The notes beneath the pieces were generated by a model that worked only from the letters and a program-made list of their open reading frames with translations, was not told where the DNA came from and did not search any database. The translations under genes and the position numbers were made by a program. A DNA stretch of 64,000 nt from Bacillota bacterium. Its GTDB lineage: Bacteria; Bacillota_I; Bacilli_A; Izemoplasmatales; Hujiaoplasmataceae. Below, piece after piece: positions 1-64,000 of this stretch; position 1 is the first letter of the stretch; each line of letters begins with the position of its first letter. Location of the stretch: assembly GCA_018818595.1 (NCBI GenBank), contig JAHIRM010000026.1, positions 1 to 64,000 on the forward strand, given 5' to 3'.

Positions 1-203
1 TACATTTTATAATAGAAGTAAATAAGGTGGCAAGTTCTATCAAATAATCAAATTTTAAGTGAAAATATGATTAATCAAATGTCTTTTGATTTGGTTTTTC
101 ATATTACAATTAAATATATTCATTTATTTTAGGGACAAACCAATAATTTATTAGGTAAAACCGTATATAATATATATACGATTAACAAAAGGAGGAAAAT
201 TGA
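1..203. other. Leader region of the subtilase gene
   Basis: No coding region is seen here. A TATAAT lies at 166-171, about 32 bases before the start codon, but no convincing -35 box sits 16-18 bases upstream of it. An AGGAGG ribosome-binding site lies at 190-195, eight bases before the ATG at 204. Confidence 0.4.
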
Positions 204-3092
204 ATGTTTAAAAATCGTTATCAAAAAATCATCAGTTTCCTTCTTTTGATTTTTTTTGTTGGTTTTATAAGTTTTTGTTTATTTCACAGCGAAGTTACAT
301 CTTTTCAAGTTGTTCCAAATGAATATATATATAAAGTAGATAGCATTGATGAAGCATATGATTTAGCAGATACGTATAATCTTACTTTACAATCTATTAC
401 TAGTTATAATATAGCTATTTTCGAAGCCAATGAAAGTCAAAACGAGTCACTTCTATTAAGTGAGGGTTTTCAATACAACTCTTATTCTTCAATTACTGCT
501 CCACCAAGGCAAAGTACAACTGATCCCTATCTAAATCAGCAATATTCTTTAGAACTCACCGAGACTATAGATTCCTGGCCTTTAACCGAAGGTTCTTCTT
601 CTATTTTAATCGCAATCATCGATACTGGAATTGATAGCAATCATGTAGAATTTGTAGGCAGAATTTCTTCTTTATCTTATAATACCGTCACAAGTCAAGT
701 TGGTCTTGCTGCTGTGCTTGATGATTTTGGACACGGAACCATGGTTGCAGGAGTTATTGCCGCAAACAAAGACAATTCAGTAGGAATTGCAGGAATTACT
801 CAAAACACTCAATTATTAGTAATTAAAGCAAATAATGCTGAAGAAGGTACTTTTAAAGACAGTGAAATTATTGAAGGAATATACTATGCGGTAGAACAGG
901 GTGCAGATATTATTAATCTTTCTCTTGGAGGATCTTATGCTAATTCTGAGACAGAAGTGGCAATCAATTATGCCACGCAACAAGGAGTAATCGTTGTTGC
1001 TGCCTCCGGAAACGATGGAACTGATGAACCTTTATATCCGGCTGCGTTTGAAAACTCGCTATCCGTTGGAGCCATAGATGAATATCAAAATCTTGCAAGT
1101 TATTCCAATTTTGGAGATACCATTGACCTTGTAGCTCCTGGATCTGAAATTATCACGACGGTTCCAAATAATGGATACGCCACTGTTTCAGGAACGTCTT
1201 TTGCTGCTCCTCATGTATCTGGAATTATAGCTTTGTACCTGAGTCTTTATCCAGAAGCTACTTTATCTGAAATAAGATCAAAAGTTCTACTTTCTGCGAA
1301 TGATTTAGGAGCTGTAGGACTAGACGAGTATTTTGGCTATGGCATGATTAATACTTATGATTTTCTAACCAATGAATACCATGAAGTGAGTTTTGTGACA
1401 AGTCCAGGTACTGCTGTTGAACCCGTTTTTGTTTTGAACGGAAATATTTTACCAGAAGTGAATACTCCAACTTTAACAAATTATGTGTTTGTTGGCTGGT
1501 ATCTTGATACTAAATTTATTAATGCTTTTTCATATTCAACTCCGATAACGTATGATTTGGTTCTATATGCGAAATATTCTTCTGCATTTCACACTGTTTC
1601 CTTTATTACAGAGGGTTCATTAGTTGCAAATATCATTGTCGCAAATGAAGATGAATTTATTCTTCCTACTACCTTGCTTGATGGCTTTTATTTTAGAGGA
1701 TGGTATCTCGATTCTGCTTTTGAAGTTCCTTTTGAAATGAGCCCTGTAGAATCTGATTTAACTCTTTATGCAAAATTTGAAGAAATCATTTATTATGACA
1801 TTACCTATATGGCTTTAAATGAAGTCTATTCTAGTACTTTAGTAGAGGCTTTAAGCTTTTTAGATCCATCGTCAATTGATATAGAAGGGTATACGTTTGA
1901 AGGATGGTATATAGATAGCGAATTTACTTCAATTTATGAATCCGGAATTGTAACATCAAATATTACCTTGTATGCAAAACTTTCTCCTATTATGCTTTTT
2001 ATTTCTTTTGTATCAGAAGGAGATCCATTAGAAGATATTTTTGTCAACTATGGAGAGATTCCAATTCTACCAGAAGCGAATAACCCGGGTGAAGTATTTG
2101 CTGGGTGGTTTCTGGATTCTTCATTTGTTAATCCATATTCTCTTTTTCCAGTTCAAACCAATCTTATATTATATGCTAGGTTCCTTCCCGAAGCCATTCA
2201 AATTAATTTAATGATTGATGGAGAATTGTATAATCAATTGTATTTCCTTCCGGATGATGAAATCTTGTTACCAATTCCTGCCAAAACTGGATATGAATTT
2301 ACTGGTTGGTTTGAAGAGGTTTCTCTTACAACACAATTTCTAGAAGACACAGCTTCTGAAAACATAACATTATATGGAGAATTTGAGCCAATCCTTTATA
2401 CAGTAAGATTTTTTGGGTCTGATCTTCAAACCGTGATATTTACCATAACGGATATTTATGATACAATTTTTTCACTTCCTACCCCTCCAACGAAAACCTC
2501 AACTGTTTCATTTGATTATGAATTTATCCAGTGGAGTAGCGAGATATCTTCTATTACTGAAAGCATAGATATCTACCCTGTTTTTAATAAAATTTTTATT
2601 CCTTCTTCGGTTGAATTAATTCATGGAGTTGATACGATTTATCAGTTTTCTTCCTTTGTCGATGCAGGAATTCATCTGTTAGACTCAACACTTTCCATGC
2701 AAAAAATTGGAGTTGTAAATTCTTTAATTTCAGGAAGATACACTATAACTTATCAAATAAAATTTGGCTTAGAAATCGTTTATGAAATTAAAAGAATTGT
2801 AAACGTACTACCTACAACCTCTCCGGTAATCATTGCTTTAAACGAAGGACTTTCAACCCTATTTTTACATGATTCCTATATAGAAGCTGGAGCCACTTCA
2901 AACCTTGGTACAATCGAAATTATAGGATCGGTCGACAGTAATACCTCAGGAGTTTATCACATCATCTATCAAGTAGAACTTGATGGAGTACTTTACCAAA
3001 AGAGTAGGTTTGTATTTGTCTTAGCGGATTTAGAACCTAAAACAATTTTAACCCTTTTTGTAGCCTATAAGGAGGATGAATGGAGTGCGTAA
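204..3092 (+). CDS. Secreted subtilisin-like serine protease (S8) with InlB-type repeats
   Basis: This is a predicted exported or surface-attached protease that would cleave extracellular proteins. A hydrophobic signal segment covers about residues 10-27. The S8 catalytic triad is visible: Asp140 in IIDTGID, His177 in GHGTMVAG and Ser332 in GTSFAAPH, with the oxyanion Asn270 in AASGN. The peptidase domain ends near residue 385. It is followed by about six InlB/Listeria-Bacteroides-type repeats, marked by motifs such as GWYLD, to about residue 790, and then two Ig-like (DUF5011-like) segments to the end. The repeats are known from surface proteins and probably act in display or adhesion (inference). 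No LPXTG motif or lipobox is seen, so anchoring may be by the uncleaved signal segment. The start is supported by AGGAGG at 190-195. The 3' end overlaps the next gene by eight bases. Confidence 0.93.
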   Translation: MFKNRYQKIISFLLLIFFVGFISFCLFHSEVTSFQVVPNEYIYKVDSIDEAYDLADTYNLTLQSITSYNIAIFEANESQNESLLLSEGFQYNSYSSITAPPRQSTTDPYLNQQYSLELTETIDSWPLTEGSSSILIAIIDTGIDSNHVEFVGRISSLSYNTVTSQVGLAAVLDDFGHGTMVAGVIAANKDNSVGIAGITQNTQLLVIKANNAEEGTFKDSEIIEGIYYAVEQGADIINLSLGGSYANSETEVAINYATQQGVIVVAASGNDGTDEPLYPAAFENSLSVGAIDEYQNLASYSNFGDTIDLVAPGSEIITTVPNNGYATVSGTSFAAPHVSGIIALYLSLYPEATLSEIRSKVLLSANDLGAVGLDEYFGYGMINTYDFLTNEYHEVSFVTSPGTAVEPVFVLNGNILPEVNTPTLTNYVFVGWYLDTKFINAFSYSTPITYDLVLYAKYSSAFHTVSFITEGSLVANIIVANEDEFILPTTLLDGFYFRGWYLDSAFEVPFEMSPVESDLTLYAKFEEIIYYDITYMALNEVYSSTLVEALSFLDPSSIDIEGYTFEGWYIDSEFTSIYESGIVTSNITLYAKLSPIMLFISFVSEGDPLEDIFVNYGEIPILPEANNPGEVFAGWFLDSSFVNPYSLFPVQTNLILYARFLPEAIQINLMIDGELYNQLYFLPDDEILLPIPAKTGYEFTGWFEEVSLTTQFLEDTASENITLYGEFEPILYTVRFFGSDLQTVIFTITDIYDTIFSLPTPPTKTSTVSFDYEFIQWSSEISSITESIDIYPVFNKIFIPSSVELIHGVDTIYQFSSFVDAGIHLLDSTLSMQKIGVVNSLISGRYTITYQIKFGLEIVYEIKRIVNVLPTTSPVIIALNEGLSTLFLHDSYIEAGATSNLGTIEIIGSVDSNTSGVYHIIYQVELDGVLYQKSRFVFVLADLEPKTILTLFVAYKEDEWSA

Positions 3093-3618
3093 ATCGTATA
3101 AATTTATGATTATATTTCTTTTCTTTTTTCTGGTAAGTTGCACAACCGTCGATCCAAGCAATGTCACAATTGAATTAAACGAAGGCATTGACACAGTCGA
3201 AATTAATACAAGTTTTATCGACATGGGTGCCAAAAGTAAAGCCTATGGTTTTACGGTTGAAAATGAAGTGATTTCAACCACAGTCGATACAACCACTTTG
3301 GGAACTTACGAAATTGTGTATCAAGTTTCCTATAAAGATGTCATAAAACAAATCACCCGAATGGTTATCGTCATTGATGAAACCGCACCGACTGGAACAA
3401 TCAATTCAGGAATTGATACCGTTTTTGTGGGAGATGACTGGACAGATCAAGGTGTCACTTCAACGGATAATAGCTTAGAAGATGTACAAGTTTCTGTGAC
3501 AGGACATGTATTGACCGAATATCCTGGAGAATACATTATTGAATATCACTTAAGTGATTCTTCTGGAAACGAAAGTATTTTATATCGGTACGTAAATGTT
3601 ATCGAAATAGATGACTAA
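3085..3618 (+). CDS. Small lipoprotein with two Ig-like domains
   Basis: This is a short exported lipoprotein of unknown role. A hydrophobic segment ends in the lipobox LVSC, with the lipidated Cys at residue 19. Two beta-sandwich segments of the DUF5011/Ig-like type follow; they resemble the C-terminal modules of the upstream protease. I chose GTG at 3085 as the start because AAGGAGG at 3069-3075 is nine bases away. The in-frame ATG at 3076 directly touches that ribosome-binding site and would be too close. The gene overlaps the protease gene, so the two are probably translationally coupled. A strong terminator follows. Function beyond surface display cannot be inferred. Confidence 0.75.
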   Translation: MRKSYKFMIIFLFFFLVSCTTVDPSNVTIELNEGIDTVEINTSFIDMGAKSKAYGFTVENEVISTTVDTTTLGTYEIVYQVSYKDVIKQITRMVIVIDETAPTGTINSGIDTVFVGDDWTDQGVTSTDNSLEDVQVSVTGHVLTEYPGEYIIEYHLSDSSGNESILYRYVNVIEIDD

Positions 3619-3626
3619 AAGATATG

Positions 3627-3662
3627 AAAAAGGATTGTCAAAAAATGACAATCCTTTTTTTC
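3627..3662 (+). terminator. Rho-independent terminator of the subtilase/lipoprotein pair
   Basis: The arms AAGGATTGTCA and TGACAATCCTT form an 11-bp stem with a short A-rich loop and are followed by a T run. Confidence 0.85.
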
Positions 3663-4053
3663 TTCTCAAGTTATAATCAAAAGATAAATTTCCTCAAGCT
3701 AAGGTAAAAAAAATGTGAAACCAGCAATGTGGTTTCACTGAATCCAAGCCATTCAAAATAAGGTGTATTCCCCATATATACAAATACAAGAAATTCAACT
3801 GCTAATAAAAAAGCTAAAATAATTGCCATAACTAGTGACTTATACTAATAAATCTTGACACAAAAACTAATATATTGACTTCGTGAATCCCAATACATAA
3901 TTCTTTAACTAGTGAAATGTTACAATCTATATATGGGGAATACTCTTTCATTATACTCTTAATTTTGATGATTGTGTTATTATTTTAAAAATTAATTATA
4001 TTTTTTTTTAAAGAGAGTTATATTATTTATTTAGTCTTAATCAAAAACATAAT

Positions 4054-4091
4054 AAAAGGGCAATTTCATACATTTTGATATCACCCTTTTT
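4054..4091 (-). terminator. Probable terminator of the diguanylate cyclase gene
   Basis: AAAAGGG at 4054-4060 pairs with CCCTTTT at 4084-4090 around a long AT-rich interior. T runs flank it on both strands. Confidence 0.45.
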
Positions 4092-4101
4092 ATAAAATCA
4101 T

Positions 4102-5220
4102 TTACTTATTATTATTTATGAAAGATTTGTCTTTATACATTCGCTTGTCTGCATCTATATAAAGTTGATCCAAAGACTCATGTCCATTGTAAACGCTCAT
4201 ACCAGAAGAAAAATCAAAAAGTCCATTTGTATTGAAAAAAGGATCATTTTTAATTTTCAAACGCATTTCGTTTAGAACTTCATTTATGGATGAATTGTTT
4301 AATAACTCAATGACGACGATGAATTCGTCTCCACCATATCTAGCAATCATTTTCTCTTCCTTAAATACATCTCTTAATAGCTTTGCAAAAGCTATTAGCA
4401 CTTGATCTCCTACGTGATGTCCGAATTGATCATTGATAGCTTTAAAATGATTTAGATCCATCATTATTAAGGTAAAGTGATAATTCCTATCATACAAATT
4501 TGATACATATTCTTCCATAGTTCTTCTAGAATAAAGCCTTGTTAAATAATCCCTGATTCCTGTAGTAGTTTCTAAAAAAATGTAAACTACAACTGCAGAT
4601 AATGCAAGCATCGTCCATGAAAAAAACAAATGATAATCAATAATTTGTAAAACAGATCCAACTAACGGAAGAAAAAAGAAAGCTATTACTCCATAAATAA
4701 TATTATTTTTTATGATTTTACGATTTATAAAAACAAATCCTAACAAATATAAAAGGCCTCCATAGATAATAACGTATTTTATCCATTCTAAATTGGCTAC
4801 ATGGTAACTGAAATTATCATCGATATAAAAAAATATAGGATAAAAAATATTAATGATTAAAAAAACAAACATAATATAGGACAAGAACTGATAATAATGA
4901 CGTTTAATAATTCGTTTCCGGTTTCCAAAAATCTTATAATCTAGGTAACTTCCCCAAATTCCAATTAAAATAGGCGACAGCATAACTAAGGTGTAATTAG
5001 AAATATAATTTATTGCTAGTTCAAAGCTATCTTGAGAGGAATCAAAAATCCAAGTGATTGGCTCAACAATTAATGCAAGAATAGTAATCCAAATAATCGC
5101 AGAAAGTAAATGCGTCGAATATCGATAAATATCGCGTTTGACTCTAATAACAGTGTACAAAACTAATAATAAAACAATCGCAAATAGATTAATATCATAA
5201 TCCACAAGTATTTCAATCAA
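4102..5220 (-). CDS. Membrane-bound GGDEF diguanylate cyclase
   Basis: This enzyme is predicted to make cyclic di-GMP from two GTP at the inner face of the membrane. About six to seven hydrophobic segments fill residues 10-215. A GGDEF domain follows, with the metal-binding Asp in MDLNHFKAIND (Asp255) and an intact GGDEF at 296-300. The RxxD product-inhibition site normally a few residues before GGDEF is absent, so allosteric feedback is probably missing. I chose the TTG start at 5220, because AAGGAG is eight bases upstream of it. The in-frame GTG at 5229 abuts the same ribosome-binding site. The gene stands alone. No EAL or HD-GYP phosphodiesterase and no recognised c-di-GMP riboswitch is seen in the window. 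Confidence 0.9.
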   Translation of the reverse strand: MIEILVDYDINLFAIVLLLVLYTVIRVKRDIYRYSTHLLSAIIWITILALIVEPITWIFDSSQDSFELAINYISNYTLVMLSPILIGIWGSYLDYKIFGNRKRIIKRHYYQFLSYIMFVFLIINIFYPIFFYIDDNFSYHVANLEWIKYVIIYGGLLYLLGFVFINRKIIKNNIIYGVIAFFFLPLVGSVLQIIDYHLFFSWTMLALSAVVVYIFLETTTGIRDYLTRLYSRRTMEEYVSNLYDRNYHFTLIMMDLNHFKAINDQFGHHVGDQVLIAFAKLLRDVFKEEKMIARYGGDEFIVVIELLNNSSINEVLNEMRLKIKNDPFFNTNGLFDFSSGMSVYNGHESLDQLYIDADKRMYKDKSFINNNK

Positions 5221-5421
5221 AGATATCACTCCTTAAATTATTAGTTATTAAATTATATCATATAATTTTAAAACTGTGAATAGGCTACATACAATAAATA
5301 ATATTGTCATTTTAGAAGTTTATGCACGGCATTAAAATGAATCAATTAATTTTTTAAGTTTATAACTTTTTACAAGGATATTTTTCAATATTGTTCGTAA
5401 ATCAATATAAATGTGTTACTC

Positions 5422-5450
5422 TTGACAATTAATCTATTTAAACATAAAAT
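5422..5450 (+). promoter_or_regulatory. Promoter of the first SDR gene
   Basis: TTGACA at 5422-5427 and TAAAAT at 5445-5450 are separated by exactly 17 bases. They lie 50 bases upstream of the SDR start codon. Confidence 0.75.
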
Positions 5451-5500
5451 TGATTATAGATTCACTTATCTTGTTTTAAAAATAATAGGAGGTTTCACTT

Positions 5501-6301
5501 ATGAAAGTAAATGGTAAAGTAATCGTTGTCACAGGCGCAGGTGGTGGTGTAGGAAGAGAACTTGTTCTTCAACTTCTTGCAAAAGGAGCGGTTGTAGCTG
5601 CAATCGACATTAACAAACAACGTTTAGAAGAAACGGCTAAAATTGCAGATAAAGAAGAAAAATTATCCATTCATGTCTGTGACATTACAAATCAAGATGT
5701 CGTAACTCAAGTTTCCAAAGAAATCATTGAATTGCATAAAGTGGTGGACGGACTCATAAATAACGCAGGAATCATTCAACCATTCATTAAAGTCAACGAT
5801 TTGGATTATGGTAAAATCAATATGGTTATGAACGTTAACTTTTATGGTACTCTTTATATGATAAAAGCTTTTTTACCTCATCTTTTAACTCGTCCCGAAG
5901 GTCACGTTTTAAATGTTTCCAGTATGGGCGGATTCTTCCCATTCCCAGGACAATCCATTTATGGTGCTTCAAAAGCGGCAATTAAATTACTTACTGAAGG
6001 ATTATATGCTGAATTGTTAGATACAAATGTAAATGTTACTATTGTATTTCCAGGAGCCATTGCTACCGATATTGCCAAAAATTCTAATGTCTCCATGACA
6101 GTACCAAAAGCAGATGAGAAACCTGCCATGAAAATGTTGCCAGCCTCTGACTGTGCAGCTATCATTATTAATGGAATGGAAAAAAACAAATTTCAAGTTT
6201 ACGCTGGAAAAGACTCTAAAATGATGCGTTTCATGTATAAATTAAGTCCAAAAGCAGCTATTAAAATGATTTCAAAAATGATGAAAGATCAAATTCAATA
6301 A
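5501..6301 (+). CDS. Short-chain dehydrogenase/reductase
   Basis: This is an NAD(P)-dependent oxidoreductase of the classical SDR type; the substrate is unknown. The Rossmann motif TGAGGGVG is at residues 11-18 and an acidic Asp36 after the second strand suggests NAD preference. NNAG is at 87-90, and the catalytic Ser (140 or 141), Tyr154 and Lys158 (YGASK) are present. The length of 266 residues is typical. The C-terminal tail (RFMYKLSPKAAIKMISKMM) is amphipathic and resembles the membrane-associating tails of some SDRs acting on lipids; that is inference. The start is supported by AGGAGG ten bases upstream, and a good promoter lies at 5422-5450. The gene is monocistronic and is followed by a hairpin terminator. 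Confidence 0.9.
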   Translation: MKVNGKVIVVTGAGGGVGRELVLQLLAKGAVVAAIDINKQRLEETAKIADKEEKLSIHVCDITNQDVVTQVSKEIIELHKVVDGLINNAGIIQPFIKVNDLDYGKINMVMNVNFYGTLYMIKAFLPHLLTRPEGHVLNVSSMGGFFPFPGQSIYGASKAAIKLLTEGLYAELLDTNVNVTIVFPGAIATDIAKNSNVSMTVPKADEKPAMKMLPASDCAAIIINGMEKNKFQVYAGKDSKMMRFMYKLSPKAAIKMISKMMKDQIQ

Positions 6302-6642
6302 CAAGTCAAAAACTTAAGCATTGTTTTTTTACAGTTCACGCTTTATAAAGCATTCTTAAATCTATAAAACTAATCATCGAATTCTTCTGCTTTGAGAAGA
6401 TTCGATGATTTTATTTTTAGTGAATAATTTAGTATATGAAAATAAATTGATACATTCAAAATGAAACTTAGAAGTTTAAACTAGTCAGTAGTGTCAGAAG
6501 TTAGTGGTTTAAAAAAGAAAATTCTGTGATAGTCTTTTCTTTTTTTTATGATGATGCTAATATAAAGATAATAATATTTTTTTACTTTCTTTTTTTTACT
6601 AACCTTTAAACAAAGATGTAAAACATCAGAAGGGAAATTGCA
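6302..6642. other. Intergenic region before the lipoprotein array
   Basis: The first part holds the SDR terminator. From about 6497 to 6642 it carries the leader that recurs before each of the three array genes. No coding region is seen. Confidence 0.6.
6373..6417 (+). terminator. Terminator after the first SDR gene
   Basis: ATCATCGAA..TTCTTCT pairs with AGAAGA..TTCGATGAT with one bulged base, and TTTTATTTTT follows. Confidence 0.75.
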
Positions 6643-9501
6643 ATGAAAAAACACTTTTTTATGTCAATATTGACAATTTGCTTGGTTTTTTTGATGACTG
6701 CTTGTGGGCAATTGGCAGGAAATAGCCCTATCGTTTATGAACCACCCACAGACGTTACCGCCTGGATGGATCTTAATCAAGGTGAAACCATTACTGAGAT
6801 GCATTCTGGAAACATGCACCGTATCTATTTAACTTCAACTGGAAGATTATTGGCTATTGGAAATAACGAATATGGTCAATTTGGAAAATCAACGCCTCAA
6901 TACAAAGATACTTTCATTGACATCACGTCAAATATTGGCCTTGCTGCAGGTGAAGATGTTAAACAACTTGTGATTGGCATTAATGCTGATCACAACTTGT
7001 TACTTACTACCAATAACCGCTTACTTGCCTGGGGTTACAACCATTTTGGTCAAGTGGGAAATCAAACCAATATTCATCAAATGACCCCTTATGATCTCAC
7101 CTCGTCTTTTTCTTTAGGAGTTGGAGAAACCATAGAGTGGATTGCCTCAGGACAGAATCAATCACTAGCAGTTACATCGAATAACCGGATATTTACTTGG
7201 GGAAGAAATGATTATGGTCTTTTGTTAGATGGAACAACGACCAATAAGAATCAACCAACCGAAGTAACAACTTTTCAATCACTTTTGCAAACGGGAGAAA
7301 CCATTGAAAAAATAGTTTATGGTGCAACGCATGCCCATGTTCTTACTTCTTTTGGCAATTTGTATGGATTTGGATTGAGCGGATACTTTGCACTTGGAAA
7401 TGCTCAAGAAGCTTCTGTTTCACTTACTCCTATTCTAATTAATCCAACTCTTGGACTTCAATCAGGGGAAACAATCACCGACGTTATTGGTGGTTGGGTA
7501 AGTGGTATGGTTTTAACTTCAAATAACCGTCTTATTTCTTTTGGAGGTAATCAGTCTGGTCAAGTGGGTTCTGGATCGGATGAATACCGAGTTCAATATC
7601 CAACAGACATCACTTCCTTATTAAATCTTAATACAAATGAAACAATTTCTTCTATTTCCACAAATGGAGAACAATTTCTTTTACTCACTAGTCTTGGTAG
7701 ACTTTTCGCTTGGGGAAGAGGATTTACTAAAATGGATTTTGAAACAGATCTAAATGATGCAAATGTTCCAACGGATATATCCAATCGGCTTGGATTAAAT
7801 GTAGGCGAAGTTGTAACCTTAATCAACGCAGGTTGGAGCCTTCATAGCGATCCTTATTCGATGGTTAAAACTAGTCAAAACCGTATGATTGACTGGACGC
7901 TTATGGTAATCTATGATTATTCATATACCTCAGCCAACGATAAAGTTACGATTACTTCTTATTTAGGGCAAAACCAAGTGCTTTATATTCCAGAAGAAAT
8001 TGATTGGATGCCGGTTGTAGCAATAGGAGACAATGCTTTTAAAAACAATCAAACTCTTTCGACTATAACGATTCCTGAGTCTGTTAAATCCATTGGCAAT
8101 AACGCTTTTGAAAATGCTTCAAATCTTGAAGAAGTAATTCTTGAAAATACTGATACATCTCATATCACTACTCTTGGAACAAATGTTTTTAATAATACTC
8201 CTTCTTATTTAAAACTGCTTGTATTTCCTTCTTGCTTAACTCAATATCAAGGTGCTTCTAATTGGAGTGCTTATGCTTCGAAAATTAGTGGGTATAATTC
8301 CTCTCTTGCGCAGGCGGTCAACCCTCCAGTTCTTTTAACTGGAATGAATCCAGTTTATTGGGATGATGACTTTATTGAGATTGTAAAATATACCAATGTC
8401 CAAACTGGTGCTATCAATCCAAATTGGGATGAAACAAAATGGTATGCATACCTCGATACTTTCTCTTATACAGATACAACGGGAGATAATGGTTTTTCTC
8501 ACTGGGCCAATGCTATAAGTTTAGATGGATCTTATTGGGTTTGGATTCCTCGTTACATTTACCGCGTTTCTCTTGGTTGGAATGAAACCAAAACTGGTTC
8601 AATCGATATCAAATTTACAATTGGAACGAATGATAGTGTTCACAATCTTCCATTACAAACTACTGGTGCAGCTTCTGACTCCAATCATACTTGGACCAGT
8701 CATCCTGCTTTTACATTTGGTCAACAAGAACTAACTGGTTTCTGGGTTGCTAAATTTCAAGCCTCAGAGGTCTCAGGAGAAGTTCAATCATTGCCAGCAG
8801 TAACGCCATTTATGGATGGAGACCTCGACTCTAAGTTTCTTCGAGTAAGACAAATGGAAACGAAAACGTCCTATTATGGTTGGAATTCAACCGAACTCGA
8901 TTCTCATATCTCAAAAAGCAGCGAATGGGGAGCCGTAAGTTATCTTTCACTTTCCGTTTATGGAAGGTATCGAACTTACGCCGCTGCTAACCGAACTCTC
9001 TATCTTGTTCTTCATAATAATGAAAATTGTTTTGCGACGAAGACAGGTGGAAGTGATCAATTAACTGGTTCTTACAGTAGCCCATCTTGGACATATAATG
9101 GATATCAGTCAACCACTGGAAATCCTTATGGTGTTTTCGACATGAGCGCTGGATTCACAGAAATAATGGCAAGCATTTTACTTCCTTCTTCAAGTGCAGA
9201 TAATCCTACCTATGGTTTGTCCATCCTTGCAGGAAACTCTAAATACTATGATACCTTCTTAACAAATCCTACTTTAGGTTCTTTAAGTAAAGGAGACGCC
9301 ACCTATGAAACAAGTGGGGGTCTTGGTGAGAATTTAGCCTGGGGTGGTCAAAGATCAGTTTCGCCAACCATCCAATATCCTTGGTTTACTCGAGGAGGGT
9401 CACACGGACAACTTGGAACTGGAAATTTTAGTTTTAGTGGCTCAAATGGTTCTTTAGATGATAACACTACTTTTAGAACAATATTGGTCCCAACACCTTA
9501 A
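6643..9501 (+). CDS. RCC1/LRR/FGE-like lipoprotein, array copy 1
   Basis: This is a large predicted surface lipoprotein of unknown function. A signal segment ends at the lipobox MTAC, with lipid-modified Cys21. Residues about 45-420 contain roughly seven RCC1-like propeller repeats, recognisable by WGxNxxGQxG-like motifs. Residues about 450-545 form a short BspA-like leucine-rich segment (AFKNNQTLSTITIP). Residues about 560-952 resemble the FGE-sulfatase/C-type-lectin fold: FWVAKFQAS, EWGAVSYLS, YGVFDMSAG and a final RGGS..FRTILVP match the positions of family landmarks. No catalytic function is claimed. Such folds often bind ligands, so adhesion or glycan binding is a reasonable guess. The start follows GAAGGG. 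An inverted repeat GATGT..ACATC sits just upstream of the ribosome-binding site. It is the first of three tandem paralogues. Confidence 0.85.
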   Translation: MKKHFFMSILTICLVFLMTACGQLAGNSPIVYEPPTDVTAWMDLNQGETITEMHSGNMHRIYLTSTGRLLAIGNNEYGQFGKSTPQYKDTFIDITSNIGLAAGEDVKQLVIGINADHNLLLTTNNRLLAWGYNHFGQVGNQTNIHQMTPYDLTSSFSLGVGETIEWIASGQNQSLAVTSNNRIFTWGRNDYGLLLDGTTTNKNQPTEVTTFQSLLQTGETIEKIVYGATHAHVLTSFGNLYGFGLSGYFALGNAQEASVSLTPILINPTLGLQSGETITDVIGGWVSGMVLTSNNRLISFGGNQSGQVGSGSDEYRVQYPTDITSLLNLNTNETISSISTNGEQFLLLTSLGRLFAWGRGFTKMDFETDLNDANVPTDISNRLGLNVGEVVTLINAGWSLHSDPYSMVKTSQNRMIDWTLMVIYDYSYTSANDKVTITSYLGQNQVLYIPEEIDWMPVVAIGDNAFKNNQTLSTITIPESVKSIGNNAFENASNLEEVILENTDTSHITTLGTNVFNNTPSYLKLLVFPSCLTQYQGASNWSAYASKISGYNSSLAQAVNPPVLLTGMNPVYWDDDFIEIVKYTNVQTGAINPNWDETKWYAYLDTFSYTDTTGDNGFSHWANAISLDGSYWVWIPRYIYRVSLGWNETKTGSIDIKFTIGTNDSVHNLPLQTTGAASDSNHTWTSHPAFTFGQQELTGFWVAKFQASEVSGEVQSLPAVTPFMDGDLDSKFLRVRQMETKTSYYGWNSTELDSHISKSSEWGAVSYLSLSVYGRYRTYAAANRTLYLVLHNNENCFATKTGGSDQLTGSYSSPSWTYNGYQSTTGNPYGVFDMSAGFTEIMASILLPSSSADNPTYGLSILAGNSKYYDTFLTNPTLGSLSKGDATYETSGGLGENLAWGGQRSVSPTIQYPWFTRGGSHGQLGTGNFSFSGSNGSLDDNTTFRTILVPTP

Positions 9502-9732
9502 AATAATTATATAAAATAGAAATTTCATTTAATGAAGTATCGTTATTTAAAAATTAATTTACATCTTTATATTGTAAATCATAAAAGAAGTTAGTGTTTT
9601 AAAAAAGAATATTTTGTGAGAGTCTTTTTTTTTACTTGTTATACTGTTAAAATATAGATAATAATATTTTTTTACTTTCTTTTTTTTACTAACCTTTAAA
9701 CAAAGATGTAAGATTTCGGAAGGAAAATTGCA

Positions 9733-12600
9733 ATGAAAAAACACTTTTTTTTGTCAATAATAACGGTTTGTTTGGTTTTTTTAATGTCCGCGTGTAATCA
9801 ATTCGCATTTTGGGTAAGTACCACTCCTATTGTCTATGAACCACCAACCGATGTTACCACCTGGATGGATCTTGATCCAGGTGAAACCATTACCGAGATG
9901 CATTCTGGAAACATGCATCGTATCTATTTAACTTCAACTGGAAGATTTTTAGCTATTGGAAATAATCAATATGGTCAATTTGGAAAATCTACTCCTCAAT
10001 ACAAAGATACTTTCATTGACATCACGTCAAATATTCATCTTGTTTCAGGAGAAGGCGTTAAACAGTTGGTGATAGGCCTAAGTGCTGATTTTAACTTACT
10101 ACTCACTACTAATAATCGCTTGCTTGCATGGGGTTATAACTTTTATGGCCAAGTGGGTAATCAAACCAATACCGACCAAAAAACTCCATATGATCTCACC
10201 TCGTCTTTTTCTTTAGGAGTTGGAGAAACCATTGAGTGGATTGCGGCTGGAGAAAGTCAATCATTAGCTATTACATCGAATAATCGAATATTTACTTGGG
10301 GAAGAAATGAATACGGTCTTTTGTTAGATGGAACAACAACCAATAAAAATCAACCGACCGAAGTAACAACTTTTCAATCACTTTTGCAAACGGGAGAAAC
10401 CATTGAAAAAGTGGTCTTTGGTTCATATCATGTTCATATTCTTACCTCGTTTGGTAACCTATATGGCATCGGAATGAAAAGCTACTTCGCTCTTGGAAAC
10501 GCTGAAGAAGGTTCTGAAACACTTACTCCTATTCTAATTAATCCTACTCTTGGGCTTCAATCGGGAGAAACCATCTCTGATATCATAAATGGTTGGTTAA
10601 ATGGAATGATTTTAACTTCGAATAACCGACTCATTTCCTTTGGTGGGAATGAATTTGGACAAGCCGGGGCAGGCTCAGATGAATACTGTGTTCGCTATCC
10701 AACAGACATCACTTCCTTATTAAATCTTAGTACAAATGAAACAATATCTTCTATTTCCACAAATGGAGATCATTTTCTCCTTCTCACAAGTCTTGGAAGG
10801 CTTTTTGCTTGGGGAAGAGGATTTACTAAAATGGATTTTGAAGCTGATCTTAATGTTTTAAACTTTCCAACCGATATAACAAGTAAGCTAGGCTTAAATA
10901 CTGGCGAGGTTGTAACCTTAATCAACGCGGGTTGGAGCTCTAATAGCGACCCTTATTCAATGGCTAAAACTAGTCAAAATCGTATGATTGACTGGACATT
11001 TATGGCAATCTATGATTATACTTATACCTCAGTTAACGATGAAGTAACGATTACTTCTTATACCGGTAACAACCAAGTACTTTATGTTCCAAATGAAATA
11101 GATTGGATGCCGGTTGTAGCAATAGGAGACAATGCTTTTAAAAACAATCAAACTCTTTCGACTATTACGATTCCTGCTTCTGTTCAATCCATTGGCAATA
11201 ATGCCTTTGAAAATGCTACGAATTTAGAAGAAATAATTCTTGAAAATAAAGATGCAACTAATCTTACTACTCTTGGGACAAATGTTTTTAATAATACTCC
11301 TTCTTATTTGAAGCTTCTTGTATTTCCAACACTCTTAACTCAATATCAAAGCGCCACTAACTGGAGTGCTTATGCTTCAAAAATCAGTGGGTATAATTCC
11401 TCTCTTGCTCAGGCGGTCAACCCTCCCATTCTTTTAACTGGAATGAATCCGGTCTATTGGGATAATGACCATAATGAAATTGTAAAATATACCAATGTCC
11501 AAACCGGTGCTATTAATCCAAATTGGAATGAAACGAAATGGTATGCGTACATTGATACCTTTTCTTATGCTGATACAACAGGAGAAAACGGTCCTTCTCA
11601 CTGGGCCAACGCTATAAGTTTAGATGGATCTTATTGGGTTTGGATTCCTCGTTACATCTACCGCGTTTCTCTTGGTTGGAACGAATCCAAAACTGGTTCA
11701 ATCGATATCAAATTTACAGTTGGCACAAATGATAATATTCACAATCTTCCATTGCAAACTACCGGTACTGCATCTGATTCCAACCATACTTGGACCAGTC
11801 ATCCTGCTTTTACGTTTGGTCAACAAGAACTAACTGGTTTCTGGGTTGCAAAATTTCAAGCTTCTGACGTATCAGGTGAAGTTCAATCAGTTCCAGCTGT
11901 AGCACCATTTGTGACAGGAAATCTTGATGCTAAGTTTCTTCGAGTAAGACAAATGGAAACGAAAACTTCTTATTATGGCTGGAATTCAGCCGAACTCGAT
12001 TCTCATCTTTCAAAAAGCAGCGAATGGGGAGCTGTAAGTTATCTTTCATTTTCCGTTTATGGTAGACATCGAACCTATGCAACTGCAAATAGAATACTCT
12101 ATGATGTCCTTTATAATAACCAATATTGTCTTGCTCCAATGACGGGTGGAAGTGATCTTTTAATCAGTACTTCCGGTAGCGCTTCTTGGATAAACAATGT
12201 ACAGATGTCAAGCACAGGAAATCCTTATGGTGTTTACGACATGAGCGCTGGATTCACAGAAATAATGGCAAGTGTATTACTTCCTTCTTCAAGTGCAGAT
12301 AATCCTACCTATGGTTTATCTATCCTTGCCGGAAATTCCAAATACTTTGAAACCTACTTAACAACTAGTACTTTAGGTTCTTTAAGTAAAGGAGACGCTA
12401 CCTATGAAACAAGTGGGGATTTTGGTGATAATTTAGCCTGGGGAAGTCAAAATTCAATTTCGCCAACCACTCTAAATCCATGGTTTATTCGTGGAGGATC
12501 ACACGGGCAACTTGGTACTGGAATTTTCAGTTATAGTGGTACAAGTGGCGCTTCAACTAATTATGTTACTTTTAGAACAATACTGGTCCCAACGCCTTAA
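9733..12600 (+). CDS. RCC1/LRR/FGE-like lipoprotein, array copy 2
   Basis: This is the second tandem paralogue, with the same order of parts: lipobox MSAC (Cys21), RCC1-like propeller repeats, one short BspA-like LRR segment, and a C-terminal FGE/C-type-lectin-like domain ending in RGGS..FRTILVPTP. It differs from copy 1 mainly in scattered propeller residues and in the C-terminal domain. There, the segment after NRILYDVLYNN and the last 30 residues before the end are strongly diverged, as expected for exposed loops. Its own leader carries most of the conserved block, but the GATGT..ACATC hairpin seen in copies 1 and 3 is broken here. A terminator follows at 12616-12648, so this copy may be transcribed separately from copy 3. 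The ligand is unknown. Confidence 0.85.
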   Translation: MKKHFFLSIITVCLVFLMSACNQFAFWVSTTPIVYEPPTDVTTWMDLDPGETITEMHSGNMHRIYLTSTGRFLAIGNNQYGQFGKSTPQYKDTFIDITSNIHLVSGEGVKQLVIGLSADFNLLLTTNNRLLAWGYNFYGQVGNQTNTDQKTPYDLTSSFSLGVGETIEWIAAGESQSLAITSNNRIFTWGRNEYGLLLDGTTTNKNQPTEVTTFQSLLQTGETIEKVVFGSYHVHILTSFGNLYGIGMKSYFALGNAEEGSETLTPILINPTLGLQSGETISDIINGWLNGMILTSNNRLISFGGNEFGQAGAGSDEYCVRYPTDITSLLNLSTNETISSISTNGDHFLLLTSLGRLFAWGRGFTKMDFEADLNVLNFPTDITSKLGLNTGEVVTLINAGWSSNSDPYSMAKTSQNRMIDWTFMAIYDYTYTSVNDEVTITSYTGNNQVLYVPNEIDWMPVVAIGDNAFKNNQTLSTITIPASVQSIGNNAFENATNLEEIILENKDATNLTTLGTNVFNNTPSYLKLLVFPTLLTQYQSATNWSAYASKISGYNSSLAQAVNPPILLTGMNPVYWDNDHNEIVKYTNVQTGAINPNWNETKWYAYIDTFSYADTTGENGPSHWANAISLDGSYWVWIPRYIYRVSLGWNESKTGSIDIKFTVGTNDNIHNLPLQTTGTASDSNHTWTSHPAFTFGQQELTGFWVAKFQASDVSGEVQSVPAVAPFVTGNLDAKFLRVRQMETKTSYYGWNSAELDSHLSKSSEWGAVSYLSFSVYGRHRTYATANRILYDVLYNNQYCLAPMTGGSDLLISTSGSASWINNVQMSSTGNPYGVYDMSAGFTEIMASVLLPSSSADNPTYGLSILAGNSKYFETYLTTSTLGSLSKGDATYETSGDFGDNLAWGSQNSISPTTLNPWFIRGGSHGQLGTGIFSYSGTSGASTNYVTFRTILVPTP

Positions 12601-12615
12601 CAAAACTATAAAAAT

Positions 12616-12648
12616 AAACAATCGCGAAGCTAACGATTGTTTTTTTTA
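12616..12648 (+). terminator. Terminator after array copy 2
   Basis: AACAATCG and CGATTGTT arms are followed by a run of T residues. Confidence 0.7.
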
Positions 12649-12835
12649 TATCTTGATTATTCAAAAAGACATGATCTATCATTTTTTTTGAAATTTGATG
12701 TTTTAAATAAGAATATTCCGTGAGAGCCTTCTCTTTTATTTGTGATAATGCTAATATAAAGATAATAATATTTTCTTACTTTCTTTTTTTATTATCTCTT
12801 ATTCATAGATGTAAAACATCAGAAGGGAAATCGCT

Positions 12836-15703
12836 ATGGTAAAACACTTTTTTATGTCAGTAATAACGATTTGTTTGGCATTTTTAATGACATCTTGCAG
12901 TCAATTTGCATTGTGGGGAGGAAATGATACTACTATTTATGAAACACCCACCGATGTTACATCTTGGATGGATCTTGATCCAGGTGAGACCATTACAGAG
13001 ATGCATTCAGGGAACTTACACCGCATCTATTTGACTTCAACTGGAAGATTTCTCGCTATCGGGTCTAATTTAACGGGTCAATTTGGAAAATCAACGCCTA
13101 AATACAAAGATACTTTCATTGACATCACTTCAAATATCGGTCTTGCTTCAGGAGAAGGCGTTAAACAATTTGTGATTGGCATTCGTGCTGAGCACAACTT
13201 ACTACTCACCACTAATAACCGCTTACTTTCATGGGGTTACAACGATTTTGGCCAAGTGGGTAATCAAACCAATACCGATCAAATAACTCCTTATGATCTC
13301 ACTTCGTCTTTTTCTTTAGGAATCGGTGAAACCATTGAGTGGATCGCGGCTGGAGAAAGTCAATCATTAGCTATTACATCGAATAACCGGATATTTACTT
13401 GGGGAAATAATAATTATGGTCTTCTATTAGATGGAACAACGACTAATAAGAATCAACCAACCGAAGTAACAACCTTTCAATCGCTTTTACAAACGGGAGA
13501 AACCATTGTTAAAGTGACTTTTGGTGGGTTTCACGTTCATATTCTTACTTCTTTTGGTAACCTTTACGGAATTGGAAGTGGTTACAACTTTGCTCTTGGT
13601 AACGCAGATGAAATGCAAAATTTCCTTACTCCCATTCTAATTAATCCTACTCTTGGCCTTCAATCTGGAGAGACAGTTTCAGATGTCATGGCCGGTTGGA
13701 AAAGTGCAATGGTTATAACGTCAAATAACCGTCTTATCTCTTTTGGTGGCAATGAATTTGGACAAGCTGGCGTTGGTTCAGTCGAACTCCGTATTCAATA
13801 CCCAACAGATATCACTTCCTCATTAAATCTAAGTACAAATGAAACAGTGTCCTCTATTTCCACGATGGGTGACCGTTTTCTATTACTCACAAGTCTTGGT
13901 AGACTTTTCGCTTGGGGAAGAGGATTTACCCTAATGGATTTTGAAACCGACCTGAATTATATAAATGTTCCAACGGAAATATCATATCGACTTGGCTTAA
14001 ATGCTGGAGAAGTTGTAACCTTAATTGATGATGGGTTGAGTACAGACAATGAACTCTTTTTGATGGTTAAAACCAGTCAAAATCGTATGATTAATTGGCA
14101 ACTTTTGATGACCTATGAGTATACTTATACTATAGCCAACGATGAAGTTACCATTACTTCTTATACCGGAAGCAGTCAAGTACTTTATGTGCCAGATGAA
14201 ATAGATTGGATGCCGGTTGTAGCAATAGGAGACAATGCTTTTAAAAACAATCAAACTCTTTCGACTATAACGATTCCTGAATCGATTAAATCCATAGGTA
14301 ATAATGCCTTTGAAAACGCTTCAAATCTTGAAGAAGTAATTCTTGAAAATACTGATACATCTAACATAACAACTCTTGGAACAAATGCTTTTAACAACAC
14401 TCTTTCTTATTTGAAGCTTCTTGTATTTCCTACGTGTTTAACTTTGTATCAAGGATCTACAAATTGGAGTGCTTATGCTTCAAAAATCAGTGGGTATAAT
14501 TCCTCTCTTGCGCAGGCGGTCAACCCTCCCATTCTTTTAACTGGAATGAACCCAGTCTATTGGGATGATGATTATAATGAAATTGTAAAATATACCAATG
14601 TCCAAACCGGTACTATCAATCCAAATTGGGATGAAACAAAATGGTATGCATACCTTGATACCTTTCCAAACAGAATTCATCCAGGAAATATTGGTTCTTC
14701 CCGCTGGGCCAATGCTATAAGTTCAGATGGATCTTATTGGGTTTGGATTCCTCGTTACATCTACCGAGTTTCTCTTGGTTGGAACGAATCCAAAACAGGA
14801 TCAATCGATATCAAATTTACAGTTGGCACAAATGATAATATTCACAATCTTCCATTACAAACTACCGGTACTGCATCTGATTCCAATCATACTTGGACCA
14901 GTCATCCTGCGTTTACATTTGGCCAACAAGCACTAACTGGTTTTTGGGTTGCAAAATTTCAAGCCTCTGAAATATTGGGTGAAGTTCAATCAGTACCAGC
15001 TGTAACACCATTTATGACAGGAAATCTTGACTCTAAGTTTCTTCGAGCAAGGCAAATGGAAACAAAAGCCTCTTATTATGGTTGGAATTCAACCGAACTC
15101 GATTCTCATCTTTCAAAAAGCAGCGAATGGGGAGCCATAAGTTATCTTTCACTTTCTGTTTATGGCAGATACCGAACTTACGCAAGTACAAATGCAACTC
15201 TTTATTCTACTATTTATAACAGCCAAAATGTTCTTGCACCAAAAACAGGTGGAAGTGATGTTTTACTAGGTTCTTACACTGACCCATCTTGGATATATAA
15301 TGGACATCAGTCAACTACAGGAAACGCCTATGGTGTTTACGATATGAACGGTGGGTACAATGAAATATTAGCAAGTGTTTTACTTCCTTCTTCTAACGCA
15401 AGTAATCCAGCCTATGGTTTATCCATCCTTGCCGGAAATTCTAAATACTATGATACCTTCTTAACAACTAGTGCTTTAGGTTCTTTAAGTAAAGGAGACG
15501 CCACCTATGAAACAAGTGGGGGCTTTGGTGAAAATTTTGCATGGGGCGGTCAAAGTTCCATCTCTCCAACTACTCAAAATCCATGGTTCATTCGAGGAGG
15601 ATCGCTTGGACAACTTGGTCCTGGAAATTTCTGTTTTAGTGGCTCAAATGGCACTGCAAATGATTTCACTACTTTTAGAATGGTATTGGTTCCAACACCT
15701 TAA
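12836..15703 (+). CDS. RCC1/LRR/FGE-like lipoprotein, array copy 3
   Basis: This is the third tandem paralogue. It has a lipobox MTSC with Cys21, RCC1-like repeats, the short BspA-like LRR segment and the FGE/C-type-lectin-like C-terminal domain ending FRMVLVPTP. It is somewhat more diverged than copies 1 and 2. For example, a different insertion occurs around residue 615 (FPNRIHPGNIG), and YGVYDMNGGYNEI replaces YGVYDMSAGFTEI. The copy-specific changes again cluster in the C-terminal domain. The leader keeps the GATGT..ACATC inverted repeat next to the ribosome-binding site. A strong terminator follows. Function is unknown; surface binding is inferred only from domain types. Confidence 0.85.
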   Translation: MVKHFFMSVITICLAFLMTSCSQFALWGGNDTTIYETPTDVTSWMDLDPGETITEMHSGNLHRIYLTSTGRFLAIGSNLTGQFGKSTPKYKDTFIDITSNIGLASGEGVKQFVIGIRAEHNLLLTTNNRLLSWGYNDFGQVGNQTNTDQITPYDLTSSFSLGIGETIEWIAAGESQSLAITSNNRIFTWGNNNYGLLLDGTTTNKNQPTEVTTFQSLLQTGETIVKVTFGGFHVHILTSFGNLYGIGSGYNFALGNADEMQNFLTPILINPTLGLQSGETVSDVMAGWKSAMVITSNNRLISFGGNEFGQAGVGSVELRIQYPTDITSSLNLSTNETVSSISTMGDRFLLLTSLGRLFAWGRGFTLMDFETDLNYINVPTEISYRLGLNAGEVVTLIDDGLSTDNELFLMVKTSQNRMINWQLLMTYEYTYTIANDEVTITSYTGSSQVLYVPDEIDWMPVVAIGDNAFKNNQTLSTITIPESIKSIGNNAFENASNLEEVILENTDTSNITTLGTNAFNNTLSYLKLLVFPTCLTLYQGSTNWSAYASKISGYNSSLAQAVNPPILLTGMNPVYWDDDYNEIVKYTNVQTGTINPNWDETKWYAYLDTFPNRIHPGNIGSSRWANAISSDGSYWVWIPRYIYRVSLGWNESKTGSIDIKFTVGTNDNIHNLPLQTTGTASDSNHTWTSHPAFTFGQQALTGFWVAKFQASEILGEVQSVPAVTPFMTGNLDSKFLRARQMETKASYYGWNSTELDSHLSKSSEWGAISYLSLSVYGRYRTYASTNATLYSTIYNSQNVLAPKTGGSDVLLGSYTDPSWIYNGHQSTTGNAYGVYDMNGGYNEILASVLLPSSNASNPAYGLSILAGNSKYYDTFLTTSALGSLSKGDATYETSGGFGENFAWGGQSSISPTTQNPWFIRGGSLGQLGPGNFCFSGSNGTANDFTTFRMVLVPTP

Positions 15704-15714
15704 CGAAACTATAA

Positions 15715-15751
15715 TAAAAAGCAATCGTTAAATTAACGATTGCTTTTTTTA
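15715..15751 (+). terminator. Terminator after array copy 3
   Basis: AGCAATCGTTAA pairs with TTAACGATTGCT and is followed by seven T residues. Confidence 0.85.
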
Positions 15752-15818
15752 TGACTTGTTGACTTGATTCAACTTCTTTTATTACTATTTCTTGAAATTT
15801 AATTATTTGAATGTAAAT

Positions 15819-15846
15819 AAAAAAAAGCCGAAATCGGCTTTTTAGT
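15819..15846 (-). terminator. Terminator of the cold-shock gene
   Basis: AAAAAGCCGA and TCGGCTTTTT arms form a tight GC-containing stem. On the minus strand it is followed by TTTTTTTTATT. Confidence 0.85.
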
Positions 15847-15852
15847 TGTAAA

Positions 15853-16050
15853 TTATAAACTTACGATGTTTGATGCTTGAGGACCTTTTTGTCCTTCAGT
15901 TACATCGAAACTAACAGCTTCGCCTTCTTGTAAAGCTTTGTATCCATCTTTTTGAATTTGAGAAAAATGTGCAAATATATCTTTTCCATCTTCAGCAGTG
16001 ATGAATCCAAACCCTTTTTCAGCGTTGAACCATTTTACTTTACCAGTCAT
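15853..16050 (-). CDS. csp: Cold-shock protein (CspA family)
   Basis: This is a single-stranded nucleic-acid-binding OB-fold protein that acts as an RNA chaperone in the cytoplasm. The 65 residues match the family length. RNP1 is KGFGFI (residues 12-17) and RNP2 is IFAHF (25-29); RNP2 more often reads VFVHF, a mild variant. The start has AAGGAGGTAAC just upstream. The leader, about 88 bases from a TATAAT at 16144-16149, contains GTTACCTC in the mRNA. That sequence is perfectly complementary to GAGGTAAC at the ribosome-binding site, so translation may be controlled by RNA structure (inference). It is monocistronic and converges with the lipoprotein array. Confidence 0.95.
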
Positions 16051-16054
16051 GAAT

Positions 16055-16149
16055 GTTACCTCCTTATATTATTTTTGATTTTTTACAAATTGTATCATTA
16101 TAATTGAGGTAACTTCGTTATCTTAATTTCAATCCACATTTATATTATA
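16055..16149 (-). promoter_or_regulatory. Cold-shock gene leader with ribosome-binding-site pairing
   Basis: A -10 like TATAAT lies at 16144-16149. In the transcript, 16113-16106 (GUUACCUC) can pair over eight bases with 16062-16055 (GAGGUAAC), which includes the ribosome-binding site. The same upstream strand can instead form a small local hairpin (UAAC-GAA-GUUA, about 16119-16109), so two conformations compete. Confidence 0.5.
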
Positions 16150-16282
16150 TCTACTTTATAATACACTATTTTTGAATTAATGCAAGAAATATAATTTTTT
16201 ATTTTTGAATGTGGGAAAGAAATCAATCTTTTTCTTAATTTAAGCTATCTCTAATCAAGTATTTGTCGATGATATCTAAATT

Positions 16283-17074
16283 TTATGGTTGCATTGCTCC
16301 AAATAATACAAGCCAAGCAAGAAGTGATTTCGCAACCAAACTTAACACAATGTAAGCTCGTTCTCCATAAAGATAGTTTTTCCATTTACCAATTTTTTTG
16401 TATTGTAAAACCATATTCACCGGAAAAGAGTTAAATGCAACAAAATACGTTCCAACAATGGCCCATACAAACCAAGGAACTTGACCAAAATTAGCATTAC
16501 CAAACATATAAAGTAAGATAACAATCCATGGAGCGATTCCGGCAATGGCGCCCCAAATGAATGGTCCCCAATTGATTTTTTCGTTTTGTGCTCTTTTCGC
16601 ATTTAATTGTTCCATCACAAGTCCAAATAAATTCATACTAGCGTTCACTATGAAAATTAGGATTAGAGACGCTATATCATAAATTCCAAATAAAGTCGCA
16701 ATTAGTACAATCATTATCGATGAACTTAGCGCATATTCAAACCATCTGAATTGGTTGATTCCTTTTTGCAAATCACTATTATATTTTTTATTGAGTTTAT
16801 TTGGAATCGAAATTAGTGCATGTGCCACTGCGCTTAGTAATAAAAACATTGCCACAAGTATTCCAAACGGTAATTGAAATAGTTCTTTACTTGCAAGTTC
16901 TAATGATTGCGTAATTGTATTAAATTGTAAAAAGTTTTGTGTAATAATTGGTTGAAATTCTCCAATCTTTTGGATGACAGTTGAAGCTAAAAACAACATT
17001 AATATTCCTTGTATTAGATGAAGTGCACCCATTATCATATTAAATCGACGTAGTTTTTGAAAAGTTAAATCCAT
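16283..17074 (-). CDS. Heliorhodopsin
   Basis: This is a seven-transmembrane retinal-binding photoreceptor of the heliorhodopsin family, which is distinct from type 1 rhodopsins and has an inverted topology. Family landmarks are clear: RRFN..MGALHLIQG (His19), His85 in VAHAL, the counterion Glu113 in RWFEYALSSSIM, NLFGLVMEQ, IAPWIV, NSFPVNMVLQYKKIGKW, and the Schiff-base Lys249 in LSLVAKSLLAW. The length of 263 residues is typical. The start is supported by AGGAGG and by a TGATATAAT extended -10. Retinal-forming genes are not present in the window, so the chromophore must come from elsewhere in the genome or from the environment. It lies between a cold-shock gene and an LRR lipoprotein gene on the same strand, without close coupling. 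Light sensing is the usual proposal for the family; the true role is not settled. Confidence 0.96.
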   Translation of the reverse strand: MDLTFQKLRRFNMIMGALHLIQGILMLFLASTVIQKIGEFQPIITQNFLQFNTITQSLELASKELFQLPFGILVAMFLLLSAVAHALISIPNKLNKKYNSDLQKGINQFRWFEYALSSSIMIVLIATLFGIYDIASLILIFIVNASMNLFGLVMEQLNAKRAQNEKINWGPFIWGAIAGIAPWIVILLYMFGNANFGQVPWFVWAIVGTYFVAFNSFPVNMVLQYKKIGKWKNYLYGERAYIVLSLVAKSLLAWLVLFGAMQP

Positions 17075-17111
17075 TTTATTTCCTCCTAAAAAAGTGTTTT
17101 ATATATATAAT

Positions 17112-17140
17112 ATTATATCATACACATGAAAAGTTGAAAA
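17112..17140 (-). promoter_or_regulatory. Extended -10 promoter of the heliorhodopsin gene
   Basis: On the minus strand, TGA-TATAAT (17120-17112) forms an extended -10. A weak TTTTCA -35 lies 17 bases further upstream. The distance to the start codon is about 38 bases. Confidence 0.6.
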
Positions 17141-17233
17141 ATGAAATGCTTAAATTTGCTCTCGATATAAAAGGCGGTATCATAAAATATCATATTAGCT
17201 ATGTATTTAATTCTTATGTCATTAAATCTTTCT

Positions 17234-19816
17234 TTATGGTGTTTCTTGAATGTAAGTTTCGCAACCTTCAAAAGCATTTAGATATGCTTGAAGAGTCGTT
17301 GCTGGGACCATAATTTTAAGAGTAGATGGCACATCCCAAAATGCTAACCAGGATTCTAAAACAGGAGGAGTTACTCCAAGCATATTGACTGTTTCAAGAT
17401 TAGCGCACTCTCCAAAGGTGTACCTTCCAATAAATTCTACGTTTTCTGGAATGGTAATAGTTGTAAGAGCCTCACAATCGTAAAAAGCAAATTCTTGAAT
17501 AAATATTACACTTTGAGGAATGGTGATTTCGATTAAATTAGGTTGTCCATAAAGGGCTGACCCTGCAATTCCTATTGTTCCTGGAAGGATCAATATTGAA
17601 GTAGCTAAAGGTATTTCTCCCTTATAAATTAAAAATACTTTTCCAGCATATATCATTCCACTTGGTTGATTATTATACCATGCCGTACTACCAAAAGCAT
17701 ATGTTCCAATGTCTTTTAAACTATCTGGAAATTGGATTGATGCAATATTTGTGCAATTTGAAAAAGCTAGAAATCCAATGTGAAGTAAGCCGTCCGGAAA
17801 GACAATCGACGTAAGTCCTGTACATTCATCAAAAACATATTGTCCAATGGATTCCAATCCAATTGGAAAAGTAATATTGGTTAGATTTTTACAATTATAA
17901 AAGGAATCATCTTCAATGTATTTTACCCCAGATGGAAGCGAATAACTAACATCTGCTTTTTTTGCAGGATAAAGAACTAAATTTTCCATATTTTTGGTGA
18001 AAAGCACTCCATTAAGGGATGCATAATTTGGATTTAAAGAATCAACTGAGATTGTTTCAAGTGTGCGTAATCCGTAAAATGCTCCTTTTCCTAAAAAGGT
18101 AACTGAAGCAGGTATCGTGATATTAACGAGTCTTGTACATTCAGAAAAAGCATACTCATTAATTGTTGTTACATTTCCACCGAAACTGATGGATGTTAGA
18201 TTAACACAATGAGAAAAAGCTCGTTCGCCAAATTCTACTAGATTGCTACTTAATGTCAATGAACTAAGACTTGCACAATTAGAAAAAGCATATTCTCCGA
18301 TGGTATAAATGTTATCTGGAATAACAATGGATTGAAGGCTTGTACAATCTTTGAAAAGATTATCTGAGATAGAAGAGATATTTAGGGGCAAATTAATGGA
18401 TACAAGTTTGGTACAGTTTGAAAACGCTCCATCGCCTATGTAATTTATGCTATCTGGTAAAACTACTGTCAAAAGTTCGCTAATCGAGTAAAAAGCTCCA
18501 GATCCTATTTCTTCCAATCCAGCAGGAAATGTAATAGAAGTTATGGCACTACAGATATTAAAAGCTCCATTTCCAATTCGAAGGAGTCCAGATGAAAAGG
18601 TAATCTGGCCAAGATTAAAATCTTGAGAAAAAGCATTCTCACCAATTTCAATGATTGAATTTGGCATGATAATTTCCACTAAATTATATTGATCATTAAA
18701 TGAATATGGCGCAATGCTTTTTGTTCCTTGATTAAAAGTAAGCGAAGTAGAACTTGGCATAACTCCTTTGTAGGTATATGCTACTTTGCCAATATATACT
18801 ACTCCATCATTTTGACTATCAAGCCATGGAGAACTATATCCAAGTAAGTTACTTCCAACTTTTTCGATAGAGTCGGGAAAAACAATTGTCAAAAGATTTT
18901 CACAATAAGCAAAAACACTTGTTCCTAATTCAGTAACTTGATCGGAAATCGTAATCGATAAAAGTGCGGAACAGCCTAAAAATAATCCATCACTTAGCTT
19001 AGTGAGTCCGGTTCCAAACGTAATGTTTGAGAGTGCTTCGCAAGCACTAAAGGCTCCTTCTCCTAAAGAAGTTAGACTATTTGGAAAACTAATACTTGTA
19101 ATACTATGCGTATTCGAAAATGCGTAATTTTCAATAGTCGTTAAGGTTGTAGGAAAAATTAAATTAGGTAAATTAATACACATATAAAAAGCGTAACTGC
19201 CAATTATTTCAAGGTGTGAAGGTAGAGTAATATGAATCAAATTTCTACAAAAATAGAAGGCTTGATGCCCAATGGATACAATGGATTCAGGAAGAGAAAT
19301 ACCTGTCAAAGTTTGGCTATTAAAAAATGCACTATCTCCTATTCCAGATACTACCTTACCTAAGTAATACATGGGTATTGTTAATTCTACTTCTGTTCCT
19401 ACATAGTATGCGACTTCATAAGTATCGTCATCTTTTAATGTATAATTCAGTCCAACTGTTCCTAGCAATTCCTCCCAAAGAGGAGTTACGGTAAGATTGG
19501 ATGTAACATTAGAAAATCCTGAGTCCCATCCTAAAAAGGAATACCCTGCCTTTTCAATCGTTGGAGCCAAAGCAGTGGCGCCTGGTAACACATTTTGAAT
19601 AAGAGTTCCAGAAACAAGAGTTCCTCCGTCAAGCGAAAAAGTTACTGTAAAGGTTGTCTGTGTCGAAACAGTAGTTGAAGATGATATTGCAGAAGTAGTC
19701 GTAGTCGTTTGAGAAGTGGTAGTGGTGGTAGTAGTGGTTGTTCCTCCCAAAGCACATCCAGCAAGAATTGTTACAAATAGAAGTATGACTAATCCAAAAA
19801 ATAATTTTGATTTCAT
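17234..19816 (-). CDS. BspA-like leucine-rich-repeat lipoprotein
   Basis: This is a surface lipoprotein of 860 residues, probably an adhesin or binding protein. The lipobox LAGC gives Cys21. A Thr/Ser-rich spacer (residues about 25-55) is followed by one InlB-like repeat (GYSFLGWD) and then by some 25-30 tandem LRR_5 units of about 23 residues. These carry the typical pattern of IGxxAFxxCxxLxxIxIPxSV. Two places are interrupted by a WLDSQNDGVVYIGKVAYTYKG-like insertion typical of BspA relatives. The end (TPPVLESWLAFWDVPSTLKI) also matches the family. A promoter is proposed 260 bases upstream, leaving a long structured leader. The same LRR type occurs as a short module in the RCC1 lipoprotein array. 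Confidence 0.92.
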   Translation of the reverse strand: MKSKLFFGLVILLFVTILAGCALGGTTTTTTTTTSQTTTTTSAISSSTTVSTQTTFTVTFSLDGGTLVSGTLIQNVLPGATALAPTIEKAGYSFLGWDSGFSNVTSNLTVTPLWEELLGTVGLNYTLKDDDTYEVAYYVGTEVELTIPMYYLGKVVSGIGDSAFFNSQTLTGISLPESIVSIGHQAFYFCRNLIHITLPSHLEIIGSYAFYMCINLPNLIFPTTLTTIENYAFSNTHSITSISFPNSLTSLGEGAFSACEALSNITFGTGLTKLSDGLFLGCSALLSITISDQVTELGTSVFAYCENLLTIVFPDSIEKVGSNLLGYSSPWLDSQNDGVVYIGKVAYTYKGVMPSSTSLTFNQGTKSIAPYSFNDQYNLVEIIMPNSIIEIGENAFSQDFNLGQITFSSGLLRIGNGAFNICSAITSITFPAGLEEIGSGAFYSISELLTVVLPDSINYIGDGAFSNCTKLVSINLPLNISSISDNLFKDCTSLQSIVIPDNIYTIGEYAFSNCASLSSLTLSSNLVEFGERAFSHCVNLTSISFGGNVTTINEYAFSECTRLVNITIPASVTFLGKGAFYGLRTLETISVDSLNPNYASLNGVLFTKNMENLVLYPAKKADVSYSLPSGVKYIEDDSFYNCKNLTNITFPIGLESIGQYVFDECTGLTSIVFPDGLLHIGFLAFSNCTNIASIQFPDSLKDIGTYAFGSTAWYNNQPSGMIYAGKVFLIYKGEIPLATSILILPGTIGIAGSALYGQPNLIEITIPQSVIFIQEFAFYDCEALTTITIPENVEFIGRYTFGECANLETVNMLGVTPPVLESWLAFWDVPSTLKIMVPATTLQAYLNAFEGCETYIQETP

Positions 19817-20202
19817 GTTATTTGCTTTTCCTCTCTTTATTCTTTCTATTTAAATTGTTTTTTTAATCACAATAAAGACACATCATAAAAACCGAATGCG
19901 TCAAAAGATAGATTGTAGATTTGATTCAAATGTTCTTAGTGATAAAAAGGAAAATAAGACAACATTTGAACGCGATGCATCATGCGTTTTTTAAAAAAAA
20001 TGGTATAAAACAAGTTATAATTTAGTATATCATTTTGTTTCTTCATTTTGAATTTGATTAAGATTCATTTTAATAAGATTAGCACAGATAAAATTTGTTG
20101 TCAATAGCCTATGAACTTAAGCTTTAAATTCATTTAAAAAACAGATATGTCTTGTTTTTCATGTAAAAAAACTAGAATTTTTTCATTCTAGTTTTTAATA
20201 TT
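19817..20202. other. Long leader of the BspA-like gene
   Basis: No gene is seen in these 386 bases. They contain a promoter at 20076-20104 (minus), a perfect 10-bp inverted repeat (TTCAAATGTT at 19925-19934, AACATTTGAA at 19961-19970), and an adjoining hairpin around ACGC..GCGT (19971-19988). A T run follows this hairpin on the plus strand. The last part, 20165-20202, lies behind the next minus-strand gene. Confidence 0.5.
20076..20104 (-). promoter_or_regulatory. Promoter of the BspA-like gene
   Basis: On the minus strand, TTGACA (20104-20099) and TAATCT (20081-20076) are separated by 17 bases. Confidence 0.6.
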
Positions 20203-21711
20203 TTATTTATAAGCTTCTCTAAATCCTTCAATCAAAATATTTGTTTGATAGATATTGATGGTTTCAATTCTTACTACATCTTCCATCATGAATTTATAAT
20301 CATACATTTGCTTAAAACTTATAGAAAAAGGAAAATTATAGGTAGAGTTAATTCCCTCTGAGGTGAAAGCATTATAATAATCTCCTTGATTATACCCAAA
20401 CAAAAAAGAGCCATTACTTAATGCGTAGGTATAATAATATTCTACTTTTTTGCCAATTTCTGTTTCAATAATCTTAGAAGTTGAAAAACGGTTGATAAAA
20501 TATTGTTCATCTTGGACTACATAATCTTCTACTTCTACTAAAGTCCCGGTTTCTAAGTTAATTAGTAATCGAGAGTAATTGTTTAAATAGAATGAATCCA
20601 TCTTTGTGTTATATACGTAACTTCCAATTCGATTCTCCGCGTCATTTGTATAAAAGTTAATAATATCTGGCAAATCTTTGATTACTTCTATTGTACTATA
20701 ATTAAATTTATAATTAATGGATGTGTCAATATAACGATCATTTTCATAGAAATCAATGTCAAATACATCCGGGTTGCTATTTTCATCTGTTACATATTCT
20801 ACATCACCTTTTGCAAAAACAAACGTCGATGGAATATCTTCTTCGAAAGTTGTCATTGAAATATCGATTAAATATCGATCATATCCTGAAGTTTGATCTT
20901 CTATTTCAGATAAACTTGATTCATAGACAATACAATTTGCGTCTAAATTCGAAAACTCTGGGGCCGTATAACTACTTGCATCAATGTAATCAATTTCATC
21001 TAAATACTCTTGCGTTGTATTTGTGCTTACCACAAGCAATGGATTATATTCATTTTCTATGACTTTCTTATATCCACTGTAGTAATTTTTTGTGTGTTCT
21101 CTTTCTTCAGTGGATTCTTCCGAAACAACTCGTGCTTCTATGGTGATTTTTTCAATATTCTTATTTTCATTATATACATATTCAAAATGACTTGATAACA
21201 CGGTATACATATAAACAGTTGAGTTGTCTACTGATTCATAGTTCGTATATTCTCCACTTGCCGTTTCGGTAACGTCAAAAGAAATATATTCTTTGTCACT
21301 TGTAAAGGTATTGGAATAGTTATCAAGCACTGGACATATATAATCAAATTGTGAAGAGTAAATCAAGTTGTCAAAATGGTCATAATATGCACATGCAATC
21401 AGAGGTGGGATTTCATATCGTTCAATGTAATTTATTTGAAAATTGCTTCCTAAAATCAAAAGCAATGAAACAATACAAATGGTAAATATTCTTAAAATCC
21501 ACAACCTGATTCTACTAATATCAAATTGTTTAATAATTTTGTTGTAAATAAAGTATGAACCAAAAATCAATAGATAAGCTACTAAAGCGAAAATTAATAC
21601 ATGTCTAAAAACAAACCAGAATCTGTATATCGATGGCACAATACTGTAAAGTATTACAATCGATATAAACATAACTACTGGTATTATAATTAAATATATT
21701 CTTTTTTTCAT
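20203..21711 (-). CDS. Membrane protein with large extracellular domain, unknown function
   Basis: I do not recognise the family. Three hydrophobic segments lie at about residues 4-22, 30-50 and 65-85. They are followed by a predicted extracytoplasmic domain of about 400 residues, rich in Tyr, Asp, Glu, Ser and Asn, without Cys clusters or repeats. I chose the ATG at 21711 because AAGGGA lies just upstream and the protein then starts with MKKRIY and a hydrophobic segment. A longer version from the TTG at 21753 is possible. It follows a small two-TM protein gene on the same strand and probably shares its promoter, so the two may form a membrane complex (inference). Confidence 0.75.
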   Translation of the reverse strand: MKKRIYLIIIPVVMFISIVILYSIVPSIYRFWFVFRHVLIFALVAYLLIFGSYFIYNKIIKQFDISRIRLWILRIFTICIVSLLLILGSNFQINYIERYEIPPLIACAYYDHFDNLIYSSQFDYICPVLDNYSNTFTSDKEYISFDVTETASGEYTNYESVDNSTVYMYTVLSSHFEYVYNENKNIEKITIEARVVSEESTEEREHTKNYYSGYKKVIENEYNPLLVVSTNTTQEYLDEIDYIDASSYTAPEFSNLDANCIVYESSLSEIEDQTSGYDRYLIDISMTTFEEDIPSTFVFAKGDVEYVTDENSNPDVFDIDFYENDRYIDTSINYKFNYSTIEVIKDLPDIINFYTNDAENRIGSYVYNTKMDSFYLNNYSRLLINLETGTLVEVEDYVVQDEQYFINRFSTSKIIETEIGKKVEYYYTYALSNGSFLFGYNQGDYYNAFTSEGINSTYNFPFSISFKQMYDYKFMMEDVVRIETINIYQTNILIEGFREAYK

Positions 21712-21757
21712 GATGCTCCCTTCATCGTTTTTATTTGTTATAAATTCAAACAATGAA

Positions 21758-22117
21758 TCAACACCTCATAATCTTGTATTTACTTTGAATATTTAATCTT
21801 CTATTAAATGGATTATATTTATTTAATAAACTGATGTTTTTATAAAGTTGATTTTTAAAACTTGAAATTTCGGGAATTTTGATTTTAACAGTTACAATAA
21901 ATAACCCTGACAAATAGATAAATAGTAAAACTACGATTGGTAAAAAAAGAATGAAAAGCAAATAGATGATGGTAACTTTTACATCAATGGTTGGTTTTAA
22001 GTATCCTAAATTTAATCCAGAAATGCGAACCCATTGAAAACCAACAACTAAAAGAAAGAATGCAGTCATAAAGATATAAGATAATTTTATGTTATTTTTT
22101 TCCATTGCTTTTTTCAT
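21758..22117 (-). CDS. Small two-TM membrane protein, unknown
   Basis: This 119-residue protein has two hydrophobic stretches (about residues 13-33 and 47-76) and a basic C-terminal tail. No family is recognised. The start has AGGAGG seven bases upstream, and a TTGAAA-17-TATAAT-like promoter lies at 22172-22200. The next gene downstream begins about 45 bases after the stop and encodes a larger membrane protein. The two appear to be co-transcribed. Confidence 0.7.
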   Translation of the reverse strand: MKKAMEKNNIKLSYIFMTAFFLLVVGFQWVRISGLNLGYLKPTIDVKVTIIYLLFILFLPIVVLLFIYLSGLFIVTVKIKIPEISSFKNQLYKNISLLNKYNPFNRRLNIQSKYKIMRC

Positions 22118-22171
22118 GGGACACCTCCTAAAATCAAGATATACTTAAATAACAAATATTAATTTGAATCA

Positions 22172-22200
22172 ATATTATCATAAATTGATTTTAGTTTCAA
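22172..22200 (-). promoter_or_regulatory. Promoter of the two-gene membrane operon
   Basis: On the minus strand, TTGAAA (22200-22195) and TAATAT (22177-22172) have a 17-base spacer. Confidence 0.6.
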
Positions 22201-22282
22201 TATGCAAAAAGAAAAAAGAAAAGCTTTTAGATTCGCTTATCTTTTTTTTATGTTACATTCTATTTGAGGGTTCGTTTTGAAA

Positions 22283-24049
22283 TCATCTAGATCTAACTAA
22301 AATGGTTGCATTCACATAATTTATAATAGAAGATATCGTGACACTTCCCAAAACTCTTGCGTCTTCTATCAAAGGATTGATATAATATCCATCTGTTAAT
22401 TCTCCTGTAATCGTTCCTCCTAAATAAAGCGTATAAGACTGTCCTAACTCAAGAGTAGATGAAACGATTGTGATTGCTTGAAATGATTTATTAGGCGTAA
22501 ACGCAAACAAGAAGTTTCCATCAGAATCTTGAACTGAAATAGTGGTTCCTGATGCTTGTATAGATTTTGTATTATAAAGCAAACAAGTTTGAGTAGAACT
22601 CTCAGATGGAGTTTTACTCTCAGCGCCATATCCAGAAACTCCTATAATTGTTCCTCCCGTCACCACCCACTCTAAATCATAATCAATTACGCTTTGCATT
22701 CCACTAACAGGTCCATTGATTAAAATGAGACCTCCGCTTTGGTAAATAGTTCCGTTGATGTCGATTCCATCATCTTCTGCTTCGATAATAAGAACTCCTC
22801 CCGATATTTCCATATGAGCCGTTGAAAGAAGTGCACTTGGAGTTTCATTTGGAGAAAGTGCATCTTCTGCATCAATGTCTGGGTCTGCCCCGTTAATTCC
22901 ATCATCTGTTGCAATGATATTTATGATTCCTCCTGAAATATAAATGTTTAAAGCTTCCATTCCTTCAAAAGATTTCGTAATAGAAATTTCTCCATTTGTA
23001 ATGTTAAGTTCATCATCAGAGTGTATGGCTTCATCGCCACTTTCAAGAGTAATATATCCACCTTGAATTGATATTAAATTGTCGCTATGAAGTGAATCAT
23101 CAGAAGAATTGATACAAATGACACCTGAATTTAATCTAATCCCAAGACTGGCCTTTAAGCCTTTACTCGACTGGTCGCTACTTAGAAAAGCCGTACTGCC
23201 TCCTCCTGATATAATATTGAAATTACCTCCTTCAATGACGATATAAGAAGAGGATTGAATCCCGTCGTTAATAACTTCTAGATTAAACTCTCCATCCAAA
23301 ATTGCAATGTATCCTTTATCTAAATCATCGTGAGATACTTTTATACCATCTCCACCCGCTTCAATATTATATACACCGCTTTGAATTAATACAAAATCAT
23401 TAACATTGATTGCGTCATCCACTGAATAAATCTTCAAATCGATATCACTTAGAACAAGAGAATCATTTGCTTTAATTCCATCTTGATAATTGGCATAAAT
23501 TGTTAAAAATCCAAGCCCGTTTATGACTAAATCCGATTTGCTATAAAGAGCGGCATCAACGTTCATTAGTTCACTATCCCCATACCCGTAATCCGTTGAG
23601 TCAGATATTGAATTAATCGTTCCTTCTGGCATACTCAAAATGACTTTGTCCGCATCAAGAATAATAAGGGCTGCTCCTTGACTTGCCGTAATTTCAACAT
23701 TATTAAAAATAAGTCTTACCTCTTGACTGGGGGCATTAATAATGAGGGTTCCTTGATAAGACCCATTCAGTACATATGTATTTGCTTGAGTAAAGATAAC
23801 AGTCGAGGCTCCTACTTGAATACCGGCATAATCACTCGAAACGACATTCCCTAAATCAAAATATAAAGAAACAACTTCTGTTTCTTCCCAGTCAGAATAT
23901 TCATCTGATACGTCCATGGATAAGTCGATATCTGGAAGTGTAGAGGTTGTTAAAGACGCGATGGTTTCAACAGATGCATCTTTACAGGCTATTAAAGAAA
24001 ACGAAATTGCAGCAAACAGTAACATCATGATTGTTTTTTTCATATCCAT
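22283..24049 (-). CDS. Carbohydrate-binding lipoprotein, Cthe_2159 family
   Basis: This is a predicted surface lipoprotein with a right-handed beta-helix of the Cthe_2159 type (carbohydrate-binding domain-containing, formerly DUF4353). A family member from Clostridium thermocellum binds pectic polysaccharide. The lipobox SLIAC places the lipidated Cys at residue 22. Repeated turns such as DDGIN, GDEAIHSDDELNI and SGGIINI are spread over residues about 100-480 and give many acidic, probably calcium-binding, positions. The start at MDMKKTIM is supported by AAAGGA six bases upstream; eleven more residues could be read from an in-frame ATG at 24082, but without a ribosome-binding site. Three phased TCGT-type repeats lie upstream. 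Polysaccharide attachment is the likely role. Confidence 0.87.
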   Translation of the reverse strand: MDMKKTIMMLLFAAISFSLIACKDASVETIASLTTSTLPDIDLSMDVSDEYSDWEETEVVSLYFDLGNVVSSDYAGIQVGASTVIFTQANTYVLNGSYQGTLIINAPSQEVRLIFNNVEITASQGAALIILDADKVILSMPEGTINSISDSTDYGYGDSELMNVDAALYSKSDLVINGLGFLTIYANYQDGIKANDSLVLSDIDLKIYSVDDAINVNDFVLIQSGVYNIEAGGDGIKVSHDDLDKGYIAILDGEFNLEVINDGIQSSSYIVIEGGNFNIISGGGSTAFLSSDQSSKGLKASLGIRLNSGVICINSSDDSLHSDNLISIQGGYITLESGDEAIHSDDELNITNGEISITKSFEGMEALNIYISGGIINIIATDDGINGADPDIDAEDALSPNETPSALLSTAHMEISGGVLIIEAEDDGIDINGTIYQSGGLILINGPVSGMQSVIDYDLEWVVTGGTIIGVSGYGAESKTPSESSTQTCLLYNTKSIQASGTTISVQDSDGNFLFAFTPNKSFQAITIVSSTLELGQSYTLYLGGTITGELTDGYYINPLIEDARVLGSVTISSIINYVNATILVRSR

Positions 24050-24100
24050 TTCAATTCCTTTCAAAAATATTACTTCTATCATAATCTATTTCGGTGTAGA

Positions 24101-24131
24101 TTTCGTTTTGAACTCGTGAAGATTTCGTGAA
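24101..24131 (+). promoter_or_regulatory. Phased direct repeats, possible response-regulator site
   Basis: TCGTTTT at 24103, TCGTGAA at 24114 and TCGTGAA at 24125 are spaced exactly 11 bases apart. They lie just upstream of the carbohydrate-binding lipoprotein gene. OmpR/PhoB-type regulators bind such 11-base-phased direct repeats; the assignment here is inference. Confidence 0.35.
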
Positions 24132-24168
24132 TGATTACTTTTTCAAAATAGGATAAAAAGACAAAAGA

Positions 24169-24213
24169 AAAAGATGTTAATTCCCACATCGTTTTGTGTG
24201 GATTAACATCTTC
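24169..24213 (-). terminator. Terminator of the giant lipoprotein operon
   Basis: AAGATGTTAAT..CCACA pairs with TGTGG..ATTAACATCTT in a long stem with one small bulge, and TTTTTCTTTT follows on the minus strand. Confidence 0.85.
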
Positions 24214-24244
24214 ATTTTTCTTTAAGAATTTGAGTGTTACTTCA

Positions 24245-27200
24245 TTACAATGGAGCTTGGGCTCCGTACTCAAGAATCAATTGAACTTTTCCGAGTCCTG
24301 CAGCTTCTTGTGCAATTTCTAAATATTTTGGTTGTGCTGGCATAGATTCTCCTACGACTGCAGCAACTGCTTGAGAAACGGTTAATCCATATTCACCAAT
24401 CGCCCCAACTACATTTTCCGCTTGAGGAAGACTTAGGTTGTAAAAACTAGCAATATAAACTACATTGATGGCTAATTCAGCAATATCTTGTGCTGTATAG
24501 CCATAGCCTGCCAAATAACTCAAGTCTTGACAAACGGTGTTAAAAGCGGCATAAAATGCGGCTGAAGATGAATAAATTCCAACAGGTGATAACAAGGTTC
24601 CAGGAGTTACTTGAGTACTTCTAAAATCCGTTTGAAGGAAATTGAAAGCGCGAGCTAAAGTATTTACTCCTGTTTCGTCTTCTAAATGAAGTACAATCTC
24701 AGAACCACTCGTTTGGTTGAAGAATTCGTCTTCTGTCACGGCGCTATCCATATCTCTTGATAAAATGATAAAATTGATTTTTTCAGAGAGAGCTCCTGTA
24801 ATTTGATTTTCTTCTAAATGAATAATTGATTTATCCATTTTGTTTAATTCTACTTCTGCTTGACTCTTAAGAAGCAATGCAAGTCCTGAGAATCCAAAGG
24901 CTTTAAACCAAGCTTCATCTCCTGAAATCCAGTTATTAATGACGGTTGAGTCATCGATTGTTACGGTAATGTTTTCAATTCCTGAATTTCCTGGTCGAAC
25001 ATCTTCTAAGTGAATGGCAGCTCCACCACTACTTCCAATATCAGAATTTTTAATATCAATCATAGGAGATCCATAGTCATAAAAACTATTTGCCCAAGAA
25101 TCATAAATTCGAACGTAATTGGTGTTAGTAGAAATGGAAGTTACTCCATCAAGCTTATAACCATATGCGGTTAAGAAACAAGCAATGGTTGTATATCCTA
25201 TGTTAACATTTTCTAAATAGGTGCTACCGTTTCTTGTCATTACTCCAGCAAGTCCTCCTGAATTGATGGACATTAATTGCTCTTGATAAAGAATTTCTTC
25301 GGCGCTTAACGAATAGTTAACAGAAGGTGTGGTTGTATTACCTAAAATCGTTAAATTGGAGTAGTAGACTGCATTATCGTTGTTTATGAGTACTTTTGTT
25401 GGATCTGGGGTTACGTTGTAACAGAATATTCCAATTTGAACACTGACTATTCCATAAGTACTACCTGTACCAACTCCAACGTCGGTGTATCCACCATCTG
25501 GATCGGATGTAACTTTCACATAAGGTAGTCCAGATCCATCAATGGTAAAGTAGTTACCATCTAATACTAAGGAGTCGTTATTTGATACGCCAACTCTTTG
25601 GTAGACGTTACCACGATAATCAATGGTTCCACTTGGTAACACTTGAGAATATCCATTCATAGGAGAACCATCTTCATTTAAATAAAGAGGATCTACTAAA
25701 GCTGTGATATCCGAATGTAAAATAATATGATGAACACTTAAATTTTTAAATAAAACTTGTAATTGTGCGTTCGTAAATGCATTGTAAGCGTCTTCTACAA
25801 CAAACTCAAAAGTTCTTGTAGGTACGGTCATTTCTAAGGATTGATATCTTGGTGCAATTTCAACTTTAAATTGTCTTCCTGTTGCAAGTGTTGTAAATTT
25901 AAACAGATATCCTGTTTTTTGAGTGACGTAACTCGCAAGATCTTCTCCTTCAAGTAGTGAATAAGTAGATCCTGTTTTTAAATAGAAGGCAAAATCAAGA
26001 ACTGTATCATTCATGTCTACTTTACTTCCGGTATTATTAAGAATGGATAACGTAAAGTAGAAATCGTTTTTGTTTCCAACTTTATACATTTCAAAATTTG
26101 GATTCAAATAATTATCTGAAGTTGTTTCATTGTTAAAATCAGTTAAGGATTTTCCAAGTTGGAATTGATTAATGTAAGTAACAACTTTTCCTTGGATTAA
26201 AGTCTGAGTTGTGACGTTATCGACTGTTTTAAACATCATGATTTCAAATAATCCTGGTGTTCCTGAAGTGATAAGTAAATTTTGATTTGATGAAATAACT
26301 TCGTTTCCATCTAACACTAAGAAACTGTATTTTGAAGAGAAATTATAAGTCATATCAGTATAAAAAATATAATTTTCGTTTCCAGAAATAGTTGTTTCGA
26401 TAATGAAATAGTCATAAATCTCAACATCACTAATTTCTTCCTCTTCGGTTGCAACAACATGTTCACACACTACCGAATACGCAGAATTAAGACTTCCAAG
26501 ATTATCTCCTAAAGCTTTAACGGCAACGTGATGTGTTCCGACATCTTTTAGTTTATCAAGCAGCACATTTGTATAGGTAAAAGAAGTCGCAACTCGCGTG
26601 TAATTACTTGAAGTTAAAACGTATTCCACTCCATCAATTAATAAGTTAAAAGAAGATGGATACATTCCCAAAAGAGTTGTTTGATGCCAAGTAACAGAGA
26701 CGCTTGTTCCTGACACTGAAACTGTCACATCGGTTGGATCATCATATGGGAAAAGTTGTTCCCATAGAGCATAAAGATTTACCGATGAGCCAAGCAAAGT
26801 AAAATCTAGATCAGTGATACTTACAGGATTTTGTCCTAAAAGATCATAATACCATCCTAAAAAGACATATCCTGATTTTTGTAAATTCCAGATGGGGGAG
26901 TTTTCTGTAATGATTTGTCCTGTTGGAACATCTGTATCAGAAATGATGTATTTAATGGTTCCGTTATCGGTAAAGGTAACGGTTTTGCCAGATGCAGGAT
27001 AATATACGGCAAATACATCAATGTTGGATTTGACATTTTGAAAAACGGTTCTATTCCATATAACAAGAGAATAAGATGCATTTCCACTTAATATAAGCGT
27101 AGGTAAATTGCTAAATGTTTCATCGTAATATACCGTGAAAGATTCCATTGTTATATCTTCTGCAGTAGATAAGAACTGCGTGAAATTAATGGTAAAACTT

Positions 27201-29617
27201 TGCATATCGAAGTAGACTTGTATGGTTTCATTGTCTGTAATATTTAACGTATCGGCTGCTAGTACATGTTCTACCAAATCTGAACCGATAAAATAGTTAA
27301 AATCATATCCTTCAATCAGCGATACCGGTGAAAAATCATTCCCGTATCCAACTTGTGTTGTAATAGTAGATCTAGATTGTTCGATATCTCCTTTTAAGAA
27401 GATTCTTTCAATAGTAACCGTACAGATAAGTTGATTCCATCTTGCATAAAGAATCAAGTTTTCCGCTATTTGATTTTGAGCTGTATATTCATTTCCTTCT
27501 GAGTCTACCCATCCAAGGAACGTAAAGCCAGTTCTGACTGGTGTTTCAAGATTGGTTAAAAAGCCATCATATTTCACCATAAAGAACCCACTTGATGTAT
27601 CCGATGAATCAATCAACGTGACGGTAAAAATTATTCGGTCATAATAAACTTTTAAGACAAGTGATCCGTCTCCTAAAATCGTTCCACTGATTACATTGAA
27701 AGGTGAATCAACCGCGTATGTAAATCCAGAATAAGAGTTAATGATTGCTTCTACTTCTGTATCCGTCACTCCAGGATAGCTTACTTGTTCTCCTAAAGTA
27801 TATAAATCATCGTCGACATTTTCAAAATAATACTCGACCGTATAGGCAAGACTTACTTCACTTGCTTCCCAAATAGCATATAAATTCAAGTTACTAGTCA
27901 ATTGATAAATATCTGAATTCTCATAGGTCGTTCCAAGTCCAGATGAAAGTGTATTCCATCCTTCAAACGTATAACCTAATCTTGTAGGTAGAATAAACGT
28001 TGAAATAGGACTCATATAGGTAACGCTTGCGGTGTTGGAAATTAGAGCATCTCCACCATTTACAAAGAGATTCATTACATAATCGGCATAGTCCCAAATA
28101 GCATAAATTGTTATATTTTGAGTCTGTGTATAGTTTGAGGAAGAAGTGATGTAGTTTGACGCTGTTTCATTTGGATTCAAACTCCATCCAAGGAATTGGT
28201 ATCCCGGTCTAACAGGAGTAGGTAAATAACCAATGCTTGCATTATACAAAACAGGAACCGTCGTTTGACTTACACTTCCTAATTGAGGATCAAGGGTAAT
28301 GGTATAATTATTTGGCGTCCATTTTGCGAAAAGTGCTAGTCCGTTATAAGGCATTGTTGTAAAACTTGCATATTCGTTTAAATAGGCTTCATCTAAATAC
28401 CACCCACCAAAGGTATATCCTGTTTTTGTTGGATTTTCAGGACTCGAGACTACCTCACCAATTGTTTGATTGATGCTTGAAACAGTTGAACCACCAAAGG
28501 TTTCAAAGGTGATTTCATAATCATTTCCTACTAACACAACATTTACTTGAGTGTTTTGCGTGATAGTTGAAAATCCTTTGTCCCATCCACTAAATACATA
28601 TCCTAGTGGTGCTGTATATGCTGGTGCAATGGCATCTAGCCCATAATTGATGGTTTGTGGTCCACCAATCATTTGTCCATTTTCATTATAAAATGAAACT
28701 TGGAACTTCAAAATTGTATAACTGGCTGAAATGGTAAATTCTTCGGTTACAGCTGAAGAAAAATCATATTGAAGTTCATCTTCTCCTACCCAACCTGAAA
28801 AACTGTAATGTTCTTTTGAAGGATCAGTTAAAGGTCTTGAGATGATTTCTCCATATTTGATGATTTCGGTTGTAATATTGCCTTGAAGATCATCAATCGT
28901 GATGGTAAGATACACATCAACGTATACGGATATAACAGACATATCAGATGTAATATCGTCAAAATCAGCCACGTCTCCTAATACTTCATCTTCATAGGTT
29001 TTCCAAACAATCATTTTTCCATCCATTGGAGCTAATACAGAAGATGGAAAGGTTTGAATTTCTTCTCCATAGGTAATCGTAATCACTTCTATCGTTCCAT
29101 TTCCTAAGTTGAAGGTTATATCGTATTCATCAATTTCAAACTCTGCGGTTAAAACAAAATCTGAAGTAACAATCGTGTCATCTTCAAAAAGTGATTCTTC
29201 AAAATACCAGCCTAAAAAATGATATCCGGTTTTTACTGGATCAACTGGCATTGTTATTTCATTTCCATACACAAGGAAAGAAGTAAGATATACTTCTTCA
29301 TCACTCATAAAAGTGATGGTATAGGTTTGTATTTCCCATTTTGCATATAAAGTGATATTTCGTAAAACGGGAGTGGTTTCATCTAAGGGTTGATCTAATT
29401 CTGAATTATAGAACCAACCTAAAAAATCATATCCGATTCTAGAAGCTTCTGGTAAATCAGATAAAGATGAATTTTGTAACACTTTCACACTATCAAGTTG
29501 AATCCCGCTATTTGTTTCAAATGAAATTGTAATCTCTTTTGGGTTACATCCAATTAATAACAATAGCGCTAATACAAATAAACTATAAAACCCAAATTTT
29601 TTCATAAATGTCTTCAT
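24245..29617 (-). CDS. Giant InlB-repeat lipoprotein (1790 residues)
   Basis: This is a very large surface lipoprotein. The lipobox LIGC gives Cys24. Residues about 30-960 contain roughly a dozen InlB/Listeria-Bacteroides-type repeats, each ending in motifs like GYxFxGWY and LYAxW. A fibronectin-III-like segment follows (about 965-1060, TSVSVTWHQT). The C-terminal part of about 700 residues is unique. It contains stretches like SGLPYVKVTSDPDGG and GGAAIHLED that resemble a parallel beta-helix, and it ends in an Ala-rich helical tail. The start has AAGGAG right behind the stop of the preceding gene, so translation is coupled. It is the last gene of an operon with an ABC transporter, which suggests that export, assembly or sensing is linked to this protein (inference). 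Confidence 0.88.
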   Translation of the reverse strand: MKTFMKKFGFYSLFVLALLLLIGCNPKEITISFETNSGIQLDSVKVLQNSSLSDLPEASRIGYDFLGWFYNSELDQPLDETTPVLRNITLYAKWEIQTYTITFMSDEEVYLTSFLVYGNEITMPVDPVKTGYHFLGWYFEESLFEDDTIVTSDFVLTAEFEIDEYDITFNLGNGTIEVITITYGEEIQTFPSSVLAPMDGKMIVWKTYEDEVLGDVADFDDITSDMSVISVYVDVYLTITIDDLQGNITTEIIKYGEIISRPLTDPSKEHYSFSGWVGEDELQYDFSSAVTEEFTISASYTILKFQVSFYNENGQMIGGPQTINYGLDAIAPAYTAPLGYVFSGWDKGFSTITQNTQVNVVLVGNDYEITFETFGGSTVSSINQTIGEVVSSPENPTKTGYTFGGWYLDEAYLNEYASFTTMPYNGLALFAKWTPNNYTITLDPQLGSVSQTTVPVLYNASIGYLPTPVRPGYQFLGWSLNPNETASNYITSSSNYTQTQNITIYAIWDYADYVMNLFVNGGDALISNTASVTYMSPISTFILPTRLGYTFEGWNTLSSGLGTTYENSDIYQLTSNLNLYAIWEASEVSLAYTVEYYFENVDDDLYTLGEQVSYPGVTDTEVEAIINSYSGFTYAVDSPFNVISGTILGDGSLVLKVYYDRIIFTVTLIDSSDTSSGFFMVKYDGFLTNLETPVRTGFTFLGWVDSEGNEYTAQNQIAENLILYARWNQLICTVTIERIFLKGDIEQSRSTITTQVGYGNDFSPVSLIEGYDFNYFIGSDLVEHVLAADTLNITDNETIQVYFDMQSFTINFTQFLSTAEDITMESFTVYYDETFSNLPTLILSGNASYSLVIWNRTVFQNVKSNIDVFAVYYPASGKTVTFTDNGTIKYIISDTDVPTGQIITENSPIWNLQKSGYVFLGWYYDLLGQNPVSITDLDFTLLGSSVNLYALWEQLFPYDDPTDVTVSVSGTSVSVTWHQTTLLGMYPSSFNLLIDGVEYVLTSSNYTRVATSFTYTNVLLDKLKDVGTHHVAVKALGDNLGSLNSAYSVVCEHVVATEEEEISDVEIYDYFIIETTISGNENYIFYTDMTYNFSSKYSFLVLDGNEVISSNQNLLITSGTPGLFEIMMFKTVDNVTTQTLIQGKVVTYINQFQLGKSLTDFNNETTSDNYLNPNFEMYKVGNKNDFYFTLSILNNTGSKVDMNDTVLDFAFYLKTGSTYSLLEGEDLASYVTQKTGYLFKFTTLATGRQFKVEIAPRYQSLEMTVPTRTFEFVVEDAYNAFTNAQLQVLFKNLSVHHIILHSDITALVDPLYLNEDGSPMNGYSQVLPSGTIDYRGNVYQRVGVSNNDSLVLDGNYFTIDGSGLPYVKVTSDPDGGYTDVGVGTGSTYGIVSVQIGIFCYNVTPDPTKVLINNDNAVYYSNLTILGNTTTPSVNYSLSAEEILYQEQLMSINSGGLAGVMTRNGSTYLENVNIGYTTIACFLTAYGYKLDGVTSISTNTNYVRIYDSWANSFYDYGSPMIDIKNSDIGSSGGAAIHLEDVRPGNSGIENITVTIDDSTVINNWISGDEAWFKAFGFSGLALLLKSQAEVELNKMDKSIIHLEENQITGALSEKINFIILSRDMDSAVTEDEFFNQTSGSEIVLHLEDETGVNTLARAFNFLQTDFRSTQVTPGTLLSPVGIYSSSAAFYAAFNTVCQDLSYLAGYGYTAQDIAELAINVVYIASFYNLSLPQAENVVGAIGEYGLTVSQAVAAVVGESMPAQPKYLEIAQEAAGLGKVQLILEYGAQAPL

Positions 29618-29629
29618 TGTAATTTCTCC

Positions 29630-30073
29630 TTAATCAAATATATCATCAGGGATGTCAACTTGTCCTGACGCTCTAAAAACGAGTGTTACTGTATCAGTTT
29701 TTTCGGTATTCTTGTCGGTGATTGTAATCGATACTGTGTCTTTTTGAGAGAACGCTACGTAGACTAGATTCCCTTGTACAATTGCGGCGACACTTTCTTC
29801 ATTGGTCCTTACGATTAAATAAGCATAAGCGTTGGACGGTAAATACTCAAATCCGATTTGAATCTCATAATTGGTTTCCAAGTCTGTGATAATGTCTTCT
29901 ACAAAAATGATTTTGTCTCCACTTTCATTTGTGATGATTCTATCATCAGAAAAGAAAATGGAATTCATCGTTATATTGTCAGAAGGATCTGGAGAAGCAC
30001 CCCAAACGCCTACCGCCATGATCGACAATACCCCAAGCATGAAAACGATAAATATTAATGCTTTTCTATTCAT
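29630..30073 (-). CDS. Small exported protein with Ig-like fold
   Basis: This is a 147-residue protein with an N-terminal signal or anchor segment (about residues 5-25, AVGVWGAS possibly cleaved). One beta-rich domain of about 110 residues follows and resembles bacterial Ig-like modules (VSITITDKNTEKTDTVTLVF). No Cys lipobox is present. GAGGTGAG serves as ribosome-binding site and overlaps the TGA stop of the preceding permease gene. The gene is sandwiched between the permease and the giant InlB-repeat lipoprotein, with spacings of about a dozen bases. A role with either neighbour is likely, but the function is unknown. Confidence 0.75.
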   Translation of the reverse strand: MNRKALIFIVFMLGVLSIMAVGVWGASPDPSDNITMNSIFFSDDRIITNESGDKIIFVEDIITDLETNYEIQIGFEYLPSNAYAYLIVRTNEESVAAIVQGNLVYVAFSQKDTVSITITDKNTEKTDTVTLVFRASGQVDIPDDIFD

Positions 30074-30084
30074 ACTCTCTCACC

Positions 30085-31695
30085 TCAAAACTCAATATCG
30101 ATAAAATACGCATTTAAAAAATAATGAAACGAAATCACTCTAAATACTAAAAACAAAAGCGAAATAATAATCGTTATCGTCCAAGCTAAATCTGGAGCGA
30201 CAAAACTCAAAACTCCAAATATAACAGCAATGATTAAACTTAAAACAAACCCAATCGTTACTGATTTTGAAACATTTTGATTGTTACTTAAGGAGCCTGT
30301 GGCTGCATATTCACTGAGTTTTGGATTTAATACATCGATTTGTAAACTCCAGATGATATGACTTGAATTGATAATTAATATCACAATCATCATAGGCCAC
30401 AACGAAGAGGCGGGAAAGTTTTGAAGAGAAATCCGAAACATGATAAAACTCAAAATAATCATACAAGAAGAAAATAAGAGATTAAACATGATTTTCGCCC
30501 AAGCCACTTGATGCGTATTAGAAGGCGATGTTTTTAATAAAACAAACTCATACCCTTCCAGTGTAATTGCTGACGCAGATGCCGTATTTGAAGAAGTAAT
30601 AATAAATAAACTTATCATTAAATCAAAAACGATCACCAGTGAATTTCCAAGAGAAATTCTTGGTATTCCCATGTAGATATAGTTTAAAACATATAATACA
30701 AAGGGAAACAATAAAAGCATGGCATAATTGGATAACAATTCATTGATGCTTCTGCTTGTGATAAGCCATTCTTTTTTGACAAACGTTCGAAAAATACTTT
30801 TATTTGGAATGTATTTTGAAACATGTACTTGATTGGAAGCGGATTCTAGTGATTTTGATGTTAATCTAAAATAAAGTGGCCTAGAAACTAGAAAGACTAG
30901 AAGCAATAAGACAAAAGCAGTTCCAAATACAATCAAGTAATTCACTGCCACATTAATTCCAAAAAGAAGTTTTCCAATTAGCCCATAAATGGTGGAGTAC
31001 CTAGCGCTCGATTGCATAAAGATTGCAATGACACTGATAAACCGGTTATATAAAGGCACAATTCGGATAGGAGTTGGAATACTTGATACAAGTGTTGTCA
31101 CAAAATAAAAAATAAGGAAAACCAATGCAAATACCATCACCAAAAGTAAGATATTCCGATTGGAAAAGAAATTTTTTAAATACGTGATGGGAAGTGAAAG
31201 AAGCGCACTGATTAACACTGATATCATTGGCATGATTAAAACCATTGGTATAATGTTTAAATAATAATACCACTGCATATTATTGATAAAACCAAAACCT
31301 ATCAGTAGTGGAATTAAAAAGAACAGATTTTTAACAAACTCATGAACGTAAAACACCATGAGTTTGCTGACAAATACTTCATCATTCTTTACAGGAAAAG
31401 ATAATAATATTTGATTGTCTTTGCTAATATATAAATCCACAATCAAGCCATTCGTTGTGGCTATGATACTAAGCACTTGTGTAAAGAATAAAATAAAGAT
31501 AACAAAATACACATTAACTGGGATATATAAGATGCCTTTAATAACATATAAAGCGAGTGCCATAACGATAGTAACAATGATAATCATTAAAAGACTTAAG
31601 GCAACTTTAGCTATAAATCTTTTATTATGAATGAATTTGAAATTGATTTTGTTTGACAGCTGCATCTTCGTTAAAATCAGCAGGCGATTCCACAT
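30085..31695 (-). CDS. ABC transporter permease
   Basis: This is a 536-residue polytopic membrane protein with about ten to twelve hydrophobic segments. It is built like the large putative ABC exporter permeases (two halves, charged loops between, SRPLYFRLTSKSLESA in the middle). It lies one base downstream of the gene for an ABC ATPase fusion. Its AAGGAG ribosome-binding site is inside the end of that gene, so it is very probably the transport partner. The stop codon is TGA, which confirms standard stop usage. The substrate is unknown. The two following genes encode an exported Ig-like protein and a giant lipoprotein, so a role in envelope assembly is possible. Confidence 0.8.
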   Translation of the reverse strand: MWNRLLILTKMQLSNKINFKFIHNKRFIAKVALSLLMIIIVTIVMALALYVIKGILYIPVNVYFVIFILFFTQVLSIIATTNGLIVDLYISKDNQILLSFPVKNDEVFVSKLMVFYVHEFVKNLFFLIPLLIGFGFINNMQWYYYLNIIPMVLIMPMISVLISALLSLPITYLKNFFSNRNILLLVMVFALVFLIFYFVTTLVSSIPTPIRIVPLYNRFISVIAIFMQSSARYSTIYGLIGKLLFGINVAVNYLIVFGTAFVLLLLVFLVSRPLYFRLTSKSLESASNQVHVSKYIPNKSIFRTFVKKEWLITSRSINELLSNYAMLLLFPFVLYVLNYIYMGIPRISLGNSLVIVFDLMISLFIITSSNTASASAITLEGYEFVLLKTSPSNTHQVAWAKIMFNLLFSSCMIILSFIMFRISLQNFPASSLWPMMIVILIINSSHIIWSLQIDVLNPKLSEYAATGSLSNNQNVSKSVTIGFVLSLIIAVIFGVLSFVAPDLAWTITIIISLLFLVFRVISFHYFLNAYFIDIEF

Positions 31696-31696
31696 A

Positions 31697-33895
31697 TTAA
31701 GTCACTCCTTTTATGGTTTGTTTTGCAACGCTGTCCATATAGAGTTGTTCTAAAGAAGTGCCAGTGGCTAATAAGTCTTTGATTACATATACGCCTTCTA
31801 ATTTTCCTTTTCCAATAATGGCAATTCGGTCACAAATCTTTTCAACCACTTCAATAACGTGAGATGAAAAGAAGACGATGTTGCCTTTGTTGGCATGTTC
31901 TCTCATGCATTCTTTAATTTGAAATGCACTAGTAGGATCAAGTCCTGTTAGAGGTTCATCTAAAATCCATACTTTTGGTTGGTGGATGAGAGATGCGATA
32001 ACGACAAGTTTTTGTTTCATTCCATGGGAGTAACTTTTAATTTCGTTATCGATTGCAAAAGCTAAAGCGAATCGTTCTAAATATTTTTCTAAACGTTCTT
32101 CTCTTTCTTCTTTTGAGACTTTATATAAATCCGCAACATAATGAATGTATTCTCTTCCGGTTAGTTTTTCGTAGACTGCGTGATTATCGGATACATATCC
32201 AATATGAAGTTTTGCTTCTAAGGGTTGCGTTTTTATGGAATACCCACAAATTTCCATTTCGCCTTCTGTAATGGATTGAATACCAACTAAACTTTTAATG
32301 GTCGTCGATTTTCCTGCGCCATTATGTCCTAAAAACCCAAAGACTTCTCCCGCATAGACTTCTAAAGAGAAATCGTCAACTGCTTTGTTTTTTGATGATC
32401 CATATTGTTTTGAAAAATGAGATATTTTCAACATGTCTATTCCTCCTGGGTTGATGGGTTCGGTTAATTTTCTACCATTTAAAGCTTTTTTTAGATTTAA
32501 CACATCCATGTTCATTTTTTTGCGTTTTAAGATAAGATTGTAATAACGATCCGCAAATTGGAAGATTCCATCGTATACATACCAGCTCATAAACATTAAG
32601 AAGATGAACCCAAAGAAATATAGAACCTGGAACAACCAGAAAAAAACAAAGGTTAATTCTTTAAACTGAAATGAAATCGTGTTATGATATTGAACACTTT
32701 CAAGCCCTAGTTTTGATGGGATAAAACTTGAATAGGTAAAGAAATAATCGACTGATTCAAAATTATTAATCCAAGCATTGATAAACACGACAAATACGTA
32801 ATAGATTGAGAAGATTCCAATTGCTTTAATCATTAGTTTGAGCGTAGGGCGTTCAAACGTATGAAAAGCAACTCCTAAAATTGGAATGACTAATACATAA
32901 ATATGATTGTACCAGTAATGAACGACACCAGATGAATATAAGTCTGAGGTATAGTTTGGTAAAAGAATCGCCATGAAAGCTCCTAGGACATTAGCAAAGT
33001 AATTAAAATAGAAAACACCTTTCCATTTAAATACAAATGAAATCATCATAAGTAAAATCGCTGTATTACATAGATGAAGTGGAAGCGAACCAATTCCAGT
33101 TCTTCTTATATAGAAATATTGGAAAAAAGCTGCTAAGACCAAAAACATAAGCATAAGATTTCTATCTTCTTGTGTTTTGGAAAACATCACAAAATAAGCA
33201 GCAATGATAAAAGCAAACGAAAAAACAATTAATAATAAGTGCTCATTATTAAAATCTAAAGGCGAATCGCCATAATTTCCTAGCAGGTTATATAAAAGCG
33301 ATTCTGGCATTAAGGCAAAACAGGAAAGAATGAATACAACGATAAGGGTTAATATATCTTTCTTTGTCACTTTACTCTTTGTTTGAATTAAAGTAATAAG
33401 ATTCATAATGGATAAAATAAGCAAAAACACAATCACAAGCGCAAACTGAATTCCTCTTAATGAAAAAAGAGTGTAAGCATCGTTTCCAAAGAAAGCAATC
33501 ATATGACTCTTAAAAAAAATGATGTCAAGAATTCCTACGACGATTCCAAATGAAGCCATCATCCATTTTAAAAAACGTTGTTTGAAAAATGATCCAACAA
33601 TTCCCCACGCAACCACTACGGCAGTTAACCATCTTAAAAGAATCATCACAACAGTCATTAAACGTGAAAAAACCCACGTTGCCTGAGCATCAATGGGTGT
33701 TCTGATATCTATAAAAAACAAATTAAATGTGCTGTCTATGGAATCTGTGAAAAAAAACGAAATTATATAGACAAAAAACAGTAAAAGTGAGAGAACCTTT
33801 AGCAGTTTATCTGTCTTAACATATTGTTTTTTTAATAAAAACAGACTGATTGTAATTCCAAGGATGACTCCCAGTAATATACTAGTGTACATCAT
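31697..33895 (-). CDS. YwaF-like membrane domain fused to ABC ATPase
   Basis: The N-terminal half (residues about 1-470) has around twelve hydrophobic segments. It carries the SLPLHLCNTAILL motif of the YwaF/TIGR02206 integral membrane family. From residue 488 an ABC ATPase follows, with Walker A GHNGAGKST, signature SHGMKQK, Walker B ILDEPLTGLDP and a switch His in FSSH. The fusion is unusual, because YwaF proteins normally stand alone. Within the frame, AGGAGG followed seven bases later by ATG at 32434 would give a separate 245-residue ATPase of normal size. The cell may therefore make both a fusion and a free ATPase. The ATPase would drive the permease encoded one base downstream. GGAG supports the start at 33895; a second Met follows immediately. 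Confidence 0.85.
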   Translation of the reverse strand: MMYTSILLGVILGITISLFLLKKQYVKTDKLLKVLSLLLFFVYIISFFFTDSIDSTFNLFFIDIRTPIDAQATWVFSRLMTVVMILLRWLTAVVVAWGIVGSFFKQRFLKWMMASFGIVVGILDIIFFKSHMIAFFGNDAYTLFSLRGIQFALVIVFLLILSIMNLITLIQTKSKVTKKDILTLIVVFILSCFALMPESLLYNLLGNYGDSPLDFNNEHLLLIVFSFAFIIAAYFVMFSKTQEDRNLMLMFLVLAAFFQYFYIRRTGIGSLPLHLCNTAILLMMISFVFKWKGVFYFNYFANVLGAFMAILLPNYTSDLYSSGVVHYWYNHIYVLVIPILGVAFHTFERPTLKLMIKAIGIFSIYYVFVVFINAWINNFESVDYFFTYSSFIPSKLGLESVQYHNTISFQFKELTFVFFWLFQVLYFFGFIFLMFMSWYVYDGIFQFADRYYNLILKRKKMNMDVLNLKKALNGRKLTEPINPGGIDMLKISHFSKQYGSSKNKAVDDFSLEVYAGEVFGFLGHNGAGKSTTIKSLVGIQSITEGEMEICGYSIKTQPLEAKLHIGYVSDNHAVYEKLTGREYIHYVADLYKVSKEEREERLEKYLERFALAFAIDNEIKSYSHGMKQKLVVIASLIHQPKVWILDEPLTGLDPTSAFQIKECMREHANKGNIVFFSSHVIEVVEKICDRIAIIGKGKLEGVYVIKDLLATGTSLEQLYMDSVAKQTIKGVT
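32434..32449 (-). promoter_or_regulatory. Internal ribosome-binding site and ATG inside the fusion gene
   Basis: AGGAGG is followed seven bases later by the in-frame ATG at 32434, exactly where the ABC ATPase domain begins (MLKISHFSKQYG). The spacing equals that of true starts in this window. Confidence 0.6.
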
Positions 33896-34182
33896 GTTTT
33901 CTCCATATCTTTATATAACATATAAAATCTTGTAAAAATAGTGTGTGTTTCTTGTTTATTTGTATATGGTTGAAATCAATGAATATTAAGCTCTATATAA
34001 TATATCACATTGTATTAAATATTACAATATTTCACTTCGAGAAAACGTTATTATAATGAGAATATTATAAATGTTATTCTCTAATGAAATCTTCATACTC
34101 CCTATAAACAATTAAGGTCTCCTCTTTATTGGCAATATCTAACATTCCTAAGATTTAAGAAATATGATTCTGATAAACTGAT

Positions 34183-34701
34183 TTAAATCTTTTCAACTTC
34201 CAAGTAACCTTCATTAAAGGTCGCAACCGTTACTTTAACCATTATTTCATCTTTTACAGGTCTGTCTCTATAATCCGCATCAACAGACGCAATTCGATCC
34301 ACTTCTTCTATGCCTTCTATTACCTTACCAAACCCAGCGTATTGTCCATCTAAGTGAGGCGAGTCTTGATGCATGATAAAAAATTGAGAACCAGCTGAAT
34401 TAGGATGTTGTGATCTTGCCATGGATATAACTCCTCTTACATGCGTCAAAGAGTTGTGAAATCCGTTTGATGAAAACTCTCCTTTTATGCTATACCCAGG
34501 TCCCCCCATACCACTTCCTTCAGGGTCTCCACCTTGAATCATAAAGTTTTCAATTACACGATGAAATTTGACACCATCGTAAAACCCTTTTTTTACCAAA
34601 CTGATAAAGTTGTTAACGGTATTTGGTGCAATGTCGGGATATAACTCTATTTTAATTATATTTTTGCTTTCCATTTCTATCGTTACTACTGCATTGTTCA
34701 T
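34183..34701 (-). CDS. ppiB: Cyclophilin-type peptidyl-prolyl isomerase
   Basis: This is a cytoplasmic proline cis-trans isomerase that aids protein folding. The 172 residues match a single-domain bacterial cyclophilin. Active-site residues are visible: Arg48 (FHRVI), Phe53, Met54 and Gln56 (FMIQGGDP), SMAR at 93-96, SQFFI at 105-109 and HLDGQYAGFGKV. The position of Trp121 in human cyclophilin A is His here, as in many bacterial forms, so lower cyclosporin affinity would be expected. GAAAGGAG supports the start. It is a single gene, divergent from the YtrA-type operon. About 70 bases downstream, a 23-codon open stretch (34155-34084) loosely resembles part of DUF1653. Confidence 0.95.
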   Translation of the reverse strand: MNNAVVTIEMESKNIIKIELYPDIAPNTVNNFISLVKKGFYDGVKFHRVIENFMIQGGDPEGSGMGGPGYSIKGEFSSNGFHNSLTHVRGVISMARSQHPNSAGSQFFIMHQDSPHLDGQYAGFGKVIEGIEEVDRIASVDADYRDRPVKDEIMVKVTVATFNEGYLEVEKI

Positions 34702-34857
34702 ACATTTCTCCTTTCAATTATCCTCTTATGAATACTCTTTGACAAAAAAATTCTATAAATCTTTAAAAGTCTTCCATCAAAGATCTACCCATCCATATTA
34801 TACTTTTTTATTTCTTTTTTTGATAGAAGTTATTCTATTTTTCTATTCTAATATTTC

Positions 34858-34886
34858 TTGACACTCATTCACTTATTGTGTATACT
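34858..34886 (+). promoter_or_regulatory. Promoter of the YtrA-type ABC operon
   Basis: TTGACA at 34858-34863 and TATACT at 34881-34886 are separated by 17 bases. The start codon lies 40 bases downstream. Confidence 0.8.
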
Positions 34887-34906
34887 GTATATGTACAACA
34901 TACACA
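34877..34906 (+). promoter_or_regulatory. Likely GntR/YtrA operator
   Basis: TGTGTAT at 34877-34883 and ATACACA at 34900-34906 form an inverted repeat with a further internal dyad (TGTA..TACA). It overlaps the -10 box. The operon's last gene encodes a YtrA-type GntR repressor, so autorepression is likely. Confidence 0.6.
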
Positions 34907-34925
34907 GTTGAAAGAAGGCGTTTTT

Positions 34926-35789
34926 ATGAACGTATTAGAAGTTAAAAATCTCAGAAAAGAGTATCCAAAGTTTACTTTAGATGACATCTCCTTTTGTATT
35001 CCAAAAGGATATATCATGGGATTTATTGGAGAAAATGGTGCAGGAAAAACTACAACATTAAAGGCGATGTTAAATATCATTAGTAAAGATGGTGGTCATG
35101 TTTCTATCTTTGGAAAAGATATCGACGAATTTGAAATTGAGATTAAAAAGGACATCGCATTCATGTCAGGAAAATCTTTTTATCCCAAACGAAAAATTAA
35201 AGAAATTACAAGTGTCTTTAAGCGATTTTATTTGAATTTTGATGAAGAAATATACCTAAATTATTTAAAAAAATTTAACTTAGATCCAGAGAAAAAAATG
35301 GATGAATTATCTCAAGGAATGAGTTTGAAATATTCCATTGCTTTAGCCTTATCCCATCATGCTAAATTAATTATTCTTGATGAACCTACTAGCGGATTAG
35401 ACCCAGTTGCAAGAGATTCTTTACTTGAGCTTTTTCAAAGCATTATTGAGGATGGAGAAGTTAGCATTTTGTTTTCTACACACATAACCAGCGACTTAGA
35501 AAAAAGTGCTGATTACATTACATTTATTCAAAATGGAAAGATTGTCGAAAGTTTACCAAAAGATGATTTAATTGAAAAATACAAACTCATAAATGGCGAT
35601 TTCGACGCACTTGATTCTATTAAGAATAATTTGATATCCTATAAGAAAAACGCATTTGGTTTTACAGGTTTAATCAAAAAAGAGTATTTAAAAGAAAACA
35701 CTCAAATTAGAGTTGGTGTTCCAAGCTTAGATGACATCATGATCTATTATTCAGAGAGGAAAAATCAAAATGAAAAACTTAATTTATAA
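34926..35789 (+). CDS. ABC transporter ATP-binding protein (YtrB-like)
   Basis: This is the cytoplasmic ATPase of an ABC-2 type exporter. Motifs are Walker A GENGAGKTT (35-43), signature LSQGM (128-132, a variant of LSGGQ common in this subgroup), Walker B LIILDEP (148-154) and the switch His186. The length of 287 residues includes an extra C-terminal domain of about 80 residues. AGAAGG seven bases upstream supports the ATG at 34926. It is the first gene of a three-gene operon with a permease and a GntR regulator, the arrangement of the Bacillus ytr/bcr-like systems that respond to cell-envelope stress. The substrate is unknown. It overlaps the permease gene by 20 bases. Confidence 0.92.
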   Translation: MNVLEVKNLRKEYPKFTLDDISFCIPKGYIMGFIGENGAGKTTTLKAMLNIISKDGGHVSIFGKDIDEFEIEIKKDIAFMSGKSFYPKRKIKEITSVFKRFYLNFDEEIYLNYLKKFNLDPEKKMDELSQGMSLKYSIALALSHHAKLIILDEPTSGLDPVARDSLLELFQSIIEDGEVSILFSTHITSDLEKSADYITFIQNGKIVESLPKDDLIEKYKLINGDFDALDSIKNNLISYKKNAFGFTGLIKKEYLKENTQIRVGVPSLDDIMIYYSERKNQNEKLNL

Positions 35790-36408
35790 AGAACTGGTTT
35801 TGTCTGTAAATAAATTTTTCTATGTTTTACCCATTTTACTTGCGGGTTTAATCATGATACCTCAATGGATATTCATATTAGTGTTCATGTACTTCTTTTG
35901 GGTAAGTGCCCCTCAGATTTTTTCGGCATACTTAGCTCAACAAGATTATGAATTTACAACCGTGCTTCCTGTTAAAAAAAGTGACATAGCAAAATCAAAA
36001 GGGTATACGGTTATTATTTTAGAACTATATCATATTGTTTTAGCCGTTATTTTTGGTATTATTCACGTTTTGGTCTATGGTTCTTTTAATATTTTCCTAG
36101 ATATTAGTCCAGCTTTTTTTGGATATGTATTCATTATGTTTGGTCTATTTAATATTGTCTATTTACCATTATATTTCAAAACTGCTTATTATTTTGGAAA
36201 GCCACTCATATTCGCCATCATCGTTTCCACAATCTTTGGTATTGGGCTTGAATTATTAGATTTACTAGTTCCTTGGGCATCAAAAATATTGGATAATCCA
36301 AATGTCTTCTATCAAACAGGAATGTTATTTGCAGGAATCATCATATTTGTGGGGTTAAGTAGGATATCTCTAAATAAATCAGCTAAAAACTATGAGCAAA
36401 TAAAATAA
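35770..36408 (+). CDS. ABC-2 family transporter permease
   Basis: This is a 212-residue membrane protein with six hydrophobic segments, fitting the ABC-2 permease type (PF13346-like). It begins MKNLIYKELVLSVNKFFYVLP, a start characteristic of this family. GAGAGG lies upstream inside the ATPase gene. Its stop overlaps the ATG of the regulator gene (TAATG), so the three genes are translationally coupled. It is the membrane partner of the preceding ATPase. The transported compound is unknown; related systems act on envelope-active compounds. Confidence 0.85.
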   Translation: MKNLIYKELVLSVNKFFYVLPILLAGLIMIPQWIFILVFMYFFWVSAPQIFSAYLAQQDYEFTTVLPVKKSDIAKSKGYTVIILELYHIVLAVIFGIIHVLVYGSFNIFLDISPAFFGYVFIMFGLFNIVYLPLYFKTAYYFGKPLIFAIIVSTIFGIGLELLDLLVPWASKILDNPNVFYQTGMLFAGIIIFVGLSRISLNKSAKNYEQIK

Positions 36409-36803
36409 TGAAAAGTTATTTTATTAGCAGCAAGTCTGACACATCCATTTACCAGCAACTTTATGATCAAATTGAGGCTCAAATCTTAAGTGGAGAGTTA
36501 AAATCTGGCACCAATTTACCTTCTATTCGAACCATGGCAAAAGAATTGAGAGTATCTGTCATTACTATTAAAAAAACTTGGGAAGAACTGGAGAAAAGTG
36601 GATACATTCTTACTATATCTGGAAAAGGATCTTACATTACAACCAATTCAAAAGAAACGCTAAAAAAAAAGAAATTCGATTTAGTGAAAGATATTTTTAG
36701 AGACAATATTTTACAGTGCAAAACTCTAGAAATATCGAAAAAAGAAATTATAGATATTATTGAAGATTTATACGATGTAATACCAAAAAAAGATACACAT
36801 TAA
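36408..36803 (+). CDS. GntR family regulator, YtrA subfamily
   Basis: This is a small DNA-binding repressor of 131 residues. The winged helix-turn-helix covers residues about 14-75 (YQQLYDQIEAQIL, LPSIRTMAKELRVS, GYILTISGKGSYI). The C-terminal part is only about 50 residues, as in the YtrA subfamily, and has helices for dimerisation. It is the last gene of the ABC operon and probably controls the promoter at 34858-34886 through the overlapping inverted repeat. The ATG overlaps the preceding stop. The terminator stem starts within the last codons. Confidence 0.92.
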   Translation: MKSYFISSKSDTSIYQQLYDQIEAQILSGELKSGTNLPSIRTMAKELRVSVITIKKTWEELEKSGYILTISGKGSYITTNSKETLKKKKFDLVKDIFRDNILQCKTLEISKKEIIDIIEDLYDVIPKKDTH

Positions 36804-36820
36804 TAATGCGTATCTTTTTT
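36788..36820 (+). terminator. Terminator of the YtrA-type operon
   Basis: AAAGATAC.CATTA pairs with TAATG.GTATCTTT with one mismatch, followed by TTTTTT. The stem includes the stop codon of the regulator gene. Confidence 0.8.
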
Positions 36821-36847
36821 CATTTAAATATTTATCATTCTAAACGT

Positions 36848-37687
36848 TTAGCGTTGTTCTTCTATTTCTCCAAAATCAAGAATTGAAAACATCTCTTCAT
36901 CAGAAAGAAGTTTTATTTCGCCATCAATGATTATTTCGTTTTGTTCGGTATTGAATTTTCGTATTTTAATCATGGTATAGTATAAAGAGATAGCCCCAAA
37001 AATTCCTACCATACAAATTAATACAGTCGCAACAGTTGAAAATACTTGGGAAAACATAAATTCAATGGGGATATTATCCATTGAAAATTCAAAATTAGGT
37101 ACACCTTCATGAAAATCACCACGAGGCATTGTTCCAAATTCCTCTAAAAAAGCTTCGGAATTTGGAATAAATCCATCAGGCTTTTCCATAGGACCAAATT
37201 TAAATCCCGCTGTAGTTCCAAAAATACTTCTAATTCCAGTTTGAAGTGAACCAAAATTAGACACCGCAGTTTTTAGTTTCATTAGAAAAGTATTAGCAAT
37301 TCTTCCTACACCTCCGCTTGAAAAACTAGATAATGCTCCAAAAAGAGAAACACAAATTAATAGTAAAGCTATTGCACTATCGTATTTTGGAATTTTGATA
37401 TGGTTGCTTTTAATAACGCTTTTGTTTAAACTATGTTCGCATCCAATGGCCACAAAATAAAGTCCAACGAATAGAAACATGACTAAAACTAAAAGTGGAG
37501 AATAAACAAAATAAGCAATGGGAATTAGCACAATGGCTATCGCTTTCAAAATAAAAAATGTTTTTGGAGTAATGACTAGTTTGTATTTTTTGCGACTAAT
37601 TCCCTTGGCATCAATATTTTCGATTTTCTTTATTTTTTTCTGTTTTCTTTTTGCTTTTATTTGAGTTTTACTCATTGATTTTGCCAT
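36848..37687 (-). CDS. Membrane protein accompanying a MacB-type ABC protein, unknown
   Basis: This is a 279-residue protein. A highly basic N-terminus (residues 1-35, rich in Lys) is followed by two close hydrophobic segments (about 43-82), another at about 105-125, a 75-residue extracytoplasmic loop rich in Phe and Gly (about 130-210), a last TM segment (about 212-235) and an acidic tail. No family is recognised. It begins eleven bases after the stop of the ATPase-permease gene, with AGGAGAG as ribosome-binding site, so it is co-transcribed. It may be an accessory subunit of that transporter (inference). Confidence 0.75.
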   Translation of the reverse strand: MAKSMSKTQIKAKRKQKKIKKIENIDAKGISRKKYKLVITPKTFFILKAIAIVLIPIAYFVYSPLLVLVMFLFVGLYFVAIGCEHSLNKSVIKSNHIKIPKYDSAIALLLICVSLFGALSSFSSGGVGRIANTFLMKLKTAVSNFGSLQTGIRSIFGTTAGFKFGPMEKPDGFIPNSEAFLEEFGTMPRGDFHEGVPNFEFSMDNIPIEFMFSQVFSTVATVLICMVGIFGAISLYYTMIKIRKFNTEQNEIIIDGEIKLLSDEEMFSILDFGEIEEQR

Positions 37688-37698
37688 AGGAATCTCTC

Positions 37699-39573
37699 CT
37701 ATTCAAATCGCAAAGCGATTACTGGATCAAGATCTGCTGCTTTGATTGCTGGAGCAATTCCTGCAATAATGCTTACAATAAAACTCAACACAATTCCAAG
37801 TAAGTAATATAATACATTGTAACTAATTAAGGTTGTTTGAAGCGAGATTTCTGTAATCGCATTTGTCGCAAGCGTTACAGCAATTGAAAAAATAACACCT
37901 AGTACTCCTCCTGCTAAGCCAATTAATCCAGCTTCAAACACAAACATGGTGCGAATATCGTATTTTCTTGCACCAATTGCGCGAAGAATTCCTATTTCTT
38001 TGGTTCTTTCTATAATACTTATGTAAAGAACAATAAAAATCATAATAGCGGCCACAATCATGGAGATAGCGCCAACTCCAGTTAATATCTTAGTACCTAT
38101 TTCAATGTACTCTAGTAACGAATTAACAGAACTGTCTTCTTGATATACAACAAATCCAAGTGATTTGATATCTTCAAGCGCTACAGAAACGTAAGTTACA
38201 TCTTCAAGGCTTACATACAAAGTATTAGATCCATCTTCAATGCTATAAAGATTTTCTAGTTCCGTTTCACTAATATATACATTTGCTTCGTTGCTGTTTT
38301 CAGATAAATCTTCATAAATTCCTGAAATAATAAATACATAAATTTGTTCGTCATAAATTATACTAATTTCAGTTCCTATCGAAACAATCATGCCTTCAGA
38401 TGATAAAGAATATGCCATAGTTTCGTTAATTAACATTTCCGATTCATCTGAAGGCATAGATCCATAAAGAATGTTTGGATAATAATACTCATAATAACCA
38501 GTTAAATTATCAATGTCAGCTTCCAAATCATTATATTCATACGTTGCGGTTTGGATGATGGTGGATTGATAAGTGTGTTCTATTCCATCAAGTTCCATAA
38601 TGCTATTTATTTCAGAGCTACTGAAATCTTCACCACTAATTTTCGTTACCATGATTTGAGTTGATTGCATATTATCAACATATACTTCTTTTACGTAATT
38701 AGTCAGTCCTAACCCTAAATTTAAAATCAAAACAACTGAAGCAATGCCAATGGCCATTCCGATGGATACAATCAAACTGCGAATGCCTTTTTTTGTTAAA
38801 TTTTTAAAAGATAATTTGGCAATATCTTTTGTTTTTATTGGCTTTGGCATAATAACTTTTTCAAATTGGGCAATTTCTGTTACCTTATACTTCACTTCAT
38901 CTGAAACAACCACTCCATCATCAATTCGAACAATTCGATTGCAATGACTTGCGACTAATTCACTATGAGTCACAATAATAACGAGTTTTCCAGATTGGAC
39001 AATCTTTTGTAAAATAGTTAAGATGATTTCTTGAGATTCTTTATCAAGAGCTCCTGTTGGTTCATCAGCTAAGATAATAGATGGATTATTTGCAAGGGCT
39101 CTTGCGATAGCAACTCGTTGTTGTTGACCACCAGATAATTGAGAAGGGAATTTTTTTGAATAATTTTCTAAGCCAACGAGTTTTAATAATTCCATCGACC
39201 GTTGGCGACGAATTTTAGGTTCAATGTCACTCATTTGCATAGAAATTTCGATGTTTTCGACTAAATTTAAATGACTAATCAAATTATAATCTTGAAAAAC
39301 CATGCCAACCCTTTTTTTTCGATAATCATCCATTTGCTTTTCTGAATAGTCTCTTAAAAATGCCTCTTTACAAATAACACTTCCCGTGTATTCGCTATCT
39401 AATCCTCCCATGATATTAATCAAAGTAGATTTTCCACATCCCGATTCACCGACAAGTGCAACGAATTCACCACGGTCAAAGTCGACGGTAACACCTTTTA
39501 GTACTACTTGCTTTTGAACCTTGTTGATTTTAAAGTCTTTTTCAATGTTTGCTAATCTTAACAAAGATGACAT
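37699..39573 (-). CDS. ABC ATPase fused to FtsX/MacB-type permease
   Basis: This is a single-chain half-transporter of the MacB/LolCDE-like (type VII) class, which performs mechanotransmission or export at the membrane. The ATPase has Walker A GESGCGKST (42-50), LSGGQ (146-150) and Walker B ILADEPT. A first TM segment lies at about residues 262-285, a MacB-like periplasmic core domain at about 290-490, and three C-terminal TM segments make the FtsX domain (GILRAIGARKYDI is a landmark). I chose MSSLLRL at 39573, because AGGAGG is six bases upstream; the ATG at 39588 has no such signal. The downstream small membrane protein is coupled. No two-component system is adjacent. The substrate is unknown; peptides or lipoproteins are typical. 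Confidence 0.92.
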   Translation of the reverse strand: MSSLLRLANIEKDFKINKVQKQVVLKGVTVDFDRGEFVALVGESGCGKSTLINIMGGLDSEYTGSVICKEAFLRDYSEKQMDDYRKKRVGMVFQDYNLISHLNLVENIEISMQMSDIEPKIRRQRSMELLKLVGLENYSKKFPSQLSGGQQQRVAIARALANNPSIILADEPTGALDKESQEIILTILQKIVQSGKLVIIVTHSELVASHCNRIVRIDDGVVVSDEVKYKVTEIAQFEKVIMPKPIKTKDIAKLSFKNLTKKGIRSLIVSIGMAIGIASVVLILNLGLGLTNYVKEVYVDNMQSTQIMVTKISGEDFSSSEINSIMELDGIEHTYQSTIIQTATYEYNDLEADIDNLTGYYEYYYPNILYGSMPSDESEMLINETMAYSLSSEGMIVSIGTEISIIYDEQIYVFIISGIYEDLSENSNEANVYISETELENLYSIEDGSNTLYVSLEDVTYVSVALEDIKSLGFVVYQEDSSVNSLLEYIEIGTKILTGVGAISMIVAAIMIFIVLYISIIERTKEIGILRAIGARKYDIRTMFVFEAGLIGLAGGVLGVIFSIAVTLATNAITEISLQTTLISYNVLYYLLGIVLSFIVSIIAGIAPAIKAADLDPVIALRFE

Positions 39574-39733
39574 ATATTTCCTCCTCATTTCTTAAAAATA
39601 TAAAATGTATACTAATTGTGACTATTTTAATGAATTAATATGTATATTCTGTGAGAAATAAGAAGTAATCGAAAAGCTCACAAAAAACTCATTTTTCAAT
39701 GAATCTAATCCATCCAAAAAACAATATATTAAC

Positions 39734-39773
39734 ATAAAAGCGGAAAGTCAATTTTGACATTCCGCTTTTTTAG
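39734..39773 (-). terminator. Terminator of the second SDR gene
   Basis: AAAAGCGGAA.GTCA pairs with TGAC.TTCCGCTTTT with one mismatch and is flanked by A and T runs, so it could act in both directions. Confidence 0.85.
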
Positions 39774-39792
39774 ATAATTATTTAAAATTGAA

Positions 39793-40548
39793 TTAAGCCA
39801 TCCATCCGCCATCAACGGTAAGAACAGTTCCATTAACAAAACTTGAATCGTCACTTGCTAAAAATAAAGCTGCTCCTGCTATTTCTTCTGGTTTTCCAAA
39901 ACGTGGATTGAGTTGGACACTCGCTCCAGCTCGTTGTCCACCGAATGGATCAACGTTTGTCATTGTGGATCCAATATTTGTCATAACGGCTCCTGGTGCA
40001 ATGGCATTACAACGAATTCCTTTTTGAGCGTACATGTAACCTGTGCTCTTCGTAATTCCGATTACTGCATGTTTGCTAGCTGTGTATGCACATCCAGCAA
40101 CTTTTCCAAATAAACCACCAACAGAAGCAATATTAACGATTACACCTGCACCTTTTTCAAGGAACAAAGGTACAACTTTTCTTGTGGTTCTCATCACTGA
40201 AGTTGCATTAACCGCCATGACTCTTTCCCATTGAGCATCTGTTAAGGCACCTACTGGTTCCATGTTATCCATGATTCCGGCGTTGTTGATAAGAATATCA
40301 ACTGTTCCAAATGTTTTAACAGCCGTATCAATCATGACTTGTACGTCTTCTTCTTTTGCCACGTTTGTCAAAATCGCAATGGCTTGACCGCCATTTTTTG
40401 TAATCATTTCTACTGTTTCTTTGGCACCTTCAAGATTTAAATCAGATACTACAACTTTGGCGCCTTCTTGTGCAAAAAGAATGGATATGGATCTTCCCAT
40501 TCCAGATGCTCCGCCTGTGACAACCGCTACTTTACCTTTTAATTTCAT
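39793..40548 (-). CDS. Short-chain dehydrogenase/reductase
   Basis: This is a classical SDR of 251 residues, in the FabG/glucose-dehydrogenase-like group; the substrate is unknown. TGGASGMG is at 11-18, Asp36 follows strand two, NNAG is at 88-91, and Asn114, Ser142, Tyr155 and Lys159 (YTASK) form the catalytic tetrad. The C-terminus carries the usual FLASDDSSFVNGTVLTVDGG. AAGGAG supports the start. A TTTACA-17-TATAAT promoter lies at 40630-40658. It is a single gene with its own terminator. It is not a close copy of the other SDR at 5.5 kb, which has a different C-terminus. Confidence 0.92.
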   Translation of the reverse strand: MKLKGKVAVVTGGASGMGRSISILFAQEGAKVVVSDLNLEGAKETVEMITKNGGQAIAILTNVAKEEDVQVMIDTAVKTFGTVDILINNAGIMDNMEPVGALTDAQWERVMAVNATSVMRTTRKVVPLFLEKGAGVIVNIASVGGLFGKVAGCAYTASKHAVIGITKSTGYMYAQKGIRCNAIAPGAVMTNIGSTMTNVDPFGGQRAGASVQLNPRFGKPEEIAGAALFLASDDSSFVNGTVLTVDGGWMA

Positions 40549-40629
40549 TTTCTATTCTCCTTAGAAAAAATCGATATAACGATCGGATGAAAAGAATCAA
40601 TTTTGAAGTAATTCTGTCGTTTTAAGTTA

Positions 40630-40658
40630 ATTATACAACTAATGTTTCATTATGTAAA
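40630..40658 (-). promoter_or_regulatory. Promoter of the second SDR gene
   Basis: On the minus strand, TTTACA (40658-40653) and TATAAT (40635-40630) have a 17-base spacer. Confidence 0.6.
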
Positions 40659-40696
40659 ACTATGTGCTCTAAACGTTTTATTGGTTTAAGAGACAT

Positions 40697-40746
40697 AAAA
40701 AATATCTAAATAGTTTCGTTGTGAAAAACGAAACTATTTAGATATT
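40697..40746 (-). terminator. Terminator with a perfect 20-bp stem
   Basis: The bases 40701-40720 and 40727-40746 are perfect complements over 20 bp with a six-base loop. On the minus strand the stem runs into TTTTTT, so it ends the DUF308 gene. Confidence 0.8.
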
Positions 40747-40801
40747 AATTTGATAATCTGAAATCTATTTACTTTGTTATCTTTTTATAAAATTGATGTT
40801 T

Positions 40802-41617
40802 TTATGATTTTGTTTTTCTAATAACCGCAATCAATTCAGATTTAACCATTTTGCTATAACCATATATGTTTTTTTCTTTCGCAATGGCTTTTAGCTCCGA
40901 AACCGTCATTTCTGTTAAATTTTGTGTCTTTACTACAGGTGCTGGTTCAATAGGCTTTGGTTTAGGTGGTGTTTCTATTTTCACTTCAGGTTTGGGATCT
41001 GGTTTTGGAGTTTCTGTTGGTTTCACTACGGTATTCATTGGAGGTTCAGTAGGTTTAGCGGCTTGTTTTACAAGCGCTAATTCCTCTTTGATAGGTTGTT
41101 TTTTCTTATTCTCATTTAAATAGAGAATTCCAAAGATAATGTAGATAAGTCCGATGAAGACAAAGAGGCATAATGCAGCAATTTCTAAATAATTCAATCC
41201 GAGTGGTGGTCTAAACATAAAGAAGCATCCAACAGTTAAGAACAAAATGTTCATTAAGTAGATAATAAACTTAATTGGTCTATTGATTAGATAATTAATA
41301 ATTAAATAGGAAAACCCTCTTAAAAACAGTATTAAACCAATATATATTTCGGCATTCTTTTGAGTGATAATCAATAATGTGCCTAGTAGCAAATCTAAGA
41401 TGATTTCTATCATCAAAACGGCAGTTGCGTTTCGACTTCTAACTTTCTTAAACGTAATGATAAAACGTTGTAAAGATAACGCAATCAAAATGATACCGAT
41501 GAAAATTGCAAGAAATTCACCAATCCATCCTAAAAAATAAGCGAGTATTGTAAAAAGAGTGAGTATGACTCCAACAACAATATTTACGATGTTGTTCTTA
41601 AATAATAACTTTTCCAT
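40802..41617 (-). CDS. DUF308 (HdeD-like) membrane protein with C-terminal SAP/Rho_N-like motif
   Basis: Residues about 8-165 form six transmembrane segments typical of the DUF308/HdeD group. A Pro/Lys/Glu-rich linker (about 180-232, PKPDPKPEV) leads to a 35-residue helical module (LTEMTVSELKAIAKEKNI..SELIAVIRK). This module looks like a Rho N-terminal/SAP-type helix-extension-helix, often a nucleic-acid or protein binding motif. The domain combination would tether this module to the membrane on the cytoplasmic side. The function is unknown. The start is supported by AAGGAGG, and an extended -10 promoter lies upstream. It is monocistronic. Confidence 0.82.
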   Translation of the reverse strand: MEKLLFKNNIVNIVVGVILTLFTILAYFLGWIGEFLAIFIGIILIALSLQRFIITFKKVRSRNATAVLMIEIILDLLLGTLLIITQKNAEIYIGLILFLRGFSYLIINYLINRPIKFIIYLMNILFLTVGCFFMFRPPLGLNYLEIAALCLFVFIGLIYIIFGILYLNENKKKQPIKEELALVKQAAKPTEPPMNTVVKPTETPKPDPKPEVKIETPPKPKPIEPAPVVKTQNLTEMTVSELKAIAKEKNIYGYSKMVKSELIAVIRKTKS

Positions 41618-41647
41618 TATTCCCTCCTTAAATCATATTCTACTTTT

Positions 41648-41676
41648 AGAATATCACTAAATATTTAGAAAAGCAA
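41648..41676 (-). promoter_or_regulatory. Promoter of the DUF308 gene
   Basis: On the minus strand, TTGCTT (41676-41671) and TATTCT (41653-41648) have a 17-base spacer, with TG one base before the -10 box. Confidence 0.5.
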
Positions 41677-41725
41677 CCGCTCTAAGGAAAGAATCCAAAT
41701 CGCAACTGTTATACTTCTAATGAAT

Positions 41726-41765
41726 AAAAGAGCCAATCCCTAAGCAATTGAGATTGACTCTTTGT
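41726..41765 (-). terminator. Terminator of the glycyl radical enzyme operon
   Basis: AAAGAG.CAATC and GATTG.CTCTTT form a stem with one mismatch; on the minus strand CTTTTATT follows. Confidence 0.65.
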
Positions 41766-41862
41766 CATTTGTTATTTCTTAATTTTCAAATACTATTTGT
41801 CTTTTTTCATTCAAGATTAAGCGGTTTTTTGTTTAAAAGCATATGAACGGTACGGTAATCTT

Positions 41863-42567
41863 TTATGTTTTTCCTGACAAAACTACTTTTTCGCCTTCTT
41901 CAAGCAAATTTCTCCAAATATTTTTAGAGTCTACAATATTTTGACTTTCAATTGCAAAAATTAAAGCTTTATGACTTGATACAACATTCATTACTTCGTG
42001 TTTTGATTCGTAAAATCTTCTGACTAAGTCATGCTCAATATCTTTAAAAGACCGATAAAGCAAAAAGAGAACAGCGTTTCCGGACGTCTTTACTAAACAT
42101 TCATGAAATTCGCAATCTAAATTGCAAATTTCCTCTAAATTTTCTTTTTCCTTTTCAACCCAGTTTATTTCTAAACGAAGAATTTCATTCAGTTTATCTA
42201 TATTTCTTCTGTTAATTATAATATTGTCTAACGCATCTAATTCAACTAGTTTACGAATTGATAGAACTTCTTCAATTGTTTTTTTTCTTAAAGTTCCTCT
42301 TGATTGTGAATAGATATCTCTTACAACATCCAAACTTCCTGAATATAGAAAATCGTTTACTACAACAAAATGCCTTGAACTTACCGATACATATCCTTTT
42401 GTGGAAAGGATATGTATCGCAGCATTAATCACGGACCGACTTGTATTATAGCTTATAGCAAGTTCTCGAAGTGGAAGCAACTTATCTTCTGATTTTAAAC
42501 TGTTATTAATAATTTTATCTTGAATATCTTTTACAACATCTAGTGTTTTATTTAATGGTTTATTCAT
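41863..42567 (-). CDS. GntR family regulator, FCD type
   Basis: This is a DNA-binding regulator of 234 residues, last in the glycyl radical enzyme operon. The winged helix-turn-helix lies at about residues 5-70 (LPLRELAISYNTSRSVINAAIHILSTKGYV). The all-helical FCD ligand-binding domain follows, with conserved helix motifs ELDALDNIIINRRNI, LDCEFHECLVKTSGN and SHKALIFAIESQN. The pairs Asp-x3-His and the late His suggest a metal or acid-binding pocket. The start at MNKPLN overlaps the preceding gene by eight bases (ATGAATAA) with GAGGA upstream. The GTGGTA-N-TACCAC palindrome at 46810-46822 is of the kind this subfamily binds, so it probably represses the operon until its ligand appears. Confidence 0.9.
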   Translation of the reverse strand: MNKPLNKTLDVVKDIQDKIINNSLKSEDKLLPLRELAISYNTSRSVINAAIHILSTKGYVSVSSRHFVVVNDFLYSGSLDVVRDIYSQSRGTLRKKTIEEVLSIRKLVELDALDNIIINRRNIDKLNEILRLEINWVEKEKENLEEICNLDCEFHECLVKTSGNAVLFLLYRSFKDIEHDLVRRFYESKHEVMNVVSSHKALIFAIESQNIVDSKNIWRNLLEEGEKVVLSGKT

Positions 42568-43378
42568 GCTTAACTTTTTCCTCATAGATATATTTATGAA
42601 CCGGTGGCATAGAATTATAAATCCTTGTAATATCTAGGTATCCTAATCCCATTTTATCAAATCCCGAGAACATGCCTTTAACAAGAACCGTTTCCATGGT
42701 CATACTAAAACCTAATATTGCAATATCCTGGCCCTTTTTAATTGGTAGTAACATTTCTCTAAAAGGTTGGTTTCTAAAAACAATTCGTGAGCTTGATGCA
42801 GATTGCGCGGATATGACAGGTACAATTTTTGGATATCCGTCTTCATCAATATAGGATATGAAAGTTAAAGTATCCATCTTAGATAAAAAATGGTATGTCC
42901 AATCATTCATCGCTTTTTTTAAACGGTCTCCTTTGTATTTACTCTTAAATAGCTTTGAGAGAATCGCATTATAAATGACTTTTGTCATTGGAAGAACAAG
43001 TTTATCCGAAATTTTCACAAGATCAAAGTAGTAAACCGTATTGATTCCAAAATAGGAATTATACCGAAATAGCGGCTGATTATTGTAATTAATATAATCT
43101 TCTCCTTCTTTACTCTCATGATTGTAATTCATTTTCCCAATCCAAAATTCTTTGTTTGTATTCATGATTAAAAAACTTGATTTTGGACGTTTTTGAAAAA
43201 ACTCTTTACTATATCCTTCAATAAATTTGCCAAGAATCATTTGAGAAGTTCCTTTTCCCATGATAGAAGATAACACAGTTATGTGAGGAGAGTTGTTTTC
43301 ATCTATGGTTGACACAAGTCCTATTTTAATTGTTTTTTCAAATTCTTTATTCAATTGTTCTGTTAATGCATTATTCAT
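42560..43378 (-). CDS. FMN-binding split-barrel (pyridoxamine-oxidase-like) protein
   Basis: This 272-residue protein contains a split-barrel domain of the pyridoxamine 5'-phosphate oxidase-like superfamily (KIGLVSTIDENNSPHITVLSSIMG, and again TLTFISYIDEDGYPKIVPVISAQS). The motif occurs twice, which suggests two half-barrels or a duplicated domain. Such proteins bind FMN, F420 or heme and often act as small-molecule reductases. Its place between the glycyl radical activase and the regulator suggests a step on the same substrate, for example a redox conversion (inference). The start has GGAGG six bases upstream. Both ends overlap neighbours by the same eight bases, ATGAATAA. Confidence 0.7.
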   Translation of the reverse strand: MNNALTEQLNKEFEKTIKIGLVSTIDENNSPHITVLSSIMGKGTSQMILGKFIEGYSKEFFQKRPKSSFLIMNTNKEFWIGKMNYNHESKEGEDYINYNNQPLFRYNSYFGINTVYYFDLVKISDKLVLPMTKVIYNAILSKLFKSKYKGDRLKKAMNDWTYHFLSKMDTLTFISYIDEDGYPKIVPVISAQSASSSRIVFRNQPFREMLLPIKKGQDIAILGFSMTMETVLVKGMFSGFDKMGLGYLDITRIYNSMPPVHKYIYEEKVKHE

Positions 43379-44306
43379 ATTGTACCTCCAATTGATAAGT
43401 TCCTGTGGAAAAGATATTTTTACTTTTTGCAGGTAAGACAGATTTTGCCAATGTTTCTAACTCGTTCATTCTTTGCTTGGTCATTAGCGGTTCATTTTGA
43501 AAATCCCACTTTAGATCAAGCCTCGAATATTTGTCTTTACAGAGGTTGTTAAAGGCACATAATTCCCATCTATCAAAATCAATGTTATTGTCTTTTAAGA
43601 ATGTTGCAATTTCTAAAATATTCTCATCAAAATCAGTTGCTTTTGGAATGATTGGGGTACGAATCCAAATTTTTGTCTTCTCTTGATTTAATTTAATAAG
43701 ATTTTCTTTGATTAATTGATTGCTAGTGTTACAAAAAAAATTGTGCTTTTCTTCAGAAAAAAATTTAATATCATATAGAAAAATATCTGTATAAGGAATA
43801 ATTTCTTTGATATTTTCGTAATCTGCAAATCCAGAAGTATCAATTGCAATATTTAAGTTATCCCGCTTCAAACGTTTTAGAAGTAATGCAACTTCCTTTG
43901 TTTGCAAAAGCACTTCTCCACCTGATAAAGTAATTCCACCACCATTACTAAAATATGCTTTGTCTTTGATTAACTCTTCGTAAAGACTTAAGACTGAGAT
44001 ATCTTCTCCAATAGCTTTCAAAGCAGAGGTTGGACAGACATCAACACATTTCATGCATAGATTGCATAAAGCTCTATTTATAATTATCTTTTTCTCTTTA
44101 TAGTGAAGAGCATTTTGTTTACAGACCTTGATACAATCCAAGCAAAAGATGCAACTAGATTTTATCCACTCTTTATTAAAGGAAAAAGGAATTGATTCTG
44201 GATTGTGACACCAAGTACAGTGAAGTGGACAACCCTTAAAAAATACGGTTGTTCTTAATCCTGGTCCATCTTCAGTGGACATTCTTTGAATATTCAAAAT
44301 ACGCAT
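43371..44306 (-). CDS. Glycyl radical enzyme activating protein (radical SAM)
   Basis: This enzyme uses S-adenosylmethionine and a [4Fe-4S] cluster to install the glycyl radical on its partner. The radical SAM motif is Cys26-x3-Cys30-x2-Cys33 (GCPLHCTWCHNPES). Two further ferredoxin-like clusters are indicated by Cys52, 55, 58, 62 and Cys81, 84, 87, 91, as in activases of dehydratase and decarboxylase type glycyl radical enzymes rather than in PflA itself. The GGGITLSGGEVL motif, which binds SAM, is present. I chose the ATG at 44306 (MRILNIQR), right after the stop of the enzyme gene, because the family begins at this point. Confidence 0.94.
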   Translation of the reverse strand: MRILNIQRMSTEDGPGLRTTVFFKGCPLHCTWCHNPESIPFSFNKEWIKSSCIFCLDCIKVCKQNALHYKEKKIIINRALCNLCMKCVDVCPTSALKAIGEDISVLSLYEELIKDKAYFSNGGGITLSGGEVLLQTKEVALLLKRLKRDNLNIAIDTSGFADYENIKEIIPYTDIFLYDIKFFSEEKHNFFCNTSNQLIKENLIKLNQEKTKIWIRTPIIPKATDFDENILEIATFLKDNNIDFDRWELCAFNNLCKDKYSRLDLKWDFQNEPLMTKQRMNELETLAKSVLPAKSKNIFSTGTYQLEVQYE

Positions 44307-44307
44307 A

Positions 44308-46794
44308 TTAGTACTCTTGGTGTGATTCTCTGGCGATAATCTCATTTTGCAATTCTCTTCCTACAGTAACAAAGTATGCATTATAGCCTGTAATTCTAAC
44401 TAACAAATTCTTGTAATTTTCAGGGTGTTTTTGAGCATCTTTTAACATTTCAGGATCTAATACATTAATTTGTAATGCCGTTCCCCCATTTTCGATGTAA
44501 CCTCTTAAAAATGCTTTAAATTTATCTAAATGGTTTATATTCTTAAGTAATGAAGAATTGAAAGTAATAGTATGACTTGCACCATTTGGAAGGCAGTTTA
44601 CGTATCCCTCAAAATCACTTGATTCTGATTTGCCTCCTAATATGTTTCCAACAGAATTGGAATTGGCCGTTGGTCCTTTGGTGTCTGCTCCGTTTGATGG
44701 ACAAATGGCATTAGAGAAAAATTCTCCATGCTTTCTTCCATCTGGTGATGCAGGAAGAATAAATCCTGCCCCTACCCAATAATTCCAAGATAACATTCCT
44801 GGTCTGAATTGGCGAGCGGTTGACTTAGTTTTGTATTTCCATGTTTCTTCTGCAAAGAAATCCATATAATCTGAAGCAATTTCATCGGCTCGAGATTCAT
44901 CACGTCCATATTTTGGAGCTTTGTTTTTTGCGATTTGTCTTAGTTTTTCGAAACCTTCCCAGTTGTGGATTAAAGCTTCTTTTATGGTTTCTAATGAACA
45001 AATTTTCTTATCAAATACTAAATACTTCACAGCCAATATTGAATCCACTGTCGTTGCAAATGTTACACCTTCGATTGTAACAAATTTTAATTCAGATCCT
45101 CCTTCAGTAATATCTTTATGAGAAGGGATTGTTCCATCCACTAATGTAGATAAATAAAGAGTATTCCCATATTCTGAACGAATGGATTCGGATACTTCAT
45201 ATAAATCAACGCTTTCCTTTATAATGTATTTTGTTTGTTCTTTAACCGCTTGATAAAAGTCTTCAAACTTTTTCATTTCAGATAATCCCAAGGTTTTAGG
45301 ACCAAGTTGTTTCAGCTTTAAATACTTCATAGAAGATTCATTATATTTTGGAGTTAAGTCTTTTCCTTGATTGAATGCAAGTTCTACTGCTTTATAGAGA
45401 TAGAGATTATTATCAACGGTTCCTGACCTATCATTTCCACACATTGTGTTTTCAAGGCATCCAACAGATGCGTATTCAAATACGTTGTCCTTATTAATAT
45501 ATTCTTCTACATGTGCTTTTTTTGCTTCTCTAAGCATTCCTGCCATGGATCTTTCATCAAAATTCAATAAGAAGGGTGCTCCTTGAGAGGAAGCAATCAT
45601 TTCTACAACTCTATCCAGTAGTTTTTCTGGAGTGTTTTTATGAAGTCTGACATTCGGTTTCGGTTCTAGGATTGGGGACATATCATCAATAACATCTAAC
45701 AGTATGTAGGTTAAATCATTTGTTTGATCATTTCCTGAAGCATCTCTTCCTGAGAGATTAAAGAGTTGACCAAATCCTGCAGTTATACCATTATATCCGA
45801 CTCTGATTTGTGCATCATAAGCAGTATTACAGTGAAACCAAAAACAACCAAGAATTTCTTTGGCTTCAAATTCTGACATTCCATCTTCTATGGATTTTTT
45901 ATAGAATGGATATAGATATTGGTCTAATCTTCCAAAAGAAACTCCTGGGCCGGGATAATTTTCATCGCTCATGACTAACATATGAGTTATCCACAATGAT
46001 TGGACTGCTTGATAGAAGTTCTCTGATGGCTTCCAAGGAACAACTTCTAGATTTTTTGACATCAATAACAATTCATTTTTTCTTGTTTTAGATTTCTCTT
46101 TGGTAGCTAATTCTAAACATTTATCTTTGTATTTTTCGGCTAATTCTTTCGGCAAAGTTGAAGCTATCATCATAGCTCTTAATTGTTCTCCAGCCTTAGA
46201 ATCTTTTTCTTGAGGGCTTAACCGATTGTATTCATCGGTTATCTCTTGATAAACTGATTCAAAACCTGATGTTAGGATTTTTTTATAGTTTGGAATTAAA
46301 TGTCCACTCGTTGCTCCTACATTTCCAAAACCGCGATAGTAATACTCAAGAAAGGTTTTTCTTGAACCTTTTTTACCATAAACCAATTTGCTTCTCTTTT
46401 TTGCTTGTTTTTCGTTTAAACAGTGAGAAGACATTAGATTAAAATTCGCTCCGCATAATAAATCATGTTTCAGTATAACAATTGGCATATTATTGACCAT
46501 GATCTCTTTTAAGAAAGTTGCTCTTCTTTCTTTCAAAGATAAATTCCAAAAGTCTTGTGGTAATTCAATTGGTATTGCACTTTGAAGTGTTGATGAAGTG
46601 AACGTTTGATAAAAAGATATCGTTTCAGGAACAATATAATAGGTCATCTCATCAAATAAATAATCCCATGGTTTTCCGGTAGTGAAATTATGGTACTCAT
46701 TATTCCAATCTCTATTTACTCCTTCAAAATAGTAGTCTCTTAACCACTGAACTCTTTTTGAAAGATTTTTAGGTTCCTTTAACTTGCTTTCCAT
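44308..46794 (-). CDS. Glycyl radical enzyme, substrate unassigned
   Basis: This is an oxygen-sensitive radical enzyme of the pyruvate formate-lyase superfamily, 828 residues. The thiyl Cys446 lies in VGCLENTMCGND, and the adjacent acid Glu448 follows the GCxE pattern of C-C/C-O/C-N-cleaving members (dehydratases, lyases, decarboxylases), not the CC pair of pyruvate formate-lyase. The radical Gly803 is in VRITGYNAYF. No His follows closely after GCLE, and no small decarboxylase subunit gene is nearby. These facts argue against a typical hydroxyphenylacetate decarboxylase but do not identify the substrate. No microcompartment genes are seen. The start is supported by AAGGAGG seven bases upstream. 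A near-perfect promoter with a GntR operator precedes it. It is the first gene of the operon with activase, FMN-barrel protein and FCD regulator. Confidence 0.92.
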   Translation of the reverse strand: MESKLKEPKNLSKRVQWLRDYYFEGVNRDWNNEYHNFTTGKPWDYLFDEMTYYIVPETISFYQTFTSSTLQSAIPIELPQDFWNLSLKERRATFLKEIMVNNMPIVILKHDLLCGANFNLMSSHCLNEKQAKKRSKLVYGKKGSRKTFLEYYYRGFGNVGATSGHLIPNYKKILTSGFESVYQEITDEYNRLSPQEKDSKAGEQLRAMMIASTLPKELAEKYKDKCLELATKEKSKTRKNELLLMSKNLEVVPWKPSENFYQAVQSLWITHMLVMSDENYPGPGVSFGRLDQYLYPFYKKSIEDGMSEFEAKEILGCFWFHCNTAYDAQIRVGYNGITAGFGQLFNLSGRDASGNDQTNDLTYILLDVIDDMSPILEPKPNVRLHKNTPEKLLDRVVEMIASSQGAPFLLNFDERSMAGMLREAKKAHVEEYINKDNVFEYASVGCLENTMCGNDRSGTVDNNLYLYKAVELAFNQGKDLTPKYNESSMKYLKLKQLGPKTLGLSEMKKFEDFYQAVKEQTKYIIKESVDLYEVSESIRSEYGNTLYLSTLVDGTIPSHKDITEGGSELKFVTIEGVTFATTVDSILAVKYLVFDKKICSLETIKEALIHNWEGFEKLRQIAKNKAPKYGRDESRADEIASDYMDFFAEETWKYKTKSTARQFRPGMLSWNYWVGAGFILPASPDGRKHGEFFSNAICPSNGADTKGPTANSNSVGNILGGKSESSDFEGYVNCLPNGASHTITFNSSLLKNINHLDKFKAFLRGYIENGGTALQINVLDPEMLKDAQKHPENYKNLLVRITGYNAYFVTVGRELQNEIIARESHQEY

Positions 46795-46809
46795 ATTTAT
46801 TCCTCCTTG

Positions 46810-46822
46810 GTGGTATTACCAC
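46810..46822 (-). promoter_or_regulatory. GntR/FCD operator of the glycyl radical enzyme operon
   Basis: GTGGTATTACCAC is a perfect palindrome with a single central base. It matches the general TGGT-N-ACCA pattern of FCD-type GntR regulators. It lies about at the transcription start, between the -10 box and the ribosome-binding site. Confidence 0.7.
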
Positions 46823-46827
46823 AACAC

Positions 46828-46856
46828 ATTATACACGTTGATGCAAGCGTTTTCAA
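46828..46856 (-). promoter_or_regulatory. Promoter of the glycyl radical enzyme operon
   Basis: On the minus strand, TTGAAA (46856-46851) and TATAAT (46833-46828) have a 17-base spacer. Confidence 0.8.
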
Positions 46857-46877
46857 TATGTTATAAAAAAATATTTA

Positions 46878-46908
46878 AAAAAATAAACAAGCCCATAAAG
46901 GGCTTGTT
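46878..46908 (-). terminator. Terminator of the YxjI-like gene
   Basis: AACAAGCCC and GGGCTTGTT form a nine-base-pair stem, with TTTATTTTTTT following on the minus strand. Confidence 0.85.
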
Positions 46909-46981
46909 AAGCTAAATCTATTATATGTTGTCAAACTTTAGAAAAAGTGTATTGCATCATTTTATTTATATTTATCTTTTT

Positions 46982-47467
46982 TTAATATCTATGTTTTTTT
47001 TCGTGGATAACTTGATCTAAAATTATAACAGCAAATAAGAATAGTTCCACATTTTCTTGCCCATAAATCTCAATCTCATATGTATCACCCCATGAGATTA
47101 TTTTTTTCTTGATAGAGGCAACCTCACCACCGTGATCCAAAATAGTAAAGGAATGTGCAAAAAGGCTTCCTTCCATGGTTAATTCTTTTCCAAGAATAGA
47201 CAAATCAAATTTAGGAAGTAGAGAAAATTTCCTTTTGATTATAGCTACTTCTTCGCCTTTTAAATTGGAGATAAAATACTTAGACAAAAGTGTTAATACT
47301 TTTCTATGAGAAAAAAGCAAAGCATTTCCATTCTTGTCTAATAATTCCAATTTATTTGTAAGACTCATGAACTTTCCTTTCACTTGATACATCATGATTT
47401 GCGATTCATCAGTAATATTAAATTGATCTTTAAGCGTAAAAACTTTTTGTTTAATATAAAATTTCAT
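46982..47467 (-). CDS. YxjI/LURP-one-related family protein
   Basis: This is a 161-residue protein of the LOR/YxjI family, a tubby-like beta-barrel around a central helix. The pattern (MKFYIKQKVFTLKDQFNI, VKGKFMSL, LELLDKNGNAL, and the C-terminal hydrophobic helix LFLFAVIILDQVIHEK) fits over its whole length. The biochemical role of the family in bacteria is not established; phospholipid association is a proposal. I chose the ATG at 47467 because AAGGAG lies six bases upstream; an ATG 18 bases earlier lacks this. It is monocistronic, with its own terminator just before the glycyl radical enzyme promoter. Confidence 0.88.
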   Translation of the reverse strand: MKFYIKQKVFTLKDQFNITDESQIMMYQVKGKFMSLTNKLELLDKNGNALLFSHRKVLTLLSKYFISNLKGEEVAIIKRKFSLLPKFDLSILGKELTMEGSLFAHSFTILDHGGEVASIKKKIISWGDTYEIEIYGQENVELFLFAVIILDQVIHEKKHRY

Positions 47468-47812
47468 ATAACGCTCCTTATTCATATTTTTTTATTTTTT
47501 TACAGATTAACCTATCATATCTATTAAATCAAAAAAACAAATATAAATCAACTCATTTAGAGAAAAGTATTATCGATTAATTCGCTAAATCATTTCAATA
47601 TAGATTCTGAAGGACAATATATTGAACAAATAATACTTACTGATATTGACAAGTTATTCCGCTTGAGTTAAATTATAAGCAATAGGACATTCAAATTTAA
47701 TATACAAACAAATTTGCCGCAAGTAAAGTTAGTAAAGCGGCAACAAGAAATAAGTGCTTTCAAAGATTACTGGAACACTTTTTTTGTTTTTTTAAATAAT
47801 AAGGAGGGTATT
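47468..47812. other. Intergenic region with a structured leader
   Basis: The region up to about 47640 holds the divergent upstream sequence and shows nothing clear. Behind the promoter at 47646-47674, a leader of about 130 bases contains a hairpin (TTGCCGC at 47714-47720, GCGGCAA at 47737-47743). It then contains a weaker stem, AAGTG..CACTT (47752-47782), followed by a T run that looks like an attenuator just before the ribosome-binding site. No known riboswitch class is recognised. Confidence 0.45.
47646..47674 (+). promoter_or_regulatory. Promoter of the repetitive lipoprotein gene
   Basis: TTGACA at 47646-47651 and TAAATT at 47669-47674 are separated by 17 bases. Confidence 0.55.
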
Positions 47813-49909
47813 ATGAAAAAAATCAGTTTCATATTGTTGACATTAATCATTTTTATCGGTGTCTTAGGATGTAATGGCGAGAAAACGATTTCAGATCCAC
47901 CTGAATTTGTTGAGATGTATCTTAATGAGGATTCTGAAATAACATCTTTAAAAGGAAATGTGTATACCGGGTTGACCGAGTTTGCGGATATTACAGATAC
48001 AACAAATACAACAGAAACTACTACTTCAGAAAACATTTATGAGGGTGATCTCTATAGCGAGAATGATTTCGAAGTAGTAATCATTACCAATGGTGCAAAT
48101 TATGATCTACTGTATAGCGTTGAAATAACAGACAGTATTTTAGGAGATTGTGTGTATACCGATCAATCTACCTTGTACGTTGCCTCTTCTACCATTACGG
48201 TTGAAACAGATGGGTCCTATACGACTGAAATCGTATTGACGGTTCCAGGCTCTGCCAATTTAGAAACATATCTTTCCGAGCGGACAATATCTTTAACTAA
48301 AATCTTGTTTTCAAGAGATATGGTTGATGGAACTTTCGCAGCCGACATTCCTGATAATTTAACTACTTCTTTATTATTCCAAATCTATGCCCTTAATTAT
48401 TTTGATGTTAATTTGGGCTTGCCATTGTCAGTAGACGGTGATAATGTAGATATCATCTTAGGGCCAGGCTTTCCTTATTATGATGATGCCGTTACGCTTG
48501 GAAAAACCGACATTGTAATACCAGAAACTATCAACGGCTATGAAGTAGGAAAGGTTCTGCTTATGGATCTTGACTGGGTAACAAATTTGGAAATTAATGG
48601 AGGAAATCAAGATATTTTTGTTTTAGGTGATTTCTCCTCTTTAGAGCTTTTGCTTGTTAATGGTCCCGAATTCGTCTCATTAACAACGTTTAAACAATTG
48701 ACCATAAACGGAGATTTTCAACTGTTAACGACAATCAATATTGATAACCTTTCAAGGTATAGTGTGTATTTATCTGAAAATGCCAATACAGAAAATGATA
48801 CGTATTTGGATTATGTTACAAACGCTGAGACGCTTTATGATTTTCCTGTTCTTGAAACACTTGATATTAGAAACTCTGTTCTAAATTATTTCCAAGTTGG
48901 AGCTGACAATTTAGATTTGCCTTTTCCAAATCTAACGATTGTGGAGATTGATAGTACTACTATTAGTAATAGTGCCTTACTTGGAAATGAAGAAAATGAG
49001 TTTGACAAACTTGATATGGTGAATTTCGTTGACTCAAACATTGGAACGATTACAGTAACTGGCACAAAACCTATCACTGAAACTAAAGCAACTTTAACCA
49101 TCGATAACACAACTGTTTCCTATACTGTTTTTGTGAAAGGATCGGTATACTCTACCCTAACTTTTGCAGATTCAGTACTTGGAGATGTTGAAATCCAAGG
49201 TGGCACTATCAATGATTCTGTATTATCTGACTTATCGTTTTCGACTACTACATTTGAAGGTTCAAATAGAACAATCTATATTAAAGGATCTCATCCTTCT
49301 CTTGAATATTTAACTCTCGGAGGCATTTCTTTAAACCAAATCATTATCGGTTCAGTCGGATCCGTTTTCGCTTCTTTAACGGATTTGATGATTTCTGATG
49401 TGAACGCAAGTATAATCAAGATTGGAGATCGTGATGTAGAATTTTCTGCACTTGAACATTTATCTTTAACGAATGTGGATTGTAGTGGAAATATTTTCAT
49501 AAGTGGGGAAACGGCTGATTTCTCTTTACTTCAGGATATCACTTTAACGAATGTATCTGCTAATAATTTATATTTAGGACAAGTTTCAGAAGATTTTTCT
49601 AGTGTGACAGCAATCATTTGTAGCAATCTTGATATTGTAGACTCTTTTAATATCGGTGGGGGATTAGATTTGACTTTACTTGAAGTCATCGTTCTTGAAA
49701 ACGTTACTTGTGCATACGCTAACCTCTTCCCTGGCTTTGCAACATATGATTTATATATTGATAACCTCGAAGCGACAAATATAGGTATTGGAACCCCTGC
49801 ATGTCAAAAAATCTATCTTGCAGAAACAGATATTACAACTTGGGATTTCTATGATTATGCTACCGGAGAATCAATTCCAATGGAAACGGGCGTTTATTCT
49901 CCTTCTTAA
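47813..49909 (+). CDS. Repetitive surface lipoprotein, unknown
   Basis: This is a 698-residue lipoprotein. The lipobox VLGC gives Cys20. A linker rich in Thr and Asn (TTNTTETTTS) follows around residue 60. From about residue 240 to the end, short irregular repeats (LEYLTLGGISLNQIIIGS, LEHLSLTNVDCSGNIFISG, LQDITLTNVSANNLYLG) of about 25 residues suggest a beta-solenoid related to leucine-rich repeats but without BspA-type AF motifs. I chose the ATG at 47813, because AAGGAGG is five bases upstream and the signal segment begins there. A longer frame upstream reads through the leader hairpin and has no start signal. A strong terminator follows. Surface binding is inferred. Confidence 0.82.
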   Translation: MKKISFILLTLIIFIGVLGCNGEKTISDPPEFVEMYLNEDSEITSLKGNVYTGLTEFADITDTTNTTETTTSENIYEGDLYSENDFEVVIITNGANYDLLYSVEITDSILGDCVYTDQSTLYVASSTITVETDGSYTTEIVLTVPGSANLETYLSERTISLTKILFSRDMVDGTFAADIPDNLTTSLLFQIYALNYFDVNLGLPLSVDGDNVDIILGPGFPYYDDAVTLGKTDIVIPETINGYEVGKVLLMDLDWVTNLEINGGNQDIFVLGDFSSLELLLVNGPEFVSLTTFKQLTINGDFQLLTTINIDNLSRYSVYLSENANTENDTYLDYVTNAETLYDFPVLETLDIRNSVLNYFQVGADNLDLPFPNLTIVEIDSTTISNSALLGNEENEFDKLDMVNFVDSNIGTITVTGTKPITETKATLTIDNTTVSYTVFVKGSVYSTLTFADSVLGDVEIQGGTINDSVLSDLSFSTTTFEGSNRTIYIKGSHPSLEYLTLGGISLNQIIIGSVGSVFASLTDLMISDVNASIIKIGDRDVEFSALEHLSLTNVDCSGNIFISGETADFSLLQDITLTNVSANNLYLGQVSEDFSSVTAIICSNLDIVDSFNIGGGLDLTLLEVIVLENVTCAYANLFPGFATYDLYIDNLEATNIGIGTPACQKIYLAETDITTWDFYDYATGESIPMETGVYSPS

Positions 49910-49927
49910 TCTTTTTTGCAAACAAAC

Positions 49928-49957
49928 AAAGCCGCACTCCTTTGAGTGCGGCTTTTT
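49928..49957 (+). terminator. Terminator of the repetitive lipoprotein gene
   Basis: AAAGCCGCACTC pairs with GAGTGCGGCTTT around a four-base loop, followed by a T run. Confidence 0.92.
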
Positions 49958-50030
49958 GAATGGTTATACAAATAAATATAGTAGAACCTTCCTTTTTTTG
50001 TTATTTATCTTTACATAATATAATGAGTGT

Positions 50031-50867
50031 CTAAAATACTAACCCAACCAAAAGATCAAGCTTTGTCATTACTTCATTATATGCAATTTTTCCCACATAT
50101 GGGTTATCTTCTCTATATTTTTCCCAACGTTCTTTCAATATGTCACTCTTTTTAATCTGTTCTAGTATTTTTGTTGCATTATCTAGAATATTTTGTGAAT
50201 TTCTATGAATAAATGTGTTTTGTATTGCTAGTTTTAAATCATCTATATTTATGTTACCCAGATCTTTCACTAGTATAGAAAAAATGTCATAATAGTCTTT
50301 TAGTCTAGTTGAAGCTTCAGCTCTTGAAAGAATCGTTTCAATTTTTTCAGCAAGAACCGTTTCAGTATTATAACTCATTAGTGTTATGTCTGTTTCTGAC
50401 ATATATAAATGAATTTGTTTTTCTTGAGCATAAGGTGTGATAATATCTCCGGTTGATACATCAAGTTTTATATGAAACTTGATGGAGTAGAATGTACCTA
50501 TAATTGTAAATCTATAACCATTATATTTGTCTTCATGACGTATATCTGTTACATTTGTTATTACAAATGAGGTATTGTCTTCTAGGGTAATGTCTAGTAT
50601 TTCTTGAACAGCCATTCGTAGTGATTCTTCATTAACGTTGTAGTTTCTTACTGTCAAATCAACATCAACGGTTGTTCTATCTTCTACTCCTAACATATAA
50701 GAAATTAAGTATCCGCCTTTCAATACAAACATATTTTTATATTTAGTAAGAGACAGTCTTTCAAGAAATCGTTCAAAGAAGAAGTTTTGATATAAAATCC
50801 CGTGAGGAATATTTTTTTGTATCGATATTATGTTAATTTTATGTTTGAGTTTTCCTTGTGAAATCAA
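50031..50867 (-). CDS. abiEii: AbiEii-type nucleotidyltransferase toxin
   Basis: This is the toxin half of a type IV toxin-antitoxin and phage-abortive-infection pair, with a nucleotidyltransferase fold acting on cellular RNA or nucleotides. Family motifs are present: LKGGYLISYMLG (49-60) with the GG loop, DVD at 68-70 as metal ligands, and AEKIETILSRAEASTRLKDYYDIF, which matches the conserved EK..R.KD.YD signature. The length of 278 residues is normal. The start is a TTG that overlaps the TGA stop of the antitoxin gene, with GGAGG seven bases upstream, giving translational coupling. All key residues look intact. Confidence 0.92.
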   Translation of the reverse strand: MISQGKLKHKINIISIQKNIPHGILYQNFFFERFLERLSLTKYKNMFVLKGGYLISYMLGVEDRTTVDVDLTVRNYNVNEESLRMAVQEILDITLEDNTSFVITNVTDIRHEDKYNGYRFTIIGTFYSIKFHIKLDVSTGDIITPYAQEKQIHLYMSETDITLMSYNTETVLAEKIETILSRAEASTRLKDYYDIFSILVKDLGNINIDDLKLAIQNTFIHRNSQNILDNATKILEQIKKSDILKERWEKYREDNPYVGKIAYNEVMTKLDLLVGLVF

Positions 50868-51457
50868 ATTAAGACCTCCATATATGTATTTACTTTTTTC
50901 TCTACTCTTAGTGTTTTTGCAATATCAAATAATAAGGGAAGGTTCTTATCGTTTCTTTTTGCATACATCTTGAATGCATTTGTTACTTCTTCACTACTTA
51001 GCCGGCTGTTTCCTCTAACAATATCACACAAGGTTTTTTCAAGGGTGTAAGTTAATACTATGTTTTCATGATTTGTCTTGATTTTTTTTTGATAAGAAGA
51101 GTAGTATTTATTATAGCTTTGATAAGTGTTTATATTTTGTGATAAAACATTTGATGTATTGTAACTATTTGGAAATGTCATTGTATAAACACTTGGAGTT
51201 TTATCTGTTAATCCGTGTAAATATAGTGCAGTCCCATGAGAAAAAATGCCTCTTCTAAATTTCTGTTGAATGACATACATTTGATCCTCAAAGTATTCTG
51301 GTAGAATATACACGCCTCTTGCAACTTTTTCAATTAGCTTATCATTTTCTAAAATTTTAAGGTATTGTCTATGAATGTTTAATTTCATTACTTCTTTTGA
51401 TGTAATTGTCCCGTTATTTTTTTTCATTACAGATAAAATTTTGTTTTCATTTTCCAT
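50864..51457 (-). CDS. abiEi: AbiEi-type antitoxin and autorepressor
   Basis: This is the antitoxin of the AbiE pair. A winged helix-turn-helix lies at residues about 5-60 (TITSKEVMKLNIHRQYLKILENDKLIEKVARGVYIL). The AbiEi domain follows (FSHGTALYLHGLTDKTPSVYTMTFP, then LEKTLCDIVRGNSRLSSEEVTNAFK). In studied AbiE systems the antitoxin represses its own promoter through inverted repeats, and such a repeat overlaps the -10 box here. The ATG at 51457 has AAAGGTG six bases upstream. The stop is TGA and overlaps the toxin start. Confidence 0.92.
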   Translation of the reverse strand: MENENKILSVMKKNNGTITSKEVMKLNIHRQYLKILENDKLIEKVARGVYILPEYFEDQMYVIQQKFRRGIFSHGTALYLHGLTDKTPSVYTMTFPNSYNTSNVLSQNINTYQSYNKYYSSYQKKIKTNHENIVLTYTLEKTLCDIVRGNSRLSSEEVTNAFKMYAKRNDKNLPLLFDIAKTLRVEKKVNTYMEVLI

Positions 51458-51480
51458 ATTTTTCACCTTTTTGACTTTTA

Positions 51481-51507
51481 TGCTTGAATTATATCATTAA
51501 TTAAGCA
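51481..51507 (-). promoter_or_regulatory. Probable AbiEi operator
   Basis: TGCTTGAATTA (51481-51491) and TAATTAAGCA (51498-51507) form an inverted repeat with a single bulged G. It covers the -10 box of the AbiE promoter. Confidence 0.6.
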
Positions 51508-51517
51508 TTGTAGTCAA
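51488..51517 (-). promoter_or_regulatory. Promoter of the AbiE pair
   Basis: On the minus strand, TTGACT (51517-51512) and TATAAT (51493-51488) have an 18-base spacer and an extended TGA before the -10 box. Confidence 0.75.
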
Positions 51518-51703
51518 GATTAAAGTGTTCTTTTTTTGCTTTTGTATAAAACATTGAAGCGGTTATTGCTTTATATATGGCCCCAATAAAACTTTCAATT
51601 CCCATTATAAAATTCATGTCTAGGTTGGGAGAAGAATTAATGATATACAACAAGGAAAACTAGTCGTACCGTTGTTAAGTCTCATTCTAATTAGATATTT
51701 TGA

Positions 51704-52567
51704 TTAATTGGTTTTTGAGATTATTTTCATTTTTTTATAAAGGGTATATTCAGCGAAATCTTTCGGAAAGTCTTCTATTGTCATAATGACTTTATAACCA
51801 TGCTTTTTATAGAAATCCAATGCTTGAAACTCAAATGTAGTCAAATACAGATTCATCACTCCGCGTTTTAACGCTTCTGATTCCATCATATGCATTAGTT
51901 TAGATGCAATTCTTTTTCCTCTGTATTTCTTGTCTACGAATAATACATTGATAAATAGATATTCATATTGGAAATTACCGTAGATTCCTCCTACAAATTG
52001 ATTATTATCAAGCACAATATATTGCAAATCAATTTGCTCGGTAGAAAAATCAAGACTTTCTCTCACTCTTTTGATTTCTGCTTTCAAAAGAGTATTATAA
52101 GAAGGAATAGGTTCACTAGATGATTTCATTAAATAATCTTTGTTTAATTCATGACTTTCTAGATTTTTATCAAGAAGAAAAATATTTTTATTGCCACTTG
52201 GCATATCATCTAATTTCCCATGAACACTAAAACCGATTTCTTTAAAATCAAGAACCTTTTGTTCTTGCACGGAATTAAATTGAATGCCCTCAACGTTTCC
52301 TCGGTAAAACTTTTTGATATCATTCATTAACGCTTTTAGAACATCGATATCCTTATAATAGATACCCTTTATTTTACACCAGTCAGAAGCTTGTTTTGTA
52401 TGACAAGCCCCAACCAAAATTTCGTTATTAAAAACATAAAAATCGCGACTGTCTTTTTCTCTATAACCAGTTTGGGATTTGTTATAGGTATGAAGTGCAC
52501 TTATCAATTCTTTATTATATTCAAAGTTTTTGTCATCTATATATGTAATATTATGGATATCAATCAT
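51704..52567 (-). CDS. Tandem GNAT N-acetyltransferase
   Basis: This 287-residue protein has two GNAT-type domains. The N-terminal one (about 1-130) is degenerate and lacks a clear acetyl-CoA loop. The C-terminal one (about 150-280) has NVLFVDKKYRGKRIASKLM, the Q/R-x-x-G-x-A type CoA-binding motif, and ALDFYKKHGYKVI near the end. It would acetylate an unknown amine substrate. The ATG directly abuts the AAGGAG ribosome-binding site, which is unusually close, so the true start may be a nearby downstream codon. It is a single gene next to the AbiE pair, without overlap or shared promoter. Confidence 0.85.
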   Translation of the reverse strand: MIDIHNITYIDDKNFEYNKELISALHTYNKSQTGYREKDSRDFYVFNNEILVGACHTKQASDWCKIKGIYYKDIDVLKALMNDIKKFYRGNVEGIQFNSVQEQKVLDFKEIGFSVHGKLDDMPSGNKNIFLLDKNLESHELNKDYLMKSSSEPIPSYNTLLKAEIKRVRESLDFSTEQIDLQYIVLDNNQFVGGIYGNFQYEYLFINVLFVDKKYRGKRIASKLMHMMESEALKRGVMNLYLTTFEFQALDFYKKHGYKVIMTIEDFPKDFAEYTLYKKMKIISKTN

Positions 52568-52728
52568 CTCCTTAGTTACTTAATAATTGTTAAATAAATT
52601 TGCAATGAATTCTTTCGTATTATAGCACTTTTTACACAATTTCGCAAAATTATACCCTTGTTGATGTTTCAATTCTTCTGTTCTTACAGAAAAATGACTT
52701 TTTAGTTCATTGTGTGTTTTGGTATAAG

Positions 52729-52767
52729 AAAACACTGAAAGTGAATTACCATTCAGTGTTTTTTTTA
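52729..52767 (-). terminator. Terminator of the HutC-type regulator gene
   Basis: AAAACACTGAA and TTCAGTGTTTT make an 11-bp stem with T runs on both strands. Confidence 0.8.
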
Positions 52768-52781
52768 TACAATAATTTAAG

Positions 52782-53501
52782 TTATCTTTTAAGATTTGTT
52801 GAAAATGTGTATCTTGATCCTATATAATAAGCTTCTACAAAATATAATGCCTTACCATTTTCAAGAAAAATATTAGCTTCCATATACAAAATAGCTGAAC
52901 CTTCAGGAATATCTAAAATCTTTGAGATATGTTTTGAAGCAGTGATGGCCTCCAAATCATATATTCCTTCAAATAAAGTTAGATTGTATTTTTTTTCATA
53001 TAATTGATACAATGAAGCATTTGGAGTTACATATTCTATGATGTCTGGACATAACTCTGGGTTAATAAATGTTTTTTCAAAACAAAGATTGGTTTTACCA
53101 TTTCTTCTGATTCTTTCAATATAATAACAATCTTTAGTGCTACCTAAATCAAGTTTGTCTTTAATTTTTTCATCTGCAAGCATTTTTTTTGCTTCTATTA
53201 CAACACTATTTGGTTTTCCTGCTTGATTATCAATGATTTCAGAAAAACTGGACATCGTTGATAGTTTATAGTCCGCCTTTGAAGATTTAACAAAAGTTCC
53301 GGTTCCTTTTACCTTATAAACATATCCTTCCACAAAAAGTCTTTCCATTGCTTTTCTAATGGTATGTCTACTTACGTTGTATATTGTCATTAAGTCAATT
53401 TCTCTTGGTAGCATTGAACCATATATATATTCTTTCGTAAGAATTTTACTTTTAAGATCTTCATATATTTGTTCATGTAAATAACGCATTTCATTGTACA
53501 T
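52782..53501 (-). CDS. GntR family regulator, HutC/UTRA type
   Basis: This is a regulator of 239 residues. The winged helix-turn-helix (residues about 8-72) contains LPREIDLMTIYNVSRHTIRKAMERLFVEGYVYKVKGTGTFV. A UTRA ligand-binding domain of the chorismate-lyase fold follows to the end; in this family it usually senses a phosphosugar or a related metabolite. AAGGAG eight bases upstream supports the start. It is divergent from the transporter/TIM-barrel operon. The intergenic region holds three related ATGT..ACAT-type palindromes, so it probably controls both sides. Confidence 0.93.
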   Translation of the reverse strand: MYNEMRYLHEQIYEDLKSKILTKEYIYGSMLPREIDLMTIYNVSRHTIRKAMERLFVEGYVYKVKGTGTFVKSSKADYKLSTMSSFSEIIDNQAGKPNSVVIEAKKMLADEKIKDKLDLGSTKDCYYIERIRRNGKTNLCFEKTFINPELCPDIIEYVTPNASLYQLYEKKYNLTLFEGIYDLEAITASKHISKILDIPEGSAILYMEANIFLENGKALYFVEAYYIGSRYTFSTNLKR

Positions 53502-53552
53502 AACATCAACTCCTTATTATTAAGTGTACCATTAAGTTTCAAAAAAATCCAA

Positions 53553-53566
53553 TATGTCCGTATAAA
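53553..53566. promoter_or_regulatory. Possible HutC operator near the regulator promoter
   Basis: TATGTCCGTATAAA resembles, in one orientation, the palindrome at 53647-53660 (half site TATGT). It lies upstream of the regulator gene. Confidence 0.4.
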
Positions 53567-53611
53567 TATCAAAAAATTTTAAGAAAAATGTAAAGCTTTT
53601 CAAAAAAGGGC

Positions 53612-53639
53612 TTGACATGTACGTACATAGTGCTAGAAT
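53612..53639 (+). promoter_or_regulatory. Promoter of the transporter/TIM-barrel operon
   Basis: TTGACA at 53612-53617 and TAGAAT at 53634-53639 have a 16-base spacer. Confidence 0.7.
53617..53628. promoter_or_regulatory. Operator palindrome in the promoter spacer
   Basis: ATGTACGTACAT is a perfect 12-base palindrome located between the -35 and -10 boxes. Binding of the HutC-type regulator here would block transcription. Confidence 0.65.
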
Positions 53640-53646
53640 ATAATTA

Positions 53647-53660
53647 TATGTATAGACATA
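53647..53660. promoter_or_regulatory. Operator palindrome behind the -10 box
   Basis: TATGTATAGACATA has five-base arms (TATGT, ACATA) around a four-base centre. Together with the first palindrome it forms a pair with centres about three helical turns apart. Confidence 0.6.
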
Positions 53661-53684
53661 CAAAAAAATCAAATGGAGGCTAAT

Positions 53685-55247
53685 ATGAAGAAAATTGCTG
53701 TAATTGGTAGTTCGGGCGGGAATTTATTTAGTTTGGGTGGGAAAGACCCCAACAAATTACTAGGAGAGATTCTAACTCAAGCAGATTCTGCGGGAATAAA
53801 GGTTAGTAATATTGTGTTTGTTGGTGCAACTTCATCAATGGACAGTATCAAAGCGTCTACAAAAGCTAGTTTATACGAAATTTCAAACGGAGAACTTGTA
53901 AACTCAGAATTAGTAGGTTTAAATGAAGCAAATGAATTAGCAAAACAAGCAGACAGTAAACTTAGTTTAGACATTCTAGCTGGTGAAGTAGATGGAATTA
54001 TTGTAATGAGTGCGGATGCAAAGGGCGTAAATTCTTTAAGTTTAGGCGCTGCTGCTGAGAAGAAAATTCCAATCACAGGTACAGGCGGAACATCAATGGC
54101 CTACATTCAATCTTTAGGAGCAAAAGTAATTTCTGTTTCTGGTACTACTGGTACTACAAACAGAACAAGAGCCATTGCTGCAATACAAAGTTTATCAAAA
54201 TTTTTTGGTATCAAGTATCACGCTGTCATTAAATCTTCTGGATCATCTAATAGCATAGATAATTCAAACATATTAAAAAGAATAAGCATTAGAGGCATTA
54301 TGCTTGCATCTATTCCAGGGTTTATTGCTATGGCTTTGGTACTAGCATTAAGTCAAATACCATTTTTATCAGGTCTTTATGGAATCTTTGATATACTAAT
54401 TCTTGCCTTACCTGTTTTAGTTGCTGTTATTGCTGCAAAACAAGTATCAGGATTAGATGAAGTTGGAATTGTTGCTGGGCTTGTTGCCGGTGTACTATCT
54501 GTTAATGGAGGAATCATTGGTGGAATCATCGGTGGAATCATTGCAGGTATTCTTGCAGCATTGTTTATAGAACAAGCCATAAAATGGAAAATACCTGGAA
54601 CAACCGCAAACATTATTGCTGGTGGTATTGCAGGTTTAGTCGCAGGCTTACTCGTCTTTTATTTAATCGCTCCAGTTGCCTTATGGGCAGGAGATGGAAT
54701 TAGATGGTTAATCGATTCTGCACTACAATTTAGTCCTGCGTTAGCTGGTTTAATTGCTGGATTATTAATCTGGCCCGCTATCATGGGTGGAGTATATCAT
54801 GCTGCAATATTGCCAATCGTATTAATTGAAATGGAAATCGAAGGAATGAGTTTCCTTGGAGCTGTAGATATGGTAGGTTTAGTAATGGTTTCAGCAGGTA
54901 TTACACTTGCAAACATTGTTTGGCCAAGAAGAAAAGATGATCGTTCTATTGCTGCTCCTGGTTTTGCTATTAATGTTGGCTTTGGTACATTTGTTGAGGC
55001 GGCGTATCCCTTTATGTTTTCAAACAAACTCATAATGGGAACAGCAATTGTTGCATCAGGAATTGGTGGATTATTTGTAGGCTTACTAGGCGTTAAAGGA
55101 ACTGCTTACGTTCCATCTGTTATTGCACCAGCGTTGTCAAATAATCCATTAGGATTTGCATTTTGTATGTTACTAGCTATGGCTATCGCTTTTGTGTTAA
55201 CCATGGTTGTAAATAGAATTGGACATAAAGAGGTGAAAGTTAAATGA
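53685..55247 (+). CDS. EIIC-like membrane transporter with N-terminal cytosolic domain
   Basis: This 520-residue protein has two parts. Residues 1-175 form a soluble Rossmann-like domain with Gly/Ser-rich loops (GSSGGNLFSLGGKD, TGTGGTSMA, SGTTGTTNRT) that I do not recognise. Residues about 195-515 have some ten hydrophobic segments with Gly-rich turns (GGIIGGIIGG, FIEQAIKWKIPGTTANII) that resemble the PTS EIIC_2 type of membrane domain. No EIIA or EIIB phosphorylation domain is evident, so it may transport without phosphorylation. I chose the ATG at 53685, because GGAGG is five bases upstream. It overlaps the next gene by four bases (ATGA). The divergent UTRA-type regulator suggests that the substrate or its product is a sugar derivative (inference). 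Confidence 0.7.
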   Translation: MKKIAVIGSSGGNLFSLGGKDPNKLLGEILTQADSAGIKVSNIVFVGATSSMDSIKASTKASLYEISNGELVNSELVGLNEANELAKQADSKLSLDILAGEVDGIIVMSADAKGVNSLSLGAAAEKKIPITGTGGTSMAYIQSLGAKVISVSGTTGTTNRTRAIAAIQSLSKFFGIKYHAVIKSSGSSNSIDNSNILKRISIRGIMLASIPGFIAMALVLALSQIPFLSGLYGIFDILILALPVLVAVIAAKQVSGLDEVGIVAGLVAGVLSVNGGIIGGIIGGIIAGILAALFIEQAIKWKIPGTTANIIAGGIAGLVAGLLVFYLIAPVALWAGDGIRWLIDSALQFSPALAGLIAGLLIWPAIMGGVYHAAILPIVLIEMEIEGMSFLGAVDMVGLVMVSAGITLANIVWPRRKDDRSIAAPGFAINVGFGTFVEAAYPFMFSNKLIMGTAIVASGIGGLFVGLLGVKGTAYVPSVIAPALSNNPLGFAFCMLLAMAIAFVLTMVVNRIGHKEVKVK

Positions 55248-56080
55248 TTGTAAATGACATGAAATTAAAGCTAGAAAAAGGTAGAAAGAAAGTATTAGAT
55301 GCTATTAAAGAACACAATGGAACTACTTTGTTAAGTACTGGAATCACAGGTGATGATGCTAGAATGGCAAAAGCGGCTGTTGATGCAGGAGCAAGACTAT
55401 TAGAACCAAACCATCCAGCATTAGCACTTGCAAGAGGTTATAAAGGCGTAAATAACATGGATGATGCTGAACAAGTAAGACATGAAATCAAGTTAGAACA
55501 AATGCTAGAAGCTGCTCATGGAGTAAGACAAGTGGTGGGAGAAAGCATCTTCATAACCATAGGTGTTCCAGGTGGATTTACTGAAGTGATGCCTGTCGTA
55601 TTATCAGACGAAGACTTTATCAATATCGCTAAATCAGGGGTTGATGGGCTGCACACTCATAAATCTAGTATAGAAGACTTAAAGGAATGGGTAACAAAAG
55701 CTCATAGTTTTGGATTATTAGTTGATGCTTATATCGGTATGCCAACAGATAAACATATCTTTGGTGTTCCAGCTGAAACTCCTTTAGAAGTTGCAAAAGT
55801 AGCTAAAGAAATGGAAGCGATTGGTGTTGACTTTATTGGAATGATGACTGGCATGAGTTATGAAGGCGTAAAGGGTGGAGAAATTCATCCATTTATGAAA
55901 GCAAGACTTGAAGCATTAGTTGGCGCTGTAAGCGTTCCAACAATTGCTGAAGGCGGAATTAACAAGACAAATTATAAAGCCTTTAAAGAGGTTGGAATCA
56001 ACATTTTAGTAATAGGAACCGCACTTGATAACATTGCTGCAAAAGCAATTCAAGCAGAAGTAAGAGAATTTATTAAATAG
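55244..56080 (+). CDS. TIM-barrel enzyme, possible phosphosugar epimerase or aldolase
   Basis: This 278-residue protein has the alternating pattern of a beta/alpha barrel: TTLLSTGITG, GARLLEPNHP, FITIGVPGGF, VDGLHTHKS, LLVDAYIGMP, VDFIGMMTG, VPTIAEGGI, INILVIGTAL. The last two strands form a phosphate-binding loop (IAEGGI, VIGTAL) like that of NanE-type epimerases, HisA/HisF and related enzymes. Lys, Glu and His candidates are present, but the exact reaction cannot be given. It overlaps the EIIC-like gene by four bases and is controlled from the same promoter, so it probably acts on the imported compound. A terminator follows. Confidence 0.75.
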   Translation: MIVNDMKLKLEKGRKKVLDAIKEHNGTTLLSTGITGDDARMAKAAVDAGARLLEPNHPALALARGYKGVNNMDDAEQVRHEIKLEQMLEAAHGVRQVVGESIFITIGVPGGFTEVMPVVLSDEDFINIAKSGVDGLHTHKSSIEDLKEWVTKAHSFGLLVDAYIGMPTDKHIFGVPAETPLEVAKVAKEMEAIGVDFIGMMTGMSYEGVKGGEIHPFMKARLEALVGAVSVPTIAEGGINKTNYKAFKEVGINILVIGTALDNIAAKAIQAEVREFIK

Positions 56081-56104
56081 TTTAAAATGAGAATCTAATT
56101 TATA

Positions 56105-56150
56105 TAAAAAAACAAGAGCCTAAATTTATAGAATTTGGGTTCTTGTTTTA
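56105..56150 (+). terminator. Terminator of the transporter/TIM-barrel operon
   Basis: AAACAAGA.CC.AAATT and AATTT.GG.TCTTGTTT form a long stem with T runs on both sides. Confidence 0.8.
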
Positions 56151-56211
56151 TATAAGTAAAATCTTCTTGAAAATTACACAAATATGTTTAAATTAAATTC
56201 GATTTTTAGAA

Positions 56212-57984
56212 TTAAGAATTAACGCTTGTTTGATAATATGTTGCCTGTGAATTAAATAACTCATAGTATTTTGAATTTTTTTGTTTCATTAAATTCTTAT
56301 GCGTATCAATTTTTTGTACTTTATGTTCATCAAGAATAATAATTCTGTCACTAAATACACAAGATGACATACGATGTGAAATATATATAGAAGTTCTATT
56401 TGCCACTAGCTCACTAAAGTGTTCATATATTTCAGCTTCAGCAAGTGGATCTAGAGCACTTGTAGGTTCATCTAGAATAATTAATGATGAGTTTTTATAA
56501 AACGCTCTTGCAATGGCTAACTTTTGCATTTCCCCACCGGACATCTCGATTCCAAACTCATGATATTGTTTGGAAAGATATGTGTCAATGCCATCATCTA
56601 AACTAGCAATTTTGTCATTCAAACCGGCTTGATTAATACAACGTAATACTTCTTCGCGGTTATTCGATTCCATATCAATATTTTCAAATAAAGTAAGAGC
56701 AAACAATTTAAAATCTTGAAATACAGCGGCAATTTGACTTAAGTATGAATTGTACTGATACTTTTGGATATCTATACCATTCCAGTAGATTGTACCAGAA
56801 GTTGGTTTGTATAAACGACAAATCAACTTTACCAATGTTGTTTTCCCCGCGCCATTCAAGCCAACAATACTTATCTTTTCACCTTTATCAATTGTAAATG
56901 AAATATCATTTAAAACAATGTTTTCTTGATTTGGATAATGAAATGATACATTTTCAAAACGCAATGAATTCATTACATTAGCAACTTCTCCTTCTTTATA
57001 AAGTTCTTCAGATTCTTTCAATTTCATCAATTCTACTAGTGGTCCCAGCATTTGAGATGATGTTTGAAATCTAAATATACTAGCTATAAAGCCACTTAAA
57101 GCTTCCGAAGTTTTAGTTGCGGCTGCTACTAAGAAAACAAATGTACTTATACCAAGGCTGAGAGCTATCGATTGAAATCCAACTAAACTATATATAGAAA
57201 CAATTTGAATAACACTAATAATTATGAATATACAACCATGAAAACCCTTCTTCAAGAAGTAGTTTATAAATACTTTATTTGTTTCCTTTAAGAAATAATT
57301 GTATTTATCAAACATCAAATCTGACAACGGGTAAATGCTAAAATCCTTGGCGCTTGAAACATCTGATACAATGACTTGATAATAATTAAATTTGCGATTA
57401 ATTGGTCCTAATTTTTGGGATATTAACACATTTTGCTTTGATGAGAATTTCGAGTTGATTGTATACAACACCAAAGTGCCAAAAATAATCAATAATATCC
57501 ATGGGTTAAATGTAATCAATACTGCAAACATGGAAAAAATAACGAGCAAATAATAGGCAATATCGGCAAAACTTGAAAAGAGATCATCCAGTGCATTAAA
57601 GTGTTCTATAGAGTATTTCGAGCGTTCAGAAAGATCTAAGTAATATGGGTCTTCTAGATGTTGGTAATCAATGTTCATTAGCTTGAGGTTGATTGATTGA
57701 TATACTTTTTGCTCTATTTCAACTTTTTTGATTTCCAGTACACTAACAAGCTTTTTTTCTAGTAGACTGAGCAGTAACTCGGCTCCTAAAACGATTAATA
57801 TCATCTGGAGTGATATCATATAGTCATTTGCAATTAAACCATCAATGATTAATTTAAGACCATATACTCCAATCAATATTTTTCCTGTTCTAATAATCGC
57901 TTGTGCAAAAATCACAAGATAAAATGTTTTCGATATTTTATTGGTAAACTTGAAAATATTATATGCTGTTTTGAATTGTTTCAT
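56212..57984 (-). CDS. ABC exporter half-transporter, second gene
   Basis: This is a type I exporter-like protein of 590 residues: six transmembrane segments (residues about 15-330), then the nucleotide-binding domain. Walker A is GLNGAGKTT, the signature is MSGGEMQK (variant of LSGGQ), Walker B is [13 protein letters not shown] and the switch His is in YISHRMSS. Catalytic residues look intact. It overlaps the preceding ABC gene by 26 bases, with AAGGAG nine bases before its ATG, so the two proteins very probably form a heterodimer. The substrate is unknown. No peptide precursor gene is seen beside it. Confidence 0.92.
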
Positions 57985-59788
57985 GTTTTTCAGCTCCTTC
58001 TTGATAATATCTACCTTGCGTTATGAACATTGTTTTGTATATCCCATTTTCTTTATTCATTAGTTCTTCATGGGGTCCATATTCAAGAAGCTTACCATTC
58101 TCTAACAAAGCAACATTATCACAAAATTTAGTGGACGCTAAACGGTGAGATATAATCACTGCTGTTCGATTGTTTATCAGGGTTTTAAAATTCTCGTATA
58201 TTTCTTTTTCAGCAATTGCATCCAGTGAAGCTGTTGGTTCATCAAGAATTATAATTGAAGTATCTTCTTTATATAAAGCTCTTGCAATCGATAATTTTTG
58301 TTTTTCTCCACCACTTAATTCAGTTCCACTAGGATCAATGACTTTTAGTAATTCATGGTGTTCTTTCTGTGGCATGGATTGAATCTTATCATATAGCCCT
58401 ACAAGTTTTAATGCATTCATAGCCTTCTCGTGTTCTATAGTGTCCTTACTTAATCCAACAATGTTTTCAAGAATGGATGCCGCATATACTAAAACCTCTT
58501 GAAATATAACGGCCAATCTATTGCGATAATAGTTTAAATCAATTGTTTTTAAATCAACACCATTAATCAAAATAGTTCCTTTTGTTGGCTCATAAAAGCC
58601 ACTAAGCAATTTCACTAATGTGGTCTTCCCAGAACCATTTGTACCTACTAAAGCTAACCGCTCACCAGAACTTACTTTTAAGTTTATATTCTCAAGAACA
58701 TACTTTTCAGAATTTGGATACTTAAAACTAACATTGATTAATTCTATAGAAACTTTTTCTAGATCAATCGTAGTTCCAACTTGTTTGGGAAAGTACTCAT
58801 CACTTTCAAGAAATGCCATATATTCACTTGTATAACTTGTATCCTCTTTAATTTTTGCCAATAACGTAAACATTTTTTGTAATCCTAAAGTAATAGCAAG
58901 CGTTGCCCATATCGTTGATGAAACTTGCCCAATTGAAATTTCCCCACTCATATATGCATTTGCAGTTAGCAAATACGTTAATCCGTTGGTTATTGTGATA
59001 AAGAATATTCCTGGAATTGTAAACCTAAATCCAATAATATTGAGCTTTTTAAATAATCTTGTATATATATTAGACTTCTCTTGATGATTTGCATGAAACT
59101 GTTTTTGAATTTGGTTGATTCTTATGTCTTTTCCATAAGAAAAATCGTGTCCTGTGCAAAAAAAGTACTCTGCTTTTCGCTCCCTTTCACGAAGTTCATC
59201 TCGATTCTCAAATTTGTATTTCTTACCTTTTAGATCAAACTGATATTGTAGGAATGATAACACAAGAGCAACTACCACAATTAAAGGACGAAACAGACCT
59301 AACAATATTATTAGTCCAATTACTGATAATATTTCTGGCAACAAAGCAAATACACTTCTTAATGTTCCCTCATAACCACTATCGTTATTCCCAATTGCTG
59401 CCCAAAGTGCAGTTGATCTTTTTGCTTGAAATGTCGGATCTTCTAAATAACGATATGATACATGTCGATATTTTTTAAAAAATATTCCACCTTGTAAATT
59501 ATGGATTGCCATAGCATTACCACTAAAAATGTTTTGTGTTATTGTTGACACTACCATTAAAATAAGCATTGAAAATCCATATATAGAAATCCACAAAAAT
59601 AAATTGTTTGTGTTTTGAATCACAATCGCATCGATAATGTATCTTGGAAATAATACAGTAACAATTGTTAAAATTCCTTTAGATAAAGCAAACAAGATAA
59701 AAATATAAAATAAAAAACTCGAATTTTCTTGTTTAATTCCTCTTACATGAAATTTTAATACTTCCCAAATTGAATATTTTGTTTTCAT
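57959..59788 (-). CDS. ABC exporter half-transporter, first gene
   Basis: This is a type I exporter-like protein of 609 residues, with six transmembrane segments (about 20-330) followed by the nucleotide-binding domain. Walker A is GTNGSGKTT, the signature is LSGGEKQK, Walker B is [13 protein letters not shown] and the switch His is in IISHRLAS. Both partners have complete catalytic motifs, so neither site is obviously degenerate. AAGGATGG before the ATG supports the start. It is the first gene of the two-gene exporter operon. The substrate is unknown; drug, lipid or peptide export are all possible. Confidence 0.92.
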
Positions 59789-59951
59789 AGTATACCATCC
59801 TTAACTAACTTTATTTTATTACAACCCACAAAAATAAACAATCAACCTGTAGTTGCATTAACTCATATCCTTACAATTAGAAAAATTGATGTATATATTA
59901 GAGGTAAATCAAGGATGATTTTCGATTTTATTTAGAATGAAAAAATGAAAA

Positions 59952-60003
59952 ACAAAAAACCGAAGATATTGTAGTAAAAGAAAATACTACAAAACTTCGG
60001 TTA
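59952..60003 (-). terminator. Terminator of the small membrane protein gene
   Basis: AACCGAAG..TGTAGTA pairs with TACTACA..CTTCGGTT. On the minus strand TTTTTTGTTTTT follows. Confidence 0.8.
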
Positions 60004-60041
60004 CCTGTAAATTTGTGTTTTACTCTCTTGCTATGCCTTGT

Positions 60042-60383
60042 TTAGTGTTTATGGTTGGAAAACACAAGCAAAGCACCGGCGGTCAACATTGGAACTTCTA
60101 CAATTAAGATTGTAATCCATTTTTCTTCGATATCACGGTAAAACTTAAATAAGAAAAATAATCCAACTGCGCCAACTAGAATAATGATTCCAAGTAATAA
60201 TTCTTTGTTCCAAAGTATAAATGTCAATGCTATCAATATAACACCTGGTGAGGAATTCATTAGAAATTCCACCATCATATTCCAAACAGAATCCGTGCCA
60301 TCAAAAGAATCGAAAGCCATGAAAATGAAGAACCCTCCAAGCAATAACATGAATATTTTGCATACTTTAACGGCAATTTTCAT
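60042..60383 (-). CDS. Small four-TM membrane protein (DUF7670-like)
   Basis: This 113-residue protein has four hydrophobic segments (about residues 6-26, 40-60, 63-80, 90-107) with short loops and resembles the small membrane proteins annotated as DUF7670. The function is unknown. I chose the ATG at 60383, because AGGAGG is seven bases upstream. A near-perfect promoter lies at 60406-60434. It is monocistronic, followed by a strong hairpin. Confidence 0.72.
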   Translation of the reverse strand: MKIAVKVCKIFMLLLGGFFIFMAFDSFDGTDSVWNMMVEFLMNSSPGVILIALTFILWNKELLLGIIILVGAVGLFFLFKFYRDIEEKWITILIVEVPMLTAGALLVFSNHKH

Positions 60384-60405
60384 AAAGACACCTCCTATAT
60401 GTTTT

Positions 60406-60434
60406 ATTATAATACCACAAGACAAAAAATTCAA
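60406..60434 (-). promoter_or_regulatory. Promoter of the small membrane protein gene
   Basis: On the minus strand, TTGAAT (60434-60429) and TATAAT (60411-60406) have a 17-base spacer. Confidence 0.75.
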
Positions 60435-60524
60435 GGAGGGGTGTCTTTTTGTTACATCTTGGCTTTATTTAGTATACTAGCTAAATTTCAGTTAATAATA
60501 CTGTGATTCAAAAAATATAATAAT

Positions 60525-60560
60525 ATTTCACTTCACCGATTTTAAACGGTGAAGATATTT
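60525..60560 (-). terminator. Hairpin behind the first XRE-membrane gene
   Basis: CTTCACCG (60531-60538) and CGGTGAAG (60547-60554) form an eight-base stem. T-rich sequence lies on both sides, weaker on the minus strand. Confidence 0.5.
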
Positions 60561-60595
60561 TTTAGTTCAAAAACCCATGCATTTCCAGTGTGGAA

Positions 60596-61840
60596 TTATA
60601 TTTGGACAGTTTCAGAGTTTTTTCTTCTTAACTTTCGAACAAGAATTACAACAAAACCTGCATAAATCCAAACTTGAAACAAGTTGATGAAAATATATCC
60701 ATATAGTTCAAATTCCAATTGAACATCGTTAATATCAAACCAATAAGCCGTTGCGGTAGAATCATCAATATCAAAATTGCTATAACCAAAGGGCCCCAAA
60801 AAGTCTTCAAAATATTCCAACCTAATAGTTAGCTCATAATCTGTGGGTGAAGTAAAATGGTAGTACACGTAAGGAACACTTGCATTTTCATAAGGTAGCA
60901 TGACAATATTATACACTTCTAAAGGAGGAATGCCTTGAGAAGCTGATTCTTCTAAAAGCCAAAACAAACGCATTGTATAATACCTGTCTTCTTGTGTTTC
61001 AATCTGATAGGTTGACATTACAACTCCACTCCAGTCCATTTTAATTGCAACATCTCTCGCAGAAAAGACTTTTAGTATAATAAAAGGAACTAGAGTGATA
61101 AGAAGAAAGCTTGCTAGAAAAATTCTACTGATACGAGATAGTCGAACATTAAATGAAAACTTCACAAAAAATCGAACGATACCATAAATAACTAATGTAT
61201 AGATAAAAGCTATGGCTAATGCTGGAGATATCGCTGAATAGAAAAATGCGTTCAAAGACGGATCAATCCATGATGCATTTTTCAAAAAAGAAAAAATAGC
61301 TAACCACAGTGCAATTCCAAGAAGAAAGAAACTAGAAAATAACACTATACGGAAGAATGATTTATAGGTATCATTTCCCTCAACTTCAATGAGTTGATAA
61401 CGTACACGAACAAGGTTAAACACTTGGATTAAGATAGATAAAAGAATGAATCCAAGTGTTATTATGATTGAAATGCTTCTAGAATTTGTTAAACTATCAG
61501 TCACAAAAAATGTTAACCCACCAAGTAGCAATATCCCAAAACAAAGTATCATATGGTTAAAGTATTGATGCTTACTCTTTTGTATGATGTATTGAAATCT
61601 TTCAATGGGTTTATCATCATTCTTCTGCATCTTTATAGATCCTCGAAGAATATCATCTACTGAAACATTATAAATATTTGAGAGCATCAAAAGAGTCGAC
61701 ATTTCAGGTATCCCAAGTCCATTTTCCCACTTACTGACAGTTTTATTGGAAACATTCAACATATCCGCTAACTCAAGTTGGGTTAATCCTTTGCTCTTTC
61801 TAAGTGACTGTAAAAAAATTCCTATTTCATTCATGTTCAT
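60596..61840 (-). CDS. XRE-type regulator with membrane domain, copy 1
   Basis: The N-terminal helix-turn-helix of the XRE/Cro type (residues about 5-62: LTQLELADMLNVSNKTVSKWENGLGIPEMSTLLMLSNIYNVS) is followed by five to six transmembrane segments (about 100-275). An extracytoplasmic domain (about 275-385) and a last TM segment near the C-terminus complete the protein. It would be a membrane-tethered one-component regulator that senses an extracellular or membrane signal (inference). I chose the ATG at 61840, because GGGAGG is seven bases upstream. It lies next to a second protein of the same plan but low sequence similarity outside the HTH. Confidence 0.88.
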   Translation of the reverse strand: MNMNEIGIFLQSLRKSKGLTQLELADMLNVSNKTVSKWENGLGIPEMSTLLMLSNIYNVSVDDILRGSIKMQKNDDKPIERFQYIIQKSKHQYFNHMILCFGILLLGGLTFFVTDSLTNSRSISIIITLGFILLSILIQVFNLVRVRYQLIEVEGNDTYKSFFRIVLFSSFFLLGIALWLAIFSFLKNASWIDPSLNAFFYSAISPALAIAFIYTLVIYGIVRFFVKFSFNVRLSRISRIFLASFLLITLVPFIILKVFSARDVAIKMDWSGVVMSTYQIETQEDRYYTMRLFWLLEESASQGIPPLEVYNIVMLPYENASVPYVYYHFTSPTDYELTIRLEYFEDFLGPFGYSNFDIDDSTATAYWFDINDVQLEFELYGYIFINLFQVWIYAGFVVILVRKLRRKNSETVQI

Positions 61841-62092
61841 ATTAGCACCTCCCAATAGTATAATACCTTTTAGTAGATAGAATTCAAACCACTCTATGTG
61901 CGACTTTGCTCTACGTTATAGTGGAATTATCAACTTATTTAAAATTATAACACATTCACTTTTGATATTATTGAAATTGTTGCAAGATAAATTGTTTTTG
62001 TCTGAGTCGCAATCATTTAACTAATTTGTTGTAAATTCTCAAAAATATATTCGAAAAAACTCCATAAAATGATATTTTTCTCCAAACAAAAA

Positions 62093-62137
62093 ACCGAGGT
62101 TATTTATGAAGCATATGAAATACTACATCGTCCTCGG
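62093..62137 (-). terminator. Distal terminator behind the second XRE-membrane gene
   Basis: CCGAGG (62094-62099) pairs with CCTCGG (62132-62137) around an AT-rich interior. TTTTTTGTTTGG follows on the minus strand. It resembles the hairpins at 59952-60003 and 63684-63727. Confidence 0.6.
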
Positions 62138-62163
62138 GTTGCGGGCTGAACTAGCTTTATAAA

Positions 62164-62187
62164 TAGAGCGCTATTTTCAGCGCTCTA
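62164..62187 (-). terminator. Proximal hairpin behind the second XRE-membrane gene
   Basis: TAGAGCGCT and AGCGCTCTA form a perfect nine-base-pair stem with a six-base loop. The T run behind it is weak. Confidence 0.6.
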
Positions 62188-62219
62188 CTATTATTTAATT
62201 ACTAGATTTTTCTATCTGA

Positions 62220-63419
62220 TTATTCAGGAATATAATCTTTGTAGTCCCATATCCATAAGTTTTGTGCTTTAGCAAACCCCATTACCGTTCTGTTCTCCCG
62301 AAAACTTGGAAATATCGTTTCTGTGTTCAAGATGCTGTTTAATTCATAGGTTACGACACATTTAATTTCAATTGGTGTACTATATTCCTCATCTAAAAGA
62401 ATCATCGGCAATTCATAATCGTTTTGTTCTAATTCAAACACATAGTTATAATCTCCATTGATACTATTGATTAAGATTCCCTCCGCTATCAAATTGTCAC
62501 TCATGTATACCTTCAAATAAGGGTTTTGGATATTCTGATCTAACTGCACTAGATAATCAATATTAATACTAAAATGTCTAATATCAGTGTTTGAATCATC
62601 TTGACTCACGTGCATATAAAAGCTATCATCAACGCTACTGGATGTATAGTTATATAAATAATTCAAGGGTTTAGTAAATATATATGTTTCTGTGGCCGAT
62701 AAGGCAAATATTAAAATATATGACAATGCAATTGCCTTAAGCCCCTTCAAAGTAATCCTAACAGGCTTTTTATCTCTAATACCAGTATGTAATCGAATGT
62801 CTGTCTGAAAAAGAATTACTCCAACTAGGCCAACAGATATAATAATAAAGCCAAAGATATAAAGAAAAATAGTTGAAAATCCAGTTATTTCAAATTCCAA
62901 TAGAGCTGCTAGTGAAATAGCAAGTACCAATGAATACAATATGAGACTCAATAATCTACTTAAGTTCACTTTATGATTGGATAGTAGATTGAAAAATGTT
63001 TCCAACAATGCTATTGAAATCATCAGTCCAACTGGTACCAAGACCCATTGAAGATTGTTATACAATACCATTCTTCCTAACGTAAAAATATCTCCTATAA
63101 TAGCAACTCCATACGCTACCGTAAAAAACAATAACACGAGTATCCCAAGAAAAATAATCGCCATTGGTATTGACATTAAAACAACAGATTTTTTATTTCG
63201 ATAATCAATAATTATATTACCGCCATCCATCACCAACTCATCAACAGAAACTTTAAATATTTTAGCGAGATTCTTGATATTATACAAGTCAGGTAATCCC
63301 TCTTCTCTTTCCCACTTGCTTATGGCTTGTCTACTTACACCAAGTTTATCTGCTAGATCACCTTGAGACATATTATGTTTTAATCTTAACTCTTGTATTT
63401 TTTTAGCTATATATTCCAT
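62220..63419 (-). CDS. XRE-type regulator with membrane domain, copy 2
   Basis: A classical XRE helix-turn-helix (residues about 5-62: MSQGDLADKLGVSRQAISKWEREEGLPDLYNIKNLAKIFKVSVDEL) is followed by about six transmembrane segments (about 78-260) and a C-terminal extracytoplasmic domain of about 130 residues. The plan equals that of the neighbouring gene, but the sensory part is different, so each probably senses its own signal. AAGGAG eight bases upstream supports the start. A TATACT box (63445-63440) is a possible -10 with a poor -35. Confidence 0.88.
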   Translation of the reverse strand: MEYIAKKIQELRLKHNMSQGDLADKLGVSRQAISKWEREEGLPDLYNIKNLAKIFKVSVDELVMDGGNIIIDYRNKKSVVLMSIPMAIIFLGILVLLFFTVAYGVAIIGDIFTLGRMVLYNNLQWVLVPVGLMISIALLETFFNLLSNHKVNLSRLLSLILYSLVLAISLAALLEFEITGFSTIFLYIFGFIIISVGLVGVILFQTDIRLHTGIRDKKPVRITLKGLKAIALSYILIFALSATETYIFTKPLNYLYNYTSSSVDDSFYMHVSQDDSNTDIRHFSINIDYLVQLDQNIQNPYLKVYMSDNLIAEGILINSINGDYNYVFELEQNDYELPMILLDEEYSTPIEIKCVVTYELNSILNTETIFPSFRENRTVMGFAKAQNLWIWDYKDYIPE

Positions 63420-63683
63420 GTTATCAACTCCTTGTCATAAGTATACCAAAAGACACGAAAAATGAATATGACATATTTATTGCTTTTTAGCAACTAATCG
63501 TTGCCCCATATAAATTGTAGCATAAATAGCACAAATACAATGTAAATGTTTAAAAAATGTAGAATGAATTCTTTGAAAATACTAAAAAATTATTTCTTCA
63601 AAAAACCCCTATTACAACATAATTTTAACAACTCTTTTTGTTTGAAAAAGTGTTTAAAAATGAGGGCATTTATAAAACAAAAA

Positions 63684-63727
63684 CCCGAGAACACATAGAC
63701 AGTATGCGAATACTGCTGTTTCTCGGG
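63684..63727 (-). terminator. Terminator-like hairpin behind the tRNA/tmRNA-like fragment
   Basis: CCCGAGAA and TTCTCGGG arms enclose a second stem (ACAGTAT..ATACTG). On the minus strand TTTTTGTTTT follows. Confidence 0.8.
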
Positions 63728-63740
63728 ATACGGGTCTAAA

Positions 63741-63772
63741 TGGTGCAGCTGAGGCGATTTGACCCCCTGTCC
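63741..63772 (-). ncRNA. Fragment resembling the 3' end of tRNA-Ala or tmRNA
   Basis: On the minus strand the fragment reads GGACAGGGGGTC, then AAATCGCCTC, then AGCTGCACCA. This follows the layout of a T arm, T loop (GTCAAAT in place of TTCRANY), acceptor strand and CCA end, as in tRNA-Ala and tmRNA 3' ends. The T stem has one mismatch. I do not see a 5' half or an anticodon stem upstream. It may be a relic, an attachment-site copy or part of an unrecognised RNA. A strong terminator-like hairpin follows. Confidence 0.45.
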
Positions 63773-64000
63773 AGATATATTTTGTTATATTCAAATTAAC
63801 TAATTATGTCATAATCTAAGAAAGTTAAATCTTTTTGTTATGAGGTTTATAACATAAGTTGCAATTACTTATGATACGGCTCAACGTATCACACTTAGGG
63901 AGAAAGAAATACTCCTATAGTTATTTGTAATATTGCTCTGTGTAAAAGTATTACATACAATTTAATATCAAAACGCTAATATTCCATAGCTTTGGTTTTT

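Follow-up and report, generated by a model that had tools for sequence, protein, structure and literature searches.

The stretch of Bacillota DNA analysed here (64,000 nucleotides; hereafter, the window) encodes a bona fide, full-length heliorhodopsin (HeR). The protein is a typical representative of a known family; its setting is instructive about HeR function, which is unsettled. The best reading, which we hold with moderate confidence, is a photosensor that scavenges retinal and has no need of a photolyase. What goes past a sequence-only reading of the same DNA is that HeR is common in the order, that relatives pair HeR with photolyase, and that a direct repeat is conserved above the HeR promoter.

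The gene lies on the minus strand (16283..17074), starts with ATG, and encodes 263 aa with H19, H85, the counterion E113, and the Schiff-base lysine K249, exactly at the positions given by the sequence-only reading. Its product matches PF18761 (Heliorhodopsin) over its full length with 330.3 bits (E 8e-99; cut-off 26.7), the sole match to that profile in the genome, and scores 303.3 bits against the NCBIfam equivalog NF038020 ("heliorhodopsin HeR"), threefold over the cut-off of 100. The best solved relative is TaHeR (6is6; phmmer E 7e-60), and the phmmer alignment sets E113 opposite the residue altered in 7clj, the E108D structure of TaHeR. K249 sits in helix 7 within an SLVAKS motif, where S245LVAK249 supplies the SxxxK motif, and the Glu counterion is in helix 3. 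In an alignment of 117 HeRs, H85, E113, and K249 are invariant, as is H19 in the 115 proteins with that column filled. The AlphaFold model (mean pLDDT 91.8) has seven long helices and, in the A-B loop, the antiparallel beta hairpin typical of HeRs (strands 43-52 and 57-67). Foldseek superposes the model on 6is6 with a TM of 0.90 (E 1e-17) and on 48C12 with a TM of about 0.85; rhodopsins other than these appear at E > 0.002 only. TaHeR (6is6, 7u55) thus shares the fold, the Schiff-base lysine, and the counterion with the window protein, but differs in sequence (about 46% identity) and in its archaeal host (Thermoplasmatales). Because the profile matches, key residues, TaHeR similarity, and model superposition agree, the identity is settled, and the earlier assignment is borne out. 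K249 would bind retinal with E113 as its counterion, and the protein is predicted to adopt an inverted topology with a cytoplasmic N-terminus, with which its basic N-terminus (KLRR) is consistent.

The presence of HeR in this host is unremarkable, since the gene is common among relatives: of 120 genomes, counting that of the window, 62 have a match above the cut-off, and so do 24 of the 34 in the window's family. The surprise implied by the sequence-only reading was overstated; monoderms, anaerobes, and hosts without retinal synthesis have all been described as carriers of HeRs (PMC8612252, PMC9385722, PMC9296517). In the HeR tree that this reading had proposed, the window protein falls with G019 (support 95/86) and then with G002 (92/92), near Acholeplasmataceae HeRs with a divergent photolyase; support is weak on several branches around this group. 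A recent foreign origin of the gene is unsupported: its GC and GC3 are the same as in the other genes of the window, and the nearest relatives in the trees are two genomes of its own family. Four records labelled Anaerolineaceae or Brevefilum (Chloroflexota; L016, L034, L039, L004) carry HeRs about 78-81% identical to the window's, one of them on a 1.8-Mb contig, which suggests either inter-phylum transfer or mislabelled bins. A 10.5-kb plasmid of Lactococcus petauri (NZ_CP141705.1) carries a HeR 59% identical to the window's and is a possible vehicle for HeR transfer. One genome of the same order (G048; L164, L167) has three HeR genes, and some of these form long branches. A cultured Izemoplasma is wall-less and strictly anaerobic (PMC8397711), and the host bacterium, apparently a member of Izemoplasmatales, is probably wall-less and anaerobic as well; a glycyl radical enzyme and its activase (window 43371-46794), the enzyme scoring under every NCBIfam cut-off, agrees with anaerobic life.

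HeR lies between a BspA-type LRR lipoprotein gene upstream (17234..19816), a neighbour with no known functional tie to it, and a gene for a 65-aa cold-shock protein, csp, downstream (15853..16050). The sequence-only reading had the position right; we add that all three are on the minus strand in the order LRR lipoprotein, HeR, csp, and that HeR and csp are possibly co-transcribed, since no terminator-like site was found between them. A conserved HeR-csp operon is rejected, with a csp homologue near HeR in 0 other compared loci. No Rfam match marks an RNA element around HeR. The earlier description of the genome as low in GC and rich in surface lipoproteins fits what the window shows: HeR has a GC of 32.4% and the whole window one of 32.6%, and a crude motif scan places lipobox-like signals in seven window ORFs. 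Positions 6643-15703 encode three paralogous lipoproteins in tandem, about 950 aa long and bearing RCC1-like repeats plus a short LRR_5 stretch.

The window holds no photolyase and no retinal-synthesis gene linked to HeR, as had been noted; among relatives, the picture is different for photolyase. A photolyase occurs in 52 of 62 HeR-positive vs 10 of 58 HeR-negative genomes, an association that kinship inflates and that is not significant within the window's family alone (p 0.13). G009, G017, and several Acholeplasmataceae records have a photolyase immediately upstream of HeR and divergent from it; by sequence, this photolyase groups with the Trichococcus enzyme, which has been reported as class II (PMC9769723). 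Divergent pairs in Acholeplasmataceae and Izemoplasmatales (L003, L005, L008, L011, L134, L140) have HeRs close to the window's and share its extended -10 element, but their photolyase starts about 10-180 bp from HeR on the opposite strand and is missing in the window's own genome. Other family members carry photolyase <5 kb from HeR, together with DUF2177, DUF1295, and DegV/DAK2 genes; DUF2177 and photolyase are published HeR neighbours (PMC11109279). The HeR of Trichococcus flocculiformis (TfHeR) is a related Bacilli HeR, and the window protein shares 78% identity with the homologue from T. pasteurii; in Trichococcus, a class-II photolyase belongs to the HeR operon, whereas none was found in the window's genome.

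These relatives bring in the first rival explanation: the window HeR is a photolyase helper as in T. flocculiformis, and the photolyase is merely missing from the draft genome. TfHeR binds and boosts its class-II photolyase (PMC9769723), and both the co-occurrence and the many relatives with photolyase adjacent to HeR or within 5 kb speak for such a role. Of the residues reported as photolyase contacts in TfHeR, K227 stands opposite a lysine in the window HeR, and the site of R162, His in T. pasteurii, is unsafely aligned. Against the rival, neither a Pfam profile (positive controls worked) nor an alignment of photolyases from eleven relatives yielded a match in the 1.87-Mb draft; at 95.2% completeness, an unassembled photolyase or Blh is possible. 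Within the family, six further genomes have HeR but no photolyase match, and neither the window nor two other stretches of the genome hold a remnant, so a photolyase pseudogene is rejected for the stretches examined. DUF2177, DegV/DAK2, and DUF1295 stand in a row on another contig of the genome (L172, G000 contig 36, 8273-11195), with no photolyase alongside; several relatives hold members of this triad beside photolyase and HeR. We consider a helper with a missing photolyase unlikely. The likeliest history, judged from the tree and gene order, is that photolyase was lost in this lineage while HeR was kept. Speaking against our reading are the lack of a remnant, the weak branch support mentioned above, and G019, the nearest relative, whose HeR likewise stands apart from photolyase while the genome matches photolyase elsewhere.

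Retinal supply poses a parallel question. The sequence-only reading had called for a genome-wide search for retinal genes, and this was run for the main ones: neither phytoene synthase (SQS_PSY profile) nor an RPE65-type oxygenase matched in the genome, with working positive controls for both, and no Blh/BCD match was found with a BCD profile that never exceeded its cut-off in any genome, controls included. None of the 34 genomes in the window's family, among them 24 with HeR, has phytoene/squalene synthase, which does occur in another family of the order (25 genomes). Because retinal-synthesis genes were not found, outside supply is the simplest inference: the cell would not make retinal and probably scavenges it from its surroundings. 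An external supply was inferred earlier for TaHeR, whose host is reported to lack retinal synthesis, and for others; a fenestration in HeR has been proposed as the entry for exogenous retinal, and HeRs are known in hosts without retinal synthesis (PMC9385722, PMC9296517). The same missing genes could point to a relic, or to a HeR that works without retinal, as an apo-protein or a decaying gene. The intact frame, the conserved promoter, and the invariant lysine and counterion argue against this, as do amino-acid changes far fewer than silent ones relative to the nearest relative (pN 0.07 vs pS 0.63, a ratio only indicative because dS is near saturation). We regard a relic or retinal-free HeR as quite improbable.

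Under the retinal-scavenging reading, apo-HeR would be loaded at K249 with traces of retinal from the surroundings. Once loaded, the protein would serve as a light sensor, not as an ion pump, and would change how active a partner in the cytoplasm or the membrane is. Since photolyase was apparently lost while HeR was kept, HeR here would serve a target other than photolyase. Regulatory roles with partner proteins have been reported for other HeRs (PMC9529153, PMC9769723, PMC11109279); for the window HeR, the sensory mode and the non-photolyase partner are our inference. Ion transport gated by light, of the kind known from V2HeR3 of a giant virus, is very improbable: light-activated proton transport has been reported for a viral HeR (PMC9448325), but that report covers viral HeRs, ion pumping by HeRs was undemonstrated as of 2021 (PMC8612252), and the window HeR groups in the trees with HeRs from Bacilli and Clostridia.

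The region upstream of HeR, all on the minus strand, offers a view of its control. An AGGAGG ribosome-binding site (17082..17087) lies 7 bases before the ATG, with a similar site in relatives. The extended -10 promoter named by the sequence-only reading is present (TGATATAAT, 17112..17120), and seven genomes retain it within a stretch that otherwise shows little conservation. It is preceded, with a spacer of 17, by a weak -35-like hexamer, TTTTCA (4/6; 17135..17140). Beyond this lies a direct repeat, GAGCA-AATTT-AAGCA (17147..17161), a candidate regulator-binding site with the pattern RAGCA-N5-RAGCA and a 10-base period; the pattern has 1 match in the window vs 0.32 expected. It recurs above HeR in G019, G017, and G009, which makes four genomes with the window's own, and the distance from repeat to extended -10, read off the sequences, is 28-29 bp in all four. 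The loci that carry it upstream of HeR besides the window are L142, L140, and L134, the last two being divergent pairs that share the repeat with the window. G002 has a half-site only, and no repeat stands upstream of the window genome's own DUF2177-DegV/DAK2-DUF1295 triad. With a background of 0.004 per upstream region, chance recurrence above HeR appears unlikely, on a significance that is post hoc because the pattern was spotted by eye and then tested on the same sequences.

The position of the repeat beside a weak -35 suggests a candidate activator site through which HeR would be controlled. In G017 and G009, the repeat sits between HeR and photolyase, and it may thus be a candidate operator common to HeR and, in these two genomes, photolyase. 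Tentatively, and with somewhat less than even confidence, we propose that HeR and photolyase of these wall-less bacteria form one light/stress regulon via RAGCA-N5-RAGCA. Here, HeR would have outlived photolyase under the same control, so that its conserved function would depend neither on photolyase nor on retinal made by the cell itself.

An intact HeR without a detectable photolyase or retinal-synthesis gene offers a test case, supplied by nature, for the photolyase-helper model. A lineage that keeps HeR without a findable retinal-synthesis gene points to retinal scavenging, and the conserved promoter and direct repeat provide a concrete handle on what turns HeR on.
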